From: Pectobacterium zantedeschiae
GTDB taxonomy: Bacteria > Pseudomonadota > Gammaproteobacteria > Enterobacterales > Enterobacteriaceae
Assembly (NCBI RefSeq): GCF_004137795.1
Contig: NZ_NWTM01000001.1
Location: 744,001 to 808,000, forward strand
Direction: 5' to 3'
Length of the DNA stretch: 64,000 bases
Of this stretch, positions 1 through 64,000 are shown one piece after another. Both the position numbers and the translations under genes were made by a program. Positions within the stretch are counted from its first letter, which is position 1, and the number at the start of each line of letters is the position of its first letter. Below the pieces are notes generated by a model. It was not told the origin of the DNA, ran no database searches, and saw only the letters and a list, made by a program, of their open reading frames with translations.

Positions 1-2
1 AC

Positions 3-1541
3 ACCGATGCACCCGATGCGCAGCAGCAGTTGATGAAATTTATTGCGTTGTGCCGTGAGCACCATATTCCGTGTGATTCGTTTCAACTCTCGTCGGGCTA
101 CACGTCGATTAACAATAAGCGCTATGTGTTTAACTGGAACCACGACAAAGTCCCTCAGCCCGAGGTGATGTCGCAGGCGTTCCACGATGCGGGCCTCAAA
201 CTGGCAGCCAATATCAAACCCTGTTTACTGCAAGATCACCCGAAATATGACGAGGTATCAGCGCAGGGGCTCTTTATCCGCGATTCCGAATCGGATAGGC
301 CAGAGCGTTCCAGCTTTTGGGATGACGAAGGCTCCCATCTTGATTTCACCAATCCGGCAACGGTGGCGTGGTGGCAGGAGAATGTCACCCGGCAATTGCT
401 GGAGAAAGGTATCGACTCGACGTGGAATGACAATAACGAGTATGAAGTCTGGGATGGCGAAGCCCGCTGTCACGGGTTTGGCCAACCGATGGCGATCAAA
501 CATATTCGTCCGCTGATGCCGCTGTTAATGATGCGCGCCTCGTTAGAGGCACAGCAGCGCTTTGCCCCGACGCTGCGCCCTTACCTGATCTCTCGTTCCG
601 GCTGTGCGGGAATGCAGCGCTACGTGCAGACCTGGAGCGGCGATAACCGAACCAATTGGCAGACGCTACGCTATAACACCCGGATGGGCATCGGGATGAG
701 CCTGTCCGGTCTGTTTAATGTTGGGCATGATGTTGGGGGGTTTTCTGGAGACAAGCCGGACGCCGAGCTTTTCGTGCGCTGGGTACAAAATGGCGTGATG
801 CATCCGCGTTTTACCATTCATTCGTGGAATGACGATCATACGGTGAACGAACCGTGGATGTACCCTTCAGTAACGGCTGCAATACGCAGCGCTATTGAAT
901 TCCGCTATCGCCTGCTGCCGTATTTTTACACATTGCTCTGGCAGGCCAGTGCGGATGATGAACCGATGCTGCGGCCAACGTTCCTCGATCACGAACAGGA
1001 TCGCACGACGTTGGAGGAAACTGACGATTTCATGCTGGGGCGAGACATTCTGGTTGCCAGTGTGGTGGAGCCAGAGCAGCGCCAGCGGACGGTATATCTG
1101 CCTGTGAATACGTCTGGTTGGTACGATTTTCATTCCGGCCAATGGTTTAGCGGCGGACAAACGATTGTGCTGGATGCGCCGCTTGAGCGCCTGCCGCTGA
1201 TGGTCAGAGCGGGAGCGATGATCCCGCTGTCGGGGCGAACGGCGTATGTCAGCCAATATGAAGATCAGCAGCGGGAATTCCTGCTCTTTCCGCCAGTCGC
1301 GGGTGGCACGGATAGCGGGCAGTTGTTTGAAGATGACGGGGAAACGTGGCAATGGCGTGAAGGGAACGCGCTGTGGTTACGCTGGGAAATCCGTACGGAT
1401 AGCCAGCGGATTGACGTGATGTTCACATCGGAAGGACGGTATCAGCCTGCCTGGCAGCACGCGACACTGCGCTTGCCCACGGGTGAGCAGCGCCAGCTGT
1501 ACATCAACGGCGTTCGTACGGATATCTATCAACACCAATAG
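3..1541 (+). CDS. GH31 family alpha-glucosidase, 5' end outside the window
   Basis: The frame is open from the first bases of the window, so the N-terminal part lies to the left; about 512 codons are visible. The protein is a retaining alpha-glycosidase of family GH31. The nucleophile motif WNDNNE is followed by a Trp-Asp-Gly segment, and the acid/base motif WSGDN lies further on, both as expected for the (beta/alpha)8 barrel. Next come the family segment GHDVGGFSG and a C-terminal beta-sandwich region (VYLP, WYDF, LPLMVRAGAMIP). No signal peptide can be judged because the start is missing. The substrate cannot be fixed from sequence; alpha-glucosides, alpha-xylosides or sulfoquinovosides are all used within GH31. 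Transcription probably ends at the hairpin after the repeat at 1557-1755. Confidence 0.9.
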   Translation, partial: TDAPDAQQQLMKFIALCREHHIPCDSFQLSSGYTSINNKRYVFNWNHDKVPQPEVMSQAFHDAGLKLAANIKPCLLQDHPKYDEVSAQGLFIRDSESDRPERSSFWDDEGSHLDFTNPATVAWWQENVTRQLLEKGIDSTWNDNNEYEVWDGEARCHGFGQPMAIKHIRPLMPLLMMRASLEAQQRFAPTLRPYLISRSGCAGMQRYVQTWSGDNRTNWQTLRYNTRMGIGMSLSGLFNVGHDVGGFSGDKPDAELFVRWVQNGVMHPRFTIHSWNDDHTVNEPWMYPSVTAAIRSAIEFRYRLLPYFYTLLWQASADDEPMLRPTFLDHEQDRTTLEETDDFMLGRDILVASVVEPEQRQRTVYLPVNTSGWYDFHSGQWFSGGQTIVLDAPLERLPLMVRAGAMIPLSGRTAYVSQYEDQQREFLLFPPVAGGTDSGQLFEDDGETWQWREGNALWLRWEIRTDSQRIDVMFTSEGRYQPAWQHATLRLPTGEQRQLYINGVRTDIYQHQ

Positions 1542-1556
1542 TCACCTCAATTGTTC

Positions 1557-1755
1557 TATACGCTAAATAATTCGAGTTGCAGGAAGGTGGCCAAAAGAGG
1601 GACAAATTCGTCGGGAACGAATTTGACCAGCCAACGGCTGGCCTACGGTGAGAGACAGGATATCTCTCATTTCATCCCGATGAGCTTACTCAGGTAAGTG
1701 ATTCGGGTGAGCGAATGCAGCCAACGCACCTGCGGCTTGAAGTATGACGCGTATA
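1557..1755. repeat. ERIC-type intergenic repeat, long variant
   Basis: The ends TATACGC and GCGTATA form imperfect terminal inverted repeats that continue inward (TTCGAGTTGCAGG against the complement of CCTGCGGCTTGAA). The core around 1681-1715 (GAGCTTACTCAGGTAAGTGA then GGGTGAGCG) matches the well-known ERIC core of enterobacteria. At about 199 bp the element is longer than the canonical 127 bp. The extra sequence lies in the left half, around 1590-1670. It sits directly downstream of the GH31 stop codon and upstream of that gene's terminator, so it would be transcribed as a long hairpin in the 3' UTR. Confidence 0.8.
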
Positions 1756-1759
1756 TTGC

Positions 1760-1796
1760 GCCCCGGTCTTATTTGTTTACCGGGGCGTTTTTTTTG
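1760..1796 (+). terminator. Rho-independent terminator
   Basis: A 7-bp stem (GCCCCGG / CCGGGGC) with a 13-nt loop is followed by a run of eight T. It ends transcription of the GH31 gene and isolates the next operon. Confidence 0.85.
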
Positions 1797-2082
1797 TTAT
1801 GTAGAATAGGAATAATATCCGATTGGTTATTTTAAGGATAAGGAGATGTTAATGAAGTGAACAATATATTAAATATAAAAAAGAGTTGTACGAATACCCA
1901 TAATAACCGCAGAACTACAAAATAGTTTAAATAGTAAAAAAACATTTTATAACAGTTAAAAAAATAGATACTTGGTAAGTAATAAGTTCGCAAATTATCA
2001 GCCAAAAGAATTAATAAAAACAAACACGGCAGCTTCTGATTCATTTGCGAACAGAGTTTTTATTTTAAGTGGAGTATTCGCA
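1797..2082 (+). promoter_or_regulatory. AT-rich leader of the fumarate reductase operon with a long inverted repeat
   Basis: This is strongly AT-rich and non-coding; the in-frame extension of the next gene back to 1972 has no ribosome site and is not supported. A 10-bp perfect inverted repeat, GTTCGCAAAT at 1986-1995 and ATTTGCGAAC at 2043-2052, extends inward to pair ATCAG with CTGAT. It could fold as a leader hairpin ending about 30 nt before the start codon, or serve as paired operator half-sites. No convincing FNR box was found. Confidence 0.5.
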
Positions 2083-4953
2083 ATGAAGAATAATCACCAT
2101 GATCTATTTGCCGCTTTTACACTACCCAACGGCGCTACGCTGAAAAACCGGGTACTGATGGCCCCCATGACCACCTGTAGTGGGTTTTACGATGGGAGTG
2201 TAACCAAAGAGCTGGTGGAATATTATCAGGCCAGAGCTGGCAGCATCGGTACCGTAATTGTGGAGTGCTGTTTTATTGATGACAAAGGATTGGCATTTCC
2301 TGGTGCGATAGGGATCGACAATGATGACAAAATTGCCGGGCTGGCTAAAATTGCGACCGCAATTAAAGAAAAAGGCTCGACGGCGATCCTGCAAATTTAT
2401 CATGGCGGCCGTATGGTCGAGCCGCGTTTTATCGGTGGTGCGACGCCAGTTGCTCCTAGCGCTATTGCCGCACCGCGTGCCGGTGCCATTGTCCCGGTAG
2501 CACTATCGGGCGATGAAGTCGAAGCCATGATCGGCAAATTTGGCGATGCTGTCCATCGTGCCATTCAGGCGGGTTTCGATGGGGTGGAAATTCACGGTGC
2601 GAATACCTACCTGATTCAACAATTTTATTCTCCCCACTCTAATCAGCGTGCAGATAAATGGGGCGGCAGCCGTGATAAACGCGCTGCATTTCCGCTGGCC
2701 GTTTTAGATATCACCCATGAGGTCGCCGGTAAATACGCCGATCCGTCATTTATCATTGGCTATCGCTTCTCACCAGAAGAGATCGAAGAGCCGGGTATTC
2801 ATTTTGATGATTCGCTCTATCTGCTGGAAAAACTGGCGGCGCGTGGGCTGGATTATGTCCACTTCTCTATGGGGAATATCCTACGTTCATCCATTATCGA
2901 GACAAACGATCCGACGCCACTGATTAAAAAATATGTCGCTCGACGTTCTGCTACATTAGCGGCTATTCCGGTTATTGGCGTAGGGGATATCGTTAATCAG
3001 GCAGACGCTGACGCGGCGTTAGAAAATGGTTACGACCTGATTGCCGTCGGTAGAGCCTGTATTGCCTATCCCGATTGGACTGATTGCATTGCCGAACAGA
3101 AAAAACTCGATCTTTATATTGCCAGCGATAAACGTGAAGCATTAATGATTCCCGAACCGCTGTGGCGTTTTTCATTAGTCGAAGCCATGATCCGGGACGT
3201 GAATTTAACCAGCAAAAAATTTAAATCTGGGGTTTATCAGGAAAACGTTCAGGACGAGTGTGGAGAATTGCTTATTACTGTCCATTTTGAGCAGAATCGG
3301 GTCGCCGATATTGCACTGGATAATAGTGATATTGATGATTCATTGAAAATCAGTTTTGAAATTATCCGCGAACGCATTCTGGATACCAATAGCCCACACG
3401 TTGACGCGGTAACGGGTGCAACGGCGCAGAGTGAAGCGATCAAAAAAGCTGTCACCAAGGCGATGGTGAAATCGAGCAAAGACGCCATTGTTGCTGCTGG
3501 CGGTAATCCGAATGCGCGTCGTGAAGCGGATGTCGTGGTCATTGGCAGCGGCGGCGCGGGGCTGGCGGCGGCGATTCAAGCCAGCGAAGAGGGTGCTCGC
3601 GTTATCGTCATTGAAAAAATGCCCGTTATCGGCGGAAACACCATCAAAGCCTCTGCCGGTATGAATGCGGCGGGAACCGTCTTCCAGCAAAATAAAGGCA
3701 TCGAAGATAGCCACGCGCTGTTCTATAACGAAACGCTGAAAAGCGGAAAACAGAAGAACAATCCTACACTGGTTCAATATTTTGTCGATCACGCGTCCGA
3801 TGCAATTAACTGGCTGGCACAGCACGATATTGAGCTGAGCGATATCACCACGACGGGTGGCATGAGCGTGGACAGAACGCATCGGCCTGCCAACGGCGCA
3901 GCGGTGGGGGGATATCTGGTCAGCGGGTTGATTAAAAATCTCAATAAATACAATATTGAAGTACTGCTGGAAACGTCGGTGACGGAAATTGTCCAGGAGA
4001 AGGGCAAAGTGACCGCCGTCAAAGTGGTTAATGATGAGCAGGAAGAAAGCCTGATTACGACAAAAGCGGTGATTGTTGCCACGGGCGGCTTCAGTGCGAA
4101 TCAGGCGATGGTGGAGTCATACCGTCCAGACCTGAAAGGTTTTGTCACGACCAATCACAAAGGCGCAACGGGCGGTGGGATTCGTTTGTTGGAGCAGATT
4201 GGCGCGGATACGGTGGACATGGGGGAAATTCAAACTCACCCAACGGTCGAACAGACGACCTCTTACCTGATCTCCGAATCTATTCGCGGCGGTGGCGCTA
4301 TTCTTGTGTCGCAGCGCGGGGAACGCTTCTTCAACGAGATGGAAACACGCGATAATGTCTCGTCAGCCATCGTCAATTTGCCGGAAGAATACGCGTATAT
4401 TCTGTTCGATGAACAGGTAAGAAATCGCAACCGGGCAGTTGAAGAGTATGTTGCCCAAGGGCTGACCGTCAGCGCCAGTAGCGTGGCTGAACTGGCTGAA
4501 AAACTCGACATGCCGCAGACTGCGTTGCAAGCCACACTCGATCGTTACAACACCTTTATTGCTGATAAACGCGATGAAGACTTTGGTCGTTCAACAGGCA
4601 TGCGCGACCCGTTGAATCAGGCACCTTACTACGCTATTAAAGTCGCTCCTGGCGTGCATCATACAATGGGCGGCGTGACGATTAACGCGAAAGCGGAAGT
4701 GTTGAACCGCCACAAAGAGACGATCTCTGGCGCTTATGCGGCAGGGGAAGTGGTGGGGGGGATTCACGGAGCTAACCGGATTGGCGGCAACGCCGTGGCG
4801 GATATCATTATCTTCGGCATTCAGGCGGGGGTTCAGGCCGCGGCCTATGCTAAGTCACCACGTCATTCAGGTGTTTTCCCAACGAAGGCGCGTAAAGCCA
4901 AGTTTGTGAAAAACACGGCTGAAAAACAGTCTGTTATGATGGCGAGTCAGTGA
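2083..4953 (+). CDS. Cytosolic NADH:fumarate reductase-type flavoprotein (OYE + FMN-bind + FAD-binding)
   Basis: The product has 956 residues. The ATG at 2083 is chosen because GGAG lies 10 bp upstream and the family alignment starts at the OYE barrel. Three domains are visible: an Old Yellow Enzyme-like NADH:flavin oxidoreductase (1-370; MAPMT, HGANTYLIQQF), an FMN_bind domain (about 395-465) and a flavocytochrome c-type FAD/fumarate reductase domain (480-930; GSGGAG at 488-493, GGGAILV, RGERFFNEME). The motif DAVTGAT (441-447) fits the ApbE site Dxx[S/T]GA[T/S], so Thr447 should carry a covalent FMN. There is no signal peptide, so the enzyme is cytosolic. Known relatives include the NADH:fumarate oxidoreductase of Klebsiella. 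Fumarate or another unsaturated acid such as acrylate or a cinnamate is the likely acceptor. The next gene encodes the flavinylating enzyme. Confidence 0.88.
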   Translation: MKNNHHDLFAAFTLPNGATLKNRVLMAPMTTCSGFYDGSVTKELVEYYQARAGSIGTVIVECCFIDDKGLAFPGAIGIDNDDKIAGLAKIATAIKEKGSTAILQIYHGGRMVEPRFIGGATPVAPSAIAAPRAGAIVPVALSGDEVEAMIGKFGDAVHRAIQAGFDGVEIHGANTYLIQQFYSPHSNQRADKWGGSRDKRAAFPLAVLDITHEVAGKYADPSFIIGYRFSPEEIEEPGIHFDDSLYLLEKLAARGLDYVHFSMGNILRSSIIETNDPTPLIKKYVARRSATLAAIPVIGVGDIVNQADADAALENGYDLIAVGRACIAYPDWTDCIAEQKKLDLYIASDKREALMIPEPLWRFSLVEAMIRDVNLTSKKFKSGVYQENVQDECGELLITVHFEQNRVADIALDNSDIDDSLKISFEIIRERILDTNSPHVDAVTGATAQSEAIKKAVTKAMVKSSKDAIVAAGGNPNARREADVVVIGSGGAGLAAAIQASEEGARVIVIEKMPVIGGNTIKASAGMNAAGTVFQQNKGIEDSHALFYNETLKSGKQKNNPTLVQYFVDHASDAINWLAQHDIELSDITTTGGMSVDRTHRPANGAAVGGYLVSGLIKNLNKYNIEVLLETSVTEIVQEKGKVTAVKVVNDEQEESLITTKAVIVATGGFSANQAMVESYRPDLKGFVTTNHKGATGGGIRLLEQIGADTVDMGEIQTHPTVEQTTSYLISESIRGGGAILVSQRGERFFNEMETRDNVSSAIVNLPEEYAYILFDEQVRNRNRAVEEYVAQGLTVSASSVAELAEKLDMPQTALQATLDRYNTFIADKRDEDFGRSTGMRDPLNQAPYYAIKVAPGVHHTMGGVTINAKAEVLNRHKETISGAYAAGEVVGGIHGANRIGGNAVADIIIFGIQAGVQAAAYAKSPRHSGVFPTKARKAKFVKNTAEKQSVMMASQ

Positions 4954-4972
4954 TAGAAAAATAGCGCTAATG

Positions 4973-4996
4973 GCGAGCGTCTGAAAGGACGCTCGC
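4973..4996 (+). terminator. Intercistronic hairpin, possible attenuator
   Basis: A perfect 9-bp stem (GCGAGCGTC / GACGCTCGC) with a 6-nt loop is followed by GAGGTTTT. The T tract is short, so partial termination or mRNA processing between the reductase and apbE is more likely than full termination. Confidence 0.5.
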
Positions 4997-5049
4997 GAGG
5001 TTTTAACCATTTCCTCTCTGCGCCGAAATCCGTTCATGGAAACGCCTTT

Positions 5050-6021
5050 ATGCCCTCTGTCGATAATGCTTACGTCTATTCTGTTCATCTGATGGGCAGC
5101 CCTATTCTGCTTAAACTGTTCGTCCATGATGAAGCTGCGGTCCGGCAGGTTTTCCTGCGTATCAAGCAGCTTGAAGACGTGCTCACCGTTAATCGGGCAC
5201 AGTCTGAAGTGATGAGCATCAACCACGCGGCGGGAAAAGAGTATGTTTCAGTCAGTCCGGTTGTTTTTGAACTGATTAAACGTGCCAAAGCCGTGAGTCT
5301 GATTGAAAACAGCGGCTTTAACGTGGCAATCGGCCCTGTCGTCAAACTATGGAAAATCGGTTTTAGCGGCTGCACAGTGCCAGATGGAGAATTGATACAT
5401 CAGGCACTGGCAGTAACGCAACCTGAGCGCATTATCCTCAGAGAGCAAGACTGCGCCGTATTGTTAGAAAATGCAGGAATGGAGATCGATCTGGGGGCCA
5501 TTGCGAAAGGCTATATTGCCGATATCGTCAGGGACGTCCTGCGTCAACACGCTATTCAGGATACATTGATCAATCTGGGCGGTAACGTGCTGGCTATCGG
5601 CAGCGCGTTGGCGGATGAGCAGGGGCTATGGAGTGTCGGGTTGCAGAAACCTTTTGCGGACCGCGATAGCCTGCTCGGCGTGATTAAGGTGAAGAATAAA
5701 TCCGTGGTGACATCCGGCGTTTATGAACGTTTTTTTACCGTAGACGATCGTATCTATCACCATATTCTCGATCCTCGAACAGGTTATCCGCTAGATAATG
5801 AGTTGCACAGCGTGACGGTTATTTCGAACGATTCCCTCGATGGTGATATCTACACCACGTTGCTTTATGGCATGGGTGTTAGTGCAGGTATTCACTTTCT
5901 ACAAAACCAACCTGATATCGAAGCGATCTTTGTGACGAAGAATAAAGAGATTATCTTTTCTTCTCAGCGGCACTATAGGTTTGAATTGCTGGATAAGGAG
6001 TATTCGCTGACTATACGGTGA
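5050..6021 (+). CDS. apbE: ApbE-type FAD:protein FMN transferase, cytosolic
   Basis: The product has 323 residues. ApbE enzymes move FMN from FAD onto Thr or Ser in the motif Dxx[S/T]GA[T/S]. Family motifs are in order: EIDLGAIAKGYIAD near 145, LINLGGNVLAIGSA near 175, TSGVYERFF, HHILDPRTGYP, and a C-terminal metal-binding region with DGDIYTTLLYGMG. Most ApbE proteins are periplasmic lipoproteins. This one has no signal peptide or lipobox, which suits modification of a cytosolic target. The obvious target is the reductase just upstream, whose FMN_bind domain carries DAVTGAT. The ATG at 5050 has a weak GGAA ribosome site. A second, periplasmic ApbE for Rnf/Nqr would be expected elsewhere in the genome. 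Confidence 0.88.
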   Translation: MPSVDNAYVYSVHLMGSPILLKLFVHDEAAVRQVFLRIKQLEDVLTVNRAQSEVMSINHAAGKEYVSVSPVVFELIKRAKAVSLIENSGFNVAIGPVVKLWKIGFSGCTVPDGELIHQALAVTQPERIILREQDCAVLLENAGMEIDLGAIAKGYIADIVRDVLRQHAIQDTLINLGGNVLAIGSALADEQGLWSVGLQKPFADRDSLLGVIKVKNKSVVTSGVYERFFTVDDRIYHHILDPRTGYPLDNELHSVTVISNDSLDGDIYTTLLYGMGVSAGIHFLQNQPDIEAIFVTKNKEIIFSSQRHYRFELLDKEYSLTIR

Positions 6022-6051
6022 AGGTTGGAACTGAGCTGAAAGGTGAATAAC

Positions 6052-6438
6052 ATGGCGTTTATTAAGGAAGATTTTATCCCGATAGGGGATAACGAGCGGA
6101 TTGTCTTACCCGATTTAACCGGGCGGCATCATTTGGCTGTTAATGTCGATGACTTGCTCGAAGGCTTGTTACCTTTATGGCAGATTATTGAAACCGAGTG
6201 CGTGGCAGCCTGCTGTGGCTTTGATGCTTTTGATTTCTCTGCTGATACACTTTATGCCGCAGCTCGCAAGCTGGACGCTCCAGAACTTGGCCACACACTA
6301 CACTGTGCCATTGAGCAAATAACCTTGCTGGATACCACGGTGATATCCAGCAGTTATCTGAATAATCTGGCAGATAAACAGGCCTTTATTACCCTGTTGC
6401 AGCACATTCGTACCAGTTTACCGCAAGGAAACGACTAA
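6052..6438 (+). CDS. Conserved hypothetical protein in the fumarate reductase operon
   Basis: The product has 128 residues. I do not recognise the family. The ATG at 6052 is preferred over a GTG at 6043 because AAAGGTGA lies 6 bp before it. The protein is acidic and soluble, with no signal peptide or membrane segment. A Cys-Cys pair (VAACCGFDAFDF, about residue 50) sits in the centre. It starts 30 bp after apbE and ends 4 bp before the next gene, so the four genes look like one transcript. A role linked to the reductase is inferred from position only. Confidence 0.65.
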   Translation: MAFIKEDFIPIGDNERIVLPDLTGRHHLAVNVDDLLEGLLPLWQIIETECVAACCGFDAFDFSADTLYAAARKLDAPELGHTLHCAIEQITLLDTTVISSSYLNNLADKQAFITLLQHIRTSLPQGND

Positions 6439-6442
6439 ATTT

Positions 6443-6802
6443 ATGTACGCTCAGGCACAAAGCTGGAAACACGCTCCCGCACCGCAGCAAACTGCGCCGC
6501 TTAATTTTCAGGCGCTGTTTACGGATGAGGAAGCTGAAAAAATGAAGCAGGGCATCATTCCAAAGCAAATGGAAGATAAATGGTTTATCTATTTTGAGGA
6601 CGGTTGGCTCCGTTTTCATCGGAGTTGGACTGGCTTTTTTATCTATGCGCTGAAACTGGATGGTTCACCCGCCGGCGTTCGGGTCACGGACTCATGGGTT
6701 AATAGAGACCCGGCACAATACACGAGTACCGATCTGGATTATGACCAGAATATGCTGCGTTATCTTATAGATGTGGCGCTGCTGAGAAAGGGAGGAAAGT
6801 AG
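6443..6802 (+). CDS. Conserved hypothetical protein, last gene of the operon
   Basis: The product has 119 residues and is not recognised. It is rich in aromatic residues (KWFIYFEDGWLRFHRSWTGF near 47-66), which suggests a compact small-molecule or peptide-binding fold, and it has no export signal. AAGGAA lies about 12 bp before the ATG, a rather long spacing, and the gene begins 4 bp after the previous stop, so translation is probably coupled. A convergent terminator with fabI overlaps its end. Confidence 0.65.
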   Translation: MYAQAQSWKHAPAPQQTAPLNFQALFTDEEAEKMKQGIIPKQMEDKWFIYFEDGWLRFHRSWTGFFIYALKLDGSPAGVRVTDSWVNRDPAQYTSTDLDYDQNMLRYLIDVALLRKGGK

Positions 6803-6826
6803 CCCATCAGGGACAGGCTACTTTTG
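6798..6826. terminator. Bidirectional terminator between the reductase operon and fabI
   Basis: A 7-bp stem (AGTAGCC / GGCTACT) is followed by TTTT on the plus strand and by TTTC on the minus strand. It serves the convergent ends of the operon and fabI. Confidence 0.6.
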
Positions 6827-6831
6827 ATGAC

Positions 6832-7620
6832 TTATTTCAGTTCCAGCTCGTTCATTGCAGCGATGCTGAAGCCGCCGTCAACGTGCAGGACTTCACCGGA
6901 GATACCGGCAGCCAGATCGGAACACAGGAACGCAGCAGAGTTGCCCACGTCTTCAATGGTAACGACACGGCGGATTGGCGTAACGGCTTCGCAATGAGAC
7001 AGCATTTTCTTGAAGTCTTTGATGCCGGATGCAGCCAGTGTACGAATTGGGCCCGCAGAGATAGCGTTGACGCGCACGCCCTGAGCACCCATGGCGTTCG
7101 CCATATAACGTACGTTCGCTTCCAGAGAGGCTTTCGCCAGACCCATCACGTTGTAGTTAGGGATGGCGCGCTCAGCACCCAGATAGGACAGGGTAACCAG
7201 TGCAGAGTTAGGGTTCAGCATCTTACGGCAGGCTTTCGCCATCGCGACGAAGCTGTAAGAGCTGATGTCGTGAGAAATGCTGAAACCTTCACGGGTAACG
7301 GCATCAACGTAGTCGCCGTCCAGTTGGTCGCCCGGTGCGTAAGCAATAGAATGCACGAAGCCATCAAAGTTCGGCCATACGTTAGCCAGTTCGGTAAACA
7401 GTGCTTCGATGCTCGCATCTTCAGCGACATCACACGGCAGAACGATGCTGGAACCCAGCTCGCTGGCAAAGCCTTCAACGCGTGCTTTCAATTTATCGTT
7501 CTGATACGTGAATGCCAGTTCGGCACCTTCACGTTGCATTGCTTGTGCAATACCGTAGGCAATAGAACGGTTGCTGGCAACGCCTGTTACCAGAATGCGC
7601 TTACCGGTAAGAAAACCCAT
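6832..7620 (-). CDS. fabI: Enoyl-[acyl-carrier-protein] reductase (NADH)
   Basis: The product has 262 residues, the same length as E. coli FabI. It catalyses the last reduction of each fatty-acid elongation cycle, trans-2-enoyl-ACP to acyl-ACP with NADH, in the cytosol. It is an SDR Rossmann fold with [13 protein letters not shown] at the N-terminus, [11 protein letters not shown] near 90 (the Gly that affects diazaborine/triclosan binding) and the catalytic Tyr-x6-Lys in YNVMGLAK near 156-163. The ATG at 7620 is chosen from family length; the frame extends 50 codons further without support. It lies downstream of sapF in the same direction, as in E. coli, across a 190-bp gap that probably holds its own promoter. 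Confidence 0.97.
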
Positions 7621-7811
7621 AGCAGTAATCCTTGTGATCATTGTTGCTGCGATCGCCACTCTTGTGCCTGTAAACCTACGCGGCAAGTGACGACCGAGAT
7701 GAATAAACCGCGCAATTCTACCATGTTGGGGACGGTAGGGGTACTCCGAGCAGTATCCCCCTTTTTCCACAGTCCAGTGACCGCAGAGGGGACCGTCGTT
7801 GTGCGCGAAGA

Positions 7812-8627
7812 TTAACGTTGTGCACCGTCTCGTCGCCAGGCATCGGCGCTGAGCGCTTCGCCAAAGTGGCTGGCAATCAAACGTTTCGTCAGGTCATGCA
7901 ACGGGGCGGACAACACATCGGCGGTACTGCCGCGTTCGACCACTTCACCTGCCTGCATCACCAGAATCTGGTCGCTGATGTGCTTCATCATGCCCAGATG
8001 CTGCGTCACGTAAATATAAGAGATACCGTGCTTTTCCTGTAACTCCAGCATCAGATTGATAATCTGTGATCGCATAGACATATCCAGCGAAGCCAGCGCC
8101 TCATCGGCCACAATCACTTTCGGTTGCAGAATGAGCGCACGCGCCAGACCGACGCGCTGTTTTTGCCCCGGCGCGAGCGCATGCGGATAGTAATAAGCGT
8201 GATCGGGCCGTAACCCAACCTGCTGTAGCGCCTGATTAATTGCTCTTTCGCGCGCTTCGGCGCTGAGATCGGTATTCAGCCGCAGCGGAACATCCAATAG
8301 TTGCCCGATACGCTGACGCGGATTGAGTGCATTGCTCGCATCCTGAAAGATCATACGGATGCGCTGACTGCGGTAGCCATAATCGCCGTAATGCAGCGGA
8401 TGATCGTCGATAACCAGCTCACCGGACGTTGGGGCGATCATGCCTGACAGCATTTTCGCCAGCGTCGATTTCCCCGAACCGTTCTCGCCGATGATGGCGA
8501 GTGTCTGGCGTTCACGTAGCGTAAAGCTGACGGATTTCACCGCTTCAACATGCTGACGACGGAACAGCCCGGTCCGGTAACGGAACGTCTTGGTCAGGTT
8601 GCGGGCTTCAAGCAGCATCTCAACCAT
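7812..8627 (-). CDS. sapF: Sap peptide/polyamine ABC transporter, ATPase SapF
   Basis: The product has 271 residues. It is one of the two ATPases of the SapABCDF importer/exporter at the inner membrane. Walker A is GENGSGKS near 50 and Walker B is [12 protein letters not shown]. The signature motif is the SapF-typical LAPGQKQR rather than LSGGQ. The start is the ATG at 8627, which overlaps the sapD stop as TGATG; GGAGG lies 7 bp upstream. A GTG one codon earlier is possible. It is last in the sap operon. Sap is linked to resistance to antimicrobial peptides, and in Dickeya to plant peptide resistance. In E. coli SapBCDF has been linked to putrescine export. Confidence 0.96.
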
Positions 8628-9619
8628 CACGGTTCCTCCATGTTGAGCGGAAAGTGGCAGGCATATAAGTGGTTCTTAATCGAGAGCAGTGGCGGCGTTT
8701 GCATACACTGTTTTTGTGAATAAGGGCAGCGCGGGCCAAGTCGACAGCCAATCGGCAGGTGTTCCAGTGATGGAATTGCGCCGTTCAGGGTGTTTAATCG
8801 ACTTTTGTGCGGCAGGGAGCGGCCGAAATCGGGCATCGCACGGATCAGTGCCTGCGTATAAGGATGATGTGGCGCAGTGATCAAATCTTCACTGGTGGCG
8901 CTCTCCACGGTTTGTCCGCAATAGAGCACGTTGATCCGATCCGCCCATTTGCTCATGGTTTGCAGGTCATGGCTAATGAGAAGAATCGTCGTGTTATTGT
9001 TTTGGTTCAGACGTGATAGCAGGCGGAAAATCTGCGCCTGCGTGGTGGATTCCATCGCATTGGTCGGCTCATCGGCAATCAACAGGCGCGGCTGGTTCGC
9101 CAGTGCAATCGCAATCATTACTTTCTGACACTCGCCATCGCTCAGTTCATAGGGATAGCTGCCCATAATGTCTTTGTGATCTTTAATCCCGACGCGGTGC
9201 AGTAGCTCGATAGCACGGCGCTTGCGCCAGTTGAATCGCTGCCACCAGCGGCCTTTATACGTCCAGCCAGGAATCGCCTGCACCAACTGCCGACCAATGC
9301 TCTCGGACGGATCGAGACAGGATTGCGGCTCCTGAAAAATCATGGAGACGTTATGGCCGACCAGTTTACGCCGTTCACGCGACGACAGTTGCAGTAGGTC
9401 GATATCATCGAAGCGGAAGCGGTCGGCGGTGACACGCCAGTTCTCTTTGGTGATCCCGCAGATGGCTTTGGCGATCAGGCTTTTGCCGGAGCCAGATTCG
9501 CCCACCAGTCCGCGAATTTCCCCTTCGCTCAGCGTCATGCTGACGCGGTCGACGGCCTTTACGGCGCCATCGGCGGTCAGAAATTCAATCGTCAGGTTAC
9601 GGATATCAAGTAATGGCAT
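8627..9619 (-). CDS. sapD: Sap ABC transporter, ATPase SapD
   Basis: The product has 330 residues, equal to E. coli SapD. It is an Opp/Dpp-type ATPase. Walker A is [14 protein letters not shown] (about 38-51), the Q-loop region is MIFQEPQ, the signature is [12 protein letters not shown] and Walker B is [11 protein letters not shown]. The C-terminal oligopeptide-transporter extension has the cluster [15 protein letters not shown], where Cys residues may bind an Fe-S cluster as in other OppD-like ATPases. In E. coli SapD also supports Trk potassium uptake. It follows sapC after 16 bp and overlaps sapF. Confidence 0.96.
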
Positions 9620-9635
9620 AGGGAGTCGTCGCCTC

Positions 9636-10526
9636 TTATTCCGTTTCCGCGACGAGCGCGCGGCGGATGCCGTCGCCCAGCAGATTGACGATTAACACGC
9701 TCAGCGCGATAGCCGCACCTGGCAGCATCACGGTCCACGGCGCGGCATAAACCAGCTCCAGCGAGTTGCCGAGTAGCGCACCCCATTCGGTGGTGGGCAA
9801 CTGTGCGCCCAAATCGAGAAAGCCCAACGCGGCGATATCTAAAATGGCGATGGACAGCGCGCGGGTAAATTCTGAAACCAGCAGTGCGGCAATGTTCGGT
9901 AACACGACGTACCAGACAAGGTAAAACGTAGAGGCACCGTCAAGGCGGGCGGCGATCACGTATTCTTTATCCATTTCATCGTGCACCGCGTTGTAGATGG
10001 TACGCACCATGCGCGGTAACAGCGCCAGCCAGACGGCAAGCATCGCGTGTTCGAGCTTGGGGCCGATAAAGGCAATGACCACAATTGCCAGCAACAGCGA
10101 CGGGATCGATAACAGTGTATCCAGAATATGATTGAGCATTGCAGAGCGTAGCCCGCGCGTGACGCCAGCAAAGACGCCGAGCACGATGCCGCACAGTGCC
10201 GCCGCGTAGGTGACGATGAGCGACGCGCCGACGGTTGGCGCCGCACCGCTCAACAGGCGACTTAGCTGATCGCGTCCTAAATCGTCGGTGCCGAGAAAGA
10301 ACGACACTTCACCGTAGTGCGACCAGGAAGGGGGAAGCAGTTGATAGCCTAAAAATTGCTGGTCAACTTCATAAGGCGCAAGAAATTTGCCGAACAGACA
10401 CAGGCCGATCAGGATCAGAAAACCGTACAGCCCGATCATCGCCAGCATATCCTGATGGAATGCGCGCCAGGTGTCGCCTAGTCGGCTGGGCAGCCGCTTT
10501 TCGCTATAGACGTTATCGTAGGGCAT
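9636..10526 (-). CDS. sapC: Sap ABC transporter, permease SapC
   Basis: The product has 296 residues, equal to the E. coli protein. It is an inner-membrane permease of the OppC type with an N-terminal membrane helix ([20 protein letters not shown]), a periplasmic loop, and the BPD_transp_1 helices containing the EAA loop ([20 protein letters not shown]) that contacts the ATPases. The start overlaps the sapB end by 14 bp, which suggests translational coupling. Confidence 0.96.
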
Positions 10527-11478
10527 ACCATTCCTTATGTTTCAACGGATTTGCCATCGCGCCCCAAATATCAGACAGGATGTTGACCGTGATGACCATT
10601 GCGCCAACGACCATTACGCCCGCAGAAATCGCGGCGAAATCCTGCTGGCGAATCGCGTTCACCAGCCAGCGCCCCAAACCGGGCCAGTTAAAGACGACTT
10701 CGGTAATCATCGTCAGCGTCAGCATCGTGGAAAATTGTAATCCTAGCTTGGGAATAATCGGTGGCAGCGCATTGTGAATCAGGTGGCGACGAATGATCGT
10801 AAAGCGTGATAGCCCGCGGGTTGCTGCCGCTTTGATGTAGTTTTTGCTGATAATTTCCGTGGTGCTGACGCGCATCAGGCGGATTACTTCGGTGGTTGGC
10901 CCGACGGCCAGCACGGTAATCGGCAGAATCAGGTGACGGATGGCGCTGACGATCATTTCTCCGCGATGTGGAGAATCGGACAGCCAGGCGTCAATCAGCG
11001 CAAAACCGGTCACGGTTTTCACCTGATAGAGCAGGTCGAAGCGGCCTGAAACCGGTAGCCAGCCGAGATGCAGCGAGAAGAATAGCGTTAACAGCAGCGC
11101 CAGCCAGAACACTGGCAGGGAAAAGCCGATGAGCGCCAGCGTGCTGATCACGATGTCCGCACCGCGATTCTGCATCACGCCAGCGGTAATCCCCAGCGGA
11201 ATACCGACCAGCAGCGAAAGCGCAAACGCCAGCAGACAAAGCTCGATCGTGGCGGGGAAAACCTCTTTCAGCACTTCGCTGATGGCCTGCCCGTTAATGC
11301 TGGAGCGACCGAAATCCCCTTGAAGCAGGCTGGTGAGGTAGAAGTGATAGGCATCAAACAGTGCTGCGCCATTGAGTGGAGCGTTGGGCGTATAGTAACT
11401 GAGGCTGAAGCCAACCAGCGTCAATAGTGACAATGTCACGATCAGTAACACCAGACGTCGCAGGGTAAAAATAATCAC
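10513..11478 (-). CDS. sapB: Sap ABC transporter, permease SapB
   Basis: The product has 321 residues, as in E. coli. It is an OppB-type permease with an N-terminal helix ([20 protein letters not shown]), a periplasmic domain, and five further helices with the EAA loop ([20 protein letters not shown]). It pairs with SapC. Its ATG overlaps the sapA stop by 4 bp (ATGA). Confidence 0.96.
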
Positions 11479-13166
11479 GGCTGTGCTTCCTCCACGGTTT
11501 CTGGTGCAGAGGGTTTCTGCTGCGTCTGTTGATCCTCGCGGAATACGCCCGCGAACGACGCATTGCCGAACGGGCTCAAGACCAGTCCTTTCATATCATA
11601 GCGGTAGGCGAGCAGCCGCAATGACGACGCCAGCGGTAGAACGGGTAATTGTTCTGCCAGAATGCGTTGTGCCTGCTGATAATAGTCAATCCGCTTAGAG
11701 AGTTGCTGTGACGAGAGTGCATTTTGCAGCACTTCATCAAAAGTAGGGTCGCACCAGTGCGCATAGTTGCTCTGGGAACGGATAGCTGCGCAACTTAACA
11801 ACGGTCGAAAAAAACTGTCAGGGTCGTTACTGTCGGTTGCCCAGCCTGCTAGCGTCAAATCGTGGCTAAGCTCCATCAGCCGCGCTTCCTGAAAACGGCC
11901 TTCCACCGGAACAATGGTCACAGTGACGCCAATTTGCGCCAGATCGGCCTGTATCAGCTCTGCCGTTTTTAACGGACTGGGATTATAGGATTGCGAGGCG
12001 CTGGGCACCCATAGGCGCAGATTCAGATTCGTTAGCCCCAGTTCCTGTAAAATTTGTCGCGCTTTTTGCGGGTTGTATTCCGTTACCTGTGATTCATTGT
12101 CATACGCCCACGAGGCTCGGGGCAGAATAGAGGCAGCGGTTTCTGCCGTACCGTAATAGATCGACTGCATCAGCCTGTCATTATTAATCGCCAGCGCGAT
12201 AGCTTCCCGCACGCGGCGGTCATCCAACGGCGATTTCCGCACGTTGAAGGCCAGGTAGGCGACATTCATGCCGGGACGTAGCGATAGACGCAGACGCGGG
12301 TCGTTACGCAGGATGGTTAATTGGCTGGCTGCCGGATAGGCAAGAACATCACATTCGCCCGTCAACAGCTTGGATAAACGGCCCGTACCGCCGGAACCGA
12401 GATCGATAACAACCTGCGGCATACGCGGCAAACCGCGCCAATAATCGGCATTGCGCGTTAGCCGGATATATTGCCCGTTGCGGTATTCATTGAGCATATA
12501 AGGCCCGGTGCCGACCGGTTCGCGATCCAACTGTTCTTTCTTATCTTCTTTCGCTAATCGCTGTGCATATTCAGCGGACAGAATTGGAGCGTAATGGGTC
12601 GCCAGATGCCACAGAAACGACGCATCTGGGCTATTTAGGCGTATTTCAACGCTGTACTCGCCCAGTTTGCGAATGCTTTGCACTGAATCGGCAAATTGCA
12701 GGCTGTCGAAATAGGGATATTCACCGCCGTTGACGTCATGATACGGGTGCTTTTTATCCAGCATGCGCTGGAAGCTGAATATGACGTCGTCGGCATTCAT
12801 GTTTCGCGTGGGGCTGAACCATGCTGTACTTTGAAACGGCACATCGTGGCGCAGGTAAAAACGGTATGTCGAACCGTTATCTAACACTTCCCAGCGCTGG
12901 GCCAGTTCCGGCATCAGGCGATAGGTATAAGGATCGACGTCCAGCAGGCGATCGTAAAGCTGCGCCGCCAGCGTATCAATCGTGACGCCGCTGCGTGCCA
13001 TCTGCGGGTTAAACGTGTTCAGGACATCATTGACGCAATAGACAAAGCCGCTCTGGTGAATATTTTCCAGCGGAGCAGGTGGTGGCGTTAGCACGGACTG
13101 TGGTGCGGCCAGTGCAGGTAAAGCCAGCCAGGTGAATGCCAGTGCGAAACAGGTTTTTCCGAACAT
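11475..13166 (-). CDS. sapA: Sap transporter periplasmic solute-binding protein SapA
   Basis: The product has 563 residues. The start at 13166 gives a clean signal peptide ([20 protein letters not shown], cleavage near 21). Upstream in-frame codons to 13259 have no export signal and are rejected. It is an SBP_bac_5 family dipeptide/oligopeptide-binding protein ([46 protein letters not shown]). SapA binds antimicrobial peptides, and haem in Haemophilus. The C-terminus is rich in Gln, Glu and Pro. It is first in the sapABCDF operon and divergent from the toxin-antitoxin pair, which replaces the E. coli ymjA/puu segment at this position. Confidence 0.95.
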
Positions 13167-13283
13167 ACGGGATTTTTCAGTCAATACGGTTATAGAGAGA
13201 GTGTATCGCACTCTTGGCATCCTCCCCACTCTTGTTGTGTGCGTCTGGCGACTTTCCAACCGTTTGAACCATTTGGTGAACGA

Positions 13284-13311
13284 TTGAAAACGTCATCATG
13301 AGTGCTATAGT
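13284..13311 (+). promoter_or_regulatory. Sigma70-type promoter of the Xre-RES pair
   Basis: TTGAAA at 13284-13289 and TATAGT at 13306-13311 are spaced by 16 bp. Similar heptamers (GTTTGAAC at 13262-13269, GATTGAAA at 13282-13289) lie around the -35 and could be operator sites for the autoregulatory antitoxin. Confidence 0.55.
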
Positions 13312-13337
13312 TAAGTCATATTGACGAGGAGAGAGTC

Positions 13338-13778
13338 ATGAATGCAGAAATCAGTCTTAAAGTTGAAAATTTCGCGCGTGAAGCCGAACTGCCTGACGGC
13401 GTTTTTCATGACCCGTTGATGTTCGTTAATGTGGTGCGCGGCGGGATTTCCGGCGCGATGCTGAAACGCGGTGCGGATGCCAGTGGGCTAAGTCGTAAGT
13501 TGATTGGCTCGGCGCTGTCTGTCGATCCGTCTAATATCTCTCGTTTGTTCCGCCGTAAGCATTTAACGCTGGAGCAGGGGGAGGCTGCACTGGAGACGTT
13601 CCGCCTGTGGTTAAAGGCGATGACGACGTTTGAAGATGAAGCGAAGGCACTGTTGTGGATGGAGAGTGGTGTTCCAGCCTTTGGCGGAAAAACGCCAGCG
13701 GAAATGCTGGATACGCACAAAGGGCGTCAACTGGTTGATAACGCGCTAAGCCGTATTGAATACGGCGAATTTATATGA
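13338..13778 (+). CDS. Xre/MbcA/ParS-family antitoxin of a RES toxin
   Basis: The product has 146 residues. The N-terminal half is a Xre-like helical DNA-binding region (SRKLIGSALSVDPSNISRLF). The C-terminal half is the toxin-binding DUF2384/MbcA domain (ESGVPAFGGKTPAEMLDTHK, then GRQLVDNALSRIEYGEF). It neutralises the downstream RES toxin and usually represses its own promoter. GAGGAGAG lies just before the ATG. Its TGA overlaps the toxin ATG by 4 bp (ATGA), the normal antitoxin-first arrangement. Confidence 0.92.
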   Translation: MNAEISLKVENFAREAELPDGVFHDPLMFVNVVRGGISGAMLKRGADASGLSRKLIGSALSVDPSNISRLFRRKHLTLEQGEAALETFRLWLKAMTTFEDEAKALLWMESGVPAFGGKTPAEMLDTHKGRQLVDNALSRIEYGEFI

Positions 13779-14263
13779 GGCTCTACCGCATCAGCAAAGT
13801 GGCCTGGCTAGAATCGTTTTCAGGGCAGACGGGCGTCAGTTTCCTGCACGGCGCGCGTTTCAATCAGCCCAACACGCCAGTGCTGTATTTTAGTGAAACG
13901 CCCGCCGTCGCAATGTTGGAAATGGGCAACTATTTACCTTCGCCGCAGTTGCTGCCCGCCAGCTACCGCTTGGGTGTGTATGAACTGCCGGACGATGTTC
14001 CGCAAGAATCCATTACGCTAGAAATGCTGCCTGAAGACTGGCACCGTTATCCGTTCATGCCGGACGTACAGGCGCTGGGGTCGCGTTGCCTGAATGCGGG
14101 GGCGTCGCTGGTGATTTGGGTGCCGACCAGCACGGTTAAGCCGTTTGGCAGTATGCGTAATGCACTGATTAATCCGCTACATCCTGCGTTAAGTCAGCTG
14201 CGCCTTATTGAGGCGATCCCGGATTTTTACAGCCATAGGCTGTTTAACCCCACAGGGCATTAA
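13775..14263 (+). CDS. RES-domain NAD+ phosphorylase toxin
   Basis: The product has 162 residues, typical of RES toxins that degrade NAD+ in the cytosol. Family signatures are LYRIS with Arg5 at the start, GARFNQPNTPVLYFSETPAV with Glu41/Glu49, WVPTSTV, and NALINPLHP. The domain looks intact, without frameshift. Translation is coupled to the antitoxin. The pair sits between sapA and ryhB-celV in a block absent from E. coli at this position, which suggests it was acquired. Confidence 0.92.
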   Translation: MRLYRISKVAWLESFSGQTGVSFLHGARFNQPNTPVLYFSETPAVAMLEMGNYLPSPQLLPASYRLGVYELPDDVPQESITLEMLPEDWHRYPFMPDVQALGSRCLNAGASLVIWVPTSTVKPFGSMRNALINPLHPALSQLRLIEAIPDFYSHRLFNPTGH

Positions 14264-14317
14264 GTCTGCTATCGGCGGCGATAAGGCTGGCAGGAACCCT
14301 ATAGTCAGTATGGAAAT

Positions 14318-14369
14318 GAGAAAAATTCTCAACAAAGTGCTTTACAGATGATACTGATAACTATTATCA
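14318..14369 (+). promoter_or_regulatory. Two Fur boxes in the ryhB promoter
   Basis: TGATAACTATTATCA at 14355-14369 differs from the Fur 7-1-7 consensus by one position in one half. It overlaps a TATTAT -10 hexamer (14362-14367). A second element, GAGAA-N3-TTCTC at 14318-14330, also has Fur-box symmetry. Fur-Fe2+ bound here would block ryhB transcription, as in E. coli. Confidence 0.8.
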
Positions 14370-14377
14370 TCATTCTC

Positions 14378-14479
14378 GCACTTCAGCAGTGGCTCCTCGC
14401 AGGCACTGAAGGAGAGCACGACATTGCTCACATTGCTTCCAGTATTATTTTAGCCAGCCTATGTGCTGGCTTTTTTTTT
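14378..14479 (+). ncRNA. ryhB: Small regulatory RNA RyhB
   Basis: The segment 14416-14451 carries the conserved RyhB core (GCACGACATTGCTCACATTG followed by CTTCCAGTATTA). The terminator stem AGCCAGC / GCTGGCT and nine T follow at 14452-14479, just as in E. coli RyhB. Under iron limitation RyhB, with Hfq, pairs with mRNAs for iron-containing proteins and causes their decay; the core is the seed. The 5' hairpin region (14378-14415) has diverged. The 5' end is inferred from -10 spacing and alignment to E. coli. In E. coli the gene lies elsewhere (yhhX-yhhY), so its position beside a toxin-antitoxin pair and celV is a rearranged context. Confidence 0.93.
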
Positions 14480-14646
14480 GTCCGCTATATCGCGTCGCCA
14501 GATGCTTACCTTGCTTTCTATTTCTTTGTAAATAATTAATAAAATCAATGTGGTTGGGATATTTCCTAAATTATTTGCGAGAGTGGAAATCTCCCTTATT
14601 ATGCCTATACCCAAGATTATGGGTGTTCACAATGGAGATAAGGAAT

Positions 14647-16164
14647 ATGTGGATCAGAAGGAATCAAATCGTCAGGAAATTGACGTTAGGTGTAGTAACA
14701 ACGGTGCTGGGCATGTCGCTTAGCTTCTCCGCATTATCCGCCACGCCGGTAGAAACACACGGTCAACTGTCCATCGAAAATGGGCGACTGGTGGACGAAC
14801 AGGGAAAAAGGGTGCAACTGAGAGGGATCAGTTCGCACGGGTTGCAGTGGTTTGGTGACTATGTCAACAAGGATTCGATGAAATGGCTGCGTGACGACTG
14901 GGGTATCAATGTATTCCGCGTCGCCATGTATACGGCGGCTGATGGCTATATTTCTAATCCTTCTCTCGCCAATAAGGTAAAAGAGGCTGTTGCGGCGGCG
15001 CAGAGCCTTGGTGTCTATATCATCATCGACTGGCATATCTTGTCGGATAACGATCCTAATATTTATAAAGCACAGGCAAAAACCTTCTTTGCCGAAATGG
15101 CGGGTCTGTATGGCAACTCGCCAAACGTAATTTATGAAATTGCCAATGAGCCAAACGGCGGCGTGACATGGAATGGGCAGATCCGCCCTTATGCGCTGGA
15201 AGTGACAGACACCATTCGTAGTAAAGATCCCGATAACCTTATTATCGTCGGCACCGGTACCTGGAGTCAGGATATCCATGACGCGGCGGACAATCAGTTA
15301 CCAGATCCTAATACGATGTACGCGCTGCATTTCTATGCTGGCACGCACGGGCAGTTCCTGCGCGATCGCATTGATTATGCACAAAGTCGTGGCGCTGCGA
15401 TTTTCGTTAGCGAGTGGGGGACAAGCGATGCATCCGGCAATGGTGGGCCGTTCCTGCCGGAATCACAGACCTGGATCGATTTCCTGAATAACCGTGGCGT
15501 AAGCTGGGTGAACTGGTCGCTTAACGATAAATCAGAGGCGTCTGCGGCGCTGGCTCCGGGAGCGAGCAAAACAGGCGGTTGGACGGAGCAGAATCTGTCA
15601 ACGTCAGGCAAATTTGTCAGAGAGCAGATTCGTGCGGGTGCAGGTCTGAGCGGTGGCGAAACGCCGACTACGCCGACGGAACCGACCAATCCCGGTAGCG
15701 GAACAACGGGCGATGTCGTGCTGCAATATCGTAATGTGGATAACAACCCTTCCGATGATGCGATTCGTATGGCCTTTAACATCAAAAATACCGGAAGTAC
15801 GCCGATCAAACTCAGCGATCTGCAAGTACGTTACTACTTCAATGATGATGGTAAACCGGGTGCGAACCTCTTTGTTGACTGGGCGAATATCGGCCCTAAC
15901 AACATTGTGACCAGCACAGGGACGCCAGCCGCCAGCACCGATAAAGCCAATCGCTATGTTCTTGTGACCTTCAGCAGCGGGGCTGGTTCCCTCCAGCCGG
16001 GTGCAGAGACGGGGGAAGTGCAGGTGCGTATCCATGCTGGTGACTGGAGCAACGTGAATGAAACGAACGACTATTCATACGGCGCTAACGTCACGAGCTA
16101 CACAAACTGGGATAAGATCACCGTACACGATAAAGGTACGTTGGTATGGGGTACTGAGCCGTAA
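14647..16164 (+). CDS. celV: Secreted endoglucanase CelV (GH5 + CBM3)
   Basis: The product has 505 residues, the length reported for Pectobacterium CelV. It hydrolyses internal beta-1,4 bonds of cellulose in plant cell walls. Residues 1-32 are a Sec signal peptide ([20 protein letters not shown], cleaved after ALSA). A GH5 domain follows, with acid/base Glu168 in YEIANEPNG and nucleophile Glu256 in FVSEWG. A Thr/Pro-rich linker spans about 338-355, and a CBM3 cellulose-binding domain runs to the end ([19 protein letters not shown]). Export beyond the outer membrane is by the Out type II system in this genus. GGAGATAAGG precedes the ATG at 14647; an in-frame ATG at 14632 is less likely. No KdgR box was found by eye. 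Confidence 0.96.
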
Positions 16165-16197
16165 TATGGTGCTATTAACCCATTAACCGACTGACAC

Positions 16198-16226
16198 TGC
16201 GGGCGCGAATGCGCCCGCATTTTCTT
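16198..16226. terminator. Terminator between celV and pspF
   Basis: A perfect 8-bp GC-rich stem (GCGGGCGC / GCGCCCGC, loop GAAT) is followed by TTTTCTTT on the plus strand. It ends celV and probably also the convergent pspF transcript. Confidence 0.85.
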
Positions 16227-16236
16227 TCCAGATATT

Positions 16237-17226
16237 TCACTCATTCACCGCGATATCGTGTTTTTTCAATAGCCCACGCAGTTGGTGATAGGTTAGCCCC
16301 AGCAGTTCAGCCGCTTTGCGTTGATTAAACTTTGCTTGAGTTAACGCCCGTTCGATCAAACTTTTCTCTTGTTCCAGCAGCCACGGCTTCATATCCAACG
16401 GTAAATTCGGCTGGCTGGTTGCCGCATGCTGCGGTTTTTCCTGAACGGTAGTAGACCGGCTGAAGGGATTAAGAATGATGGCATCGAGAGGCTGTTCGCT
16501 GTCGCCGTGACGATACACCGAGCGTTCAACGACATTTTTCAGTTCACGAATATTGCCTGGCCAGTCGTAATTCAGCAGCGTTTCGCGTGCGGCTGGCGTA
16601 AAACCGGGAAACAGCGGCAGATGCAACTCTCGGCACATTTGAATGGCAAAGTGTTCAGCCAGCAGCATGATGTCCTGCTGGCGTTCACGTAGCGGAGGAA
16701 GCTGTACAACGTCAAAGGCCAGCCGATCGAGCAGGTCCGCGCGGAATTTTCCACTGGCTGCCAGCGCAGGCAGGTCGTCATTGGTCGCACACACCAGACG
16801 CACGTCAACCTGGAGCTGATCTCTGCCGCCGACACGCTCCAGCATCCCGTATTCGATCACCCGCAGTAATTTTTCCTGCACCAGCATTGGCGCGGTGGCC
16901 AGTTCATCCAAAAACAGCGTGCCGCCGTCGGCTCGCTCGAAGCGTCCGAGGTGGCGCTTCTGCGCGCCGGTAAAGGCACCGGCTTCATGACCAAATAGCT
17001 CGGAGTCGAGTAGATTCTCGTTGAGCGCCGCACAGTTAAGGGAAACGAACGGCCCTTGCCAGCGTGGGGAAAGGTAATGCAGGCGGCTGGCAATCAACTC
17101 CTTACCCGTACCGCGCTCGCCGATCACTAACACTGGCTTATTCAGCTGTGCCAGCTGCGACACCTGTTCCAGTACCTCTAAAAAGCTGTTGGCTTCGCCC
17201 AGCAGGTTCTCTTTTTCCTGAAGCAT
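16237..17226 (-). CDS. pspF: Phage shock protein operon activator PspF
   Basis: The product has 329 residues. It is a sigma54 enhancer-binding protein with no receiver domain, as in E. coli. The AAA+ domain has Walker A GERGTGKE (about 37-44), the sigma54-contacting loop GAFTGA, Walker B GGTLFLDE and the Arg finger region. The C-terminal Fis-type helix-turn-helix includes RKAAELLGLTYHQLRGLL. PspA binds and inhibits it; membrane stress releases it. It is divergent from pspA, and the enhancer sites lie in the shared intergenic region. Confidence 0.97.
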   Translation of the reverse strand: MLQEKENLLGEANSFLEVLEQVSQLAQLNKPVLVIGERGTGKELIASRLHYLSPRWQGPFVSLNCAALNENLLDSELFGHEAGAFTGAQKRHLGRFERADGGTLFLDELATAPMLVQEKLLRVIEYGMLERVGGRDQLQVDVRLVCATNDDLPALAASGKFRADLLDRLAFDVVQLPPLRERQQDIMLLAEHFAIQMCRELHLPLFPGFTPAARETLLNYDWPGNIRELKNVVERSVYRHGDSEQPLDAIILNPFSRSTTVQEKPQHAATSQPNLPLDMKPWLLEQEKSLIERALTQAKFNQRKAAELLGLTYHQLRGLLKKHDIAVNE

Positions 17227-17256
17227 GATGTTTTACCGTGTTATTTTTACTAACTG

Positions 17257-17275
17257 TTAGTGTATTTGACTAATT
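17257..17275. promoter_or_regulatory. PspF upstream activating sequence
   Basis: TTAGTGTATTTGACTAATT closely resembles UAS I of the E. coli pspA promoter (TTAGTGTAATTCGCTAACT). It lies about 70 bp upstream of the sigma54 promoter and also near the pspF start, where it would allow autorepression. Confidence 0.75.
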
Positions 17276-17344
17276 TAACGAAAAGGAGAAAATAGTCAAA
17301 ATTATCTATTCTTTTATTTTCAATTAGTTAAATAAAATTAAAAA

Positions 17345-17361
17345 TTGGCATGCTTATTGAT
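17345..17361 (+). promoter_or_regulatory. Sigma54 promoter of pspABC
   Basis: TTGGCATGCTTATTGAT has the -24 GG (17347-17348) and a weak -12 element (TTGA in place of TTGC) at the correct spacing, 90 bp before pspA. The AT-rich stretch between the UAS and the promoter is suited to IHF bending, but I could not define an IHF site. Confidence 0.8.
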
Positions 17362-17451
17362 ATATCTAGAACGAGATCGCGACTGGCTCGGCTGGTCACG
17401 ATGATAAATCAGGCGTAATCAGACGCTGTAAATCATGAAGAGGATGTAATT

Positions 17452-18117
17452 ATGGGTATTTTTTCTCGTTTTGCCGACATCGTGAACGCCAATATCAATT
17501 CATTGCTGGATAAAGCTGAAGATCCGCAGAAATTGGTGCGGCTGATGATTCAGGAAATGGAAGATACGCTGGTTGAAGTGCGTTCAACCTCGGCGCGGGC
17601 GCTGGCAGAAAAGAAACAGATTGCCCGCCGTATTGAGCAAGCCCATGGCCAGCAAGATCAGTGGCAGGAAAAAGCAGAGCTGGCGCTACGTAAAGATAAA
17701 GACGATTTAGCCCGTGCAGCGCTGATTGAAAAGCAGAAACTGACCGACCTGATCGCCGTGTTGCAGCATGAAGCCGAAAGCGTGGATGAAACGCTGGAGC
17801 GCATGAAGCGTGAAATCGGTGAGTTGGAAAACAAATTGAGTGAAACCCGTGCCCGCCAGCAGGCGCTGACCTTACGCCATCAGGCTGCGGCCTCTTCGCG
17901 TGATGTACGCCGTCAGTTGGATAGCGGCAAGCTGGATGAAGCGATGGCGCGTTTCGATCAGTTTGAACGCCGTATCGACACGATGGAAGCGGAAGCGGAA
18001 AGCCACGGGCTGGGAAAACAAAAGTCGCTGGACCAGCAGTTTGCCGAGCTGAAAGCGGACGATGAAATCAGCGCGCAGTTGGCGGCACTTAAAGCTAAAG
18101 TTAAGCCAGCAGAATAA
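17452..18117 (+). CDS. pspA: Phage shock protein A
   Basis: The product has 221 residues (222 in E. coli). It is an ESCRT-III-like coiled-coil protein that binds stressed inner membrane and, when free, inhibits PspF. The N-terminal amphipathic helix ([20 protein letters not shown]) and the long charged heptad helices that follow are typical. AGAGGATG precedes the ATG. Between pspA and pspB (18118-18218) a possible hairpin (GGCTG at about 18142 with CAGCC at about 18161) could favour pspA over distal genes. Confidence 0.98.
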
Positions 18118-18218
18118 TTAAAGCGTAAACGCTATTGGGCGGGCTGTCGTTGCAAAATGGCAGCCAACGCTTAGCCCTCGCGCTGTTTGAGGCGTGTGAA
18201 TAATACTAAGGAGATACA

Positions 18219-18443
18219 ATGAGTGCGTTGTTTCTTGCCATTCCGCTGACCATTTTCATGTTGTTTGTGGCACCGATATGGCTTTGGCTACATTACAGTC
18301 AGCGTAAAAACAGTGCTCAACTGGGACAAAACGATATGCAGCGTCTGACGCGCTTAACGGAAGAGTCCAGCCGTATGCGTGAGCGTATCAGGGCGCTGGA
18401 AGACATTCTGGATGCAGAACACCCGGACTGGAGAAAATCGTAA
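18219..18443 (+). CDS. pspB: Phage shock protein B
   Basis: The product has 74 residues, as in E. coli. It has one N-terminal membrane helix (LFLAIPLTIFMLFVAPIWLW) and a cytoplasmic coiled coil (MQRLTRLTEESSRMRERIRA). With PspC it senses membrane stress and recruits PspA. AAGGAG lies 6 bp before the ATG. The stop overlaps the pspC start by one base (TAATG). Confidence 0.97.
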   Translation: MSALFLAIPLTIFMLFVAPIWLWLHYSQRKNSAQLGQNDMQRLTRLTEESSRMRERIRALEDILDAEHPDWRKS

Positions 18444-18808
18444 TGAAAAATACATGGTCAGGTAAAACGTTATATCGCATACCGGAAGAAGGCATGCTGA
18501 AAGGGGTTTGTGCTGGTTTAGCGCGTTATTTTGACGTGCCGGTGAAACTCCTGCGGGTAATCGTGGTGCTGTCGATGTTTTTCGGCCTGTTCTTTTTCAC
18601 GATTGTCGCTTACATCATTCTGACCTTTATGCTCGATCCGGCTCCGGCGGGAATGGGATTTGAGAATGAAAATGCGGCTCAGACACCTATCCAACTGCTG
18701 AATGAGGCTGATGCGACATTGCAGGCCAGCGAACAGCGTCTGCGTAACATGGAGCGCTATGTCACCTCGGATACATTTGGCGTTCAGAATCGCTTTCGCC
18801 ACCTGTAA
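18443..18808 (+). CDS. pspC: Phage shock protein C
   Basis: The product has 121 residues. The N-terminal PspC domain (YRIPEEGMLKGVCAGLARYF) is followed by a membrane helix (LLRVIVVLSMFFGLFFFTIV) and a C-terminal leucine-zipper-like part. It is the stress-sensing partner of PspB. It is the last psp gene here; no pspD or pspE could be found before the following hairpin and T tract. Confidence 0.97.
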   Translation: MKNTWSGKTLYRIPEEGMLKGVCAGLARYFDVPVKLLRVIVVLSMFFGLFFFTIVAYIILTFMLDPAPAGMGFENENAAQTPIQLLNEADATLQASEQRLRNMERYVTSDTFGVQNRFRHL

Positions 18809-18838
18809 TTTGTCATCGGTTATGCTCTTTCGCTGACG

Positions 18839-18890
18839 TTATCCACCGTACGACTCGCGTCGAGAGTGGATAATGTCGCGCTGCTTTTTT
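18839..18890 (+). terminator. Terminator of the pspABC operon
   Basis: A nested hairpin, TTATCCAC / GTGGATAA outside and CGAC / GTCG inside, is followed about 11 nt later by six T. It would stop read-through towards the CDI locus. The rest of 18809-19071 holds no recognisable gene. Confidence 0.55.
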
Positions 18891-19071
18891 CTCCGCAATC
18901 AATGCGGTAGCCTGAATGCGCTTTTTGCAACGATACGCTTTTTAAACGACATGTTTTTCGCGAATTCAGTTAATCAATGCAACGACGCTCATAACGGTAG
19001 CGGGAGTAGGGGGAGGGATAACGGGCGATAAGTTATCCTATTCTTCCTACCGCAGATCACAGTGGCAATCT

Positions 19072-19635
19072 CTATGATCCTATCCCACTGTGCATCGGAT
19101 GCCAGCCATTTCCTTCTTTCGCGCTGTAGCTAACATTCTGTAGAGGGACAAGTTTCCACTGACCATGGCTGTCTTTCACCATCTCGCTGGCCTGCACACG
19201 GCACTGGTAATGTAAGGTATCGGCTTCCAACTGGAACTGATATTTTTTGCCTTTTTCGGGAACAAAGCGAGTGGTAATAAGGCATGAGTATTTACTTTCA
19301 ACATAAACGTTGATAATCGCTGTTTCAACCCCTGGAACTAATGGTGTTTCGTAGTAGTCGATATCGTATTTTTCTCCAGATATTTTTGGCATTCCGCGAT
19401 CCTGGGTGTTTTGTAAAACCCATTCACTGGAACGAATAAGACCGCCAGTGCGTTTGCCGTTTAACGTCTGGTAGATACTTGTCTGTTCGGTATTATCTAC
19501 AATACGTACCCACGGAGAATTATTGCTTTCATTGGGCGGAATGAAAAAAGAGTTGTTTGGCATAATAGAACAGCCTGAAGAGAGGAGTGTTATCATTGCC
19601 AGATTATTTCGCAGTAACTTTTTCACTTGTTTCAT
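19072..19635 (-). CDS. Uncharacterised lipoprotein downstream of the CDI locus
   Basis: The product has 187 residues. The N-terminus carries a lipoprotein signal with lipobox LSSGC (Cys22). The residues after Cys are Ser-Ile, so no inner-membrane retention Asp is present and an outer-membrane location is likely. The rest has beta-strand-like alternation and three further Cys (SKYSC, LHYQC). I do not recognise the family. It lies 135 bp beyond the putative immunity gene in the same direction, across a strong hairpin, so it may be a separate unit or a downstream accessory gene of the CDI operon. The ribosome site is poor (AGGA touches the ATG). Confidence 0.7.
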   Translation of the reverse strand: MKQVKKLLRNNLAMITLLSSGCSIMPNNSFFIPPNESNNSPWVRIVDNTEQTSIYQTLNGKRTGGLIRSSEWVLQNTQDRGMPKISGEKYDIDYYETPLVPGVETAIINVYVESKYSCLITTRFVPEKGKKYQFQLEADTLHYQCRVQASEMVKDSHGQWKLVPLQNVSYSAKEGNGWHPMHSGIGS

Positions 19636-19703
19636 TCCTAATGGGTTTGAAAAGTAATTGGTATTCTACAGTAACGCTGCTCTCAGTTTTTTAAGACTAA
19701 CAG

Positions 19704-19724
19704 CTCCCCACCAAAGGTGGGGAG
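19704..19724 (-). terminator. Strong hairpin after the CDI operon
   Basis: A perfect 9-bp stem (CTCCCCACC / GGTGGGGAG) has a 3-nt loop. No T tract follows directly, so it may be a weak terminator or an mRNA-stabilising structure. Confidence 0.45.
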
Positions 19725-19770
19725 TGCAATATTATAAAGGAGTCATAATTTTAATTAGCGTATTCCGTTA

Positions 19771-20253
19771 TCATTTAATTGGTTGTAAAGAAACCGCTAT
19801 TTCCAGCACTATATCAGAATAGCATTTATCGCCATTGGCTGATGTTCTCTTAAGTTCATCAAGTGCATAAACGATATCCACCCTGGCTCCCGGGCGGAAC
19901 AGCTTCTTATCTTCATCATCGATATGGTGATAAATGCTTTCTTCAATGACAGAACCATCATCCATCAGCAAACTGAAACAGTTATCTACCGGAGATGGAT
20001 CTTGTCCTGCCACATAGGTTCTTGTGATCGTGCCAGATCTGTGCAGCAAACGCATTTTTCCCTGTTCAATGCTATTCCACCACTCGGATGAGCCAAAAAG
20101 ACCATTGGCTCCCTTCAGGCCCATGGCTGGTCTTGATGGATCGAGAGTCAGAGCCTGTGTTAAAGCCACTTGCTCAGGGTCCCCTCTGAGTTCTTCTGAA
20201 AGAAGATAGACAATTTTCATAGGGTGTTTCGAGTTTTCAAGATTTAACAGCAT
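19771..20253 (-). CDS. cdiI: Putative CDI immunity protein
   Basis: The product has 160 residues and is acidic and soluble, with no export signal. By position it is the immunity gene: it begins 12 bp after the cdiA stop, and AGGAA within that gap is its ribosome site, so it should be co-translated with the toxin end. CDI immunity proteins are family-specific and bind the CdiA C-terminal toxin in the cytosol. I do not recognise this family from sequence. A later Met (MKIVYLL, codon 12) lacks a ribosome site, so the first ATG is used. Confidence 0.7.
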   Translation of the reverse strand: MLLNLENSKHPMKIVYLLSEELRGDPEQVALTQALTLDPSRPAMGLKGANGLFGSSEWWNSIEQGKMRLLHRSGTITRTYVAGQDPSPVDNCFSLLMDDGSVIEESIYHHIDDEDKKLFRPGARVDIVYALDELKRTSANGDKCYSDIVLEIAVSLQPIK

Positions 20254-20265
20254 AATGCTTTCCTG

Positions 20266-23200
20266 TTATTTAACCTGTTCAAAATGGACGATGTTTTTAT
20301 TAAAAATCTCCATTCCTTTGCCTTGTCCAAGTTGTGTCGTCATCTGTCCTCCTTCAACCTTGAAGCGAGTATTTGTTTCCATCCATTTACCCGTTTGGGT
20401 GGACATGTTGGGCAATTCTTTAGCTGCGGCACTGTTTGCGGCAATACCAATTTTTTCCAATTCGGAGAAAGTGCCTGATTTAACAGTGATTTTCACGGTT
20501 ATACCATCGTACTTAGAAGAGTATGATAGCACTGGAGAAACTGATGTTTCAGTGGTCGCTGGCATCACCCCTGTTCTTTCAAACTGCCTGAATTGCTCAG
20601 GTGACATCGTCCGATAAACAATTTCATTGCCATGAACATCACGTTGCTGAACGGGACTTAGCGGATTTTTAGCTGTCGTCGCAGGAGTACCAATGGTACC
20701 CGATGTACCCTTACCGCCTGACTGTGTTTTTTGTACGACTTTGTTGAACGCCATACCCGCAGCAAATTTTACAACTTCCTGCGCCGATGCACCATTATCG
20801 TATAAGCTGAGGATCCCATTGACATCAATAGGCGTCATCGCTGAGGTAATGATATCGTTTTTCAGTGCCAGCTCACGGATTTTCTCATCGCTCAGTCCCT
20901 GTGCTTTCCATTCGGCAAGTTGTTCACTGCCCTTAATGGCGGCGACATACGGATTGCCAGCGACGCCCATTGGAGTCCAGTCAATGCCTGTCTGCGTATA
21001 GATGTCACCGATGAATCCAGAGTAATCAGAATCTAGCTGGCCCTGTCGCGCACCATACATCATCGTTCTGGCATAATCTGTTACGAGATAGCCGAACTCA
21101 TCAGCCGTTATTGCCCCAGATTTATACATCGCGACCAGCTTTTCGCCCGCTTCTTTTTCCAATTTACGGTACTCATTGCGGATATCGGTCTGGCATTTAC
21201 CATTAGAGCCACAGGCAGTAAAGCGTTCCTGTAGTTCATCCATACCACCGATACCAGCGGCTTTTAGTTTTTCATACAGCGCGCGGCCTTCTTTACTCAG
21301 TTTCTCAACGCCGTACTTATTGGACAGCAGGTTATAATCAACTGCATTTTTACCTGCATCATGTCCTGCTACCGCGCCTGCAGAAGAATCGCTCGCCAGA
21401 CCTGCCGCCATGGTTGCTGCCAGAGATGCCAGATTACTGACTTTCGCCCGTTCATCATCAGTAAGTGACTCAACCGTTCTGTTTGGATAGAGATAGTCGA
21501 CGATAGCGCGTGCCGCCAGTTCACCTCCCGCCGCACCGACTGCACCCGCAGTGGCGTTTGAACCAGAAAGTTCGGCCACCACGCCGCCAACGATGGCGTG
21601 ACCAATGGCATTTGCCGCGATCTGCCCGGCGGTTGGATTGTCACTATTTTGCAGGGTTAAATCGCGCACCGTGCTCGACAGATAAGGCGCGGCGCCCTGA
21701 GCCAGCGCTTTCAGTGGATCACCACCTGCCAGCGCAGTGATGGCTGCTGCGGCGGCACGAATACCTTTATTCAGCTCGCCACCCGCTTTATATTGATCGT
21801 TGATGTCCTTATACGCGGCGGTATTTTGTACACGGGCCCAGTATTCCTGACGTGTCTCCTTGGTCTCATCCCACTCACCAGCCGCTTTAATTCCTGCGTT
21901 ATTCGCCATAATCTGGCCCTGGCTCAGGGTGATATCCACGCCCTGATTAACAACGTCGCCAATCAACCGCAACTGGCTCAGACGCTGCTGTTCCTTTGCC
22001 TTATCAAAGATTGGGCTGATGCTTTGATTCGCATGCTCAACATCGCGGCTCAGTTCGCTGACATCCTGCTGCTGGTTCGCCTGGTCACGGATAATCAGCG
22101 ATCCCGGCGAAACGGCGGCATAAGTCGTACCGGAAGCATTCCCATCGCTGCCATCCGCTCCCAGACCATTGGCCGCCAGATTCTGTACGGCATTTTTCAG
22201 CAGGTCCTGTGCGCCCAGCCCACCAGTGCTGATACCGACGCTGCTGTGCGACACATCAAACTCGGCACTGTTGTCGATATTGCTGAAGCCCAGCGTACCA
22301 GTGCTGAGGCGGTTTTTATCTTCGCTGGCGGTGCTGCCAATCACTGCGCCATCCAGTTGCGTGTGGTTGCCGACGGTGATATCGAATCCGCCGTCACCGG
22401 CGAAGATACCGGTCTGCTCCTGCACACTGTTATAGGTGCTGTGGATCTTATCTTTTGCCACGCTGGCGCTGACGCTGCCAGTCATGCTGCCAAAGGTAAA
22501 GCTGGCACCCGCTGAACTGTTCTTCTGCTTCGAGTCGTAGTTATTGACGTCCTGCTCACTCTGCAGCGTCAGGTCACGGCCGACATTCGCCACCACCTTG
22601 TCGGCGCTCAGCTGTGCGCCACGCAGGGTAGTGTCACGCCCGCTGTTAACTGTCAGCTTATTACCGGCGTCGACGGTGGTTTCGGTATGCGTCAGGCCAT
22701 CGCCATTTTCGTTACCGGAACCTTTACTGGCGTTAGCAAATACGCTGATCCCCGCGCCGCCCTGACCAGCGCCGATGCTGACGCCCACGCCACCGCCGCT
22801 GCTGCTGTTTTTACCGGTCTGCAGTTGGGTATTCTGCGCCGACAGCAGGTTGATATCGCGGTTCGCCGACAGCAGCACATCGTTGCCTGCTTTCAACTGG
22901 CTGCCGCCGATGGTTAGATCGCCATCGGCGCCATTCTCTGAACCAGTCGCCACCAGGTTGATATTGTTGCCCGCCTGCACGGTACTGCCGGAAGCGTTAA
23001 CCGCTTCGCTGTGGCTCTCGCTCTTCGACTTCGAGGTGCTCAGCGACAGGCTGACGCCAATGGCATTCTGATCCGCGGTATTCTGCGAAGCCAGCACCGC
23101 GGCCTGGGCTGCCTGTATGCCCGCCAGACCGGTTTTCAGCTTTTGCAGTGACGCCATACGACTATCTTGTTGCTCATCTGCGGCTTTTGCGCTGGTGTAA

Positions 23201-26200
23201 GCGGTATTAATCGCGCTGCCGATAGCGCCGGACAGCGCCAGCGTCAGACCCGTCTGTTTACGCTCGTAAGTGGTGTCGGTGGTGCTCTGGTTATTCGCAG
23301 CATCAATGGTGATATTGTTCGCCACCATATTGATGTCGTTACCGGCGATCACATCAGAGCCCTGCACGGCAATATTATTGCCCGCCACCAGACTGGTATC
23401 GCCATCGACGCTGCCCAGCATGCTGTTGTTGTGGGTCAGCGCCGCAGTATCGGAGGTTGAACTCTCCTTAATCGAACCAACAAAGAAGCCAATGCCGCCG
23501 CTACTCATCAGGCCCGACTTGGTGGTTTTCTTCATCGACCAGCTGTCGCGGCTCTCTTCCGCCGCCGTGACATTGAGGTCATTACCGGCACGCAGCGCCA
23601 GATCCCGATCCGCCGCCACATCGCTGCCGGTGATATTCAGGTTGTTACCCGCAGTGACGGAGATATTCTCCCCGCCCAGACTGCTGCCGTTTGCCAGCGT
23701 GGTATCGTAACCGGCACGGGTGGTGGTGGTACGTTTCGACAGGAAGCCGGAGCCTTTCACCTTCGAATTCATATCCAGATATTCCTGGCTGCTGGCGCTG
23801 CCGAGGTTGATATCATTGGTGGCGGTCAGCGCAAGCTGCCGATCGGCATTCAGTTTCGCTGCTTGGGCGTTAATATTATTGCCGGCATTCAGCGAGATAT
23901 TGCCGTCACTGGTGACTTCACTGCCCTGTACCTGGGTCAGCGTCTGTGTGACGTGGTTATCTTTATCCCACACCACTTTGTCGCTGCTGCCGGTGGTGAC
24001 GGTGGTCATATTGATATCGCGGCTAGCAGCGATCTGCGTCTGACTGTTTTCACCGGAGCTGACCACCTGCGCGGCCTGAAGATTGACATCACGGCCTGCC
24101 TGCAGCAGCAGTTTGCCATCGTCACCCTGCACATACATGCCTGCCACTCGGTCGATATTGTCGCGGCTAAAGCGGTTACTGCCGTTCTGACTTTCCGCGT
24201 GGTTAGTCTCGCTGACAACGGTGATATCACGTCCGGCTTGCGCCAGCAGGGTATCGGTGGCTCGCACCGTACCGCCGGTGTCAGTGATATCGTTGGTCGC
24301 CTGCAGCGACACGGATTTACCAGCAATAATGCCGCCGACGTTAATGATATCGTCGCCGGAAACGCTGACCAACTGTGTGGCGCTGATACGTCCGCTGTTC
24401 AGCATGCCGCCGCTGACGCCAATGCTGACGTTCTTACCGGCCAGCAATGCACCGCTACCGTCCATATCGCCTTGCTGCACCTGTGCATACACCTGCGGTA
24501 CCAGCACGTTCTGGGTGGTGCCATCCGGCATCTTCACATCCTGCGCCACCAGCCACACCATATCCTGGGTGATCTGTTTCATCTGTTCGGCGGTGAGCGC
24601 CACGCCCGGCACCAGGTTGAATTTCTTCGCGAAGCTGACGCCCGATTCCATCAGGCCCTTATACTGCTCTTCATCGCTGGTGTAGTCGGCGAGATAGCGC
24701 TGGCCGACCAGCTCAACGATCTGCTCGCGCACCAGACGTTGCTCATAGAAACCATCGCCGAGGCGTTTTTGCGTGATCGATGGGTCGGTCTGCAACTGGC
24801 TCAGCATATAGTCGGAGCTCAGCCAGGTTTTCTGATTGGTGAAGCGCGGATCGGTTTCGATCAGATAGCTGCTGGTGGCATCCGGCAGGGTGGTGAACAG
24901 ACTACCGGTTGGCAGGGAAGCATCCGGTGTCATCGAACGAATGACATCGGTGTTCTGTCCGGCCACTTCCACGCGCTGCGCGGCATACTCAGCCAGCGAT
25001 GGTGCGCTGCTGGTTGCCTGAGTATTCTCCTTCATTACGCTCGGGCTGAGGCTGATGGACTGAATTTCCGTTGGTGGCGTATATGCCGAAGCGCGTGCTT
25101 TCTGGCTGTCTTTGCCTTTTTTATGGATACGATCCCATTCGATGACCTGACCGACTTTTTCCGTCAGCTTCTGGCCAGTGACTTCGGCATTCACCAGTTC
25201 CTTCACTGCCGTCAGCAGGGTGCCACCGGCAACAATCTGGCTCTTGTCGTTCAGCAGCTTATCGCCGGAGAGTGAAATCTGACCGCCCGCGATAATTTTC
25301 GCCGGGTCGCTCTGGGTGATCTGCTCTTCGCTGATGGTCTTGGTATAGCTGTACTGGTAGTAATGGTCGCGACCACACACCACGCCTGCGATACAGATAT
25401 GGCGCACTTCATCTTTGTAGAAGCTGATGTTGTAGTCGTCAGGGCTGTAGTGGACGCCATTATTCAGGCTCACCACCATGTACTCCTCTTTCTGCTGCTG
25501 GGACAACTGCACCATACGGGTGACGAAGTTGTCATTGATATTGTTCAACGCGGTGAAGCTCAGTGCCATATTGCCCACAGATTCGATAGTCGAACTGTGG
25601 TTGTTAATTTCGCCTGCCTTGCCGGTCGCCAGCGCGTCCGCATCCAGCGCGCCGCCGATGGCCATATCACTATCGCTGTAGATCAGGGAGTGGTCGCGGT
25701 TATTCAGCGTACCGATGCCCAGATCCAGACGCTGACGCGCCGCGATGGTGGCGCTGCTGTTATTTTCCGCCAGGTTATTCAGCGTCGCCGCACCGATCGC
25801 CAGACCGTCGCCATAAATACGGCCGGTGCCGATATTGTTGACGGTGCTAGCGTTGATTCGGGTCAGCACGCCGTCGATCAGGCCGCGGTTGCTCAGCGTA
25901 TCGCTGGCGTTCAGCGTGGTTTGCTGGGAACTCAGTTCGCCAGTGGCCTGGTTGTCGATGTTGCCGGCCTGCACATTCAGCTTACCACCGGCGCCAAGCA
26001 GCGCCGTGTTGATCAGTCTGTTGTTGACATTCAGGGTCAGATCGCCGTTCGCCAGCGTTTTGCCGGTATTGCTGAAGCCGTCGGCGAAGCTGAGATCCAT
26101 ATCGCCAAGCGACAGAATTTCACCGCTGCCATTAATCTCGCGACCGCGGAAGGTCAACTGCTGACCCGCCACCAGACGGCCACCTTCATTGCTGATACGC

Positions 26201-28059
26201 AGATCGCTGCTGGTGGCTGCGACGCGGGCGAGGGCGCTGCTGTTTTGCTGATCGAGCGTCAACTGCTTATTGGCGGAGATCTGTCCCTGATTGTTATTCA
26301 GCACCGGAGTGGCGATCGCCAGATCGCTGGCGGCGGCCAGTGTACCGTTCTGGTTATTCAGTTCACTGCTGGCGGCAACATCCAGCGAGCCGGAACCGGC
26401 CGCCATAATGGTGCCACCTTGGTTATTCAGGCTGGTGCCCTGTACGCTGAATTTTTTGGCATTGGCGGCGATGCGGCCATTCTGGTTATCAATGCTGTTA
26501 ATGCTGAGTTGCAGATCGTTGTCGCCGCTCTGTAGTAACTGGCCACCGCGGTTACTGATAACCGGCGTGCTGACCTGCAGCGTATTGGCGTTAATCACGC
26601 CGCGATCGTTGCTGAGTTTACCGGTGGAGGAGAGTTTCAAATCGCCGCTCGCCAGCATCTGCGCGTCGTCGGTGATGATATCGCTACTGCTGGTCAGAGT
26701 GACGTGATGCGCGGCGGTATCGCTGCCGCTGAGATCGATCTGGCTGGCGCTGGCGTTCAGATCGCCACCGGCCAGCGCCTGACCCTGGCTGGTCAGTTTA
26801 CCGTTGCTGGCGAGTGTCAGATTGCCGCTGTCGGCCAGGGTGCCATCGGTTTTCATCCCGGCGGCAATGGCCGCGCCTTTGCTGTTGCGGATGCTGGTGC
26901 CGCGCACACGGGTGTTGCCTTTGGCGGCGATGAGGCCGGTATTCGTCACCTCGTCGCTGGCGGTAGTACTCTGATCGCGCTGGGCAAACAGGGTGCCGCT
27001 GTTGTTAACTTTTTTACCGCCCAGCAGCAGATCCTGACCGGCATTGACCGTACCGCTGTTGACGATATCGCCATTGGCGTTAATGGTGATGTCACCCGCC
27101 TGACTGCCAAGCGTCCCTTTGTTGCTGACGCCGACCCCTTGCTCGGTCGCTACTAGGCGGATTTTACCGGCATACATGCCGCCCAACTGGGCGACGTCAA
27201 TCGCCAGCGTCGGCTTGACGTCACTGCTGTCCGTCGCGCCGCTGGCTGTGGCCGTGCTGTTATCGGCGGCCACCTCGTTTTTACCGGTGGTGACGGCCAC
27301 ATCTTTCGCCCAGATACCAGCATTGACCTTCACGGTGCGGGCAATCAGGTCGGTGTAATCCTGACGGCTGCTGTCCATGCCAGCGCCTTCCACCACGATT
27401 TCACCCTTGCCCACGCGGTAACCGCGCAGTTCACCGTTGGTCATCTGCGGCGTACCGGTGGTCAGAGTGGCGCGGTTGGCGTTAATAAAGCCACAGCCGT
27501 CGCAACTGATGCCCGCTGGGTTGGCGATGACCACCTGCGCCTTACGGCCTGCCACTTCGACATAGCCGTTCAGCTTGCTCGGGTCACGCGAGTTGACCTC
27601 GTTAAGAATAATTTTGGCTTCGCCTTTCGCCAGCCATGGGTTACCCGCCACCCAGCCACCCTGCTGGGTTTGTACCTGTTTGTGTGAGTTATTAAGAATC
27701 GCGCCTTTGTTATCGACGTCAAACTGGGTGTATTTGTTATGCGAAACGCCACCGGCGCTCGGCGTCTGGATATTAACCTGCGGCGTGCCGTTGGCGCTCT
27801 GCATCACATTCGGCTGCTGGCCGCCCGGGGCGCTCTTGTCGGCGACAATTCCGGCCGCCAGCGCCTGTGGCGCGAGCGTGATCAGGCCGAGTGCGGCCAT
27901 GGTCAGGAAGGCGGTGGGCTTCATGCGGCCAATCAGCTGGCTCAGCGTATGGCCGACGCCGTTTGCGCCGCTTTTACCCTGGCCGTGGTTGATTTCTGAC
28001 ACCACCATTAACAGGCCGCGAGCTTTGTTGAAAATGATGCGATAGAGGTTCTTATTCAC
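20266..28059 (-). CDS. cdiA: CdiA/HecA-type contact-dependent inhibition exoprotein
   Basis: The product has 2597 residues. It is the secreted filament of a two-partner system that delivers a C-terminal toxin into neighbouring cells. The GTG start has AGGGA 9 bp upstream. Domains in order: an extended signal peptide (NKNLYRIIFNKARG, cleavage near 69), a TPS secretion domain (about 80-330; NPAGI in place of NPNGI), N-terminal haemagglutinin repeats, a central receptor-binding-type region (about 1000-1250; KRLGDGFYEQRLVREQIVEL), C-terminal FHA-2 repeats, and a pretoxin region ending in AVDYN (2239-2243) where VENN is usual. The variable C-terminus is about 354 residues. Its last 125 (from EIVYRTMSPEQF) look like a separate toxin domain that I cannot assign; an ADP-ribosyltransferase-like fold is possible. 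The relatives HecA and CdiA of soft-rot bacteria act in adhesion and competition. Confidence 0.93.
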   Translation of the reverse strand: MNKNLYRIIFNKARGLLMVVSEINHGQGKSGANGVGHTLSQLIGRMKPTAFLTMAALGLITLAPQALAAGIVADKSAPGGQQPNVMQSANGTPQVNIQTPSAGGVSHNKYTQFDVDNKGAILNNSHKQVQTQQGGWVAGNPWLAKGEAKIILNEVNSRDPSKLNGYVEVAGRKAQVVIANPAGISCDGCGFINANRATLTTGTPQMTNGELRGYRVGKGEIVVEGAGMDSSRQDYTDLIARTVKVNAGIWAKDVAVTTGKNEVAADNSTATASGATDSSDVKPTLAIDVAQLGGMYAGKIRLVATEQGVGVSNKGTLGSQAGDITINANGDIVNSGTVNAGQDLLLGGKKVNNSGTLFAQRDQSTTASDEVTNTGLIAAKGNTRVRGTSIRNSKGAAIAAGMKTDGTLADSGNLTLASNGKLTSQGQALAGGDLNASASQIDLSGSDTAAHHVTLTSSSDIITDDAQMLASGDLKLSSTGKLSNDRGVINANTLQVSTPVISNRGGQLLQSGDNDLQLSINSIDNQNGRIAANAKKFSVQGTSLNNQGGTIMAAGSGSLDVAASSELNNQNGTLAAASDLAIATPVLNNNQGQISANKQLTLDQQNSSALARVAATSSDLRISNEGGRLVAGQQLTFRGREINGSGEILSLGDMDLSFADGFSNTGKTLANGDLTLNVNNRLINTALLGAGGKLNVQAGNIDNQATGELSSQQTTLNASDTLSNRGLIDGVLTRINASTVNNIGTGRIYGDGLAIGAATLNNLAENNSSATIAARQRLDLGIGTLNNRDHSLIYSDSDMAIGGALDADALATGKAGEINNHSSTIESVGNMALSFTALNNINDNFVTRMVQLSQQQKEEYMVVSLNNGVHYSPDDYNISFYKDEVRHICIAGVVCGRDHYYQYSYTKTISEEQITQSDPAKIIAGGQISLSGDKLLNDKSQIVAGGTLLTAVKELVNAEVTGQKLTEKVGQVIEWDRIHKKGKDSQKARASAYTPPTEIQSISLSPSVMKENTQATSSAPSLAEYAAQRVEVAGQNTDVIRSMTPDASLPTGSLFTTLPDATSSYLIETDPRFTNQKTWLSSDYMLSQLQTDPSITQKRLGDGFYEQRLVREQIVELVGQRYLADYTSDEEQYKGLMESGVSFAKKFNLVPGVALTAEQMKQITQDMVWLVAQDVKMPDGTTQNVLVPQVYAQVQQGDMDGSGALLAGKNVSIGVSGGMLNSGRISATQLVSVSGDDIINVGGIIAGKSVSLQATNDITDTGGTVRATDTLLAQAGRDITVVSETNHAESQNGSNRFSRDNIDRVAGMYVQGDDGKLLLQAGRDVNLQAAQVVSSGENSQTQIAASRDINMTTVTTGSSDKVVWDKDNHVTQTLTQVQGSEVTSDGNISLNAGNNINAQAAKLNADRQLALTATNDINLGSASSQEYLDMNSKVKGSGFLSKRTTTTRAGYDTTLANGSSLGGENISVTAGNNLNITGSDVAADRDLALRAGNDLNVTAAEESRDSWSMKKTTKSGLMSSGGIGFFVGSIKESSTSDTAALTHNNSMLGSVDGDTSLVAGNNIAVQGSDVIAGNDINMVANNITIDAANNQSTTDTTYERKQTGLTLALSGAIGSAINTAYTSAKAADEQQDSRMASLQKLKTGLAGIQAAQAAVLASQNTADQNAIGVSLSLSTSKSKSESHSEAVNASGSTVQAGNNINLVATGSENGADGDLTIGGSQLKAGNDVLLSANRDINLLSAQNTQLQTGKNSSSGGGVGVSIGAGQGGAGISVFANASKGSGNENGDGLTHTETTVDAGNKLTVNSGRDTTLRGAQLSADKVVANVGRDLTLQSEQDVNNYDSKQKNSSAGASFTFGSMTGSVSASVAKDKIHSTYNSVQEQTGIFAGDGGFDITVGNHTQLDGAVIGSTASEDKNRLSTGTLGFSNIDNSAEFDVSHSSVGISTGGLGAQDLLKNAVQNLAANGLGADGSDGNASGTTYAAVSPGSLIIRDQANQQQDVSELSRDVEHANQSISPIFDKAKEQQRLSQLRLIGDVVNQGVDITLSQGQIMANNAGIKAAGEWDETKETRQEYWARVQNTAAYKDINDQYKAGGELNKGIRAAAAAITALAGGDPLKALAQGAAPYLSSTVRDLTLQNSDNPTAGQIAANAIGHAIVGGVVAELSGSNATAGAVGAAGGELAARAIVDYLYPNRTVESLTDDERAKVSNLASLAATMAAGLASDSSAGAVAGHDAGKNAVDYNLLSNKYGVEKLSKEGRALYEKLKAAGIGGMDELQERFTACGSNGKCQTDIRNEYRKLEKEAGEKLVAMYKSGAITADEFGYLVTDYARTMMYGARQGQLDSDYSGFIGDIYTQTGIDWTPMGVAGNPYVAAIKGSEQLAEWKAQGLSDEKIRELALKNDIITSAMTPIDVNGILSLYDNGASAQEVVKFAAGMAFNKVVQKTQSGGKGTSGTIGTPATTAKNPLSPVQQRDVHGNEIVYRTMSPEQFRQFERTGVMPATTETSVSPVLSYSSKYDGITVKITVKSGTFSELEKIGIAANSAAAKELPNMSTQTGKWMETNTRFKVEGGQMTTQLGQGKGMEIFNKNIVHFEQVK

Positions 28060-28086
28060 GAAAAGTTATCCCTGCTAAAAGTGATG

Positions 28087-28602
28087 TTAAGCAATCAGCG
28101 GCGTGTTCTGCTGCCAGAGTCTGAATTGTTGCTGGGTGACGTCATCGCCACGGAACTGCAGTACCCGTTGTCCGCGTTCCGCCCCTTTGTGGTACAGCGC
28201 ACGGCCACATAAGTGGGGAAACAGCGTGCCGCCGACGATACGACGAAATACCTGCTGATCGCCGAATGGCGCGACCCAGTCGCGGAACCACAGGCGGTTG
28301 CCGCTGGTCCAGTCCTGCGGCTGCACCAGGATGCCGGGGCCGGTGAGGTAGCGCTGTTCCGCTTCTTCGTCCATCCACGCCCAACTGAGAAAAAACATGG
28401 GCTTGTCATCGCGGCTGGCAATAACAAACTGCTGATGTTTGATGGCGGGCAGCAGCAGCGTCGGCAGCACACTGAGCGGAATATCGCGGTGCTGTTCCGA
28501 ATGCATCCACAGCCAGATAGCCGCGCCAAGCGCTTCCGCTTCGCTGAACTGACCGCCTAGCAGCGGGGCGGTTAACTGATAGCCATTAACAGGAATCTTC
28601 AT
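28087..28602 (-). CDS. cdiC: HlyC/RtxC-type toxin-activating lysine acyltransferase of the CDI locus
   Basis: The product has 171 residues. It belongs to the family that transfers a fatty acyl group from acyl-ACP to internal lysines of an exported toxin, as HlyC does for HlyA. The catalytic His lies in MHSEQHRDIPLS and the catalytic Asp in FRDWVAPFGD; both are conserved, and LPAIKHQQ and DWTSGNRLWF are also typical. The ATG at 28602 is preferred over the in-frame 28626 start because AAGGAGG lies 6 bp before it, overlapping the cdiB stop. Its position between cdiB and cdiA in one operon implies that CdiA is its substrate and is acylated before export. This is inference from context. Confidence 0.85.
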   Translation of the reverse strand: MKIPVNGYQLTAPLLGGQFSEAEALGAAIWLWMHSEQHRDIPLSVLPTLLLPAIKHQQFVIASRDDKPMFFLSWAWMDEEAEQRYLTGPGILVQPQDWTSGNRLWFRDWVAPFGDQQVFRRIVGGTLFPHLCGRALYHKGAERGQRVLQFRGDDVTQQQFRLWQQNTPLIA

Positions 28603-28613
28603 CACGCGCCTCC

Positions 28614-30356
28614 TTAGTACTGCCAACTGAGGTTGAAACCGAGGGTGACCGGGCTGGTGTGGAAACCTTCCGGTTTGGAGAACGGCACACCGACAAACAG
28701 GTCGTAGCCGGTGTTAAAGGCGTTACCGCGCAGACCAAGCACGCCGCCCGCCAGATGTTTTCCTGCGAGGTAATCACGCGTGCCGTTTACTTCGCCGTAG
28801 TCAGCGCCGAGATACAGCTCCTGGTTAGGTAGCGGGGTGCGCCAGGCCAGATCGTTGCGCACGAACCAGCCGTGGTCGGCCGTCAGGGTGCGTTCACCAT
28901 CAAAGCCGCGCACGGTCCAGCGGTTACCAATCGACAGCTGATCCTGTGGCGTCAGTTTGGTATGGCTGATCTGGCGTAGATACTGCACGTTGTAGCGGAA
29001 GTTCTGATTGCCCAGCGTAAACGGCATATCGAGTTGTGCATTCAGCTGGAAAATTTTCGCCAGCGCGGTGCCTTCATCGAAATACTCTTCCTGCGCCGGA
29101 ATAGCGCCGAACCAGCGGGTGCCGCGCTGGTAGCTCACTGCGGCATCAAGGGTGGTGTCGCCGAAATAGTGGCGATGTTGCAGACCCAGACGCCAGGCGC
29201 TGGTTTTACGCCGCTGCACATCCACTTCGGTATCGTTGACGAAGTTCTGCGATTCGCGCGTCAGAATTTCATAGCTCATTGAGGTTTTCTGACTGCCGCT
29301 GCGGTACAGCACACGGCTCAGCTGGAAATTAAGGTTTTTGCTGTTGCCGCTGTAGTTATAGTCTTCATACGCGCCCGCCACATTCTGGTTGTAGTCGTAG
29401 CCGCTGGCGGTGACGCCCGCCATCCAGTAACCGAACGGTACGGAATAGTGCAACATGTAGTTCTTGCTGCCTTTTTCGCTGCCGGATTCAAGGTCATGGT
29501 TGCCGGAAATGTAGAACAGGTCGCTGAGTGCGAAGGGATTATCGATATACAGCGTCAGGCCGCCCTGATAACGACCGGTGGTTTCGGTGCCAGAGTCATC
29601 GAGCGTCGCGCCGAGACGCCACATTTTTTCCTGTTTCCAGGTGACGTCAATGTCGCTTTCGCCGGGCTGTTCGCCCGGAACAATCGCCATCTCTGCCTGT
29701 ACGGTGGGCACGCGTTGCAGGTTTTCCAGTCCCTGCTCAATATCACGCAAATCCAGCAGTTCGCCTTCACGCGCAGGCAGGGCGCTCCAGAGGCTCACGT
29801 AGCGATCGCTCTCTTTAGTCAGTTTGATCTGGCGCGTTTTGCCCGGAATCAGGGTGATATGCAGGGTGCCGGTTTTCAGGTTTTGCGGCGGTGCCATTAC
29901 GCGTGCGGTGACGTAGCCATGGTCGATCAGACGGTTTTGCAGTGCGCTCATCAGCAGGTTGACACCCTGAGCGCCCAGGCACTGACCTTTACCCTGATCG
30001 GCTAGCTGTTGCAGCGGGATACGCAGCCAGGAGGGGAAATCTTCTTTGCCGGTCAGTATGATGTGATACAGCGTAAAGCACTGTTGCTCCTGTGGAAATT
30101 GCAACTTAGTAAAGAATGAGGAAGGCGGCTGTAAACGCACATCAGGCGTTTGCGGCGCTAATTGTTGCTGCATCGCACGCTGGCGATCCTGCTGGTTGAT
30201 ATTCAGTTGTTCATCCACACGACCCGGTGCAGCAAGAGGCGCCATATTATTATCTGCCGCCCAGCTGCTTGCTGAGGTGGTCAATAAAATAAATAACGCA
30301 AGCTGGCTGAGACGCGCAGGTTGATACCCGTCAGTGAGTGACGCATTCCGTAGCAT
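28614..30356 (-). CDS. cdiB: CdiB/ShlB-type outer-membrane transporter of the CDI system
   Basis: The product has 580 residues. It is a TpsB Omp85-superfamily pore that secretes CdiA. A signal peptide ends near ASSWA (about 33). An N-terminal plug helix region follows, then two POTRA domains (about 90-260) and a 16-strand barrel to the C-terminal aromatic residue (NLSWQY). The signature VRGF is in [11 protein letters not shown]. It is the first gene of cdiB-cdiC-cdiA-cdiI; its stop codon lies within the ribosome site of the acyltransferase gene. Close relatives include HecB of Dickeya. Confidence 0.95.
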
Positions 30357-30444
30357 AATTAATTAACCTGAATTATTGATTGTTATTGGGACAATTTTTG
30401 TTACTTGGAACAATTTCAGGTTATATATGTTAACAATTTGTTTG

Positions 30445-30481
30445 CTAAGAGTTGTCTTATTGCTTACTAAGAGTTGTCTTA
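30445..30481. repeat. Two 15-bp direct repeats upstream of cdiB
   Basis: CTAAGAGTTGTCTTA occurs at 30445-30459 and 30467-30481, spaced by 22 bp start to start, about two helical turns. They lie 90-125 bp upstream of cdiB in AT-rich DNA and may bind a regulator. Confidence 0.75.
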
Positions 30482-30597
30482 AAATTATCGTTTCTTTACA
30501 TTTTGGCGGTAAAAATACGGTATGAGATAGGTGATCGTGGTTGAACTTATGTCGGCGTGAGGCGTTTGTCTGATTTTATTATATTGATACGATATAT

Positions 30598-30656
30598 TTC
30601 TCAACGGTATATAGTTCTCAACAGTATATTTCTCAACTGTCTATCTATTTCTCAAC
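30598..30656. repeat. Four-copy TTCTCAAC array upstream of ycjX
   Basis: TTCTCAAC occurs at 30598, 30615, 30630 and 30649, in imperfect 15-19-bp units joined by TATAT-rich spacers. It ends 22 bp before the ycjX ATG. It may be a slipped repeat or a cluster of binding sites. The rest of 30357-30597 is AT-rich and non-coding. Confidence 0.7.
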
Positions 30657-30678
30657 TACAGGCGTGATGGTTCATTCA

Positions 30679-32076
30679 ATGAGTCGACTACAGAACGAAA
30701 TTAACTCGCTGGTCAACCGCGGCGTGGATCGCCATCTAAGGATTGCCGTCACCGGGTTGAGCCGCAGTGGCAAGACCGCGTTTATCACTGCATTCGTCAA
30801 TCAATTATTGAACACCCACAGCGGTGCACATCTGCCGATGTTTTCCCCCGTGCGAGAAGAGCGTTTGCTCGGTGTGAAGCGTGTGCCACAGCGCGATCTG
30901 GGCGTGCCACGCTTTGCCTATGATGAAGGCATGGCAGCGCTGTATGGTTCACCGCCAGATTGGCCGACGCCAACGCGCGGCGTGAGTGAGATCCGTCTGG
31001 CGCTACGCTATCGCTCCAAGGATTCGCTGCTGCGCCATTTTAAAGATACCTCGACGCTCTATCTCGAAATTGTCGATTACCCCGGCGAATGGTTACTGGA
31101 TCTGCCGCTGCTGGAGCAAACCTATTTGAGCTGGTCGCAGCAAATGAGCGGCTTGCTGCAAGGAGGGCGAATTGAATGGGCAAAGCCCTGGCTGGCACTG
31201 TGTGAGAAAATCGATCCGCTGGCTCCGGCGGATGAAAATCAGTTAGCTGAGGTTGCGCAGGCCTACACCGATTATCTGCACCGCTGCAAGCAAGAAGGGT
31301 TGCACTTTATTCAACCGGGTCGGTTTGTGCTGCCGGGCGATCTGGCGGGGGCACCGGTGCTGCAATTTTTCCCCTGGCCGCAGGTGGATAATATCGGTGA
31401 AGCCAAGCTGGCGCAGGCGGATGAGAAAACCAACATCGGTATGCTGCGCAGGCGCTTTGACTACTACTGTCAGTCGGTCGTCAAAGGATTTTATAAGGAT
31501 CACTTCGTGCGCTTTGACCGACAGATTGTTCTGGTCGACTGCCTGCAACCACTCAATAGCGGCATTCATGCGTTTAATGATATGCGGCTGGCGCTGACCC
31601 AACTGATGCAAAGTTTTCACTATGGTAAGCGCACGCTGTTCCGGCGCTTGTTCTCTCCCTGTATCGACAAGCTGATGTTTGCTGCAAGTAAAGCCGATCA
31701 CATTACCGCCGATCAGCACGCTAATCTGGTGTCTTTGCTTCAACAACTGGTGCAAGAGGCCTGGCAAAATGCGGCGTTTGAAGGCATCGATATGCGCTGT
31801 GAAGGCATTGCGTCGATCCAGTCAACGCAGAGCGGGGTGGTCGATCATCAGGGCCAGAAAATTCCGGCGCTGAAAGGGCACCGACTCAGTGATGGTCAGC
31901 CGCTGACGGTTTACCCCGGTGAAGTGCCAGCACGCTTGCCGGGCGCGGCATTCTGGCAAACGCAGGGCTTCCATTTCGATCAGTTCCGCCCGCGAGAAAT
32001 GACGGTGGACACGCCGTTACCGCATATCCGGCTGGATACGGTCATGGACTTTTTGTTAAAGGATAAATTGCGATGA
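30679..32076 (+). CDS. ycjX: YcjX family P-loop protein
   Basis: The product has 465 residues, as in E. coli YcjX. It has a P-loop ([10 protein letters not shown]) and a DxxG-like motif ([11 protein letters not shown]), so it is probably a nucleotide-binding cytoplasmic ATPase/GTPase. Its function is not settled. In Yersinia and others ycjXF are co-transcribed with psp genes, and E. coli ycjX is heat-shock inducible. The ATG at 30679 gives the family start MSRLQNE; GTG 30664 and ATG 30667 are in frame, and one of them might be used, since the ribosome site before 30679 is weak. It overlaps ycjF by 4 bp. Confidence 0.94.
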
Positions 32077-33116
32077 ACGAACCACTGAAACCCCGCGTTA
32101 CGTTCGATGATGCTTCACCGCAAGAGCCGCTGCCGCAACTGCGTGCCGGGTTAGCATTTGACGAGCAGAGCGGCACGCCGTTTTCCCCTATCAGCCGTGA
32201 AGAAGAAGTGCCGGAAGAAGGCGCGGCGGAAGAGGCTATCAGTGCGGCGCTACGTCCTAAACGCAGCCTGTGGCGGCGTATGGTGATGGCGGGCATCACA
32301 TTGTTTGGCGTCAGCGCGTTAGCGCAGGGCGTGCAGTCACTGCATAACGCCTGGGTGCAACAGGATTGGATCGCGCTGGGCGGTATCACCGCGGGGAGCC
32401 TGATTGTGGCGGCGGGTGTTGGTTCGCTGGCCGTCGAGTGGCGACGGCTCTATCGTCTGCGAGAACGCGCTGAAGAGCGTGATGTGGCGCGCGATCTACT
32501 GCACAGCCATGGTGTGGAACGCGGGCGTGAATTCTGTGAAAAACTAGCGCGGCAGGCAGGGTTGGATAGCGGTCATCCTGCGATACAGCGCTGGCAGGCT
32601 TCACTCCACGAAACGCACAACGATCGCGAAGTTCTGGAACTGTATGCGCGTTTGGTTCAGCCCGTACTGGACACGCAGGCACGGCGTGAAATTAGTCGTT
32701 CTGCGGCGGAGTCTACCTTAATGATCGCCGTCAGCCCGCTAGCGCTGGTGGATATGACATTTATTGCCTGGCGTAACCTGCGACTGATTAATCGCATTGC
32801 CGCGGTGTATGGCATCGAACTCGGCTATTTCAGTCGTATTCGTCTGTTCCGTCTGGTGTTGATTAATATTGCGTTTGCCGGTGCATCGGAGCTGGTGCGG
32901 GAAATTGGCATGGACTGGATGTCGCAAGATCTTGCTGCGCGACTCTCGACCCGCGCTGCGCAGGGCATTGGTGCTGGTTTGCTGACCGCGCGTCTGGGCA
33001 TCAAAGCGATGGAGTTATGTCGCCCGCTACCGTGGCTGGATGACAAGCCCCGTCTCGGTGATTTCCGCCGTGAACTGATTGGTCAGGTAAAAGAAACACT
33101 GCAAAAAGGACGTTAG
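32073..33116 (+). CDS. ycjF: YcjF family inner-membrane protein (DUF697)
   Basis: The product has 347 residues. The N-terminal cytoplasmic part is acidic, followed by two membrane helices near 70-130 ([20 protein letters not shown] and [20 protein letters not shown]). The C-terminal part is a DUF697-type helical domain ([20 protein letters not shown]). It works with YcjX, and its start overlaps the ycjX stop (ATGA). In other enterobacteria the pair belongs to the Psp response; here it is 12 kb away from pspC. Confidence 0.95.
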
Positions 33117-33122
33117 GGGGAA

Positions 33123-33151
33123 GACGATGGTGTCCGGCATGCGCCATCGTC
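33123..33151 (+). terminator. Probable terminator after ycjF
   Basis: An 8-bp stem (GACGATGG / CCATCGTC) is followed by ATTTGTCATTG. The T tract is weak. Confidence 0.45.
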
Positions 33152-33272
33152 ATTTGTCATTGTTCAACTGGGGAATGTAAGACAAAAGCGTCTCGGTATG
33201 GCAGGTAGTACCGTTGTTACAGAATCGTGTGTAGGATAAATACTTCTCATTTCTGTATAACAGGACGTTTTT

Positions 33273-34817
33273 ATGATTCTCGGTAAAAAATTGACGGTAG
33301 CGGCGCTGTCGCTATCGGTAGCCATTCTCTGTTTGCCTGCCAGCGCACAACTGGTGCTAGCACCTGCCGATGCTGAACGTTACGCGCAAAATAGTTTCCC
33401 TGAATATCTCGAATTACTGACGCTGCAAAATGATGCCGCCGTGCCTGCGGATATCCAACGTAATGCTGACTGGCTGGAAAAGGCGTTTCAGAAGCGCGGC
33501 TTTACCACACAAACGTTGACGAATGGTGATAAACCGCTGGTTTATGCTGAGTTTGGTACACCAAAGTCCGATCGTAAAACCGTTTTGTTCTACATGCATT
33601 TTGACGGACAGCCCGTGAACCCGGCCGAGTGGCAAACGCCGCCGTGGCAGCCTGTACTAAAAGAAAAAGATGCCGATGGTAAATGGCAGACGTTACCTGA
33701 GTCGCGTCTTCTGAAAGGGGATATCAACCCAGAATGGCGCATTTTTGCTCGGGCATCGGCCGATGATAAAGGGCCGATTGCGATGTTTCTCGCCGCTATG
33801 GATGCGATGAAAGATAAAGGCGTTGAACCCGCCGTCAACATCAAAGTGCTGCTGGACTCCGAAGAGGAAAAGGGCTCACCCGGCCTGACGACGGTGATGG
33901 CCGACCATCTGACGCTGCTGAAAAGCGATGGCATGGTGATTTATGATGGAGCGATGCCATCCAGCAATCGCCCTGGCATCAACTTCGGCAACCGTGGTTC
34001 AATCCAGATCGATATGACAGTTTTCGGTGCTAATGCGGCGGCGCACAGCGGCGGCTATGGCAATGTCATTCCAAATCCGGTGCAGAATTTGGCTATGCTG
34101 TTGGCTAGTATGAAAGATGCGGACGGTAAGGTCACGATCCCCGGTTATTATGATCGTGTTACGCTCAGCGATAGCGATAAAAAACAGGTAGCCGAGACGG
34201 CACCGCCTGCTGGCTCGCTGGAAAAACGCTTTGGCGTCGCGCAGTTGGATAAGGTTGCAGGCAATGCGGCAGAGGCGGTGCAATATCCTTCGCTGGATAT
34301 TCTCGGCATTAAAGCCGGTGAAACGGGGAAAAAAGCGGCTAATGCCATTCCATCAACCGCGACTGCCAGCGTGAATATCCGTACTGTGCCAGAAACGCCG
34401 CCGGATGATATGTACGCGCTTTTACGCCAGTACATTGCCAGCAAAGGTTTTCATATTATTGCAGGCGAATCACCTACACAGGCTGAACGCGAGCAGTATC
34501 CCCATCTGATTTCACTTCACCTGACGGCCTATCCGAGCAGCGCCTATGCAGCCAGAACTGAGATTGATTCTCCGTTGGGGCACTGGGCGGTTGCCACCAC
34601 AACGGCACCGCGCGGTATAGAACCGGAGAAGAACCGTATGATGGGTGGTACGTTACCGATGAGCGGTGCGGTCAGCGTGTTGAAAGTACCTTACGTGATC
34701 GTGCCTCTGGTTAATGCCGATAATAATCAGCATAGTTTTGATGAGAACTTACGTCTCGGTAACTATCTGGAAGGTATTCGGACCATTGTGGCGATGGCAA
34801 CCACGCCGCTGTCTTAA
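33273..34817 (+). CDS. Exported M20 family metallopeptidase
   Basis: The product has 514 residues with a Sec signal peptide (KLTVAALSLSVAILCLPASA, cleaved near 25), so it is periplasmic. Zinc ligands and catalytic residues of M20 enzymes are visible: His109 and Asp111 in FYMHFDGQP, Asp164/Asp165 in ASADDKGP, Glu197-Glu199 in DSEEEKGS, Asp225 in IYDGAMP, and a C-terminal His in QHSFDEN. A dimerisation domain lies near 240-390. It probably hydrolyses dipeptides or N-acyl amino acids. It lies alone between ycjF and tyrR, where E. coli has no such gene. Confidence 0.88.
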   Translation: MILGKKLTVAALSLSVAILCLPASAQLVLAPADAERYAQNSFPEYLELLTLQNDAAVPADIQRNADWLEKAFQKRGFTTQTLTNGDKPLVYAEFGTPKSDRKTVLFYMHFDGQPVNPAEWQTPPWQPVLKEKDADGKWQTLPESRLLKGDINPEWRIFARASADDKGPIAMFLAAMDAMKDKGVEPAVNIKVLLDSEEEKGSPGLTTVMADHLTLLKSDGMVIYDGAMPSSNRPGINFGNRGSIQIDMTVFGANAAAHSGGYGNVIPNPVQNLAMLLASMKDADGKVTIPGYYDRVTLSDSDKKQVAETAPPAGSLEKRFGVAQLDKVAGNAAEAVQYPSLDILGIKAGETGKKAANAIPSTATASVNIRTVPETPPDDMYALLRQYIASKGFHIIAGESPTQAEREQYPHLISLHLTAYPSSAYAARTEIDSPLGHWAVATTTAPRGIEPEKNRMMGGTLPMSGAVSVLKVPYVIVPLVNADNNQHSFDENLRLGNYLEGIRTIVAMATTPLS

Positions 34818-34953
34818 CCCCGTTTCGTTGTCGGAGTGGAAAAAACGTACAGATGTGTCAACTTTTGCTGCCACCTTACTTCATCCGGTGCAAACGAAAG
34901 GGTATTATCAGTAGCAATAGCCATGTCGTGTCTCTTGAAGAAGGTAGCCGTTG

Positions 34954-36522
34954 ATGCATCTGGAAGTGATTTGTGAAGACCGCATTGGTATGGTCCGTGA
35001 ACTGTTAGATCTGCTTGCGTCACGCAATATTGATTTACGCGGCATCGAAATTGCGTCTATTGGCCGTATTTACCTCAATTTTGCCACCCTCGATTTTGAT
35101 GATTTTCGCCCTTTAATGACGGAAATTCGCCGTATTGAAAGCGTAAGCGATGTACGCACCGTGGCGTTTATGCCATCTGAACGTGAACATCGAGCGTTGA
35201 ATGCGCTGCTGGAATCTATGCCTGAGCCGGTGTTTTCGCTGGATATGAAAGGGAAACCTGAGTTGTTTAACCCAGCCGCACTAGCGTTGTTTGAACAATC
35301 GCCAGAAACCATCAGCGAATTGACGATTGCCACGATGATCCCCGGTTTCAATTTCGCCAACTGGCTGGAGAATAACAGTACCGTCGTCGCAGAGCGCGTG
35401 GTGATTCGTGGTCAAGATTTCTTGCTGGAAATGACGCCGGTTCGTCTGGAAGATGATGCCGGTAACGTGGCGACGACAGGCGCATTGGTGATGCTGAAAT
35501 CGGCTGCTCGCATGGGTCGACAGTTACAGAATCTCGCTGTGAACGATGAAAATGAATTCGATCACATTGTTGCTGTTAGCCCGAAAATGCGTCAAGTGGT
35601 TGAACAGGCACGCAAGTTAGCGATGCTGGACGCGCCGCTGTTGATCGTGGGTGATACGGGGACGGGAAAAGATATGCTGGCGCGAGCGTGCCATTTGCGT
35701 GGGCCGCGTGGAAAGAACCCTTTCCTGGCGCTGAACTGTGCAGCATTGCCCGATGACGTAATGGAAAGCGAACTGTTCGGTCATGCTCCCGGTGCGTATC
35801 TCAATGCGCAGGAAGGCAAGAAAGGGTTCTTCGAACAGGCTAACGGCGGCTCGGTTCTGCTGGATGAAGTTGGTGAAATGTCGGCACAGATGCAAACGAA
35901 ACTGCTGCGTTTTCTGAATGACGGGACATTCCGTCGCGTGGGCGAAGATCATGAAGTCCATGTGGACGTGCGGGTGATTTGTGCGACAAAGAAAAACCTA
36001 CTGGAACTGGTGCAACGCGGGGAGTTCCGTGAGGATCTTTATTATCGCCTCAATGTACTCACGTTAATGTTACCGCCGCTACGTGAGCGTCCGGCGGACA
36101 TTATGCCGCTGGTCGAGCTCTTTGTGGCGCGTTTTGCCGATGAACAGGGGATTTCACGGCCTAAACTAGCGCCAGATGTAGAACATTTCCTGCCGCAGTA
36201 CGGCTGGCCGGGTAACGTTCGGCAGTTGAGAAACACCATTTACCGAGCGCTAACGCAGTTGGAAGGCAACGAGCTGCATATGCAGGACATCGATCTCCCT
36301 GCGTTTTCGATTGATGCGCCACAAGATGAAACCTTGCTCGATGGTTCGCTGGATGACATCAACAAGCGTTTCGAACGCTCCGTACTGACCCGTCTTTATC
36401 AATCCTATCCTAGCACCCGTAAACTGGCGAAGCGGTTAGGGGTGTCGCATACGGCGATAGCCAACAAACTGCGGGAATATGGACTCAGCCAGCGTAAAGC
36501 GGCTGGGGATGACGAAGAGTGA
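34954..36522 (+). CDS. tyrR: Aromatic amino acid regulator TyrR
   Basis: The product has 522 residues (513 in E. coli). It has an N-terminal ACT domain (1-75), a PAS domain (about 80-190), an AAA+ ATPase domain with Walker A GDTGTGKD at 233-240, and a C-terminal helix-turn-helix (TRKLAKRLGVSHTAIANKLR). It represses or activates aromatic amino acid synthesis and transport genes at sigma70 promoters in response to Tyr, Phe and ATP. Unlike E. coli TyrR, which has lost the loop, it keeps a degenerate sigma54-contact loop, GAYLNA at 280-285. The ATG at 34954 gives the family N-terminus; a TTG one codon earlier is unlikely. Confidence 0.96.
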   Translation: MHLEVICEDRIGMVRELLDLLASRNIDLRGIEIASIGRIYLNFATLDFDDFRPLMTEIRRIESVSDVRTVAFMPSEREHRALNALLESMPEPVFSLDMKGKPELFNPAALALFEQSPETISELTIATMIPGFNFANWLENNSTVVAERVVIRGQDFLLEMTPVRLEDDAGNVATTGALVMLKSAARMGRQLQNLAVNDENEFDHIVAVSPKMRQVVEQARKLAMLDAPLLIVGDTGTGKDMLARACHLRGPRGKNPFLALNCAALPDDVMESELFGHAPGAYLNAQEGKKGFFEQANGGSVLLDEVGEMSAQMQTKLLRFLNDGTFRRVGEDHEVHVDVRVICATKKNLLELVQRGEFREDLYYRLNVLTLMLPPLRERPADIMPLVELFVARFADEQGISRPKLAPDVEHFLPQYGWPGNVRQLRNTIYRALTQLEGNELHMQDIDLPAFSIDAPQDETLLDGSLDDINKRFERSVLTRLYQSYPSTRKLAKRLGVSHTAIANKLREYGLSQRKAAGDDEE

Positions 36523-36552
36523 ATAACAAAACGGCTGCTTGCGCAGCCGTTT
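36523..36552. terminator. Terminator of tyrR, first copy of a 30-bp direct repeat
   Basis: The stem AAAACGGCTGC / GCAGCCGTTTT (loop TTGC) works in either direction. The same 30 bases recur at 37918-37947 after the tpx stop. The repeats bracket the two-gene insertion described below. Confidence 0.85.
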
Positions 36553-36577
36553 TAGTATGAGAAGAAAGATAGTCGAT

Positions 36578-36820
36578 TCAGGCGTACCACAAATCAGAAG
36601 ATGTAGGGAGCGTGAAGCGGTCTGTAATCATTTCTGAGTGTAATTGAACGTATTGGTCAACGAGCTGATCCATATTACTGGCATGTGAAGCAGCGGCATT
36701 GGAATAGTTAGGAACAACAAGAGATTTGAATTTTAATCCAAGATCGCCAGCATTATAGTTTTCAATGATAGCTTCTGCGATGTGATTTCCATATATTAAT
36801 CGCCATATATCTATCTCCAT
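36578..36820 (-). CDS. Unknown 80-residue protein
   Basis: The product has 80 residues and is not recognised. It is acidic, has no signal peptide, and is rich in Asn, Ser and Ala in the middle. It begins 13 bp after the stop of the exported-protein gene upstream, but no ribosome site precedes its ATG; a CCATATAT motif repeats three times around 36789-36824. It could be a small cognate partner, or the remnant of a longer protein. Confidence that it is translated is modest. Confidence 0.4.
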   Translation of the reverse strand: MEIDIWRLIYGNHIAEAIIENYNAGDLGLKFKSLVVPNYSNAAASHASNMDQLVDQYVQLHSEMITDRFTLPTSSDLWYA

Positions 36821-36833
36821 ATATAAGGTTAAA

Positions 36834-37613
36834 TTAGGGAGAGCTCTTCTTCCAGGGATAGTCTTTAACCACGGCCTGTTCTAATTCCGTTCTCAAGTGT
36901 TTATCAAAATCAATAACCTCAGTCAGCGGAAATTCCTTGGGTTTAAATTCATAGCGAAGGTTCACCGTCGGGAAAATTTTATAACCGGCTTCGCAGTCGG
37001 TTCCTCCAGAAATGGCAAAAATACAAAAAATAGCGAGTCTCTGATTAAAAGGGGCGGAATATACCTCAGGATCAATCAGCCAGCTTCCTGCCTCCTTCAC
37101 GTCATATCGGTCTGGGCGTGCAAGGTTCTTCTCAAATAAACAGGCCGTCATGTTGGGAACCAGATCTGTCTGTTTTAAGCGATTTTCACACATCTTGTCA
37201 TGGCGCTCGTCTAGATGGAGTCCCCAATGATCCGGCGTCGAGCTGAATAGCTGAAATTTCCGTAACGGCCAGGCTTTGGGCCAGTCAGGACGGTCTCCCA
37301 GCTTTCCGTTGAAATTTCGGCTGAACAATAAACTTTGCTGACTGAGCGGATTACCTTTACATCCGGGAGGCTCGGTAGGATCGGGCGGGAGTGGGAGGGT
37401 TTCGCCATCGCGTAAAACAGGGTCGTGCAGGATGCTGAGTTGATCGATAGAGATGTGGAATACCGTATCCCGCAAGGCAACATAGGCTTTGCCTTCTGGA
37501 TCAGGGGCGTGGCATTTCAGTGGATCAAACGTGAATGCAGCTTCACTGCTTTGGCTAAAAGTGAGGCCTGAAAATAAAGCCGCTATTTGAAGGGGAAGTA
37601 ATAATATTCTCAA
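36834..37613 (-). CDS. Uncharacterised exported protein
   Basis: The product has 259 residues. The N-terminus is a Sec signal peptide (LLPLQIAALFSGLTFSQSSEA, cut near 25), so the protein is periplasmic or secreted. The mature part has five Cys that may form disulfides (KCHA, GCKG, MCEN, TACL, FCIF, DCEAG region), a Pro-rich loop (LPLPPDPTEPPG) and a lysine-rich tail. I do not recognise the family. Periplasmic immunity proteins of secretion-system effectors have this general shape, but nothing here proves it. The gene lies in an AT-rich insertion flanked by duplicated terminators. Confidence 0.65.
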   Translation of the reverse strand: MRILLLPLQIAALFSGLTFSQSSEAAFTFDPLKCHAPDPEGKAYVALRDTVFHISIDQLSILHDPVLRDGETLPLPPDPTEPPGCKGNPLSQQSLLFSRNFNGKLGDRPDWPKAWPLRKFQLFSSTPDHWGLHLDERHDKMCENRLKQTDLVPNMTACLFEKNLARPDRYDVKEAGSWLIDPEVYSAPFNQRLAIFCIFAISGGTDCEAGYKIFPTVNLRYEFKPKEFPLTEVIDFDKHLRTELEQAVVKDYPWKKSSP

Positions 37614-37917
37614 CAGCCATCACTCCTGTGAATAGCACTAACATATCAGGGTTAGCCATAGTGCAATTACCTTCTATTTTCCATATCCATTATTCCATAC
37701 GGGAATGGTGGTTATTATTGGCATCGTATTTGCCGTGGTGAAAACGCCAAAACTTGGCGAGAAAGTCTATATAAGGTAGAGGTATTATCAAAAAATCGTT
37801 ATATTCATATCATAAGCGTAATGAAATAAATCATTAATAAAAATTCATGTTCAAATAGATACAAGGTGATTAACAGAATAACCCAATTATATGTATGGGA
37901 AATCAATAGATATTAAG
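37614..37917. other. AT-rich non-coding stretch
   Basis: This is upstream of the exported-protein gene and probably holds its promoter. No gene, RNA or repeat was recognised apart from general AT-richness, which fits acquired DNA. Confidence 0.5.
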
Positions 37918-37947
37918 ATAACAAAACGGCTGCTTGCGCAGCCGTTT
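37918..37947. terminator. Terminator of tpx, second copy of the 30-bp direct repeat
   Basis: It is identical over 30 bases to 36523-36552. On the minus strand the stem is followed by TTTTGTTAT, so it ends the tpx transcript. Confidence 0.85.
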
Positions 37948-37984
37948 CTTCACGATTATCAGTACGAATAACTGATAGTGTGAC

Positions 37985-38488
37985 TTATTTCAGGACAGCC
38001 AGTGCGGCGTCATAGTCTGGTTCAGTGGTGATTTCGTTTACCAGTTCACTATGTAACACGTTGTCGTTTTCATCCAGCACCACGACAGCACGAGCGGTCA
38101 GGCCTTTCAGCGCACCATCGGCAATAGCGACGCCATAACTTTCTTTAAACTCACCGCCGCGTAGGGTAGACAGAACAACGACGTTGTTCAGACCTTCCGC
38201 ACCGCAAAAACGAGACTGTGCGAACGGCAGATCGGAAGAGATACACAGAACAACGGTGTTATCCAGTTCAGAACCCAACTGGTTAAATTTACGCACGGAC
38301 GCGGCGCAAACACCGGTATCGATGCTTGGGAAAATGTTCAGGATTTTGCGCTTGCCAGCATAGTTGCTGAGTGAAGCATCTGATAAATCTTTAGCCACCA
38401 GGGTAAATGCCGGGGCTTTGCTTCCTTTGGCAGGGAATGACCCTGCTACTGGCACAGGATTGCCTTGAAAATGTACGTTCTGTGACAT
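37985..38488 (-). CDS. tpx: Thiol peroxidase Tpx
   Basis: The product has 167 residues. It is a periredoxin that reduces lipid and hydrogen peroxides with thioredoxin. The peroxidatic Cys61 is in [10 protein letters not shown] and the resolving Cys95 in SRFCGAEG, exactly as in E. coli. It is convergent with tyrR, as in E. coli apart from the insertion. The E. coli neighbour ycjG (Ala-Glu epimerase) is absent between tpx and mpaA. Confidence 0.97.
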
Positions 38489-38567
38489 GTTTGCGTCCTT
38501 AATTACAGGTGATTAACACGCTGCTCAGTTTAGGGCAACATTAGCAACATTGGTATAAAAATTACGA

Positions 38568-39287
38568 TTAAAATTGCTGGCTTAGCAGCGTGACCATCGC
38601 GTTCAGGTAGCATTCGCTGGCGGCATCTGCCGAGATTGGCGGAAGCTCAGCGGTAATACAATGGAGCGAACGATCGGCACACCAGCTTCCGAAAGAGCCA
38701 GGTGTGTCGTAACCGATACTGGATACCAACGGCAGCTCGCACTGTTGCGCTAACCATCTGCCCAGTTCGGACCTGTGTGGATCTTCAATACAGGCGAGTG
38801 GCTCATGAAAAGAGACAACCCAGTGAGGATTAAGTTTCTCAATCAGCGTACAAAGGGCTTTCGTTTCTGGTTCTGAGCCTGCGGTTTCACCGGTGGATAG
38901 CTCGACATCACGTTCATCTGCCGCGCTATTCCAGCGATATATCGTATTCCCCGCCTGCCAGTTACTGGCTGGAAAATTGCGGTTGAGATCGACACCGTTT
39001 GCGTTGGCACGCAGGCCTAACTGACAGCCATCTGGATTTACCGCAAGAATAACGTGATGGCGGCGCTGTCCTGAAAAGAGGGTGCGCAGTGCACAGGAAA
39101 GCGCCACAACCGCGGCGGTTTCATCTCCGTGTGTCCCGGCAATAATCAGCCCGCTCTCTAAGGACGCTAATTCGGCTGGAAAATAGAGTAGCGGTGCACC
39201 CAACAGCGATTTTCCATAAGGTTCTCCCAGCGACGGCAAATTACCTCGTTTTTGACGCGCCTGAAGAGGAATGATCGTATTTCCCAT
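38568..39287 (-). CDS. mpaA: Murein peptide amidase A
   Basis: The product has 239 residues (242 in E. coli). It is an M14-type zinc carboxypeptidase that cleaves the gamma-D-Glu to diaminopimelate bond in recycled murein peptides. Zinc ligands are in GTHGDE and VSFHEPLACIED, the substrate pocket in NPDGCQLGLRANANGVDLNR, and the catalytic Glu in ITAELP. The ATG at 39287 fits the family length and has AGGGCG upstream; the frame extends 12 codons further. It is divergent from mppA, which brings in murein tripeptide, so the two form a recycling pair. Confidence 0.94.
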   Translation of the reverse strand: MGNTIIPLQARQKRGNLPSLGEPYGKSLLGAPLLYFPAELASLESGLIIAGTHGDETAAVVALSCALRTLFSGQRRHHVILAVNPDGCQLGLRANANGVDLNRNFPASNWQAGNTIYRWNSAADERDVELSTGETAGSEPETKALCTLIEKLNPHWVVSFHEPLACIEDPHRSELGRWLAQQCELPLVSSIGYDTPGSFGSWCADRSLHCITAELPPISADAASECYLNAMVTLLSQQF

Positions 39288-39453
39288 GATATCGCCCTGT
39301 GGTTGACCTATGTGTTTCATCATAAAAAAATCGCTTCAGAGACGCAAACGGTGATACGGATTGACAAATTGCGGGGGTATCGCTGGATGATAGCGATGAT
39401 TTCTGACTATTATATTCTTCAATCATTTCATTACGCTTTCAGGTCAACTCATC

Positions 39454-41070
39454 ATGCACTATGGATATTCTGCATTTTATGCCGCGTTGATGGCGGCCAT
39501 GGCGGGTAATGCCGTCGCGGCGCAGGTTCCGGCGGGAACGCTTCTGGCTGAGAAACAGGAAATCGTCCGCCATATTAAAGATGAACCGGCTTCCCTTGAC
39601 CCGATAAAAGCGGTGGGACTGATGGAAGCTCAGGTCGCGCGCGATCTGTTTGAAGGGCTGGTCAATCAGGATGCCAAGGGGAATATCGTCCCTGGCGTAG
39701 CGTTGCGTTGGCAGACGAGCGATAACCGTACGTTTATCTTTACGCTGCGTGATAATGCCCGCTGGTCTAACGGTGAACCCGTTACGGCAAACGATTTTGT
39801 CTACAGCTGGCGTCGCTTGGTCACGCCTGAAAACAGTTCGTCATTCGCCTGGTTTGCCCGACTCGCTGGGATTCAGAATGCTGAACCGATTCTCGCAGGA
39901 AAAATGCCCGCCGATCAGCTTGGCGTGACGGCCGTTAATGATCACACGCTGAAAGTCCAACTCAGCAAGCCTGTACCTTATTTTGTTAGCCTGACAGCGA
40001 ATTTCAGCCTGTTTCCAGTCCATCAGGCTACGGTAGAAAAATTCGGGAACGACTGGACGAAACCGGGAAATCTGGTCGGAAATGGTGCGTTTAAGCTGGA
40101 TCATCGCGTCGTTAATGAGAAGCTGGTGCTCACGCAGAATCAATATTATTGGGATAACGCCAATACGCGTCTAACGAAAGTGACTTTTGTTCCGATCAAT
40201 CAGGAATCGAACGCGACAAAACGCTATCTGTCTGGGGATATTGATATCACCGAGTCATTTCCTAAAAATTTATACCAGAAGCTACTGAAAGATTTACCCG
40301 GTCAGGTTTATACGCCGGATCAGCTTGGCACCTATTACTACGCGTTTAACACGCAACGTGCGCCGACCAATGATGTTCGGGTACGAAAAGCCCTGTCTTA
40401 CGCCATCGACCGTAAAGTGATTGCCGAAAAAGTACTCGGCACGGGAGAAAAACCGGCCTGGCACTTCACGCCGGATGTCACCGCAGGCTTCAAACCAACG
40501 GAAAGCCTGTTGCAGCAATATTCTCAGGATGAGCTGGATGCGCAGGCCAAAGCGCTGATGGCGGCCGCAGGTTATGGTCCAAATAACCCGTTGAAACTCT
40601 CGCTGTTGTACAACACCTCGGAAAGCCACCAGAAAATCGCGATTGCCGTGGCTTCTATGTGGAAGAAAACGCTGGGGGTCGATGTACGCTTATCCAATCA
40701 AGAGTGGCAAACTTACATCGACAGTCGCAATAGCGGTAATTTTGACGTCGTGCGGGCGTCCTGGGTCGGAGACTATAACGAACCCTCGACATTCCTTTCT
40801 CTGATGACATCACACCACAGCGGGAATATCGCACGCTTTAAAAGTGCGAATTACGATCGTGTGCTGGATGAAGCCGGTAACCAGACTAACCCGCAAGCGC
40901 TGAATGCAGACTACAATCGGGCAGAGCAGATATTGATGGATGAAGCGCCGATTGCGCCGATCTATCAATATACTAACGGACGCTTGATCAAGCCGTGGGT
41001 GAAAGGGTATCCGATTACTAACCCCGAAGATGTAGCGTACAGCCACATGCTCTACATCGAAAAGCATTAA
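39454..41070 (+). CDS. mppA: Murein tripeptide-binding protein MppA
   Basis: The product has 538 residues. It is a periplasmic SBP_bac_5 protein that delivers murein tripeptide to the Opp permease. The signal peptide ends near NAVAA (23). Family motifs include EPASLDPIKA, WSNGEPVTANDFVYSWRRL and FNTQRAPTNDVRVRKALSYA. OppA is the nearest alternative, but the pairing with mpaA and the position next to zntB, as in E. coli, support MppA. An Opp gene cluster would be expected elsewhere. Confidence 0.88.
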   Translation: MHYGYSAFYAALMAAMAGNAVAAQVPAGTLLAEKQEIVRHIKDEPASLDPIKAVGLMEAQVARDLFEGLVNQDAKGNIVPGVALRWQTSDNRTFIFTLRDNARWSNGEPVTANDFVYSWRRLVTPENSSSFAWFARLAGIQNAEPILAGKMPADQLGVTAVNDHTLKVQLSKPVPYFVSLTANFSLFPVHQATVEKFGNDWTKPGNLVGNGAFKLDHRVVNEKLVLTQNQYYWDNANTRLTKVTFVPINQESNATKRYLSGDIDITESFPKNLYQKLLKDLPGQVYTPDQLGTYYYAFNTQRAPTNDVRVRKALSYAIDRKVIAEKVLGTGEKPAWHFTPDVTAGFKPTESLLQQYSQDELDAQAKALMAAAGYGPNNPLKLSLLYNTSESHQKIAIAVASMWKKTLGVDVRLSNQEWQTYIDSRNSGNFDVVRASWVGDYNEPSTFLSLMTSHHSGNIARFKSANYDRVLDEAGNQTNPQALNADYNRAEQILMDEAPIAPIYQYTNGRLIKPWVKGYPITNPEDVAYSHMLYIEKH

Positions 41071-41186
41071 GTACCGTATGAATAAGCCGGAGCGGTCATG
41101 ATGGCCTTCCGGCGGGTGGAACGCAGAACGAGTAGTAAAAGAGTTGATAGTAAAGAACTGATAGCAAAAACCGTTGGAGGCAAGAC

Positions 41187-42170
41187 GTGGAATCCTTTGC
41201 AGGAAAAGAGTTGCAACACAGCGGTGCGGTTCATGCGTATCAGTTGGACGGAAAGGGCGGCATTACCCCGATTGGCGAGCAGGACGTGGTTAACAGCGAG
41301 AAACCCTGCTGGCTGCATCTGGATTCTACTCTGCCCGCCAGCGCCCGCTGGCTGAATAAAACGACAGTGGTACCAGATAGCGTACGCAATGCGTTGGCGG
41401 GGGAAAGTGCTCGCCCCAGAGTGACACGTTTGGGTGAGGGCACGCTGATCACGCTGCGCAGCATTAACCTGAACGCCAATGCGCGGCCAGACCAGTTGGT
41501 GGCCGTTCGGGTATTCATTACTGACAAGCTGATTATCTCTACCCGACGCCGTAAGATTCTGGCCATCGACGAGATTCTTACCGACCTGAAGGAAGGCAAT
41601 GGCCCAACGGATAGCGGAAACTGGCTTGTTTCCATTGCTGAAGCATTGACCGATCATACCAGCGAGTTTATTGATGATTTGCATGAGAAAATTATCGATC
41701 TGGAAGACGATTTGCTGGAACAAAAGATTCCGCCGCGCGGCGAGCTGGCGCTGATTCGCAAACAGCTTATCGTGTTACGCCGCTACATGACGCCACAGCG
41801 CGATGTCTTTTCGCGTATTTCCGGCGAGAAGCTGCCCTGGATGCAAGATGATGACCGACGCAGAATGCAGGAGATTGCCGATCGATTAGGTCGCGGGCTG
41901 GAGGATTTGGATGCCAGTATTGCTCGTACCACCGTGCTCTCGGATGAAATTACCGCCTTGATGACCGAAGCGATGAACCGTCGTACTTATACGATGTCGC
42001 TTTTGGCGATGGTTTTTTTGCCGACGACGTTCTTAACCGGTTTATTTGGCGTCAATTTGGGGGGAATCCCCGGCGGCGATGCGCCGTTTGGTTTTTTCAC
42101 TTTCTGCCTGATGTTGGTGATATTGGTTGGCGGCGTTGCATGGTGGTTAAAGCGCAGTAAATGGCTATAG
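41187..42170 (+). CDS. zntB: Zinc transport protein ZntB (CorA family)
   Basis: The product has 327 residues, as in E. coli. The large N-terminal cytoplasmic domain is followed by a long helix and two C-terminal membrane helices joined by the GVN loop ([11 protein letters not shown]). It forms a pentameric zinc channel or transporter in the inner membrane. It starts with GTG; GGAGG lies 6 bp upstream. The gene is followed by fnrS, as in E. coli. Confidence 0.96.
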
Positions 42171-42238
42171 AGACTCGCGGTGAGTGGGTGAGCAGATAAT
42201 CACAAACTGTCACGAATGGCTAAAAAACCACGCGTAAA

Positions 42239-42283
42239 TTGAGCAATATCAACATTTTTTACCTTGTTGTGCGGCACTATCAT
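42239..42283 (+). promoter_or_regulatory. FNR site and promoter of fnrS
   Basis: TTGAGCAATATCAA at 42239-42252 fits the FNR consensus TTGAT-N4-ATCAA with one mismatch. It is centred about 42 bp before the predicted fnrS 5' end, the class II activation position. A TATCAT -10 lies at 42278-42283. Confidence 0.85.
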
Positions 42284-42287
42284 TCTC

Positions 42288-42407
42288 GCAGGTGAATGCA
42301 ACGTCAAGCGATGGGCGTTGCGCTCCATATTGTCTTACTTCCTTTTTTGAATTACTGCATAGCACAATTGATTCACACCATGCCGACAGTTTTGTCGGCT
42401 TTTTTTT
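42288..42407 (+). ncRNA. fnrS: Small regulatory RNA FnrS
   Basis: The 5' part from GCAGGTGAATGCAACGTC through the Hfq-binding U-rich stretch near 42347 and on to AGCACAATTGATTC matches E. coli FnrS almost base for base. The terminator stem GCCGACA / TGTCGGC and eight T close it at 42407. FnrS is induced without oxygen by FNR and represses mRNAs of aerobic metabolism and oxidative-stress proteins such as sodB. The genomic neighbour zntB is conserved; dbpA, on the other side in E. coli, is missing here. Confidence 0.95.
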
Positions 42408-42440
42408 GTCCCTCGATCCTGCTCCTTCCTGTCCACCCCT

Positions 42441-42595
42441 GGCATTTTATTATAGTGGGCTAACGCGCCACACCCTTCGGGCCGTCGCAAGCGACGTTGT
42501 AAAATGCCTTTGGCATTTTATTATAGTGGGCTAACGCACCACACCCTTCGGGCCGTCGCAAGCGACGTTATAAAATGCCTTTGGCATTTTATTCA
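42441..42595. repeat. 71-bp tandem repeat with internal hairpins
   Basis: Two near-identical 71-bp units start at 42441 and 42512 and a partial third at 42583. They differ at only a few bases (CGCGCCAC against CGCACCAC, GTTGTA against GTTATA). Each contains CGTCGCAAGCGACG, and each junction carries AAAATGCCTTTGGCATTTT, both perfect hairpins. It may act as a transcript-end or mRNA-stability element. Confidence 0.85.
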
Positions 42596-42711
42596 TTAGC
42601 TTACTACGCTTAAAGAGAAGTGCTGGTGCTGCTTGGCCAGCCGTAACGCATGTCTGTACTGCTTCAGTAGCTGGATTTGCCTTAACATTATCCAACACCG
42701 AGGAGGAAAAT

Positions 42712-42888
42712 ATGCTCACTCAAGGCGCGACGGATTATCTACAGGCCGACACGGTTCCGGTTGAACCGATTCCTATTGTGCCGAACGACCCGTCACCTTA
42801 TCCGCTTCCCGATAAACCCCCCACTCCTGACCCACCTCCAACAGGGCCAGAACACGAACCTGTCACTGAACCACCGCAAGATAGATAG
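42712..42888 (+). CDS. Proline-rich 58-residue protein
   Basis: The product has 58 residues. An excellent ribosome site (GAGGAGG, 6 bp before the ATG) supports translation. After a short N-terminus (MLTQGATDYLQA) the chain is almost all Pro, Asp, Glu, Thr and Val (PIPIVPNDPSPYPLPDKPPT and on), so it is acidic and unstructured, with no export signal. I do not recognise it. It lies between the 71-bp repeats and the convergent ttcA. Confidence 0.6.
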   Translation: MLTQGATDYLQADTVPVEPIPIVPNDPSPYPLPDKPPTPDPPPTGPEHEPVTEPPQDR

Positions 42889-42911
42889 CGATACGATACT
42901 CGGTGGAAAAC

Positions 42912-42964
42912 AGAAATAAAAAACACGGTGGTGAAACAGCAACTGCTGCTTCTAGCCACCGTGT
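42912..42964 (-). terminator. Terminator of ttcA
   Basis: A 9-bp stem (ACACGGTGG / CCACCGTGT) closes a 24-nt loop that contains a further AGCA/TGCT hairpin. On the minus strand TTTTTTATTTCTG follows. It may also stop the short proline-rich gene transcript. Confidence 0.75.
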
Positions 42965-43009
42965 CCATATTCTCAACGGTAATGCTATTCCCTCACGAGA
43001 ATGTGGCGC

Positions 43010-43945
43010 TTATTTTATTTCCAGCACGTCAAGGCGGGTAATTGGCGGTGTCTCGTCATCGTCTTCAGGCTGCCAGCCAGCAGGTTGTAACGGCAGTTCT
43101 TCGCGGTCGAAAGCCAGATCGCCGCCATCCACCACCTCACTACCGTGACGAATGCTTTTGAAATCAAACAGCGCATGATCGGCGAGATGAGAAGGAACAA
43201 CGTTCTGCATAGCGCTGAACATAGTCTCAATACGGCCAGGATAGCGTTTATCCCAGTCGCGCAGCATATCTTTAATCACCTGACGTTGCAGATTTGGCTG
43301 CGAACCACACAGGTTACACGGAATAATTGGATATTGACGGGCTTCAGCAAAGCGTTCGATATCTTTTTCACGGCAGTAGGCAAGAGGACGGATGACGATA
43401 TGTTTACCGTCATCGCTCATCAACTTCGGTGGCATACCTTTCAATTTTCCACCGTAGAACATATTCAGGAATAGCGTTTGCAGAATATCGTCGCGGTGGT
43501 GACCAAGGGCGATTTTTGTTGCGCCGAGTTCCGTCGCAGTACGGTATAAAATCCCGCGGCGCAGCCGTGAACACAGCGAGCAGGTGGTTTTTCCTTCCGG
43601 GATTTTCTCTTTCACAATCCCATAGGTATTTTCTTCGACGATCTTGTATTCCACGCCGATATTATCAAGGTATTGCGGCAGAACATGTTCCGGGAACCCC
43701 GGCTGCTTCTGATCCAGATTCACTGCGACCAGAGAAAAGTTAATTGGCGCACTTTGTTGCAGATTGCGCAGAATTTCCAGCATCGTGAAGCTATCTTTTC
43801 CGCCGGACAGGCAGACCATAATGCGGTCGCCTTCTTCAATCATATTGAAATCAGCGATAGCTTCGCCGACGTTACGGCGCAGGCGCTTTTGCAATTTGTT
43901 GAGGTTGTATTGTTCTTTCTGGTTAATTTGTTGATTTTCTGACAT
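43010..43945 (-). CDS. ttcA: tRNA 2-thiocytidine(32) synthetase TtcA
   Basis: The product has 311 residues, as in E. coli. It inserts sulfur at C2 of cytidine 32 in certain tRNAs, using ATP and an Fe-S cluster. The PP-loop is SGGKDS near 58-63. The cysteines of the catalytic cluster are in TTCSLCSR, with another in IPCNLCGS. The start at 43945 matches the family N-terminus ([20 protein letters not shown]); the frame runs 7 codons further. No other tRNA-modification gene is adjacent. The upstream stretch 43946-44195 shows no gene. Confidence 0.96.
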
Positions 43946-44195
43946 TTTTATCTGTGCTCGTTGCAAAAGGCGTTGCGGATGGAAAACGGTTCAGCGCAGA
44001 CGCCAACATGGTCTGCATGATCATGGCGTGTATGGTACGGATTACGGCGGCGAATGCCAGACTGTTTTACAGTGGTAACAGGAAAAGAGAGCGTCTCTTT
44101 TGTTTTGCCAGTAGTGAAATACAGCCCTTTTTGGCAAAGATATCGCTTATGACTATCCTAAAAGATGAGTGTTCAACCAAAAAGAGGAATATGTC

Positions 44196-44363
44196 GTGAG
44201 TAACAACACATCAAGAGGAACATCGTCAAGCAACCCTCAACAAGGCGGTAACTGGCCTAGCACCACCGGAAATCCATCGGGTGGCAATAGAGGTAATGCG
44301 CCTTCATCTTCAGGTGGAAATTCAGGCAAGTCAGGAGGCGGTTCTGGCAAAGCAGGGAAGTAG
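44196..44363 (+). CDS. Glycine/serine-rich 55-residue protein
   Basis: The product has 55 residues from a GTG at 44196 with AGAGGA 8 bp upstream. It is composed mainly of Gly, Ser, Asn and Pro with a basic tail (SGKSGGGSGKAGK), so it is disordered and soluble. It vaguely recalls small KGG-type stress proteins such as YciG but lacks clear KGG repeats. I do not recognise it. A strong terminator follows 14 bp after the stop, which supports it as a real short transcript unit. Confidence 0.5.
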   Translation: MSNNTSRGTSSSNPQQGGNWPSTTGNPSGGNRGNAPSSSGGNSGKSGGGSGKAGK

Positions 44364-44366
44364 AAG

Positions 44367-44415
44367 ATATAAAACAACACTACGGCTAGTGAGATAAATA
44401 ACCTAGCCGTAGTGT
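44367..44415. terminator. Bidirectional terminator between the Gly/Ser-rich gene and the cystatin gene
   Basis: A perfect 13-bp stem (ACACTACGGCTAG / CTAGCCGTAGTGT, 13-nt loop) is followed by TGTTTTATA on the minus strand. Confidence 0.85.
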
Positions 44416-44434
44416 CATGTATTCTATGAATTAT

Positions 44435-44707
44435 TTATTGCGGTAAGACTTCTTCAATTTTAGTAATGTGTGCATCGCCACTCAGCGGCTTATAAATATG
44501 AATTTTCACAATTTTTAGCGGGGCTTCTGGGGTCGTTACCGTGCCTTTCGTCAGGAAGGAGTAATTCGTACCGGATACAACCTGTGTTGCAACAAATAAC
44601 GGTGTGTAAGCCACACCCAGCAAATGTACGGTAGATTTAAAAAGTGATTTATCAGCATCATTCAAATCACGGAAAGCAGTCCATCCACCAGAAAGTTGAT
44701 CTGACAT
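44435..44707 (-). CDS. Stefin-like cystatin (putative cysteine protease inhibitor)
   Basis: The product has 90 residues. The three inhibitory elements of family I25 are recognisable: an N-terminal Gly-Gly (SGGW, 7-8), the central loop QVVSGTNY (42-49; stefin A has QVVAGTNY), and a C-terminal hairpin KIHIYKPLSGDAHI that aligns with stefin KVFKSLPGQNED. An N-terminal helix region lies before the QxVxG loop, as in the cystatin fold. There are no cysteines and no signal peptide, as in stefins, so it is cytosolic unless exported by a leaderless route. Papain-like proteases of host plants, or of the cell itself, are possible targets. It is transcribed alone, against its neighbours. Function is inferred from motifs and not proven. 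Confidence 0.7.
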   Translation of the reverse strand: MSDQLSGGWTAFRDLNDADKSLFKSTVHLLGVAYTPLFVATQVVSGTNYSFLTKGTVTTPEAPLKIVKIHIYKPLSGDAHITKIEEVLPQ

Positions 44708-45261
44708 TATTTCACCTCATTTAATTTGCTTGATAACATAATCGCTGTGATGCTCTATTAAAATTTCATAGGGCAGTGAAATGAGAATAGGTCGCTTTAT
44801 TTTATTTGGCAAGAAAGTACGCCATTCCCTTTATATGAATAAGATTAAAGCATATCGAAAAATAAAAATAAGAAACTCTATATGAATTTTAATGGTGATT
44901 TTTTAAGAGGAAATTAGATTTGGTGGAAATAATTTCATTTAAAACAATATTAATTTATCTTAATCCCAAGAATCTTATGCAATAGCGTTCGGTGAACCAC
45001 ATTGCATCATGAGCGTTGATTGCCTTAATCCCCTCACGATATTTTCATTGAATGTCGTTGTATTTTTCTTCAGCCATCCACTCATTCAGTACTGTAAACA
45101 TAGCCTTGCTCGATGCTGATCAACAACTATCAGAGTAGTAAAGTATTTTAAAATAAGAATATAGGCATTCAACGTAATATATCTCTCGCGCTATGACGGC
45201 TGTCATCGGCTGAGCGGAAATTCCCACCATGCTCACGAATAAATTTAATAAAGAGGGATAA
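44708..45261. other. AT-rich non-coding stretch between the cystatin and ferredoxin genes
   Basis: It should hold the cystatin promoter at the left and the promoter of the 45262-45782 operon at the right. Only an 18-codon frame without clear support (45045-45101, minus) was seen. No RNA gene or repeat was recognised. Confidence 0.5.
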
Positions 45262-45414
45262 ATGGAAAAAGAAAAAAGTGAACGATTGAAAAATGAACAT
45301 GCGTCAGAAGACGTTAATAAAAAAGATGAGGCCGTTGATAAAGAGAATCGCGCCGATGACTCAAATAAAAGACGGCCTGGGTGTAATCGCGCGAAGTGTT
45401 TCTGTGCGCGATGA
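45262..45414 (+). CDS. Charged 50-residue protein with Cys-rich tail
   Basis: The product has 50 residues with a good ribosome site (AGAGGG, 6 bp before the ATG). The first 38 residues are highly charged, mostly Lys, Glu, Asp and Asn, and likely disordered. The last 11 are GCNRAKCFCAR with three Cys (41, 46, 48) and Arg/Lys, which could bind a metal or Fe-S cluster or be modified. It lies 32 bp before the ferredoxin gene in the same direction and probably shares its transcript. I do not recognise the family. Confidence 0.5.
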   Translation: MEKEKSERLKNEHASEDVNKKDEAVDKENRADDSNKRRPGCNRAKCFCAR

Positions 45415-45446
45415 AATAAATTTAACTGTTAAAAAAGGATGCAGAA

Positions 45447-45782
45447 ATGGCGGTTTATAACGTTAGAGATTTAACTACGGGGGCTGTAATTCAAGTTCCT
45501 GATGACGTGTGTATTTTAGATGCATTTGAAGAAGCCGGTGTTGATTCACCTTATTCATGTCGTGCTGGAGCATGCTCTTCATGTGCTGCGCTACTGATTG
45601 TCGGTTTTGTTGATCAATCAGATGGTACATTTTTAAATGATGATCAGAAAATTAGATTTATATTAACCTGTTCAGCATATCCTCAAAGTGATTGTATTAT
45701 TCGAACAGGAGTAGAAGAGCTTTTGGAGGATGAAGAAAAAGCGCACAAAGTCTTCTTTGAAGACTGGCAGCGGTGGAACTGA
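45447..45782 (+). CDS. Stand-alone plant-type [2Fe-2S] ferredoxin
   Basis: The product has 111 residues. The chloroplast-type ferredoxin signature [11 protein letters not shown] gives Cys38, Cys43 and Cys46, and Cys75 is in [21 protein letters not shown] is also typical of plant ferredoxins. The usual enterobacterial ferredoxin (isc Fdx) is adrenodoxin-type, so this is unusual. In Pectobacterium the ferredoxin-containing bacteriocins (pectocins M) carry such a domain for uptake through the ferredoxin receptor FusA. Here the C-terminus is only a 20-residue acidic/aromatic tail and no colicin M-like domain follows. It could be an electron carrier, or an orphan pectocin-type targeting domain. 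AAGGA lies before the ATG. Confidence 0.85.
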
Positions 45783-46136
45783 TTTCGGCTTTTTAAGTTT
45801 GTATTTTTTAAATGGAAAAATATGTTCCCTTCATAAAGAAGGGAGCATTATCAAAACATTTGGTGTTCGCCAGCATGGTATGCTGTAAAACGTGCGCATA
45901 CCGACATGACTATAAAGCTGCGCCAAAAACAGGTGTCCACCATTTGGGGAAGACCATAACAGTTCTCTCTAATACTTGCTGTAAGTATTGCTTTATAATC
46001 GCCCACCACTTTCCATATAACCCCCATTTTCTTGATCTTTTCCCGCTTATCTGCATTGAGCCCTGTGTTGTCGGAGCGAGGTATGATAGATATAGTCTTT
46101 GTCTGAAAAATTATTCACCCGATCCGAGGCTAAAAC
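45783..46136. other. Stretch without a supported gene
   Basis: A weak hairpin (TCCCTTC / GAAGGGA, 45826-45844) may end the ferredoxin transcript. A 127-codon frame starting at 45812 is Cys-rich, has no ribosome site, overlaps ydbJ and is not supported. No colicin M-type remnant was recognised. Confidence 0.5.
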
Positions 46137-46427
46137 ATGAAATTGTTGCCATGGCTATGCACTGCTGCTGCGCTTCTGCTGGCGGGATGCAGTAATCATA
46201 GTGAAAACGCTACGGCTGCCCAACAAGACGCTATGCAAAATGATGATAAGAACGCCGTCGTGCTGCTGAAAAGTAGTTCTCCGGTTGACGTTAACTGTAT
46301 GCTGATTGGCGGGACGATGGCGATCGCCAGACAGCTTGATGGCGCGAGTGTGGGAGCCTGTCAGTTAGCGAATGGTAAGCGCTGTAGCGAACAATCGCTG
46401 ATGAATGGAAGCTGTCCTGCGGGGTGA
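46137..46427 (+). CDS. ydbJ: DUF333 lipoprotein YdbJ
   Basis: The product has 96 residues. The signal is of type II with lipobox LLAGC (Cys19). The DUF333 domain follows (VNCMLIGGTMAIARQLDG then GACQLANGKRCSEQSLMNGS, near 53-91), with paired Cys. Its function is unknown. It lies beside ldhA as in E. coli, but hslJ, which sits between them there, is missing. Confidence 0.88.
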   Translation: MKLLPWLCTAAALLLAGCSNHSENATAAQQDAMQNDDKNAVVLLKSSSPVDVNCMLIGGTMAIARQLDGASVGACQLANGKRCSEQSLMNGSCPAG

Positions 46428-46431
46428 GTGT

Positions 46432-46453
46432 TGCGGCAGTCTGCACTGCCGCA
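46432..46453. terminator. Hairpin between convergent ydbJ and ldhA
   Basis: A perfect 9-bp stem (TGCGGCAGT / ACTGCCGCA, loop CTGC) is followed by GAAAACTTT. It probably serves both genes. Confidence 0.6.
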
Positions 46454-46460
46454 GAAAACT

Positions 46461-47453
46461 TTAAGGCGTAACCAAATTTGCGCAGGGCGCATTCTGGCTG
46501 ATGTCTTTCAGATTCTGTAGCGTGGTTTGGGAAATGCTGATCAGTGCTTCTTCAGTCAGGAATGCCTGATGTCCGGTAAACAGTACGTTATGGCACGCGG
46601 ATAGACGGCGGAAAATATCGTCCTGGATCACATCGTTAGATTTATCGGCGAAGAAGAGATCGCGCTCGTTTTCATAAACGTCCATACCCAGCGCGCCAAT
46701 TTTCTGTTGCTTCAGTGCATCAATAGCGGCCTGCGAATCGATCAGTCCGCCACGGCTGGTATTGACGATCATGACGCCATTTTTCATGTGTGCAAAGGCC
46801 GCCTGATTCAGCAGGTGATGATTCTCTGGCGTCAGTGGACAGTGTAGGGAAATGACGTCTGCGTTGGCGTACAGTGTTTTGAGATCGACATACTCAGCTC
46901 CTAATTCCAAGGCCTGTGGGTTCGGATAGGGATCGAAGGCCAGCAGGCGCATGCCAAAGCCTTTCAGGATGCGCATGGTGGCTACGCCGATTTTACCGGT
47001 ACCGATAATGCCCGCCGTCCGATTGTGCATATTGAACCCAATCAGCCCCTCCAGAGAGAAATTCGCGTCGCGGGTTCGTTGATAGGCGCGGTGAATGCGG
47101 CGGTTAAGCGTCAGCATCAGGCCGACTGCGTGCTCAGCGACGGCCTCAGGCGAATACGCGGGAACGCGTACGACGCTGATACCCAACTCCTTGGCGGCTT
47201 CCAAATCGACATTATTAAAACCTGCACAGCGTAGTGCCAGTGTTTTAATACCCAGTTCTGCCAGTTCGGTCAACACGTCGCGACCGCCATCATCGTTCAC
47301 GAAGATGCAAACGGCCTGACAGCCCGCCGCGGTTTTTGCGGTGCGTGATGTCAGCATGAAATCAAAAAACTCTAGTTCATAGCCAAACTGCTGGTTGACC
47401 TGTTCCAGATATTTACGGTCATACTGCTTAGTGCTGTAAATTGCCAGTTTCAT
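46461..47453 (-). CDS. ldhA: Fermentative D-lactate dehydrogenase
   Basis: The product has 330 residues (329 in E. coli). It reduces pyruvate to D-lactate with NADH under anaerobic or acidic conditions. The NAD-binding fold has GTGKIGVATMRIL near 152. The catalytic Arg is in NTSRGGLID, the Glu in the region YENERDLFF, and the His in FTGHQAFLTEEAL. No obvious regulatory site was found upstream. Confidence 0.96.
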   Translation of the reverse strand: MKLAIYSTKQYDRKYLEQVNQQFGYELEFFDFMLTSRTAKTAAGCQAVCIFVNDDGGRDVLTELAELGIKTLALRCAGFNNVDLEAAKELGISVVRVPAYSPEAVAEHAVGLMLTLNRRIHRAYQRTRDANFSLEGLIGFNMHNRTAGIIGTGKIGVATMRILKGFGMRLLAFDPYPNPQALELGAEYVDLKTLYANADVISLHCPLTPENHHLLNQAAFAHMKNGVMIVNTSRGGLIDSQAAIDALKQQKIGALGMDVYENERDLFFADKSNDVIQDDIFRRLSACHNVLFTGHQAFLTEEALISISQTTLQNLKDISQNAPCANLVTP

Positions 47454-47508
47454 TGATAGTTTCTCCGAAAAATCCTCAGATTAAGCTATCAGAAAATCGG
47501 GCGGTGAC

Positions 47509-47538
47509 AAACCGTTACCTGACTGACAGTAACGGTTT
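47509..47538. terminator. Perfect inverted repeat between ldhA and the chemoreceptor gene
   Basis: AAACCGTTAC / GTAACGGTTT is a 10-bp stem with a 10-nt loop that lies downstream of the chemoreceptor stop. It is a likely terminator with the T residues inside the stem. Confidence 0.6.
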
Positions 47539-47571
47539 GAAATAAGAAGTCGTGGTCGTATAGGTACGGGG

Positions 47572-49125
47572 TTAGCGAGGAATGCTGAAGACGGATACGG
47601 CTTCAGACATTGTGGAAATCTGCTGTTCCAGACTGTTAATGGCAGCGCTGGAATGTGTTGCCAAGATAGTGTTCTGGCGAGTCAATTCATCAATGTTGTT
47701 CACCGCTGAGTTAATCTGCCCCAGTCCTTGCGATTGTTCTTGTGTAGCCAGGCTGATTTGATGCACCAGTTGCGTAACCTGCTGCACCTGCATCAAGATG
47801 TTATTCATCGACTGGCTAGTGTGGCTGACCAATTTATCGCTGGTGTGAATATTCGCAATCGTGGTATCGATAATCTCCGCGATGTCTTTTGCGGCGGCGG
47901 CACTACGCTGTGCCAGAATACGAACTTCCCCCGCAACCACTGCAAAGCTCTTGCCCTGTTCTCCAGCATGGGCGGCTTCTACCGCGGCGTTGAGCGCCAA
48001 AATATTGGTCTGGAACGCCAGATTATCCAGCACGCTGATAATGTCGGTGATCTCTTTGCTGGAACGGGTCATGGTCGCCATCGTGTCCGTTACCTGACTG
48101 ACCGCTTTCTCACCGGCATCGACGGCCTGATTGGCATCGTTCGCACAGCGAGTGGCCAACTGTGAAGCCGATGCGTTGCTTTGAATCGTCGCCGTCAGCT
48201 CTTCCATTGATGATGCAGTTGATTGCAAACTTTGTGCAGTATCTTCACAGCGCTGGCTGAGCGTATAATTCCCAGAAGCAATCTCGCCGCAGGCGTGGCG
48301 TAGCTCGGCCAGTTTACCGTTGACATCATCGACAAACGTGCGGAAATTCATGCCGGATTGATTGACGGCGCGCAATAACATACCAACCTCATCTACTCGA
48401 TTAAGTTGAAACGAGTTATCCGCCTGCCCAGAGGCAGAGTTAATGGCTTGGTGTAGAATTTTTTCCAGTGGTTTTGCCAGATGTTGAACTAATAATTCGC
48501 TGGTTATTATCGCACCACCAAGTAGCACTAAAACAAAAACGAATAGCGGTGTGGTGAGGGGAAGGGTGGCCAGTAAGAAAAGGTGCGTAAATAGCATGAA
48601 AAAGAAAACATAGCTTCTTATCCGCCAACGCACGGGAATGACGTTAAATAAGCTAAGGAGCTTAAGCGGCCCTTTATAAATCAGCAACCCTTGATATAGT
48701 CGGCGGTTTTTTAATTTATTCTCATTCATTTGATGATAAAGCGCTTCAGCTTGCCGAATTTCTTCCTGAGAAACGCGCGTTCGCACCGACATATATCCTG
48801 TTATTTTCCCTTCTTTCATCAGAGGCGTGGTGCTGGCCTTCACCCAATAGTAATCACCACTCTTGCGGCGGTTCTTGACGACTGCTGTCCAAATTTTCCC
48901 TGCCTTCAGCGTTGCCCACATGTCGGCAAACGCCTGTGGGGGCATGTCTGGATGGCGTACGATATTGTGAGGCTGATGGAGGATTTCCTCAAAGTCGTAA
49001 CCACTGGCATCAATGAAATCATCATTCGCATAAGTGATATGACTATCGGTTGTGGTAACCGACATTAGCTTGGCTTTTTCATCTAATAAATACTGAATAT
49101 CGCTGACAGGAAAATTCTTACGCAT
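47572..49125 (-). CDS. PAS-containing methyl-accepting chemotaxis protein, copy 1 (Aer type)
   Basis: The product has 517 residues. An N-terminal PAS domain (about 15-115; DSHITYANDDFIDASGYDFE, NIVRHPDMP) is like the FAD-binding domain of Aer. A hydrophobic hairpin (SYVFFFMLFTHLFLLATL then PLFVFVLVLLGGAIITS, about 170-210), a HAMP region, and the signalling domain with hairpin tip AFQTNILALNAAVEAAHAGE follow. It should sense redox state or energy and signal to CheA. No NWETF-type tail for CheR binding is present (it ends SVFSIPR). A close paralogue of equal length lies upstream. Confidence 0.93.
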   Translation of the reverse strand: MRKNFPVSDIQYLLDEKAKLMSVTTTDSHITYANDDFIDASGYDFEEILHQPHNIVRHPDMPPQAFADMWATLKAGKIWTAVVKNRRKSGDYYWVKASTTPLMKEGKITGYMSVRTRVSQEEIRQAEALYHQMNENKLKNRRLYQGLLIYKGPLKLLSLFNVIPVRWRIRSYVFFFMLFTHLFLLATLPLTTPLFVFVLVLLGGAIITSELLVQHLAKPLEKILHQAINSASGQADNSFQLNRVDEVGMLLRAVNQSGMNFRTFVDDVNGKLAELRHACGEIASGNYTLSQRCEDTAQSLQSTASSMEELTATIQSNASASQLATRCANDANQAVDAGEKAVSQVTDTMATMTRSSKEITDIISVLDNLAFQTNILALNAAVEAAHAGEQGKSFAVVAGEVRILAQRSAAAAKDIAEIIDTTIANIHTSDKLVSHTSQSMNNILMQVQQVTQLVHQISLATQEQSQGLGQINSAVNNIDELTRQNTILATHSSAAINSLEQQISTMSEAVSVFSIPR

Positions 49126-49597
49126 TTATTGATCCTTTTAGTATAAGCAAGCATAAACCCGTCATTCTCCAAGTTAACTGTGCATTGACTCCCTTAAGGA
49201 CTTCGCTCGTTCTGGGTCTTAGCCTAAGGGGACAACACGTTGCATTGCTCAAAACGATAACGTTTGTCTCGCACTCGAATGATTCAGGGTATAAACGTGA
49301 TATTTTTAAATCCATTAGCTAACTGAAAAGCGATTAACGCTATTTAATTAACGGCAATATCTGAGAAATAATTAGCTCAGGGATTTATATATTCTCATTA
49401 GTTCCTTCCGTTATTTTTTCTTTCGGAAAGCAGTTGTCCGACCTGACTCGCTGTAAACGCATATGCTGATGATCAAAAAGTATTCATTTGCTAAGTATAT
49501 TATGCCTTTGCGAATTTGCACTGTGGGCAACACATGTTGAAGGATGGCGAAAAATGAGGAGACGAGCGCCCTGATGTGAGCGCCCGTAAAGATGAGA
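49126..49597. other. Intergenic region between the two chemoreceptor genes
   Basis: This is AT-rich, with no gene, RNA or clear sigma28 promoter seen. It separates the two paralogues, so each probably has its own promoter. Confidence 0.5.
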
Positions 49598-51151
49598 TTA
49601 TCGGGAAAGGCTGAAGACTGAGGCAGCCTGTACCATGCTCGATATCTGCTGTTGCAGGTGATCGGTGGCCGAATGTGACTGGCTGGCCAGTGCGGTATTC
49701 TGATGCGTGAGCTCATCAATGCGATTTACTGCTTCATTAATTTGATCCAGCCCTAAAGATTGTTCCTGTGTTGCGAGGCTGATCTCATTCATCAAATTGG
49801 TGACGTGTTGAACCTGAAGCAGAATATTGCTCATGGATTTGTGCGTGTGCGAGACCTGCTGTTCGCCGGTACGAATACTATTCAAGGTTTCATCGATAAT
49901 GGTGGAAATATCGCTGGAAGAGGAGGCGCTACGCTGCGCCAATGAACGAACTTCACTGGCAACTACTGCAAAACTCTTGCCCTGTTCTCCGGCATGGGCG
50001 GCTTCGACGGCGGCATTCACGGCCAGAATGTTGGTCTGGAACGCGAGATTATCCATCACGCTGACGATATCCGTAATGCGCTCGCTGGAACGGGTGATCG
50101 TCTCCATCGTATCGGAGACCTGGCTGACGGCCTGTTCGCCAGAGTTTACCGCCTGATTCACATCCTGCGTATATAGTGAGGCTTGAAGTGAGGCTTCCGC
50201 ATTGCTTTTTATTGTTGCAGTAAGTTGTTCCACGGACGCCGCTGTTTGTTGCAGGCTTTCTTCCGTCTCCTCGCAGCATTGTGCCAGCGTATGGTTGCCT
50301 TGTGCGATTTCATTGCAGGCGTTTTTCAGCTCGCTCAGGTTGGAGTTTACATCGTCTACAAAGGTACGGAAATTCATACCGGACTGATTTACCGCACGCA
50401 TTAACATGCCGATCTCATCCACGCGATTAAGCTGCGTCAGATTGTCTGCCTGTCCGGCAGCGGAATGCATAGCCTGAGCCAGGATTTGCTCGATAGGGCG
50501 GGCGACATGGTGTACCAGAAGTTCTCCACTGATAAAACAGCAGGCAATGAGCAGCGGAAAGAGTACCGAGGCTAATGCCGTTCCTGCTAGCATTGAATAG
50601 GCGGCAATTAATGGAATCAAGCTAAAGAGCAGAAAATAGCTGCGGATACGCCAGCGTAGCGGCATAGTTTTAAAAAGACTCAGGATACGTAATGGCCCGG
50701 TATAAATAAGCAGACCGTGATGGAACGTGCGGTATTTTAGCTTACCCTCGTTTGCATTGGCGTAGATCGCCTCGGCCTGACGAATTTCATCGGGCGACGC
50801 GGCAGTTCGCACAGACATATAACCAGTAATGTCGCCGCCTTTTCTCAATGGTGTGGTGCTGGATTTTACCCAGTAATGATCGCCATTTTTGCACCGATTT
50901 TTTACAATTCCCGTCCAGATATTACCTGCGCGCAGCGTTTTCCACATATCCGCGAAGGCGGCTGGTGGCATATCCGGGTGTCGGATAAGATTATGGGGCT
51001 GCCCCATTAGCTCATCCGTGGTGTAACCGCTGACATCAATAAAGTCTTTGTTTGCGTAGGTAATGTGACTTTCTGGTGTGGTGACCGACATGAGTCTGGT
51101 TTTTTCAGAAAGAGAGAGTTGATGGTCGGTGACAGGGGTGTTATTACGCAT
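49598..51151 (-). CDS. PAS-containing methyl-accepting chemotaxis protein, copy 2 (Aer type)
   Basis: The product has 517 residues and keeps the layout of the neighbouring copy: PAS (ESHITYANKDFIDVSGYTTD, NLIRHPDMPPAAFADMW), membrane hairpin (about 170-210), HAMP, and signalling domain with AFQTNILAVNAAVEAAHAGE. The membrane segment and the PAS core have diverged most, which suggests different ligands or redox settings. It ends SVFSLSR with no CheR-docking pentapeptide. The two genes look like an old tandem duplication. Confidence 0.93.
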   Translation of the reverse strand: MRNNTPVTDHQLSLSEKTRLMSVTTPESHITYANKDFIDVSGYTTDELMGQPHNLIRHPDMPPAAFADMWKTLRAGNIWTGIVKNRCKNGDHYWVKSSTTPLRKGGDITGYMSVRTAASPDEIRQAEAIYANANEGKLKYRTFHHGLLIYTGPLRILSLFKTMPLRWRIRSYFLLFSLIPLIAAYSMLAGTALASVLFPLLIACCFISGELLVHHVARPIEQILAQAMHSAAGQADNLTQLNRVDEIGMLMRAVNQSGMNFRTFVDDVNSNLSELKNACNEIAQGNHTLAQCCEETEESLQQTAASVEQLTATIKSNAEASLQASLYTQDVNQAVNSGEQAVSQVSDTMETITRSSERITDIVSVMDNLAFQTNILAVNAAVEAAHAGEQGKSFAVVASEVRSLAQRSASSSSDISTIIDETLNSIRTGEQQVSHTHKSMSNILLQVQHVTNLMNEISLATQEQSLGLDQINEAVNRIDELTHQNTALASQSHSATDHLQQQISSMVQAASVFSLSR

Positions 51152-51524
51152 AAAGCAGTCCTTGATATGCTGTGTCCGATTACTGATTTAACATGAGGCA
51201 TACCCACGAAAATGAAGCAGCGGATAGCGGTAATGGTTCAGGTTGCTCATTGCTTTTTTTAAGGCGATTCGGACAGAAGGAGATAATCCTGATATCCGCC
51301 CGGAAACGCTTTGTTCATGATGAGATAACGCGATTCATTACAAAATATAACCTCAATTAAACATTTTACCACGAAAGGGTAATGAGCCTGTACGCTCAAT
51401 AGTGGTAAATGTGAGTTGAATAGGATTGTTTGTTAACAAAAAGAGCTATTCGTGAATGAATAATCAACAGGTAAATTCAGGACAGATTTTTACGAACATT
51501 GAACGAGATGCTTAATATTCGCTA
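51152..51524. other. Divergent intergenic region upstream of ydbH
   Basis: It contains the start regions of the chemoreceptor (minus) and ydbH (plus). I see no gene, repeat or recognisable operator. Confidence 0.5.
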
Positions 51525-54116
51525 ATGATTAAAAAACAGGCACTTCCAATCGCTTTTCTATCCGCAGCCTTGCTGTTTCTTTCTTGGCGGACACTGCCAC
51601 AGTGGTTGCCGCGCCTTGCTGAGATTTGGTTACCGACGGGCCTGTCCTTGACCGTGAATGGGGCACCCGGCTGGCAGAATGGTGGGCTATATAACGCAGG
51701 GTTCCGTATTACGGCTGGGGAGTGCACGCTATTTGACGTACGGAATATGACGCTCCGTTGGTATAGCTGGCGATGGCATGCTGATATTGATACCGTGACG
51801 TTAAACAGCGACTGCTTGCAACATGTGCCAGCAGGTAGCAGCACTGAACCCGCTGCGCAGTTGTCGCAGTGGCAGCGGAGACTGCCTGCCGCCGATATTC
51901 AGATAAAGACATTTACGCTACAACCCTGGCAGGATTATGCTGGGCAGGTACGCTTCAGTAGTGATGGCAAACAGCGACAAACGCTCGACTATCAGGGCGA
52001 TCAGTTGGCGTTTAAGGCCGAACTCAATGACACTCGTCTGACTCTGCACGAAAGCATGCTCGCCACGCCAGCAGGATTCGTGCGTTTGCAAGTCAGTGGT
52101 GAGATGGTGTTGGCCGATACGCTGAATATCGCACCGGTGCAGGGACGTCTCACAGGAAAATTGGATTCAGGGCAGACGCCAGATCCGCTTTCGCTCCTGC
52201 TGGATTGGCATAATCAGCAAGGTGAACTGGTGCTGAATGCGGCGAATGATGAGACGCCGCTGATATCGCTACCATGGCAACTGACGGATGACATTATTCA
52301 GGTTACTAACGGTGTCTGGCGCTGGCCTTATGCGGATCAGCCACTCTCCGGGCAAGTGGCCATCACGTTACAGCACTGGCGACAAGGGCTGGATGCCACC
52401 ACAATTAATGCGCGTTTAAATATGCTGACGCAAGGGCATAACGGCAAGGCTAACGCCGTGTTGGTGTTGGGGCCGGGCAATGTCGGCCTGCTCAACAGTG
52501 AATTGCGTTTTCAGCTTACCGGACAGGCTAACTTACCGGCGCTCTCCCTGACGGCGACATTGCCAGGCGTTTTGCAAGGTTCCATTCTTAATCCCGAGCT
52601 CTCTCTTTTACCAGGATCGCTGCTACGCGCCTGGGGAACGCCCGCCCCGCAGATTTATCTTGAAGAAGCGCGTTGGCCGCTGGCTGGTGTCAGAGTCAGT
52701 GCGACGGGCGTGAATGGGCGATTACAGGCGATTGTAAAGGCACGGGAAGAATACTGGGGACGCTTTAACCTGCACCTTGACGGTCAAGCGCAGGATTTCT
52801 GGCCGGACCAAGGGGAATGGCAATGGCGCTATTGGGGCAGTGGTCGCCTGCCGCCGCTGAAAGGACAGTGGGACGTCGCTGGGCGAGGTCGTTGGCAGGA
52901 TACTCTGATTGAAGTGAGCCAACTGTCGAGTGGGCTGGATCAACTGGGTTATGGCATTGTGACGGTACACCAGCCACGCCTGACGATTACTGAACCGATC
53001 CGCTGGCAGCGCGCCCGTTCAGGCGAACATTTTCAAGGTGCATTGCAACTGGTCTCTGAGCGGGTGAATTTCAGCAACGGTGGCTACCTGCCGCCATCAT
53101 TGTTAACGCTGGAAATGCAGGGGCACAACCCAAATGATTTCCAGCTACAAGGGCAACTACAGGCTGAAGATATCGGGCCAGTCAGACTACGCGGCCGCTG
53201 GGATGGTGAGCGACTGCGCGGTGGTGCATGGTGGCCAACACAACCGCTTAAGGTGTTTCAGCCTCTACTTTCTCCGCTGTTAAAAATGAATATCCGCGCC
53301 GGACAGTTTTACGCACAGGCGGCATTTTCCGCTGCACGTAAAGAAGGATTTAGCGCTGGCGGGCATTGGGTGGTGAAAAATGGTGGGCTGTGGCTACAGG
53401 ATGGTGAGGTCAGCGGGGTAAATTTTGTTCTGCCTTACCGGCTGAAAGATCAACGCTGGCAATTGGGCGTTAAGCAACCCGTCACGCTGCGAATTGACGT
53501 GCTGGATAACCTGTTTAGGATGAGCAATATCCGCGTCGATCTACAGGGTTTCTATCCGTACAGTGAGAGACAACCGCTGGTGATGTCTCAGGCTGACATG
53601 GATGTATTGAATGGGCATATCGGCCTGTCCACGTTGCGCTGGCCGCAGCGGCAACCAGCACTGTTCACCGTTAAGAGTGTTGATCTCAGTGAACTGACCA
53701 CTGTGTTAAAGCAAAAGCAGTTTGCGCTGTCTGGACGCGTGAGTGGCACACTTCCGCTGAATTTTAATCATCCGACCACGCTAATTGCAGGCGGACGAAT
53801 TACCAACGATGGTTTCCTGACTCTGCGACTGGATAACCAACTCGCCGATGAGTTAGCGAGTAAAAATCTGGCGGGTGGTGCGGCGATTGGTTGGTTGCGC
53901 TATCTGGAGATTGGACGTTCATATGCCACGCTTGACCTGAATAATCAGGGAGAACTGACATTAACGTCACGGGTGCAGGGGAAAAACCCGCAGCTCAGTG
54001 CGAATCGGCAGGTTATTCTTAACTATCGTCATCAGGAGAATATTTTCCAGCTATGGCGCAGTTTGCGCTTTGGCGATAACTTGCGGGATACGCTGGAACA
54101 GCAGGCGAATGAATAA
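51525..54116 (+). CDS. ydbH: YdbH, AsmA-like envelope protein
   Basis: The product has 863 residues (879 in E. coli). An N-terminal membrane anchor (LPIAFLSAALLFLSWRTLPQ) is followed by a long beta-rich periplasmic region of the TamB/YhdP/YdbH type, and the protein ends with a dicarboxylate-like C-terminal region. In E. coli, YdbH, TamB and YhdP together carry phospholipids to the outer membrane, and YnbE is the outer-membrane partner of YdbH. ynbE follows after 15 bp; ydbL, third in the E. coli operon, is missing. Confidence 0.92.
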   Translation: MIKKQALPIAFLSAALLFLSWRTLPQWLPRLAEIWLPTGLSLTVNGAPGWQNGGLYNAGFRITAGECTLFDVRNMTLRWYSWRWHADIDTVTLNSDCLQHVPAGSSTEPAAQLSQWQRRLPAADIQIKTFTLQPWQDYAGQVRFSSDGKQRQTLDYQGDQLAFKAELNDTRLTLHESMLATPAGFVRLQVSGEMVLADTLNIAPVQGRLTGKLDSGQTPDPLSLLLDWHNQQGELVLNAANDETPLISLPWQLTDDIIQVTNGVWRWPYADQPLSGQVAITLQHWRQGLDATTINARLNMLTQGHNGKANAVLVLGPGNVGLLNSELRFQLTGQANLPALSLTATLPGVLQGSILNPELSLLPGSLLRAWGTPAPQIYLEEARWPLAGVRVSATGVNGRLQAIVKAREEYWGRFNLHLDGQAQDFWPDQGEWQWRYWGSGRLPPLKGQWDVAGRGRWQDTLIEVSQLSSGLDQLGYGIVTVHQPRLTITEPIRWQRARSGEHFQGALQLVSERVNFSNGGYLPPSLLTLEMQGHNPNDFQLQGQLQAEDIGPVRLRGRWDGERLRGGAWWPTQPLKVFQPLLSPLLKMNIRAGQFYAQAAFSAARKEGFSAGGHWVVKNGGLWLQDGEVSGVNFVLPYRLKDQRWQLGVKQPVTLRIDVLDNLFRMSNIRVDLQGFYPYSERQPLVMSQADMDVLNGHIGLSTLRWPQRQPALFTVKSVDLSELTTVLKQKQFALSGRVSGTLPLNFNHPTTLIAGGRITNDGFLTLRLDNQLADELASKNLAGGAAIGWLRYLEIGRSYATLDLNNQGELTLTSRVQGKNPQLSANRQVILNYRHQENIFQLWRSLRFGDNLRDTLEQQANE

Positions 54117-54131
54117 ACTCAAGGCAGAACC

Positions 54132-54362
54132 ATGAACAAAAGTGAGACAGTGCTGGTGTGTTGCACGGTGGCTTTCCTGACGGGATGTGTGCCGCGCATT
54201 GAGGTTGCCGCGCCCAAAGAGCCGATCACCATCAATATGAATGTGAAGATCGAGCATGAGATTCACATCAAAGCGGATAAAGACGCGACGCAGTTGCTGG
54301 AAAGATCTGACAATGCGGCAGGTGACGAGATAAAGAAAAGCGCGCCGGAAGGCGCGCAATAA
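54132..54362 (+). CDS. ynbE: YnbE lipoprotein
   Basis: The product has 76 residues (61 in E. coli). It has a lipoprotein signal (LVCCTVAFLTGC, acylated Cys19), then the family segment RIEVAAPKEPITINMNVKIE. It is an outer-membrane lipoprotein thought to stack as beta-strands onto YdbH to complete a phospholipid bridge. The C-terminal 15 residues are an extra charged tail compared with E. coli. Confidence 0.92.
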   Translation: MNKSETVLVCCTVAFLTGCVPRIEVAAPKEPITINMNVKIEHEIHIKADKDATQLLERSDNAAGDEIKKSAPEGAQ

Positions 54363-54427
54363 TTAAGCCAATTAAATCAATGTAATGGCAAGGTCGGTAA
54401 CACTTGTTCGCAATGAGTAATGGTTCG

Positions 54428-55349
<922 letters not shown>

Positions 55350-58300
55350 GTGAAATCACCTCTCAGTGCATTATCTACGCAGTTAAGTGAGCTAATGCTT
55401 CGCGATCGGCAACGTTTGCGCCGCCGTTTGCAGGGCGCAGCGAAGGTCAGCAGCCCGCAGGCTCAGGCCGCCATCGCTCAGGAAATTGAGGGGGAAATCG
55501 CCGACGCACGCCAGAAAGTCGAGAACCGGCGGGCAAACTGTCCTGCGATTCACTATCCTGAACAGCTTCCCGTTAGCCAGAAAAAAGACGAAATACTGGA
55601 GGCGCTGCGTACCCATCAGGTGATTATCGTCGCAGGCGAGACAGGGTCGGGCAAGACCACGCAGTTGCCGAAAATCTGTCTCGAGCTTGGGCGCGGTGTG
55701 CACGGCTTGATTGGTCACACGCAGCCGCGCCGTCTGGCTGCAAGAACGGTTGCCGATCGTATTGCCGCAGAGCTGGAAACGCCGCTGGGTGGCAGCGTCG
55801 GATATAAGGTCCGCTTTAACGATCAGGTCGGTGACAATACGCTGGTCAAGTTGATGACCGACGGTATTTTGCTGGCGGAAATTCAGCAGGATCGCCTGCT
55901 GATGCAGTACGACACGCTGATTATCGATGAAGCGCACGAACGCAGCCTGAATATCGATTTCATTATGGGCTATTTGCGACAGCTGTTGCCAAAGCGTCCC
56001 GATTTAAAAGTGATTATTACGTCAGCCACCATCGATCCACAGCGCTTCTCCCGCCATTTTAATAATGCGCCGATTATTGAAGTGTCTGGCCGAACCTATC
56101 CGGTGGATGTGCGTTATCGTCCCGTGGTGGAAGACGCTGATGATAGCGAGCGCGATCAGCTACAGGCGATTTTTGATGCCGTCGATGAGCTGACGCGCGA
56201 AGGGCCGGGTGACATTCTGGTCTTCATGAGCGGAGAGCGTGAGATTCGCGATACGGCAGAGGCGCTGACTCGTCTGGACTTGCCGCATACCGAGATTCTC
56301 CCACTGTATGCACGGTTGTCGAATCAGGAACAAAACCGCGTCTTTCAGTCACATCATGGGCGTCGCATCGTGCTGGCGACCAACGTGGCGGAAACCTCAC
56401 TCACCGTGCCGGGGATTCGCTATGTGATCGATCCGGGCACTGCGCGTATCAGTCGCTATAGTTTCCGCACCAAAGTGCAGCGACTGCCGATTGAACCTGT
56501 CTCGCAGGCGTCGGCGAATCAGCGTAAAGGGCGCTGTGGTCGTGTTGCTGCCGGGGTGTGTATCCGTCTCTATTCCGAGCAGGATTTCCTGTCGCGGCCC
56601 GAATTTACCGATCCTGAAATTCTTCGCACCAATCTGGCTTCTGTCATTCTGCAAATGACGTCGCTGGGGCTCGGTGATATCGCTGCGTTCCCGTTTGTTG
56701 AAGCGCCGGATAAGCGCAACATACAGGACGGCGTGCGATTGCTGGAGGAATTGGGTGCAATTCATCTTGCAGAAAACGGGCATTACCATCTGACGCCGCA
56801 AGGGCAGCAGTTGGCGCAATTGCCGATCGATCCACGTCTGGCGCGAATGGTGCTGGAAGCGCGTAAAACCGGCTGTGTGCGTGAAGTGATGGTGATCACT
56901 GCCGCGCTGTCGATTCAGGATCCACGCGAAAGGCCGATGGATAAGAAGCAGGCATCGGATGAAAAACACCGCCGCTTTGCCGATAAAGACTCTGATTTTC
57001 TGGCTTTCGTCAATTTGTGGGACTATTTACGTGAGCAGCAGAAGGCGCTGTCTTCTAGCCAGTTCCGCCGTCAGTGTCGTACCGACTTCCTTAACTATCT
57101 GCGCGTTCGTGAATGGCAGGATATCTACACGCAGTTGCGTCAGGTGGTGAAAGAATTGGGACTGCCGGTCAACAGCGAACCGGCTGATTATCTGAGTATT
57201 CACTGCTCGCTGCTCACTGGCTTGTTGTCGCATATCGGGCAGAAAGATATTGAGAAACAAGAATTCAGCGGTGCGCGTAACGCCCGATTCGCTATTTTCC
57301 CTGGCTCCGGGTTATTCAAAAAACCGCCCAAATGGACGATGGTGGCCGAATTGGTGGAAACCAGTCGCCTGTGGGGGCGCATTGCCGCGCGTATTGAACC
57401 TGAGTGGATCGAACCACTGGCTCAGCACCTGATTAAACGGAGCTATAGCGATCCTCACTGGGAGAAGGCGCAGGGCACGGTGATGGCGCAGGAGAAGGTG
57501 ACGCTTTTCGGGCTGCCGATTGTCGCGGCGCGCAAAGTGAACTATAGCCAAATCGATCCGACGCTGGCGCGTGAAATGTTCATTCGCCACGCGCTGGTGG
57601 AAGGCGATTGGCAAACGCATCACGCCTTTTTCCGCGCTAACCTCAAGCTGCTGGCAGAGGTAGAAGATTTAGAGCATAAATCGCGCCGTCGCGACATTAT
57701 GGTGGACGACGAAACGCTGTTTGCTTTCTACGATCAGCGTTTGCCGCATGATGTTGTGTCGTCGCGTCACTTTGATAAATGGTGGAAAACAGCCAGCCGG
57801 GACAACGCCGACCTGCTGAATTTTGAAAAGAGCATGTTGATTAAAGACGGCGCGGAGAAAGTGAGTGCGCTGGACTATCCGAACTTCTGGCATCAGGGCA
57901 GTCTGAAATTACGTCTGTCGTATCAGTTTGAACCGGGCGCGGATGCGGATGGCGTGACGGTACATATTCCGTTGCCTATCCTCAACCAGGTGCGTGAAGA
58001 GGGCTTCGAGTGGCAGATTCCCGGCGTGCGTCGTGAACTGACGATCGCACTGATTAAATCGTTGCCTAAGCCGTTACGCCGTAACTTTGTCCCAGCGCCG
58101 AACTATGCTGAGGCGTTTCTGGCGCGAACGACTCCATTGGATAAAGGGTTACTAGATGCGCTGGAGCGTGAGCTGCGGCTGATGACGGGCGTCACGGTGC
58201 CACGTGAAGCGTGGCAGTGGGATCAGGTGCCCGATCATCTAAAAATTACATTCCGCGTCATTGATGAGAAGAATCGAACGCAGCGGGAAGGCAAGGACCT

Positions 58301-59237
58301 GAATGCGCTGAAAGATCAACTCAAAGATAAAGTGCAGCAGACGCTGTCATCCGTCGCGGATGATGGGCTAGAGCAGCGTGGTCTGCACGTCTGGAGTTTC
58401 GGTTCGCTGCCGGATTGTTATGAGCAGAAGCGTGGTGGCTATTCTGTCAAAGCCTATCCGGCGTTGGTGGATGAGAAGGACAGCGTGGCGATTCGCCTGT
58501 TTGATACGCCACACCAGCAGCAGCAGGTGATGCGGCAAGGGCTGCGTCGTTTGTTGTTATTGAATATTCCTTCACCCATCAAATACCTGCATGAAAAACT
58601 ACCGAACAAGGCGAAACTTGGCCTCTATTTTAACCCGTATGGCAAAGTGTTGGATCTCATCGATGACTGCATCGCCTGTGCGGTGGACAAACTGATTGAG
58701 TCATCCGGTGGCCCAGTCTGGCAGGAAGATGCCTTCCAGCAGCTACATGAAAAAGTGCGTGCGGAGCTGAATGATACGGTGGTCGATATCGCTAAACAGG
58801 TTGAGCAAATCCTGACGGCCGTTTTCACCATAAACAAACGCCTGAAAGGGCGTGTAGATATGGCGATGGCGCTGGCATTGAGTGATATCAAGAGCCAGAT
58901 GAACGGCCTGGTGTTCCGCGGTTTTGTGACCGAAAATGGTTGGCAGCGCCTGCCGGACGTGCTGCGCTATCTACACGCCATAGAGCGACGTCTGGAGAAG
59001 CTGGCGCAGGATGTGCACCGTGACCGGGCGCAGATGCTGAAAGTGGAGCAGGTTCAACAAGCGTGGCAGCAGTGGTGGAATAAACTGCCTGCGGAGCGAC
59101 GTGACGATGACGACGTGAAGGCGGTGCGCTGGATGCTTGAGGAACTGCGCGTCAGTTACTTTGCCCAGCAGTTGGGGACGCCATTCCCAATTTCGGATAA
59201 GCGGGTATTACAGGCGATGGAGCAGGTTGAAGGATAA
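55350..59237 (+). CDS. hrpA: ATP-dependent RNA helicase HrpA
   Basis: The product has 1295 residues (1300 in E. coli). It is a DEAH/RHA helicase that rescues stalled or collided ribosomes. Walker A is GETGSGKT at 96-103, DEAH is at 193-196, motif III is SAT, and motif VI is QRKGRCGRV. The winged helix and ratchet (HA2) domains, an OB fold (DUF1605) and the large HrpA-specific C-terminal region (DUF3418) follow. The GTG start has AAGGAAG 7 bp upstream. A long-loop inverted repeat (ATCAGGTCGGC at 59250 with its complement at 59288) just past the stop may serve as a weak terminator. Confidence 0.97.
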   Translation: MKSPLSALSTQLSELMLRDRQRLRRRLQGAAKVSSPQAQAAIAQEIEGEIADARQKVENRRANCPAIHYPEQLPVSQKKDEILEALRTHQVIIVAGETGSGKTTQLPKICLELGRGVHGLIGHTQPRRLAARTVADRIAAELETPLGGSVGYKVRFNDQVGDNTLVKLMTDGILLAEIQQDRLLMQYDTLIIDEAHERSLNIDFIMGYLRQLLPKRPDLKVIITSATIDPQRFSRHFNNAPIIEVSGRTYPVDVRYRPVVEDADDSERDQLQAIFDAVDELTREGPGDILVFMSGEREIRDTAEALTRLDLPHTEILPLYARLSNQEQNRVFQSHHGRRIVLATNVAETSLTVPGIRYVIDPGTARISRYSFRTKVQRLPIEPVSQASANQRKGRCGRVAAGVCIRLYSEQDFLSRPEFTDPEILRTNLASVILQMTSLGLGDIAAFPFVEAPDKRNIQDGVRLLEELGAIHLAENGHYHLTPQGQQLAQLPIDPRLARMVLEARKTGCVREVMVITAALSIQDPRERPMDKKQASDEKHRRFADKDSDFLAFVNLWDYLREQQKALSSSQFRRQCRTDFLNYLRVREWQDIYTQLRQVVKELGLPVNSEPADYLSIHCSLLTGLLSHIGQKDIEKQEFSGARNARFAIFPGSGLFKKPPKWTMVAELVETSRLWGRIAARIEPEWIEPLAQHLIKRSYSDPHWEKAQGTVMAQEKVTLFGLPIVAARKVNYSQIDPTLAREMFIRHALVEGDWQTHHAFFRANLKLLAEVEDLEHKSRRRDIMVDDETLFAFYDQRLPHDVVSSRHFDKWWKTASRDNADLLNFEKSMLIKDGAEKVSALDYPNFWHQGSLKLRLSYQFEPGADADGVTVHIPLPILNQVREEGFEWQIPGVRRELTIALIKSLPKPLRRNFVPAPNYAEAFLARTTPLDKGLLDALERELRLMTGVTVPREAWQWDQVPDHLKITFRVIDEKNRTQREGKDLNALKDQLKDKVQQTLSSVADDGLEQRGLHVWSFGSLPDCYEQKRGGYSVKAYPALVDEKDSVAIRLFDTPHQQQQVMRQGLRRLLLLNIPSPIKYLHEKLPNKAKLGLYFNPYGKVLDLIDDCIACAVDKLIESSGGPVWQEDAFQQLHEKVRAELNDTVVDIAKQVEQILTAVFTINKRLKGRVDMAMALALSDIKSQMNGLVFRGFVTENGWQRLPDVLRYLHAIERRLEKLAQDVHRDRAQMLKVEQVQQAWQQWWNKLPAERRDDDDVKAVRWMLEELRVSYFAQQLGTPFPISDKRVLQAMEQVEG

Positions 59238-59250
59238 TCTTTCTATCACA

Positions 59251-60090
59251 TCAGGTCGGCGATGATGGCTTTTTTAGCTCAAGATAAGCCGACCTGATCG
59301 CCTCTTCACCATACTGCTGCTCCAGACGTTTTATGATGAAATGACCTTTCGCCATATTTTGGTAGTGGTGAATAAAAAGCGTATTAATGGCTGCGCCGCT
59401 AGCGGCACCGATCACCGGGACAATTTGTGCGGCCACTTTTTCCGTCATGGTTACACCTAGTCTGGTGGCGACCGCATCAATCAGTTTTGCCAGCGTTTTT
59501 CCTGCCTGTGAGGTGCTCATTCTTGCAGATGCTTTCCCTGCGCTTTTTTTGCTAGCAATGCCGATTAATTCGCGGCTGGCATGCTTGGTGATATCCGCCA
59601 GAACGGCGCGTGACGTGTAATAGGCCGAATCGGCAGCATCATCGCTTTCTTGCGTACCGCCGAGCGCGAAAACTTCCACACAGGCGGCTTTGACGGATAA
59701 ATCAGCGAGGGAGAAACCTTCGCTGCGGGCAATATCAGCGACGGAGCGCATCATGATCGTGGTGCTGATAGGCAGTTCAACCAGCAGACCGGCGGCGCCA
59801 AAGAAACCGCTGACTGCACCGGACGCGGCGACCGCTAGCTTATGTGTTTTTGGTGATGCTACGCGTGCAGGGGCATCGTCCAGCGTATAGAGTGCGGCAT
59901 CTACTGCTTTGTAGAGCGCAGCGTGAACGACATCCTGTATTTTGTTTCTCACCATGGACGGTAATTTCGACAGGCTCCATTCAATCGGTTTTCCAACCTG
60001 ATTCGCCGCCTGTATCGCAAAGGAAGGGGATTCCAGCAGAGCTATGGCATTTCTGATGGCGAGCTCATCCTCTGAAGTAAGAAGAGTCAT
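59251..60090 (-). CDS. EcsC family protein
   Basis: The product has 279 residues. The EcsC domain covers most of the chain, with glycine-rich hydrophobic stretches (AASGAVSGFFGAAGLLVELP and VPVIGAASGAAINTLFIHHY) that may associate with membrane. Its biochemical role is unknown; the family is named after a gene next to a Bacillus ABC transporter. Its end is convergent with hrpA, 13 bp apart. No partner gene is adjacent. Confidence 0.88.
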   Translation of the reverse strand: MTLLTSEDELAIRNAIALLESPSFAIQAANQVGKPIEWSLSKLPSMVRNKIQDVVHAALYKAVDAALYTLDDAPARVASPKTHKLAVAASGAVSGFFGAAGLLVELPISTTIMMRSVADIARSEGFSLADLSVKAACVEVFALGGTQESDDAADSAYYTSRAVLADITKHASRELIGIASKKSAGKASARMSTSQAGKTLAKLIDAVATRLGVTMTEKVAAQIVPVIGAASGAAINTLFIHHYQNMAKGHFIIKRLEQQYGEEAIRSAYLELKKPSSPT

Positions 60091-60136
60091 GTGCGTTCTC
60101 CATACCGTTTGTTGAATGGCCCGTTTGGCGGGACTG

Positions 60137-61915
60137 TTATGCAGACGTTTGTGACGAGCGTGCCGTTAACCAGGCGGAAAATGCGTCGGGTGGAATAGGT
60201 CGGGAAAAATAGTAGCCCTGTACTTCATCACATCCAAAATGAGCAAGATGTTCGAGCGTTTCCTTATTTTCCACGCCTTCCGCCAGCACAATGTAATTCA
60301 GTTTGTGCAGCATGCTGATAATAGATTGAACGATGACGCGGCTTTTGTGGTCAGTTTTTATATCTTTAATCAGCGATTTATCCAGCTTTATCACCGTAGA
60401 GGGGATGTTGCGCAGATAGCTTAAGTTGCTATACCCCGTGCCGAAATCATCAAGAGCGATAGTAAATCCGAGCTGTTGCAGTGTTTGGATGGTGGCGAGT
60501 GTTTCGCTGCTCTCGATAATTTTCTGCGTCTCGACACACTCGATGTCAATGTCCTTAGGGGTAAGGCCGTGGGTCTCTAGAATGGTGATGAGGCGCGGGA
60601 TAAAATCATTTTCGGAAAAATTTCGGGCAGAAACGTTAATCGACACCGGGAAGGTCAACCCCTCCTGACGCCATTGTTTCACCTGGCATGCCGCTTCCCG
60701 TGTTACCCAGTCAGTTAATGGACGCATCAGCGTTGTGCCTTCCGCTAGCGGAATAAACTGGTCAGGATAAATCTCGCCCAATTCGGGATGACGCCAGCGA
60801 ATCAGCGCTTCAGCACCAATGACGGTGTTGGTTTTGATGCTTAATTTGGGCTGATAGACTAAATAGAGACCCGGTTTATTGTTCTGCAGTACATCGGCCA
60901 ATTCGTTGAGCAAAGTAAAGGCGATTTGCTGCGCCTTATCGGCCTCATTGTTGTAAGCGAATTGACGAATATTCCTGGTGATGGCGGTACGCAGTGCACT
61001 CATCGATTCACGCAAAATGTGCTGCGGATCTTTGGCCGGAATCTGAAATTCGGTGTAGCCAACGAAAAATTCTAACTTGAGCGGAATATGGCTGGCGATA
61101 CTTTCATGAATCCGCTCAGCACAAGCGTCGAGCTCTGCCAGAACCTGTTCTTTCCTGTCCGCCTTCACCAGTAGAGCGAAACGGCCGACAGCGGCAGAAT
61201 AAAGGTTATCTGATGAGTTTAAGCTAAGACGTAAAAAGACCCCGATATCTTTCAACAGACCTTCTACGGTCGGCATACCCAGTGCGCATCCCATTTCATA
61301 GGCATAAGAAATGTCGATGGTATCAATCAGAATAAGCAGGTAGGGCTCGTGAATATCGGTAATGTGGCTGATATCGTCAATCAGACGCTGGCGGTTGGGC
61401 AACAGCGTCACAGCATCAATCAACCCAATCGCGTTGCGGTATTCCATTAGCACCATCGCAATCGTCGCTAAGTCATGCAGTAGTCGCAACTGGACCTTAC
61501 TAAAGGTACGTGGAACGTAATCGATGACGCTGAACGTGCCGATGCAATAGCCCTCTTTGGTTTTAAGAGGTACGCCAGCATAGAAACGGATAAAAGGTTC
61601 ACTGGCTACATAAGGGCTGTTTTTAAAGCGCTCATCCTGAGCGGCATCGTGGCAGACGAAGGGGAGACTCGTTTGGACGGTAAAATGGTCGAAGGAACCG
61701 ATTTTATCCATGTCATCAAGAGGAAAATGGGTTTTCGCTTTAACATGCAGAGACTTGGAACCAGTTAGCGTCACGAGCGCCGTCGGAGTTCCCAGTAGCT
61801 GGCAAGCCATTCTCGTGAGTTTATGAAGAGTATCGTCTTGAGATATATCGGTTTTCTGTAATTCATCGAGAGTCTGCATGCGTTTTGTTTCGTCATGGCT
61901 CAAATGTTTTAACAT
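60137..61915 (-). CDS. GAF / degenerate GGDEF / EAL protein, probable c-di-GMP phosphodiesterase
   Basis: The product has 592 residues from the ATG at 61915 (AGGAAG upstream). A GAF sensor domain covers about 20-165. A GGDEF-like domain (about 175-325) has AAVGRFALL where the GGDEF signature should be, so it cannot make c-di-GMP and may regulate. The EAL domain is intact: EALIRWRHPELG, NVSARNF, IDIECVETQKI, LDDFGTGYSNLSYL and VLAEGVENKETLE carry the metal and catalytic residues. It should hydrolyse c-di-GMP and so favour motility over biofilm. There are no membrane segments, so it is cytosolic. Confidence 0.93.
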   Translation of the reverse strand: MLKHLSHDETKRMQTLDELQKTDISQDDTLHKLTRMACQLLGTPTALVTLTGSKSLHVKAKTHFPLDDMDKIGSFDHFTVQTSLPFVCHDAAQDERFKNSPYVASEPFIRFYAGVPLKTKEGYCIGTFSVIDYVPRTFSKVQLRLLHDLATIAMVLMEYRNAIGLIDAVTLLPNRQRLIDDISHITDIHEPYLLILIDTIDISYAYEMGCALGMPTVEGLLKDIGVFLRLSLNSSDNLYSAAVGRFALLVKADRKEQVLAELDACAERIHESIASHIPLKLEFFVGYTEFQIPAKDPQHILRESMSALRTAITRNIRQFAYNNEADKAQQIAFTLLNELADVLQNNKPGLYLVYQPKLSIKTNTVIGAEALIRWRHPELGEIYPDQFIPLAEGTTLMRPLTDWVTREAACQVKQWRQEGLTFPVSINVSARNFSENDFIPRLITILETHGLTPKDIDIECVETQKIIESSETLATIQTLQQLGFTIALDDFGTGYSNLSYLRNIPSTVIKLDKSLIKDIKTDHKSRVIVQSIISMLHKLNYIVLAEGVENKETLEHLAHFGCDEVQGYYFSRPIPPDAFSAWLTARSSQTSA

Positions 61916-62383
61916 GTAGACTCTTCCTTTTCGCAATAATAATCGCGACAACATCAATTTAATTTAACGGCGACACAATAACATAGAGGTCAAAAATTGA
62001 GGTAACTTATTATACCACTTTAATCTTTCCGCTAAAGTTCCGTCGTTTTTATCTTAAACCATGTTTTCAGTTTTCAGCGTTCTGTATAAATTTATGATAT
62101 TTTTCCATGTTTTGCGAGCTGGCACGGTCGATTTTTCTGGAGGAATGCTCTGCAAATAAATGGATATCTAATTATAGAAAGCCTCTTTCATAAGATAAAA
62201 ATAACATCCTGATAATTGTCGCATCGTTGCCAGAGTGACAATATGCATGATTAACCTATATCTCTGATAAGAATAGAACAGATATTTTTTTATACTATCA
62301 AATCGGTGGGAAATGGCTGTCGCCAGGCGGACCTGAATAACGGTTTCCACCTGGCGCTGGGGCTTCGGTAGGGGACGTTAGCG
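61916..62383. other. AT-rich intergenic stretch
   Basis: I see no supported gene. A 10-bp inverted repeat with a 16-nt spacer (CGCCAGGCGG at 62320 with CCACCTGGCG at 62346) lies just downstream of the serine protease stop and may end its transcript, although no T run follows. Confidence 0.5.
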
Positions 62384-63229
62384 TTATTTTGGTGAACTTG
62401 GTTTTGGTGAACTTAGTTTTGCCAACGTTTCTAACTGCTGACGAATGGCGGTAACGGAGACAGCACGGTTATCAGCCCGATCGCGTTCACTTGCATCGGG
62501 GGCGGAGCTTTGAATGCCCATGAGCACCCAGCCTGATGCTGAATTCAGCATCAGCGGAGAGCCGCTATCGCCAGGTAGCGTGTCACACTGGTGTGCCATT
62601 ACGGCTGGCTGAACCCAGCCAGTGATCAAGCAATTCTGATGGCGATAAAGCGTCTCCTGATGATCCTCTGGATAACCCGCCTGTGTGACGCGCTGACCAT
62701 TGTCCTTCAGGGCCTGCATTAATTCTTGACGGCTGCCTTGCCAGAGCGGGAGTGGGCGAATGCCTGGCGGTGTTTGTTTCAGCCGGATCAGGGCGTAATC
62801 CAGCGGTGCAGCTGAAGGAGGAACGATCCAACCCTCGCCGTCGGCTTTCAATTTTTTGGCGAGCGATTTATTCGCCAGTGCTTCAATTTCCGTCGTTTCA
62901 TAACGCCAGCCATTTTCTGTCGCCAGAAAGCGCAGTGCGACGGGCTTATCCATCCCACCCTTTGGTGGCGTGACCACGCAATGCCCGGCTGTCAGTGCCA
63001 GATGAGGGGAGATAAGCGTCGCAGTGCAGAGGTTGCCGCTGGCGGTTTCCAATTGCCCAATCGCCTGCCACGGCCAGACAGCCGTGTCAGGAACGATATC
63101 CCGATCGTCGTGGTTGAAAAATAAAATTTGTTGCTGCTTCTGTGCGGCGGTTTCTGTTGCTGAGGATTCAGCCCAACTTGGCAGGGCGATAAAGGATAAT
63201 GAACATAACAACCAGGCTGATATGCGCAT
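62384..63229 (-). CDS. ydgD: YdgD-like trypsin-family serine protease
   Basis: The product has 281 residues from the ATG at 63229, which gives a clean signal peptide ([16 protein letters not shown], cut near 20). An ATG 10 codons upstream is in frame. The catalytic triad is complete: His83 in LTAGHC, Asp144 in LDYALI and Ser222 in PGDSGSP. Four Cys flank the active site and could form disulfides. The protein is periplasmic or secreted, with no PDZ domain. It resembles E. coli YdgD, whose substrate is not known. The C-terminus has a short repeat (SSPKPSSPK) encoded by a duplicated TTGGTGAACTT. Confidence 0.85.
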
Positions 63230-63393
63230 GCAGTAGGTAAACCTTATGATAAAAGTCATCTTGAGGCGCTAAATATAGCGTGTTGAATTAATTATAGATG
63301 TATTTGTTGGTGAGGGACTGAAAATTAAAATGTTATTGAGTGTAAAAGGCGTGGCGCTGTTTCATTATGATGACTCATCCCTACGCGCTGAAT

Positions 63394-63426
63394 GCTACGT
63401 CACCATCTTAAAGTGGCGTAGCGTTT
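63394..63426. terminator. Hairpin downstream of the fimbrial-like gene
   Basis: A 10-bp stem with one wobble pair (GCTACGTCAC / GTGGCGTAGC) has a 9-nt loop and is followed by GTTTT on the plus strand. No plus-strand gene precedes it, so it more probably stabilises or ends the minus-strand transcript. Confidence 0.4.
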
Positions 63427-63458
63427 TCACCTTAACATACGGCTCAGCGTCGTTAGCC

Positions 63459-63761
63459 TTATTCGTAGCTGACGATCACGATACGTGCATCTGAACTTAA
63501 CGTTTTTGAACTCACGGAACCGATGCCTTGTGGTAAAGCAGCGTACTGTGAGCTGTTTTTCATTTGTATCGCTTGTACTTTTCCTTGCCGTTCGCAACTC
63601 ACGGTCACATTGCTCGACTGTGTCGTCACATCGCAAACGGGCTCCACGATGGCGCCTGAAAAGCGAATGACGCCTGTCGACGAAGGGGATGAGGCGAAGG
63701 TATACGGTGTCACGGCCATAATGCAGAACAAAATGGCTGATTTTTGCAGGATTTTTTTCAT
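63459..63761 (-). CDS. Short type 1 fimbrial-like exported protein
   Basis: The product has 100 residues. The signal peptide (KKILQKSAILFCIMAVTPYT, cut after FASS region near 24) precedes a start typical of chaperone-usher pilins (IRFSGAIVEPVCDVTTQSSN), and the paired Cys recalls the pilin disulfide. It ends IVIVSYE, like the last donor-strand region, but at 100 residues it is shorter than a normal pilin (150-180). No usher or chaperone gene is adjacent. It may be an orphan or reduced subunit. A longer overlapping frame on the same strand (63427-63810) is not supported. Confidence 0.75.
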   Translation of the reverse strand: MKKILQKSAILFCIMAVTPYTFASSPSSTGVIRFSGAIVEPVCDVTTQSSNVTVSCERQGKVQAIQMKNSSQYAALPQGIGSVSSKTLSSDARIVIVSYE

Positions 63762-64000
63762 TATGATTGTCTCGGTATTGCCTGGTGTGTAATGGTATAA
63801 ACGGCATCAAATGATAAAACTTTATTGCACCTAAACCTTTGTTGAGTGATGTTCATTCAGTGTGAATAATCATTTTTTAAATCAGTTAATTACATCACTC
63901 GAAGGTTGAGCGCTTTTGCCCTGCTTGATTGGGTATTTCATCGCAATGTCTCTCGTTTCTCCATTAGCTACTTACCCTCAATACCATCGTTTTTTCTTTC
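63762..64000. other. Right edge, no gene seen
   Basis: This is the AT-rich promoter region of the fimbrial-like gene. Nothing else is recognisable before the window ends. Confidence 0.4.

Follow-up and report, generated by a model that had tools for sequence, protein, structure and literature searches.

A stefin-like cystatin gene beside ldhA in Pectobacterium zantedeschiae and its proposed role against foreign papain-like proteases

Introduction

A gene for a stefin-like cystatin in Pectobacterium zantedeschiae raises the question of which protease, one of the bacterium itself or a foreign one, its product would act upon. The gene was analysed within a window of 64,000 nucleotides (contig NZ_NWTM01000001.1, positions 744,001 to 808,000) taken from a genome of 5.06 Mb. 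The initial annotation, made from the sequence alone, had named a plant protease or an internal cysteine protease as possible targets and had implied that such a protein was novel. The stefin gene in Pectobacterium is, however, already known, since Kordis and Turk (2009; PMC2784779) listed Erwinia (Pectobacterium) among 17 bacterial genera with stefins; they also inferred horizontal transfer for the bacterial stefins and proposed that these inhibit proteases of the host. The need for more experimental data was stated in a review of 2012 (PMC3594739), and no experimental study of a bacterial stefin was recognised among titles and abstract openings of the open-access papers searched. While the family, the genus and the host-protease proposal are thus shared with the work of Kordis and Turk, the present analysis extends their 17 genera to 233 related stretches of DNA and contributes the chagasin fusions, the search for an endogenous target, the survey of the chromosomal spot and the estimate of selection described below.

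Results and discussion

The gene and its reactive-centre motifs

As summarized in Table 1, the open reading frame was found at the place and on the strand initially annotated, and both QVVSGTNY (residues 42–49) and the N-terminal Gly-Gly were located exactly where they had been claimed. According to PMC9986714, the reactive centre of this family comprises an N-terminal trunk with paired glycines and the two loops L1 and L2; at the centre of L2, stefins have Leu, whereas true cystatins have Trp. The C-terminal loop of the window protein reads IYKPLSG, and the C-terminal element proposed earlier was likewise recovered: the stretch IYKPLSGDAHIT (residues 71–82) aligned with the equivalent region of Cystatin-A2 (8gqq), albeit as a weak match (E 1), and the placement of L2 derives from such weak alignments. 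A residue count found no Cys. In agreement with the initial annotation, neither a signal peptide nor a hydrophobic N-terminus was seen by eye or by a heuristic, the latter run on near-identical copies of the protein (L029–L034).

The GC content of the gene is 0.418, versus 0.513 across the window. Its ribosome-binding site was identical in 12 of 13 aligned genomes and read AAGGTG in the other one. A scan for promoters and terminators around the gene performed no better than shuffled sequences (4 vs 4.5 and 1 vs 1.0, respectively), and the repeats found there were short two-copy matches only. Upstream, a possible but weak 5' leader hairpin was observed, with arms TGCCCT/AGGGCA or TGCTCT/AGAGCA depending on the genome; over 13 genomes 92% of its cells were paired, and one of its six pairs displayed a compensatory change in five genomes, the window copy having a C-A mismatch at that pair.

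Table 1. Positions of the features discussed (numbered within the window, except for the last two rows, which are numbered within their own loci)
Feature	Position	Strand	Basis or remark
Stefin-like cystatin gene	44435..44707	-	ATG at 44707, stop ends at 44435; 90 aa, single domain
N-terminal trunk, Gly7-Gly8	44684..44689	-	Sequence; paired glycines also in 6i1m (PMC9986714)
First binding loop L1, QVVSG (residues 42–46)	44570..44584	-	Sequence
Putative second loop L2, PLSG (residues 74–77), Leu-centred	44477..44488	-	Weak alignment to Cystatin-A2 (8gqq)
Ribosome-binding site GAGGTG	44713..44718	-	Sequence
Candidate 5' leader hairpin	44751-44775	-	Weak
Small Gly/Ser-rich ORF flanking the stefin gene	44169-44363	+	64 aa or shorter; in part of the genus; no Pfam match
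Small charged ORF flanking the stefin gene	45263-45415	+	About 50 aa; in part of the genus
Stand-alone plant-type 2Fe-2S ferredoxin	45447-45782	+	111 aa; TIGR02008, E 5e-31
Haemagglutinin-type exoprotein (2597 aa) with transporter-like partner and small downstream ORFs	20266-28059, 28614-30356, 19072-20253	-	
Chagasin (I42)-stefin fusion, L085	5701-6255		
Chagasin (I42)-stefin fusion, L039	5629-6246		

Assignment to the stefin family

When the single window protein was searched against Pfam and NCBIfam, no match was obtained even at E 10, and the comparison with Pfam Cystatin (PF00031) that had been suggested as a check on the annotation consequently returned nothing. The search of the bacterium's own genome with PF00031 was also without a match, which is uninformative either way because the control genomes likewise matched in 0/14. 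Among relatives scanned singly, PF00031 matched 17 of 53 and SQAPI 19 of 53 at E values up to 1; in a set of nine scanned in this fashion, it matched two, L035 below its cut-off of 22.2 and L052 over it (23.8). We read the miss as low sensitivity of the model and not as the loss of a family feature.

Comparison with sequences of known structure gave a different picture. In a phmmer search of the PDB sequences with the single protein, the top two matches were cystatins, 6i1m (E 0.0015) and 8gqq (E 1), and with a family profile of 7 rows the E value of 6i1m fell to 8e-8, cystatins making up 18 of the 20 matches. A profile search of this kind had been named beforehand as one that could refute the cystatin relation, and the profile of 49 rows (the window protein and 48 relatives) upheld it, with 6i1m at E 7.3e-11 and cystatins in 24 of 26 matches; a laccase (E 0.24) and C8-71 (E 1.5) made up the rest. 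Twenty-one of the 24 carry the name in their deposition, and the other three, Mialostatin, sialostatin L2 and Smolstatin, were counted as cystatins.

Over the 49 rows, the invariant columns were G7, V39, Q42, V44, G46 and N48. The invariance of QxVxG, which was present in 87 of 87 ORFs, owes something to the search itself, since this motif served as the seed of the genome scan. As for the trunk, an intact Pectobacterium copy lying outside the alignment (G002) has Ser7-Gly8 in place of Gly7-Gly8, and a copy from another genus of the same bacterial family (L158) has Gly-Glu.

The best PDB match, 6i1m, is FhCyLS-2, a stefin of the liver fluke Fasciola hepatica and a broad cathepsin inhibitor (PMC9986714). 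It resembles the window protein in its paired glycines and its Leu-type L2, with QVVAG as its L1, and differs in being secreted with a signal peptide and in having two disulfides. Like a stefin (I25A), the window protein is related to cystatins by profile and has an N-terminal Gly, QxVxG, a Leu-type L2, a single domain within the class size of about 100 aa, no Cys and no visible signal peptide; unlike the class, it does not reach a PF00031 score over the gathering cut-off. A type-2 cystatin (I25B) would fit poorly, given that no signal peptide is visible, Cys is absent and L2 has Leu, not Trp. Nor does the protein look like a chagasin (I42), a class marked by PF09394 and the NPTTG motif, as it has no Pfam match, and an I42 search of its own genome was negative. 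Profile comparison, motif placement and conservation across relatives thus support the earlier identification and, as judged from sequence, the assignment of the protein to the true stefins (type-1 cystatins, MEROPS I25A-like).

Occurrence at the ldhA spot and selection

To the survey of soft-rot bacteria that had been proposed, the present data contribute the genus Pectobacterium. ldhA was located in all 25 genomes, and the adjoining segment of 2.7 to 8.9 kb, which reached ttcA in 19 of them, was inspected. The stefin gene was intact at this spot in 13 genomes, broken or fragmentary in four (G001, G006, G010 and G011) and absent in eight, the latter having no match anywhere in the genome; G001 additionally harbours an intact second copy elsewhere (58% identical; L018, L145). 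Absence in 8/25 and breakage in 4/25 imply that the genus does not depend on the stefin. Where the gene is kept, however, it is under strong purifying selection, as indicated by a dN/dS of 0.070 over the 13 intact copies (78 pairs, pS 0.373, pN 0.035; Nei–Gojobori method, own script).

The spot can also hold a ferredoxin/pectocin module, intact or broken, which was present in 9 of the 17 genomes with the stefin or its remains vs 2 of the 8 without; this association was rejected as evidence of a link (Fisher p = 0.23). L024 encodes a pectocin-like protein of 276 aa, a 95% identical version of which lies at the same spot in G019; its N-terminal domain and the stand-alone ferredoxin of the window share about 60% identity. 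The window gene may be a free ferredoxin or what is left of a trimmed pectocin. The name pectocin for the module is our presumption, based on the match of the window gene to ferredoxins and on pectocin architecture.

Distribution of relatives

A search of 59 related genomes gave a match in 17, all of them Pectobacterium (17/25; 0/34 in the others). A wider sample of the bacterial family to which Pectobacterium belongs gave a match in 14 of 295 genomes and 9 of 154 genera, its own included, the weakest at E 1.5e-4. Genome contigs were scanned with the seed pattern V[ASR][TK]Q[VI]V[SNA]G[TMI]N, and 233 of the 265 stretches obtained encode relatives. The best 80 of these 233 (L029–L108) came from Pectobacterium, Aeromonas, Pseudomonas, Flavobacterium, Chlorobi, Oscillospiraceae, Clostridioides difficile, Alistipes and others, and seven of the 80 have two or three QxVxGxN motifs, i.e., tandem domains. 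Relatives were also found in three plasmid records, namely those of Persicobacter, Aureibacter (two tandem domains) and Bradyrhizobium (pNK6d), the last one adjoining a transposase. In a tree of 56 rows and 92 columns, of which 18 of the 53 inner branches are open, at least two changes are needed to account for the enterobacterial rows when starred branches are counted, and the copy from the Bradyrhizobium plasmid is placed among those of Pseudomonas.

The phage records searched gave no match. A profile-seeded scan of viral contigs yielded eight relatives among 25 stretches, one of which (L024/L109) is the Pectobacterium locus itself within a predicted viral contig; these relatives (L110–L116 and L024) lie on predicted IMG/VR viral contigs, some with flanks of chromosomal appearance. 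Another viral-contig match, L025, was set aside, since its similarity involved an internal repeat (AYTPLF) and was put down to chance.

Search for an endogenous target

The initial annotation had considered an internal cysteine protease as the target. Within the scope of the C1A, C1B and C13 peptidases, this proposal found no support: PF00112, PF03051 and PF01650 matched none of the 25 Pectobacterium genomes at E values up to 0.001, whereas the same models detected 3, 2 and 1, respectively, of 14 known genomes used as controls. The result departs from the supposition of Kordis and Turk (PMC2784779) that most prokaryotes possess many C1 proteases, and implies that the target of the Pectobacterium stefin is probably foreign. 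For the chagasins of Pseudomonas, most genomes of which are devoid of C1A proteases, the same line of reasoning has been followed: an inhibitor that finds no protease of its own cell to act on is directed outward (PMC5014320).

Elsewhere in the family the situation appeared mixed. Among 32 other stefin-bearing genomes that we chose from the 80 loci, 16 had a PF00112 match (0/3 in Aeromonas and 1/5 in Pseudomonas), so that endogenous targets are possible there. Long matches were confined to six genomes (G059, G060, G070, G072 with one stop, G078 and G081), while the remaining ones were shorter, lay in frames of about 400 aa and are probably C1B-like. Leaderless stefins were observed in strains of C. 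difficile (L075, L100, L102 and L108), and the two long PF00112 matches in the C. difficile genome searched (G081) make an endogenous target possible in that species.

Fusions, export features and neighbours

Chagasins are inhibitors of C1A proteases that belong to an unrelated family. In two relatives, from Saezia sanguinis (L085) and a Fusobacteriaceae MAG (L039), a chagasin domain (PF09394) precedes the stefin domain on the N-terminal side, at E 3.5e-10 and 3e-9, respectively, both over the cut-off. As the fused domain is unrelated to stefin and yet inhibits C1A proteases, these fusions hint, on separate grounds, that the stefin domain has a like biochemical role.

Two relatives from Oscillospiraceae contain S-layer domains. 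By our reading, 15 of the best 80 relatives carry a signal peptide, a lipobox or an S-layer anchor, and thus part of the family faces outward. This count started from 19 of 87 ORFs flagged by the export heuristic; four with the flagged stretch inside the cystatin domain (L084, L100, L102 and L108) were dropped, L116 was left out as a viral-contig sequence outside the 80, and L047 was added by eye. No signal peptide was seen in the members from Pectobacterium, Aeromonas and Pseudomonas.

Among neighbouring ORFs of at least 80 aa in flanks of up to about 6 kb, no family recurred in a manner suggestive of a partner. Clustering of 846 ORFs from 87 loci gave five clusters that reach three or more genera, and these were discarded as partners, being of ubiquitous types by our reading (PAS/chemotaxis, dehydrogenase, sensor kinase, ABC ATPase and EAL).

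Proposed function and alternative explanations

We infer that the stefin inhibits foreign papain-like proteases, most likely those of plants, after release by lysis or an unrecognised route, and assign a probability of roughly 0.6 to this reading as a whole. The Gly-Gly trunk, the QVVSG loop and the Leu-containing L2 would form a wedge plugging the active-site cleft of C1A proteases, which would result in reversible competitive inhibition. Plant papain-like proteases, encountered in the apoplast and in macerated tissue, would be the most likely targets, and those of insects, protists or rival microbes less likely ones; the leaderless protein would probably leave the cell by lysis or an unrecognised route. 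Such release is also supposed for the leaderless pectocins. This reading is favoured by the nearly exclusive matches to cystatins with a proven cathepsin inhibitor as the best of them, the conserved reactive-centre residues, the chagasin fusions, the low dN/dS, the lack of a partner family among the neighbours, the outward-facing members and the absence of C1A, C1B and C13 matches in the genus. A precedent is offered by P. syringae, in which the chagasin-like Cip1 inhibits immune proteases of tomato and its mutation reduces virulence (PMC5014320). Cip1 is likewise a small protein inhibitor from a bacterial plant pathogen, in a genus mostly without C1A proteases, but it belongs to an unrelated family with different motifs (NPTTG, I42), has a signal peptide, and its inhibitory activity and role in virulence were proven experimentally. 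The lack of a Sec signal in the stefin, in contrast to Cip1, stands against this reading, as do its absence from 8 of the 25 genomes surveyed, its breakage at the spot in 4 and, for the family, the PF00112 matches in half of the other stefin-bearing genomes; the many relatives from Flavobacterium, Chlorobi, Aeromonas and Pseudomonas give no pointer to plants in particular.

The missing signal peptide, shared with the members from Aeromonas and Pseudomonas, would be accommodated if the protein worked in the cytosol, as a shield or a posthumous inhibitor against non-plant proteases such as toxins of competitors or the digestive cathepsins of protists and insects acting on engulfed cells. The occurrence of relatives in many aquatic and soil bacteria, the undetected endogenous target and the lack of a recurrent toxin-like partner gene agree with this explanation, which we nevertheless consider unlikely: no delivered papain-like toxin was tied to the stefin in this analysis, and in other phyla, at least, the occurrence of members that are exported or anchored to the surface suggests a function outside the cell. 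That the cystatin fold was retained for binding another partner, in a non-inhibitory role, is improbable. Inhibitory activity was mostly lost in orthologous families of vertebrates (Kordis and Turk, PMC2784779) and the window protein is left unscored by Pfam, but conservation is among the highest at the residues required for inhibition, and in two relatives the same chain contains a further inhibitor domain for C1 proteases. Membership in the ferredoxin/pectocin cassette, as an immunity or stabilising protein for a bacteriocin, would account for the ferredoxin gene adjoining the stefin and for the module at the spot in over half of the genomes with stefin or its remains. It appears very improbable, since the module also occurs without the stefin, the two lie on opposite strands, and G002, G012, G014, G015, G016 and G018 have an intact stefin although the segment searched contains no module. 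In eukaryotes, stefins are cytosolic proteins that regulate cathepsins of the same cell, a role with which the PF00112 matches in other stefin-bearing genomes would agree; for Pectobacterium, where no peptidase of the three families was detected, the likelihood of such regulation is close to nil.

Returning to inhibition of foreign proteases, if the stefin does act on plant C1A proteases, bacteria would have, besides the chagasin-like Cip1, a second and unrelated means of disarming one and the same branch of plant immunity. Pectobacterium would be a simple test case, because no endogenous target was detected, one small protein is involved and the papain-like proteases of plants are well studied. 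A broader proposal, which we regard as quite doubtful, is that the spot between ldhA and ttcA is a plant-interface cassette site at which the plant-type ferredoxin module (pectocins) and the eukaryote-type stefin are exchanged together; both being leaderless and released by lysis, the stefin would serve as a public good that shields the released bacteriocins and enzymes from plant papain-like proteases, and, among bacteria more widely, stefins and chagasins would be mobile and interchangeable parts of a single defence against cathepsin-like proteases of foreign origin.

Chagasin genes themselves were observed in three of the 25 Pectobacterium genomes (L117 in G023, L118 in G008 and L119 in G006); the stefin is missing from one of these genomes, broken in another and intact in the third. 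The two complete chagasins, L117 and L118, have a signal peptide apparent by eye, unlike the window stefin. At some distance from the stefin gene, the window also contains the large exoprotein locus listed in Table 1, which, from its architecture, is presumably a contact-dependent inhibition locus.
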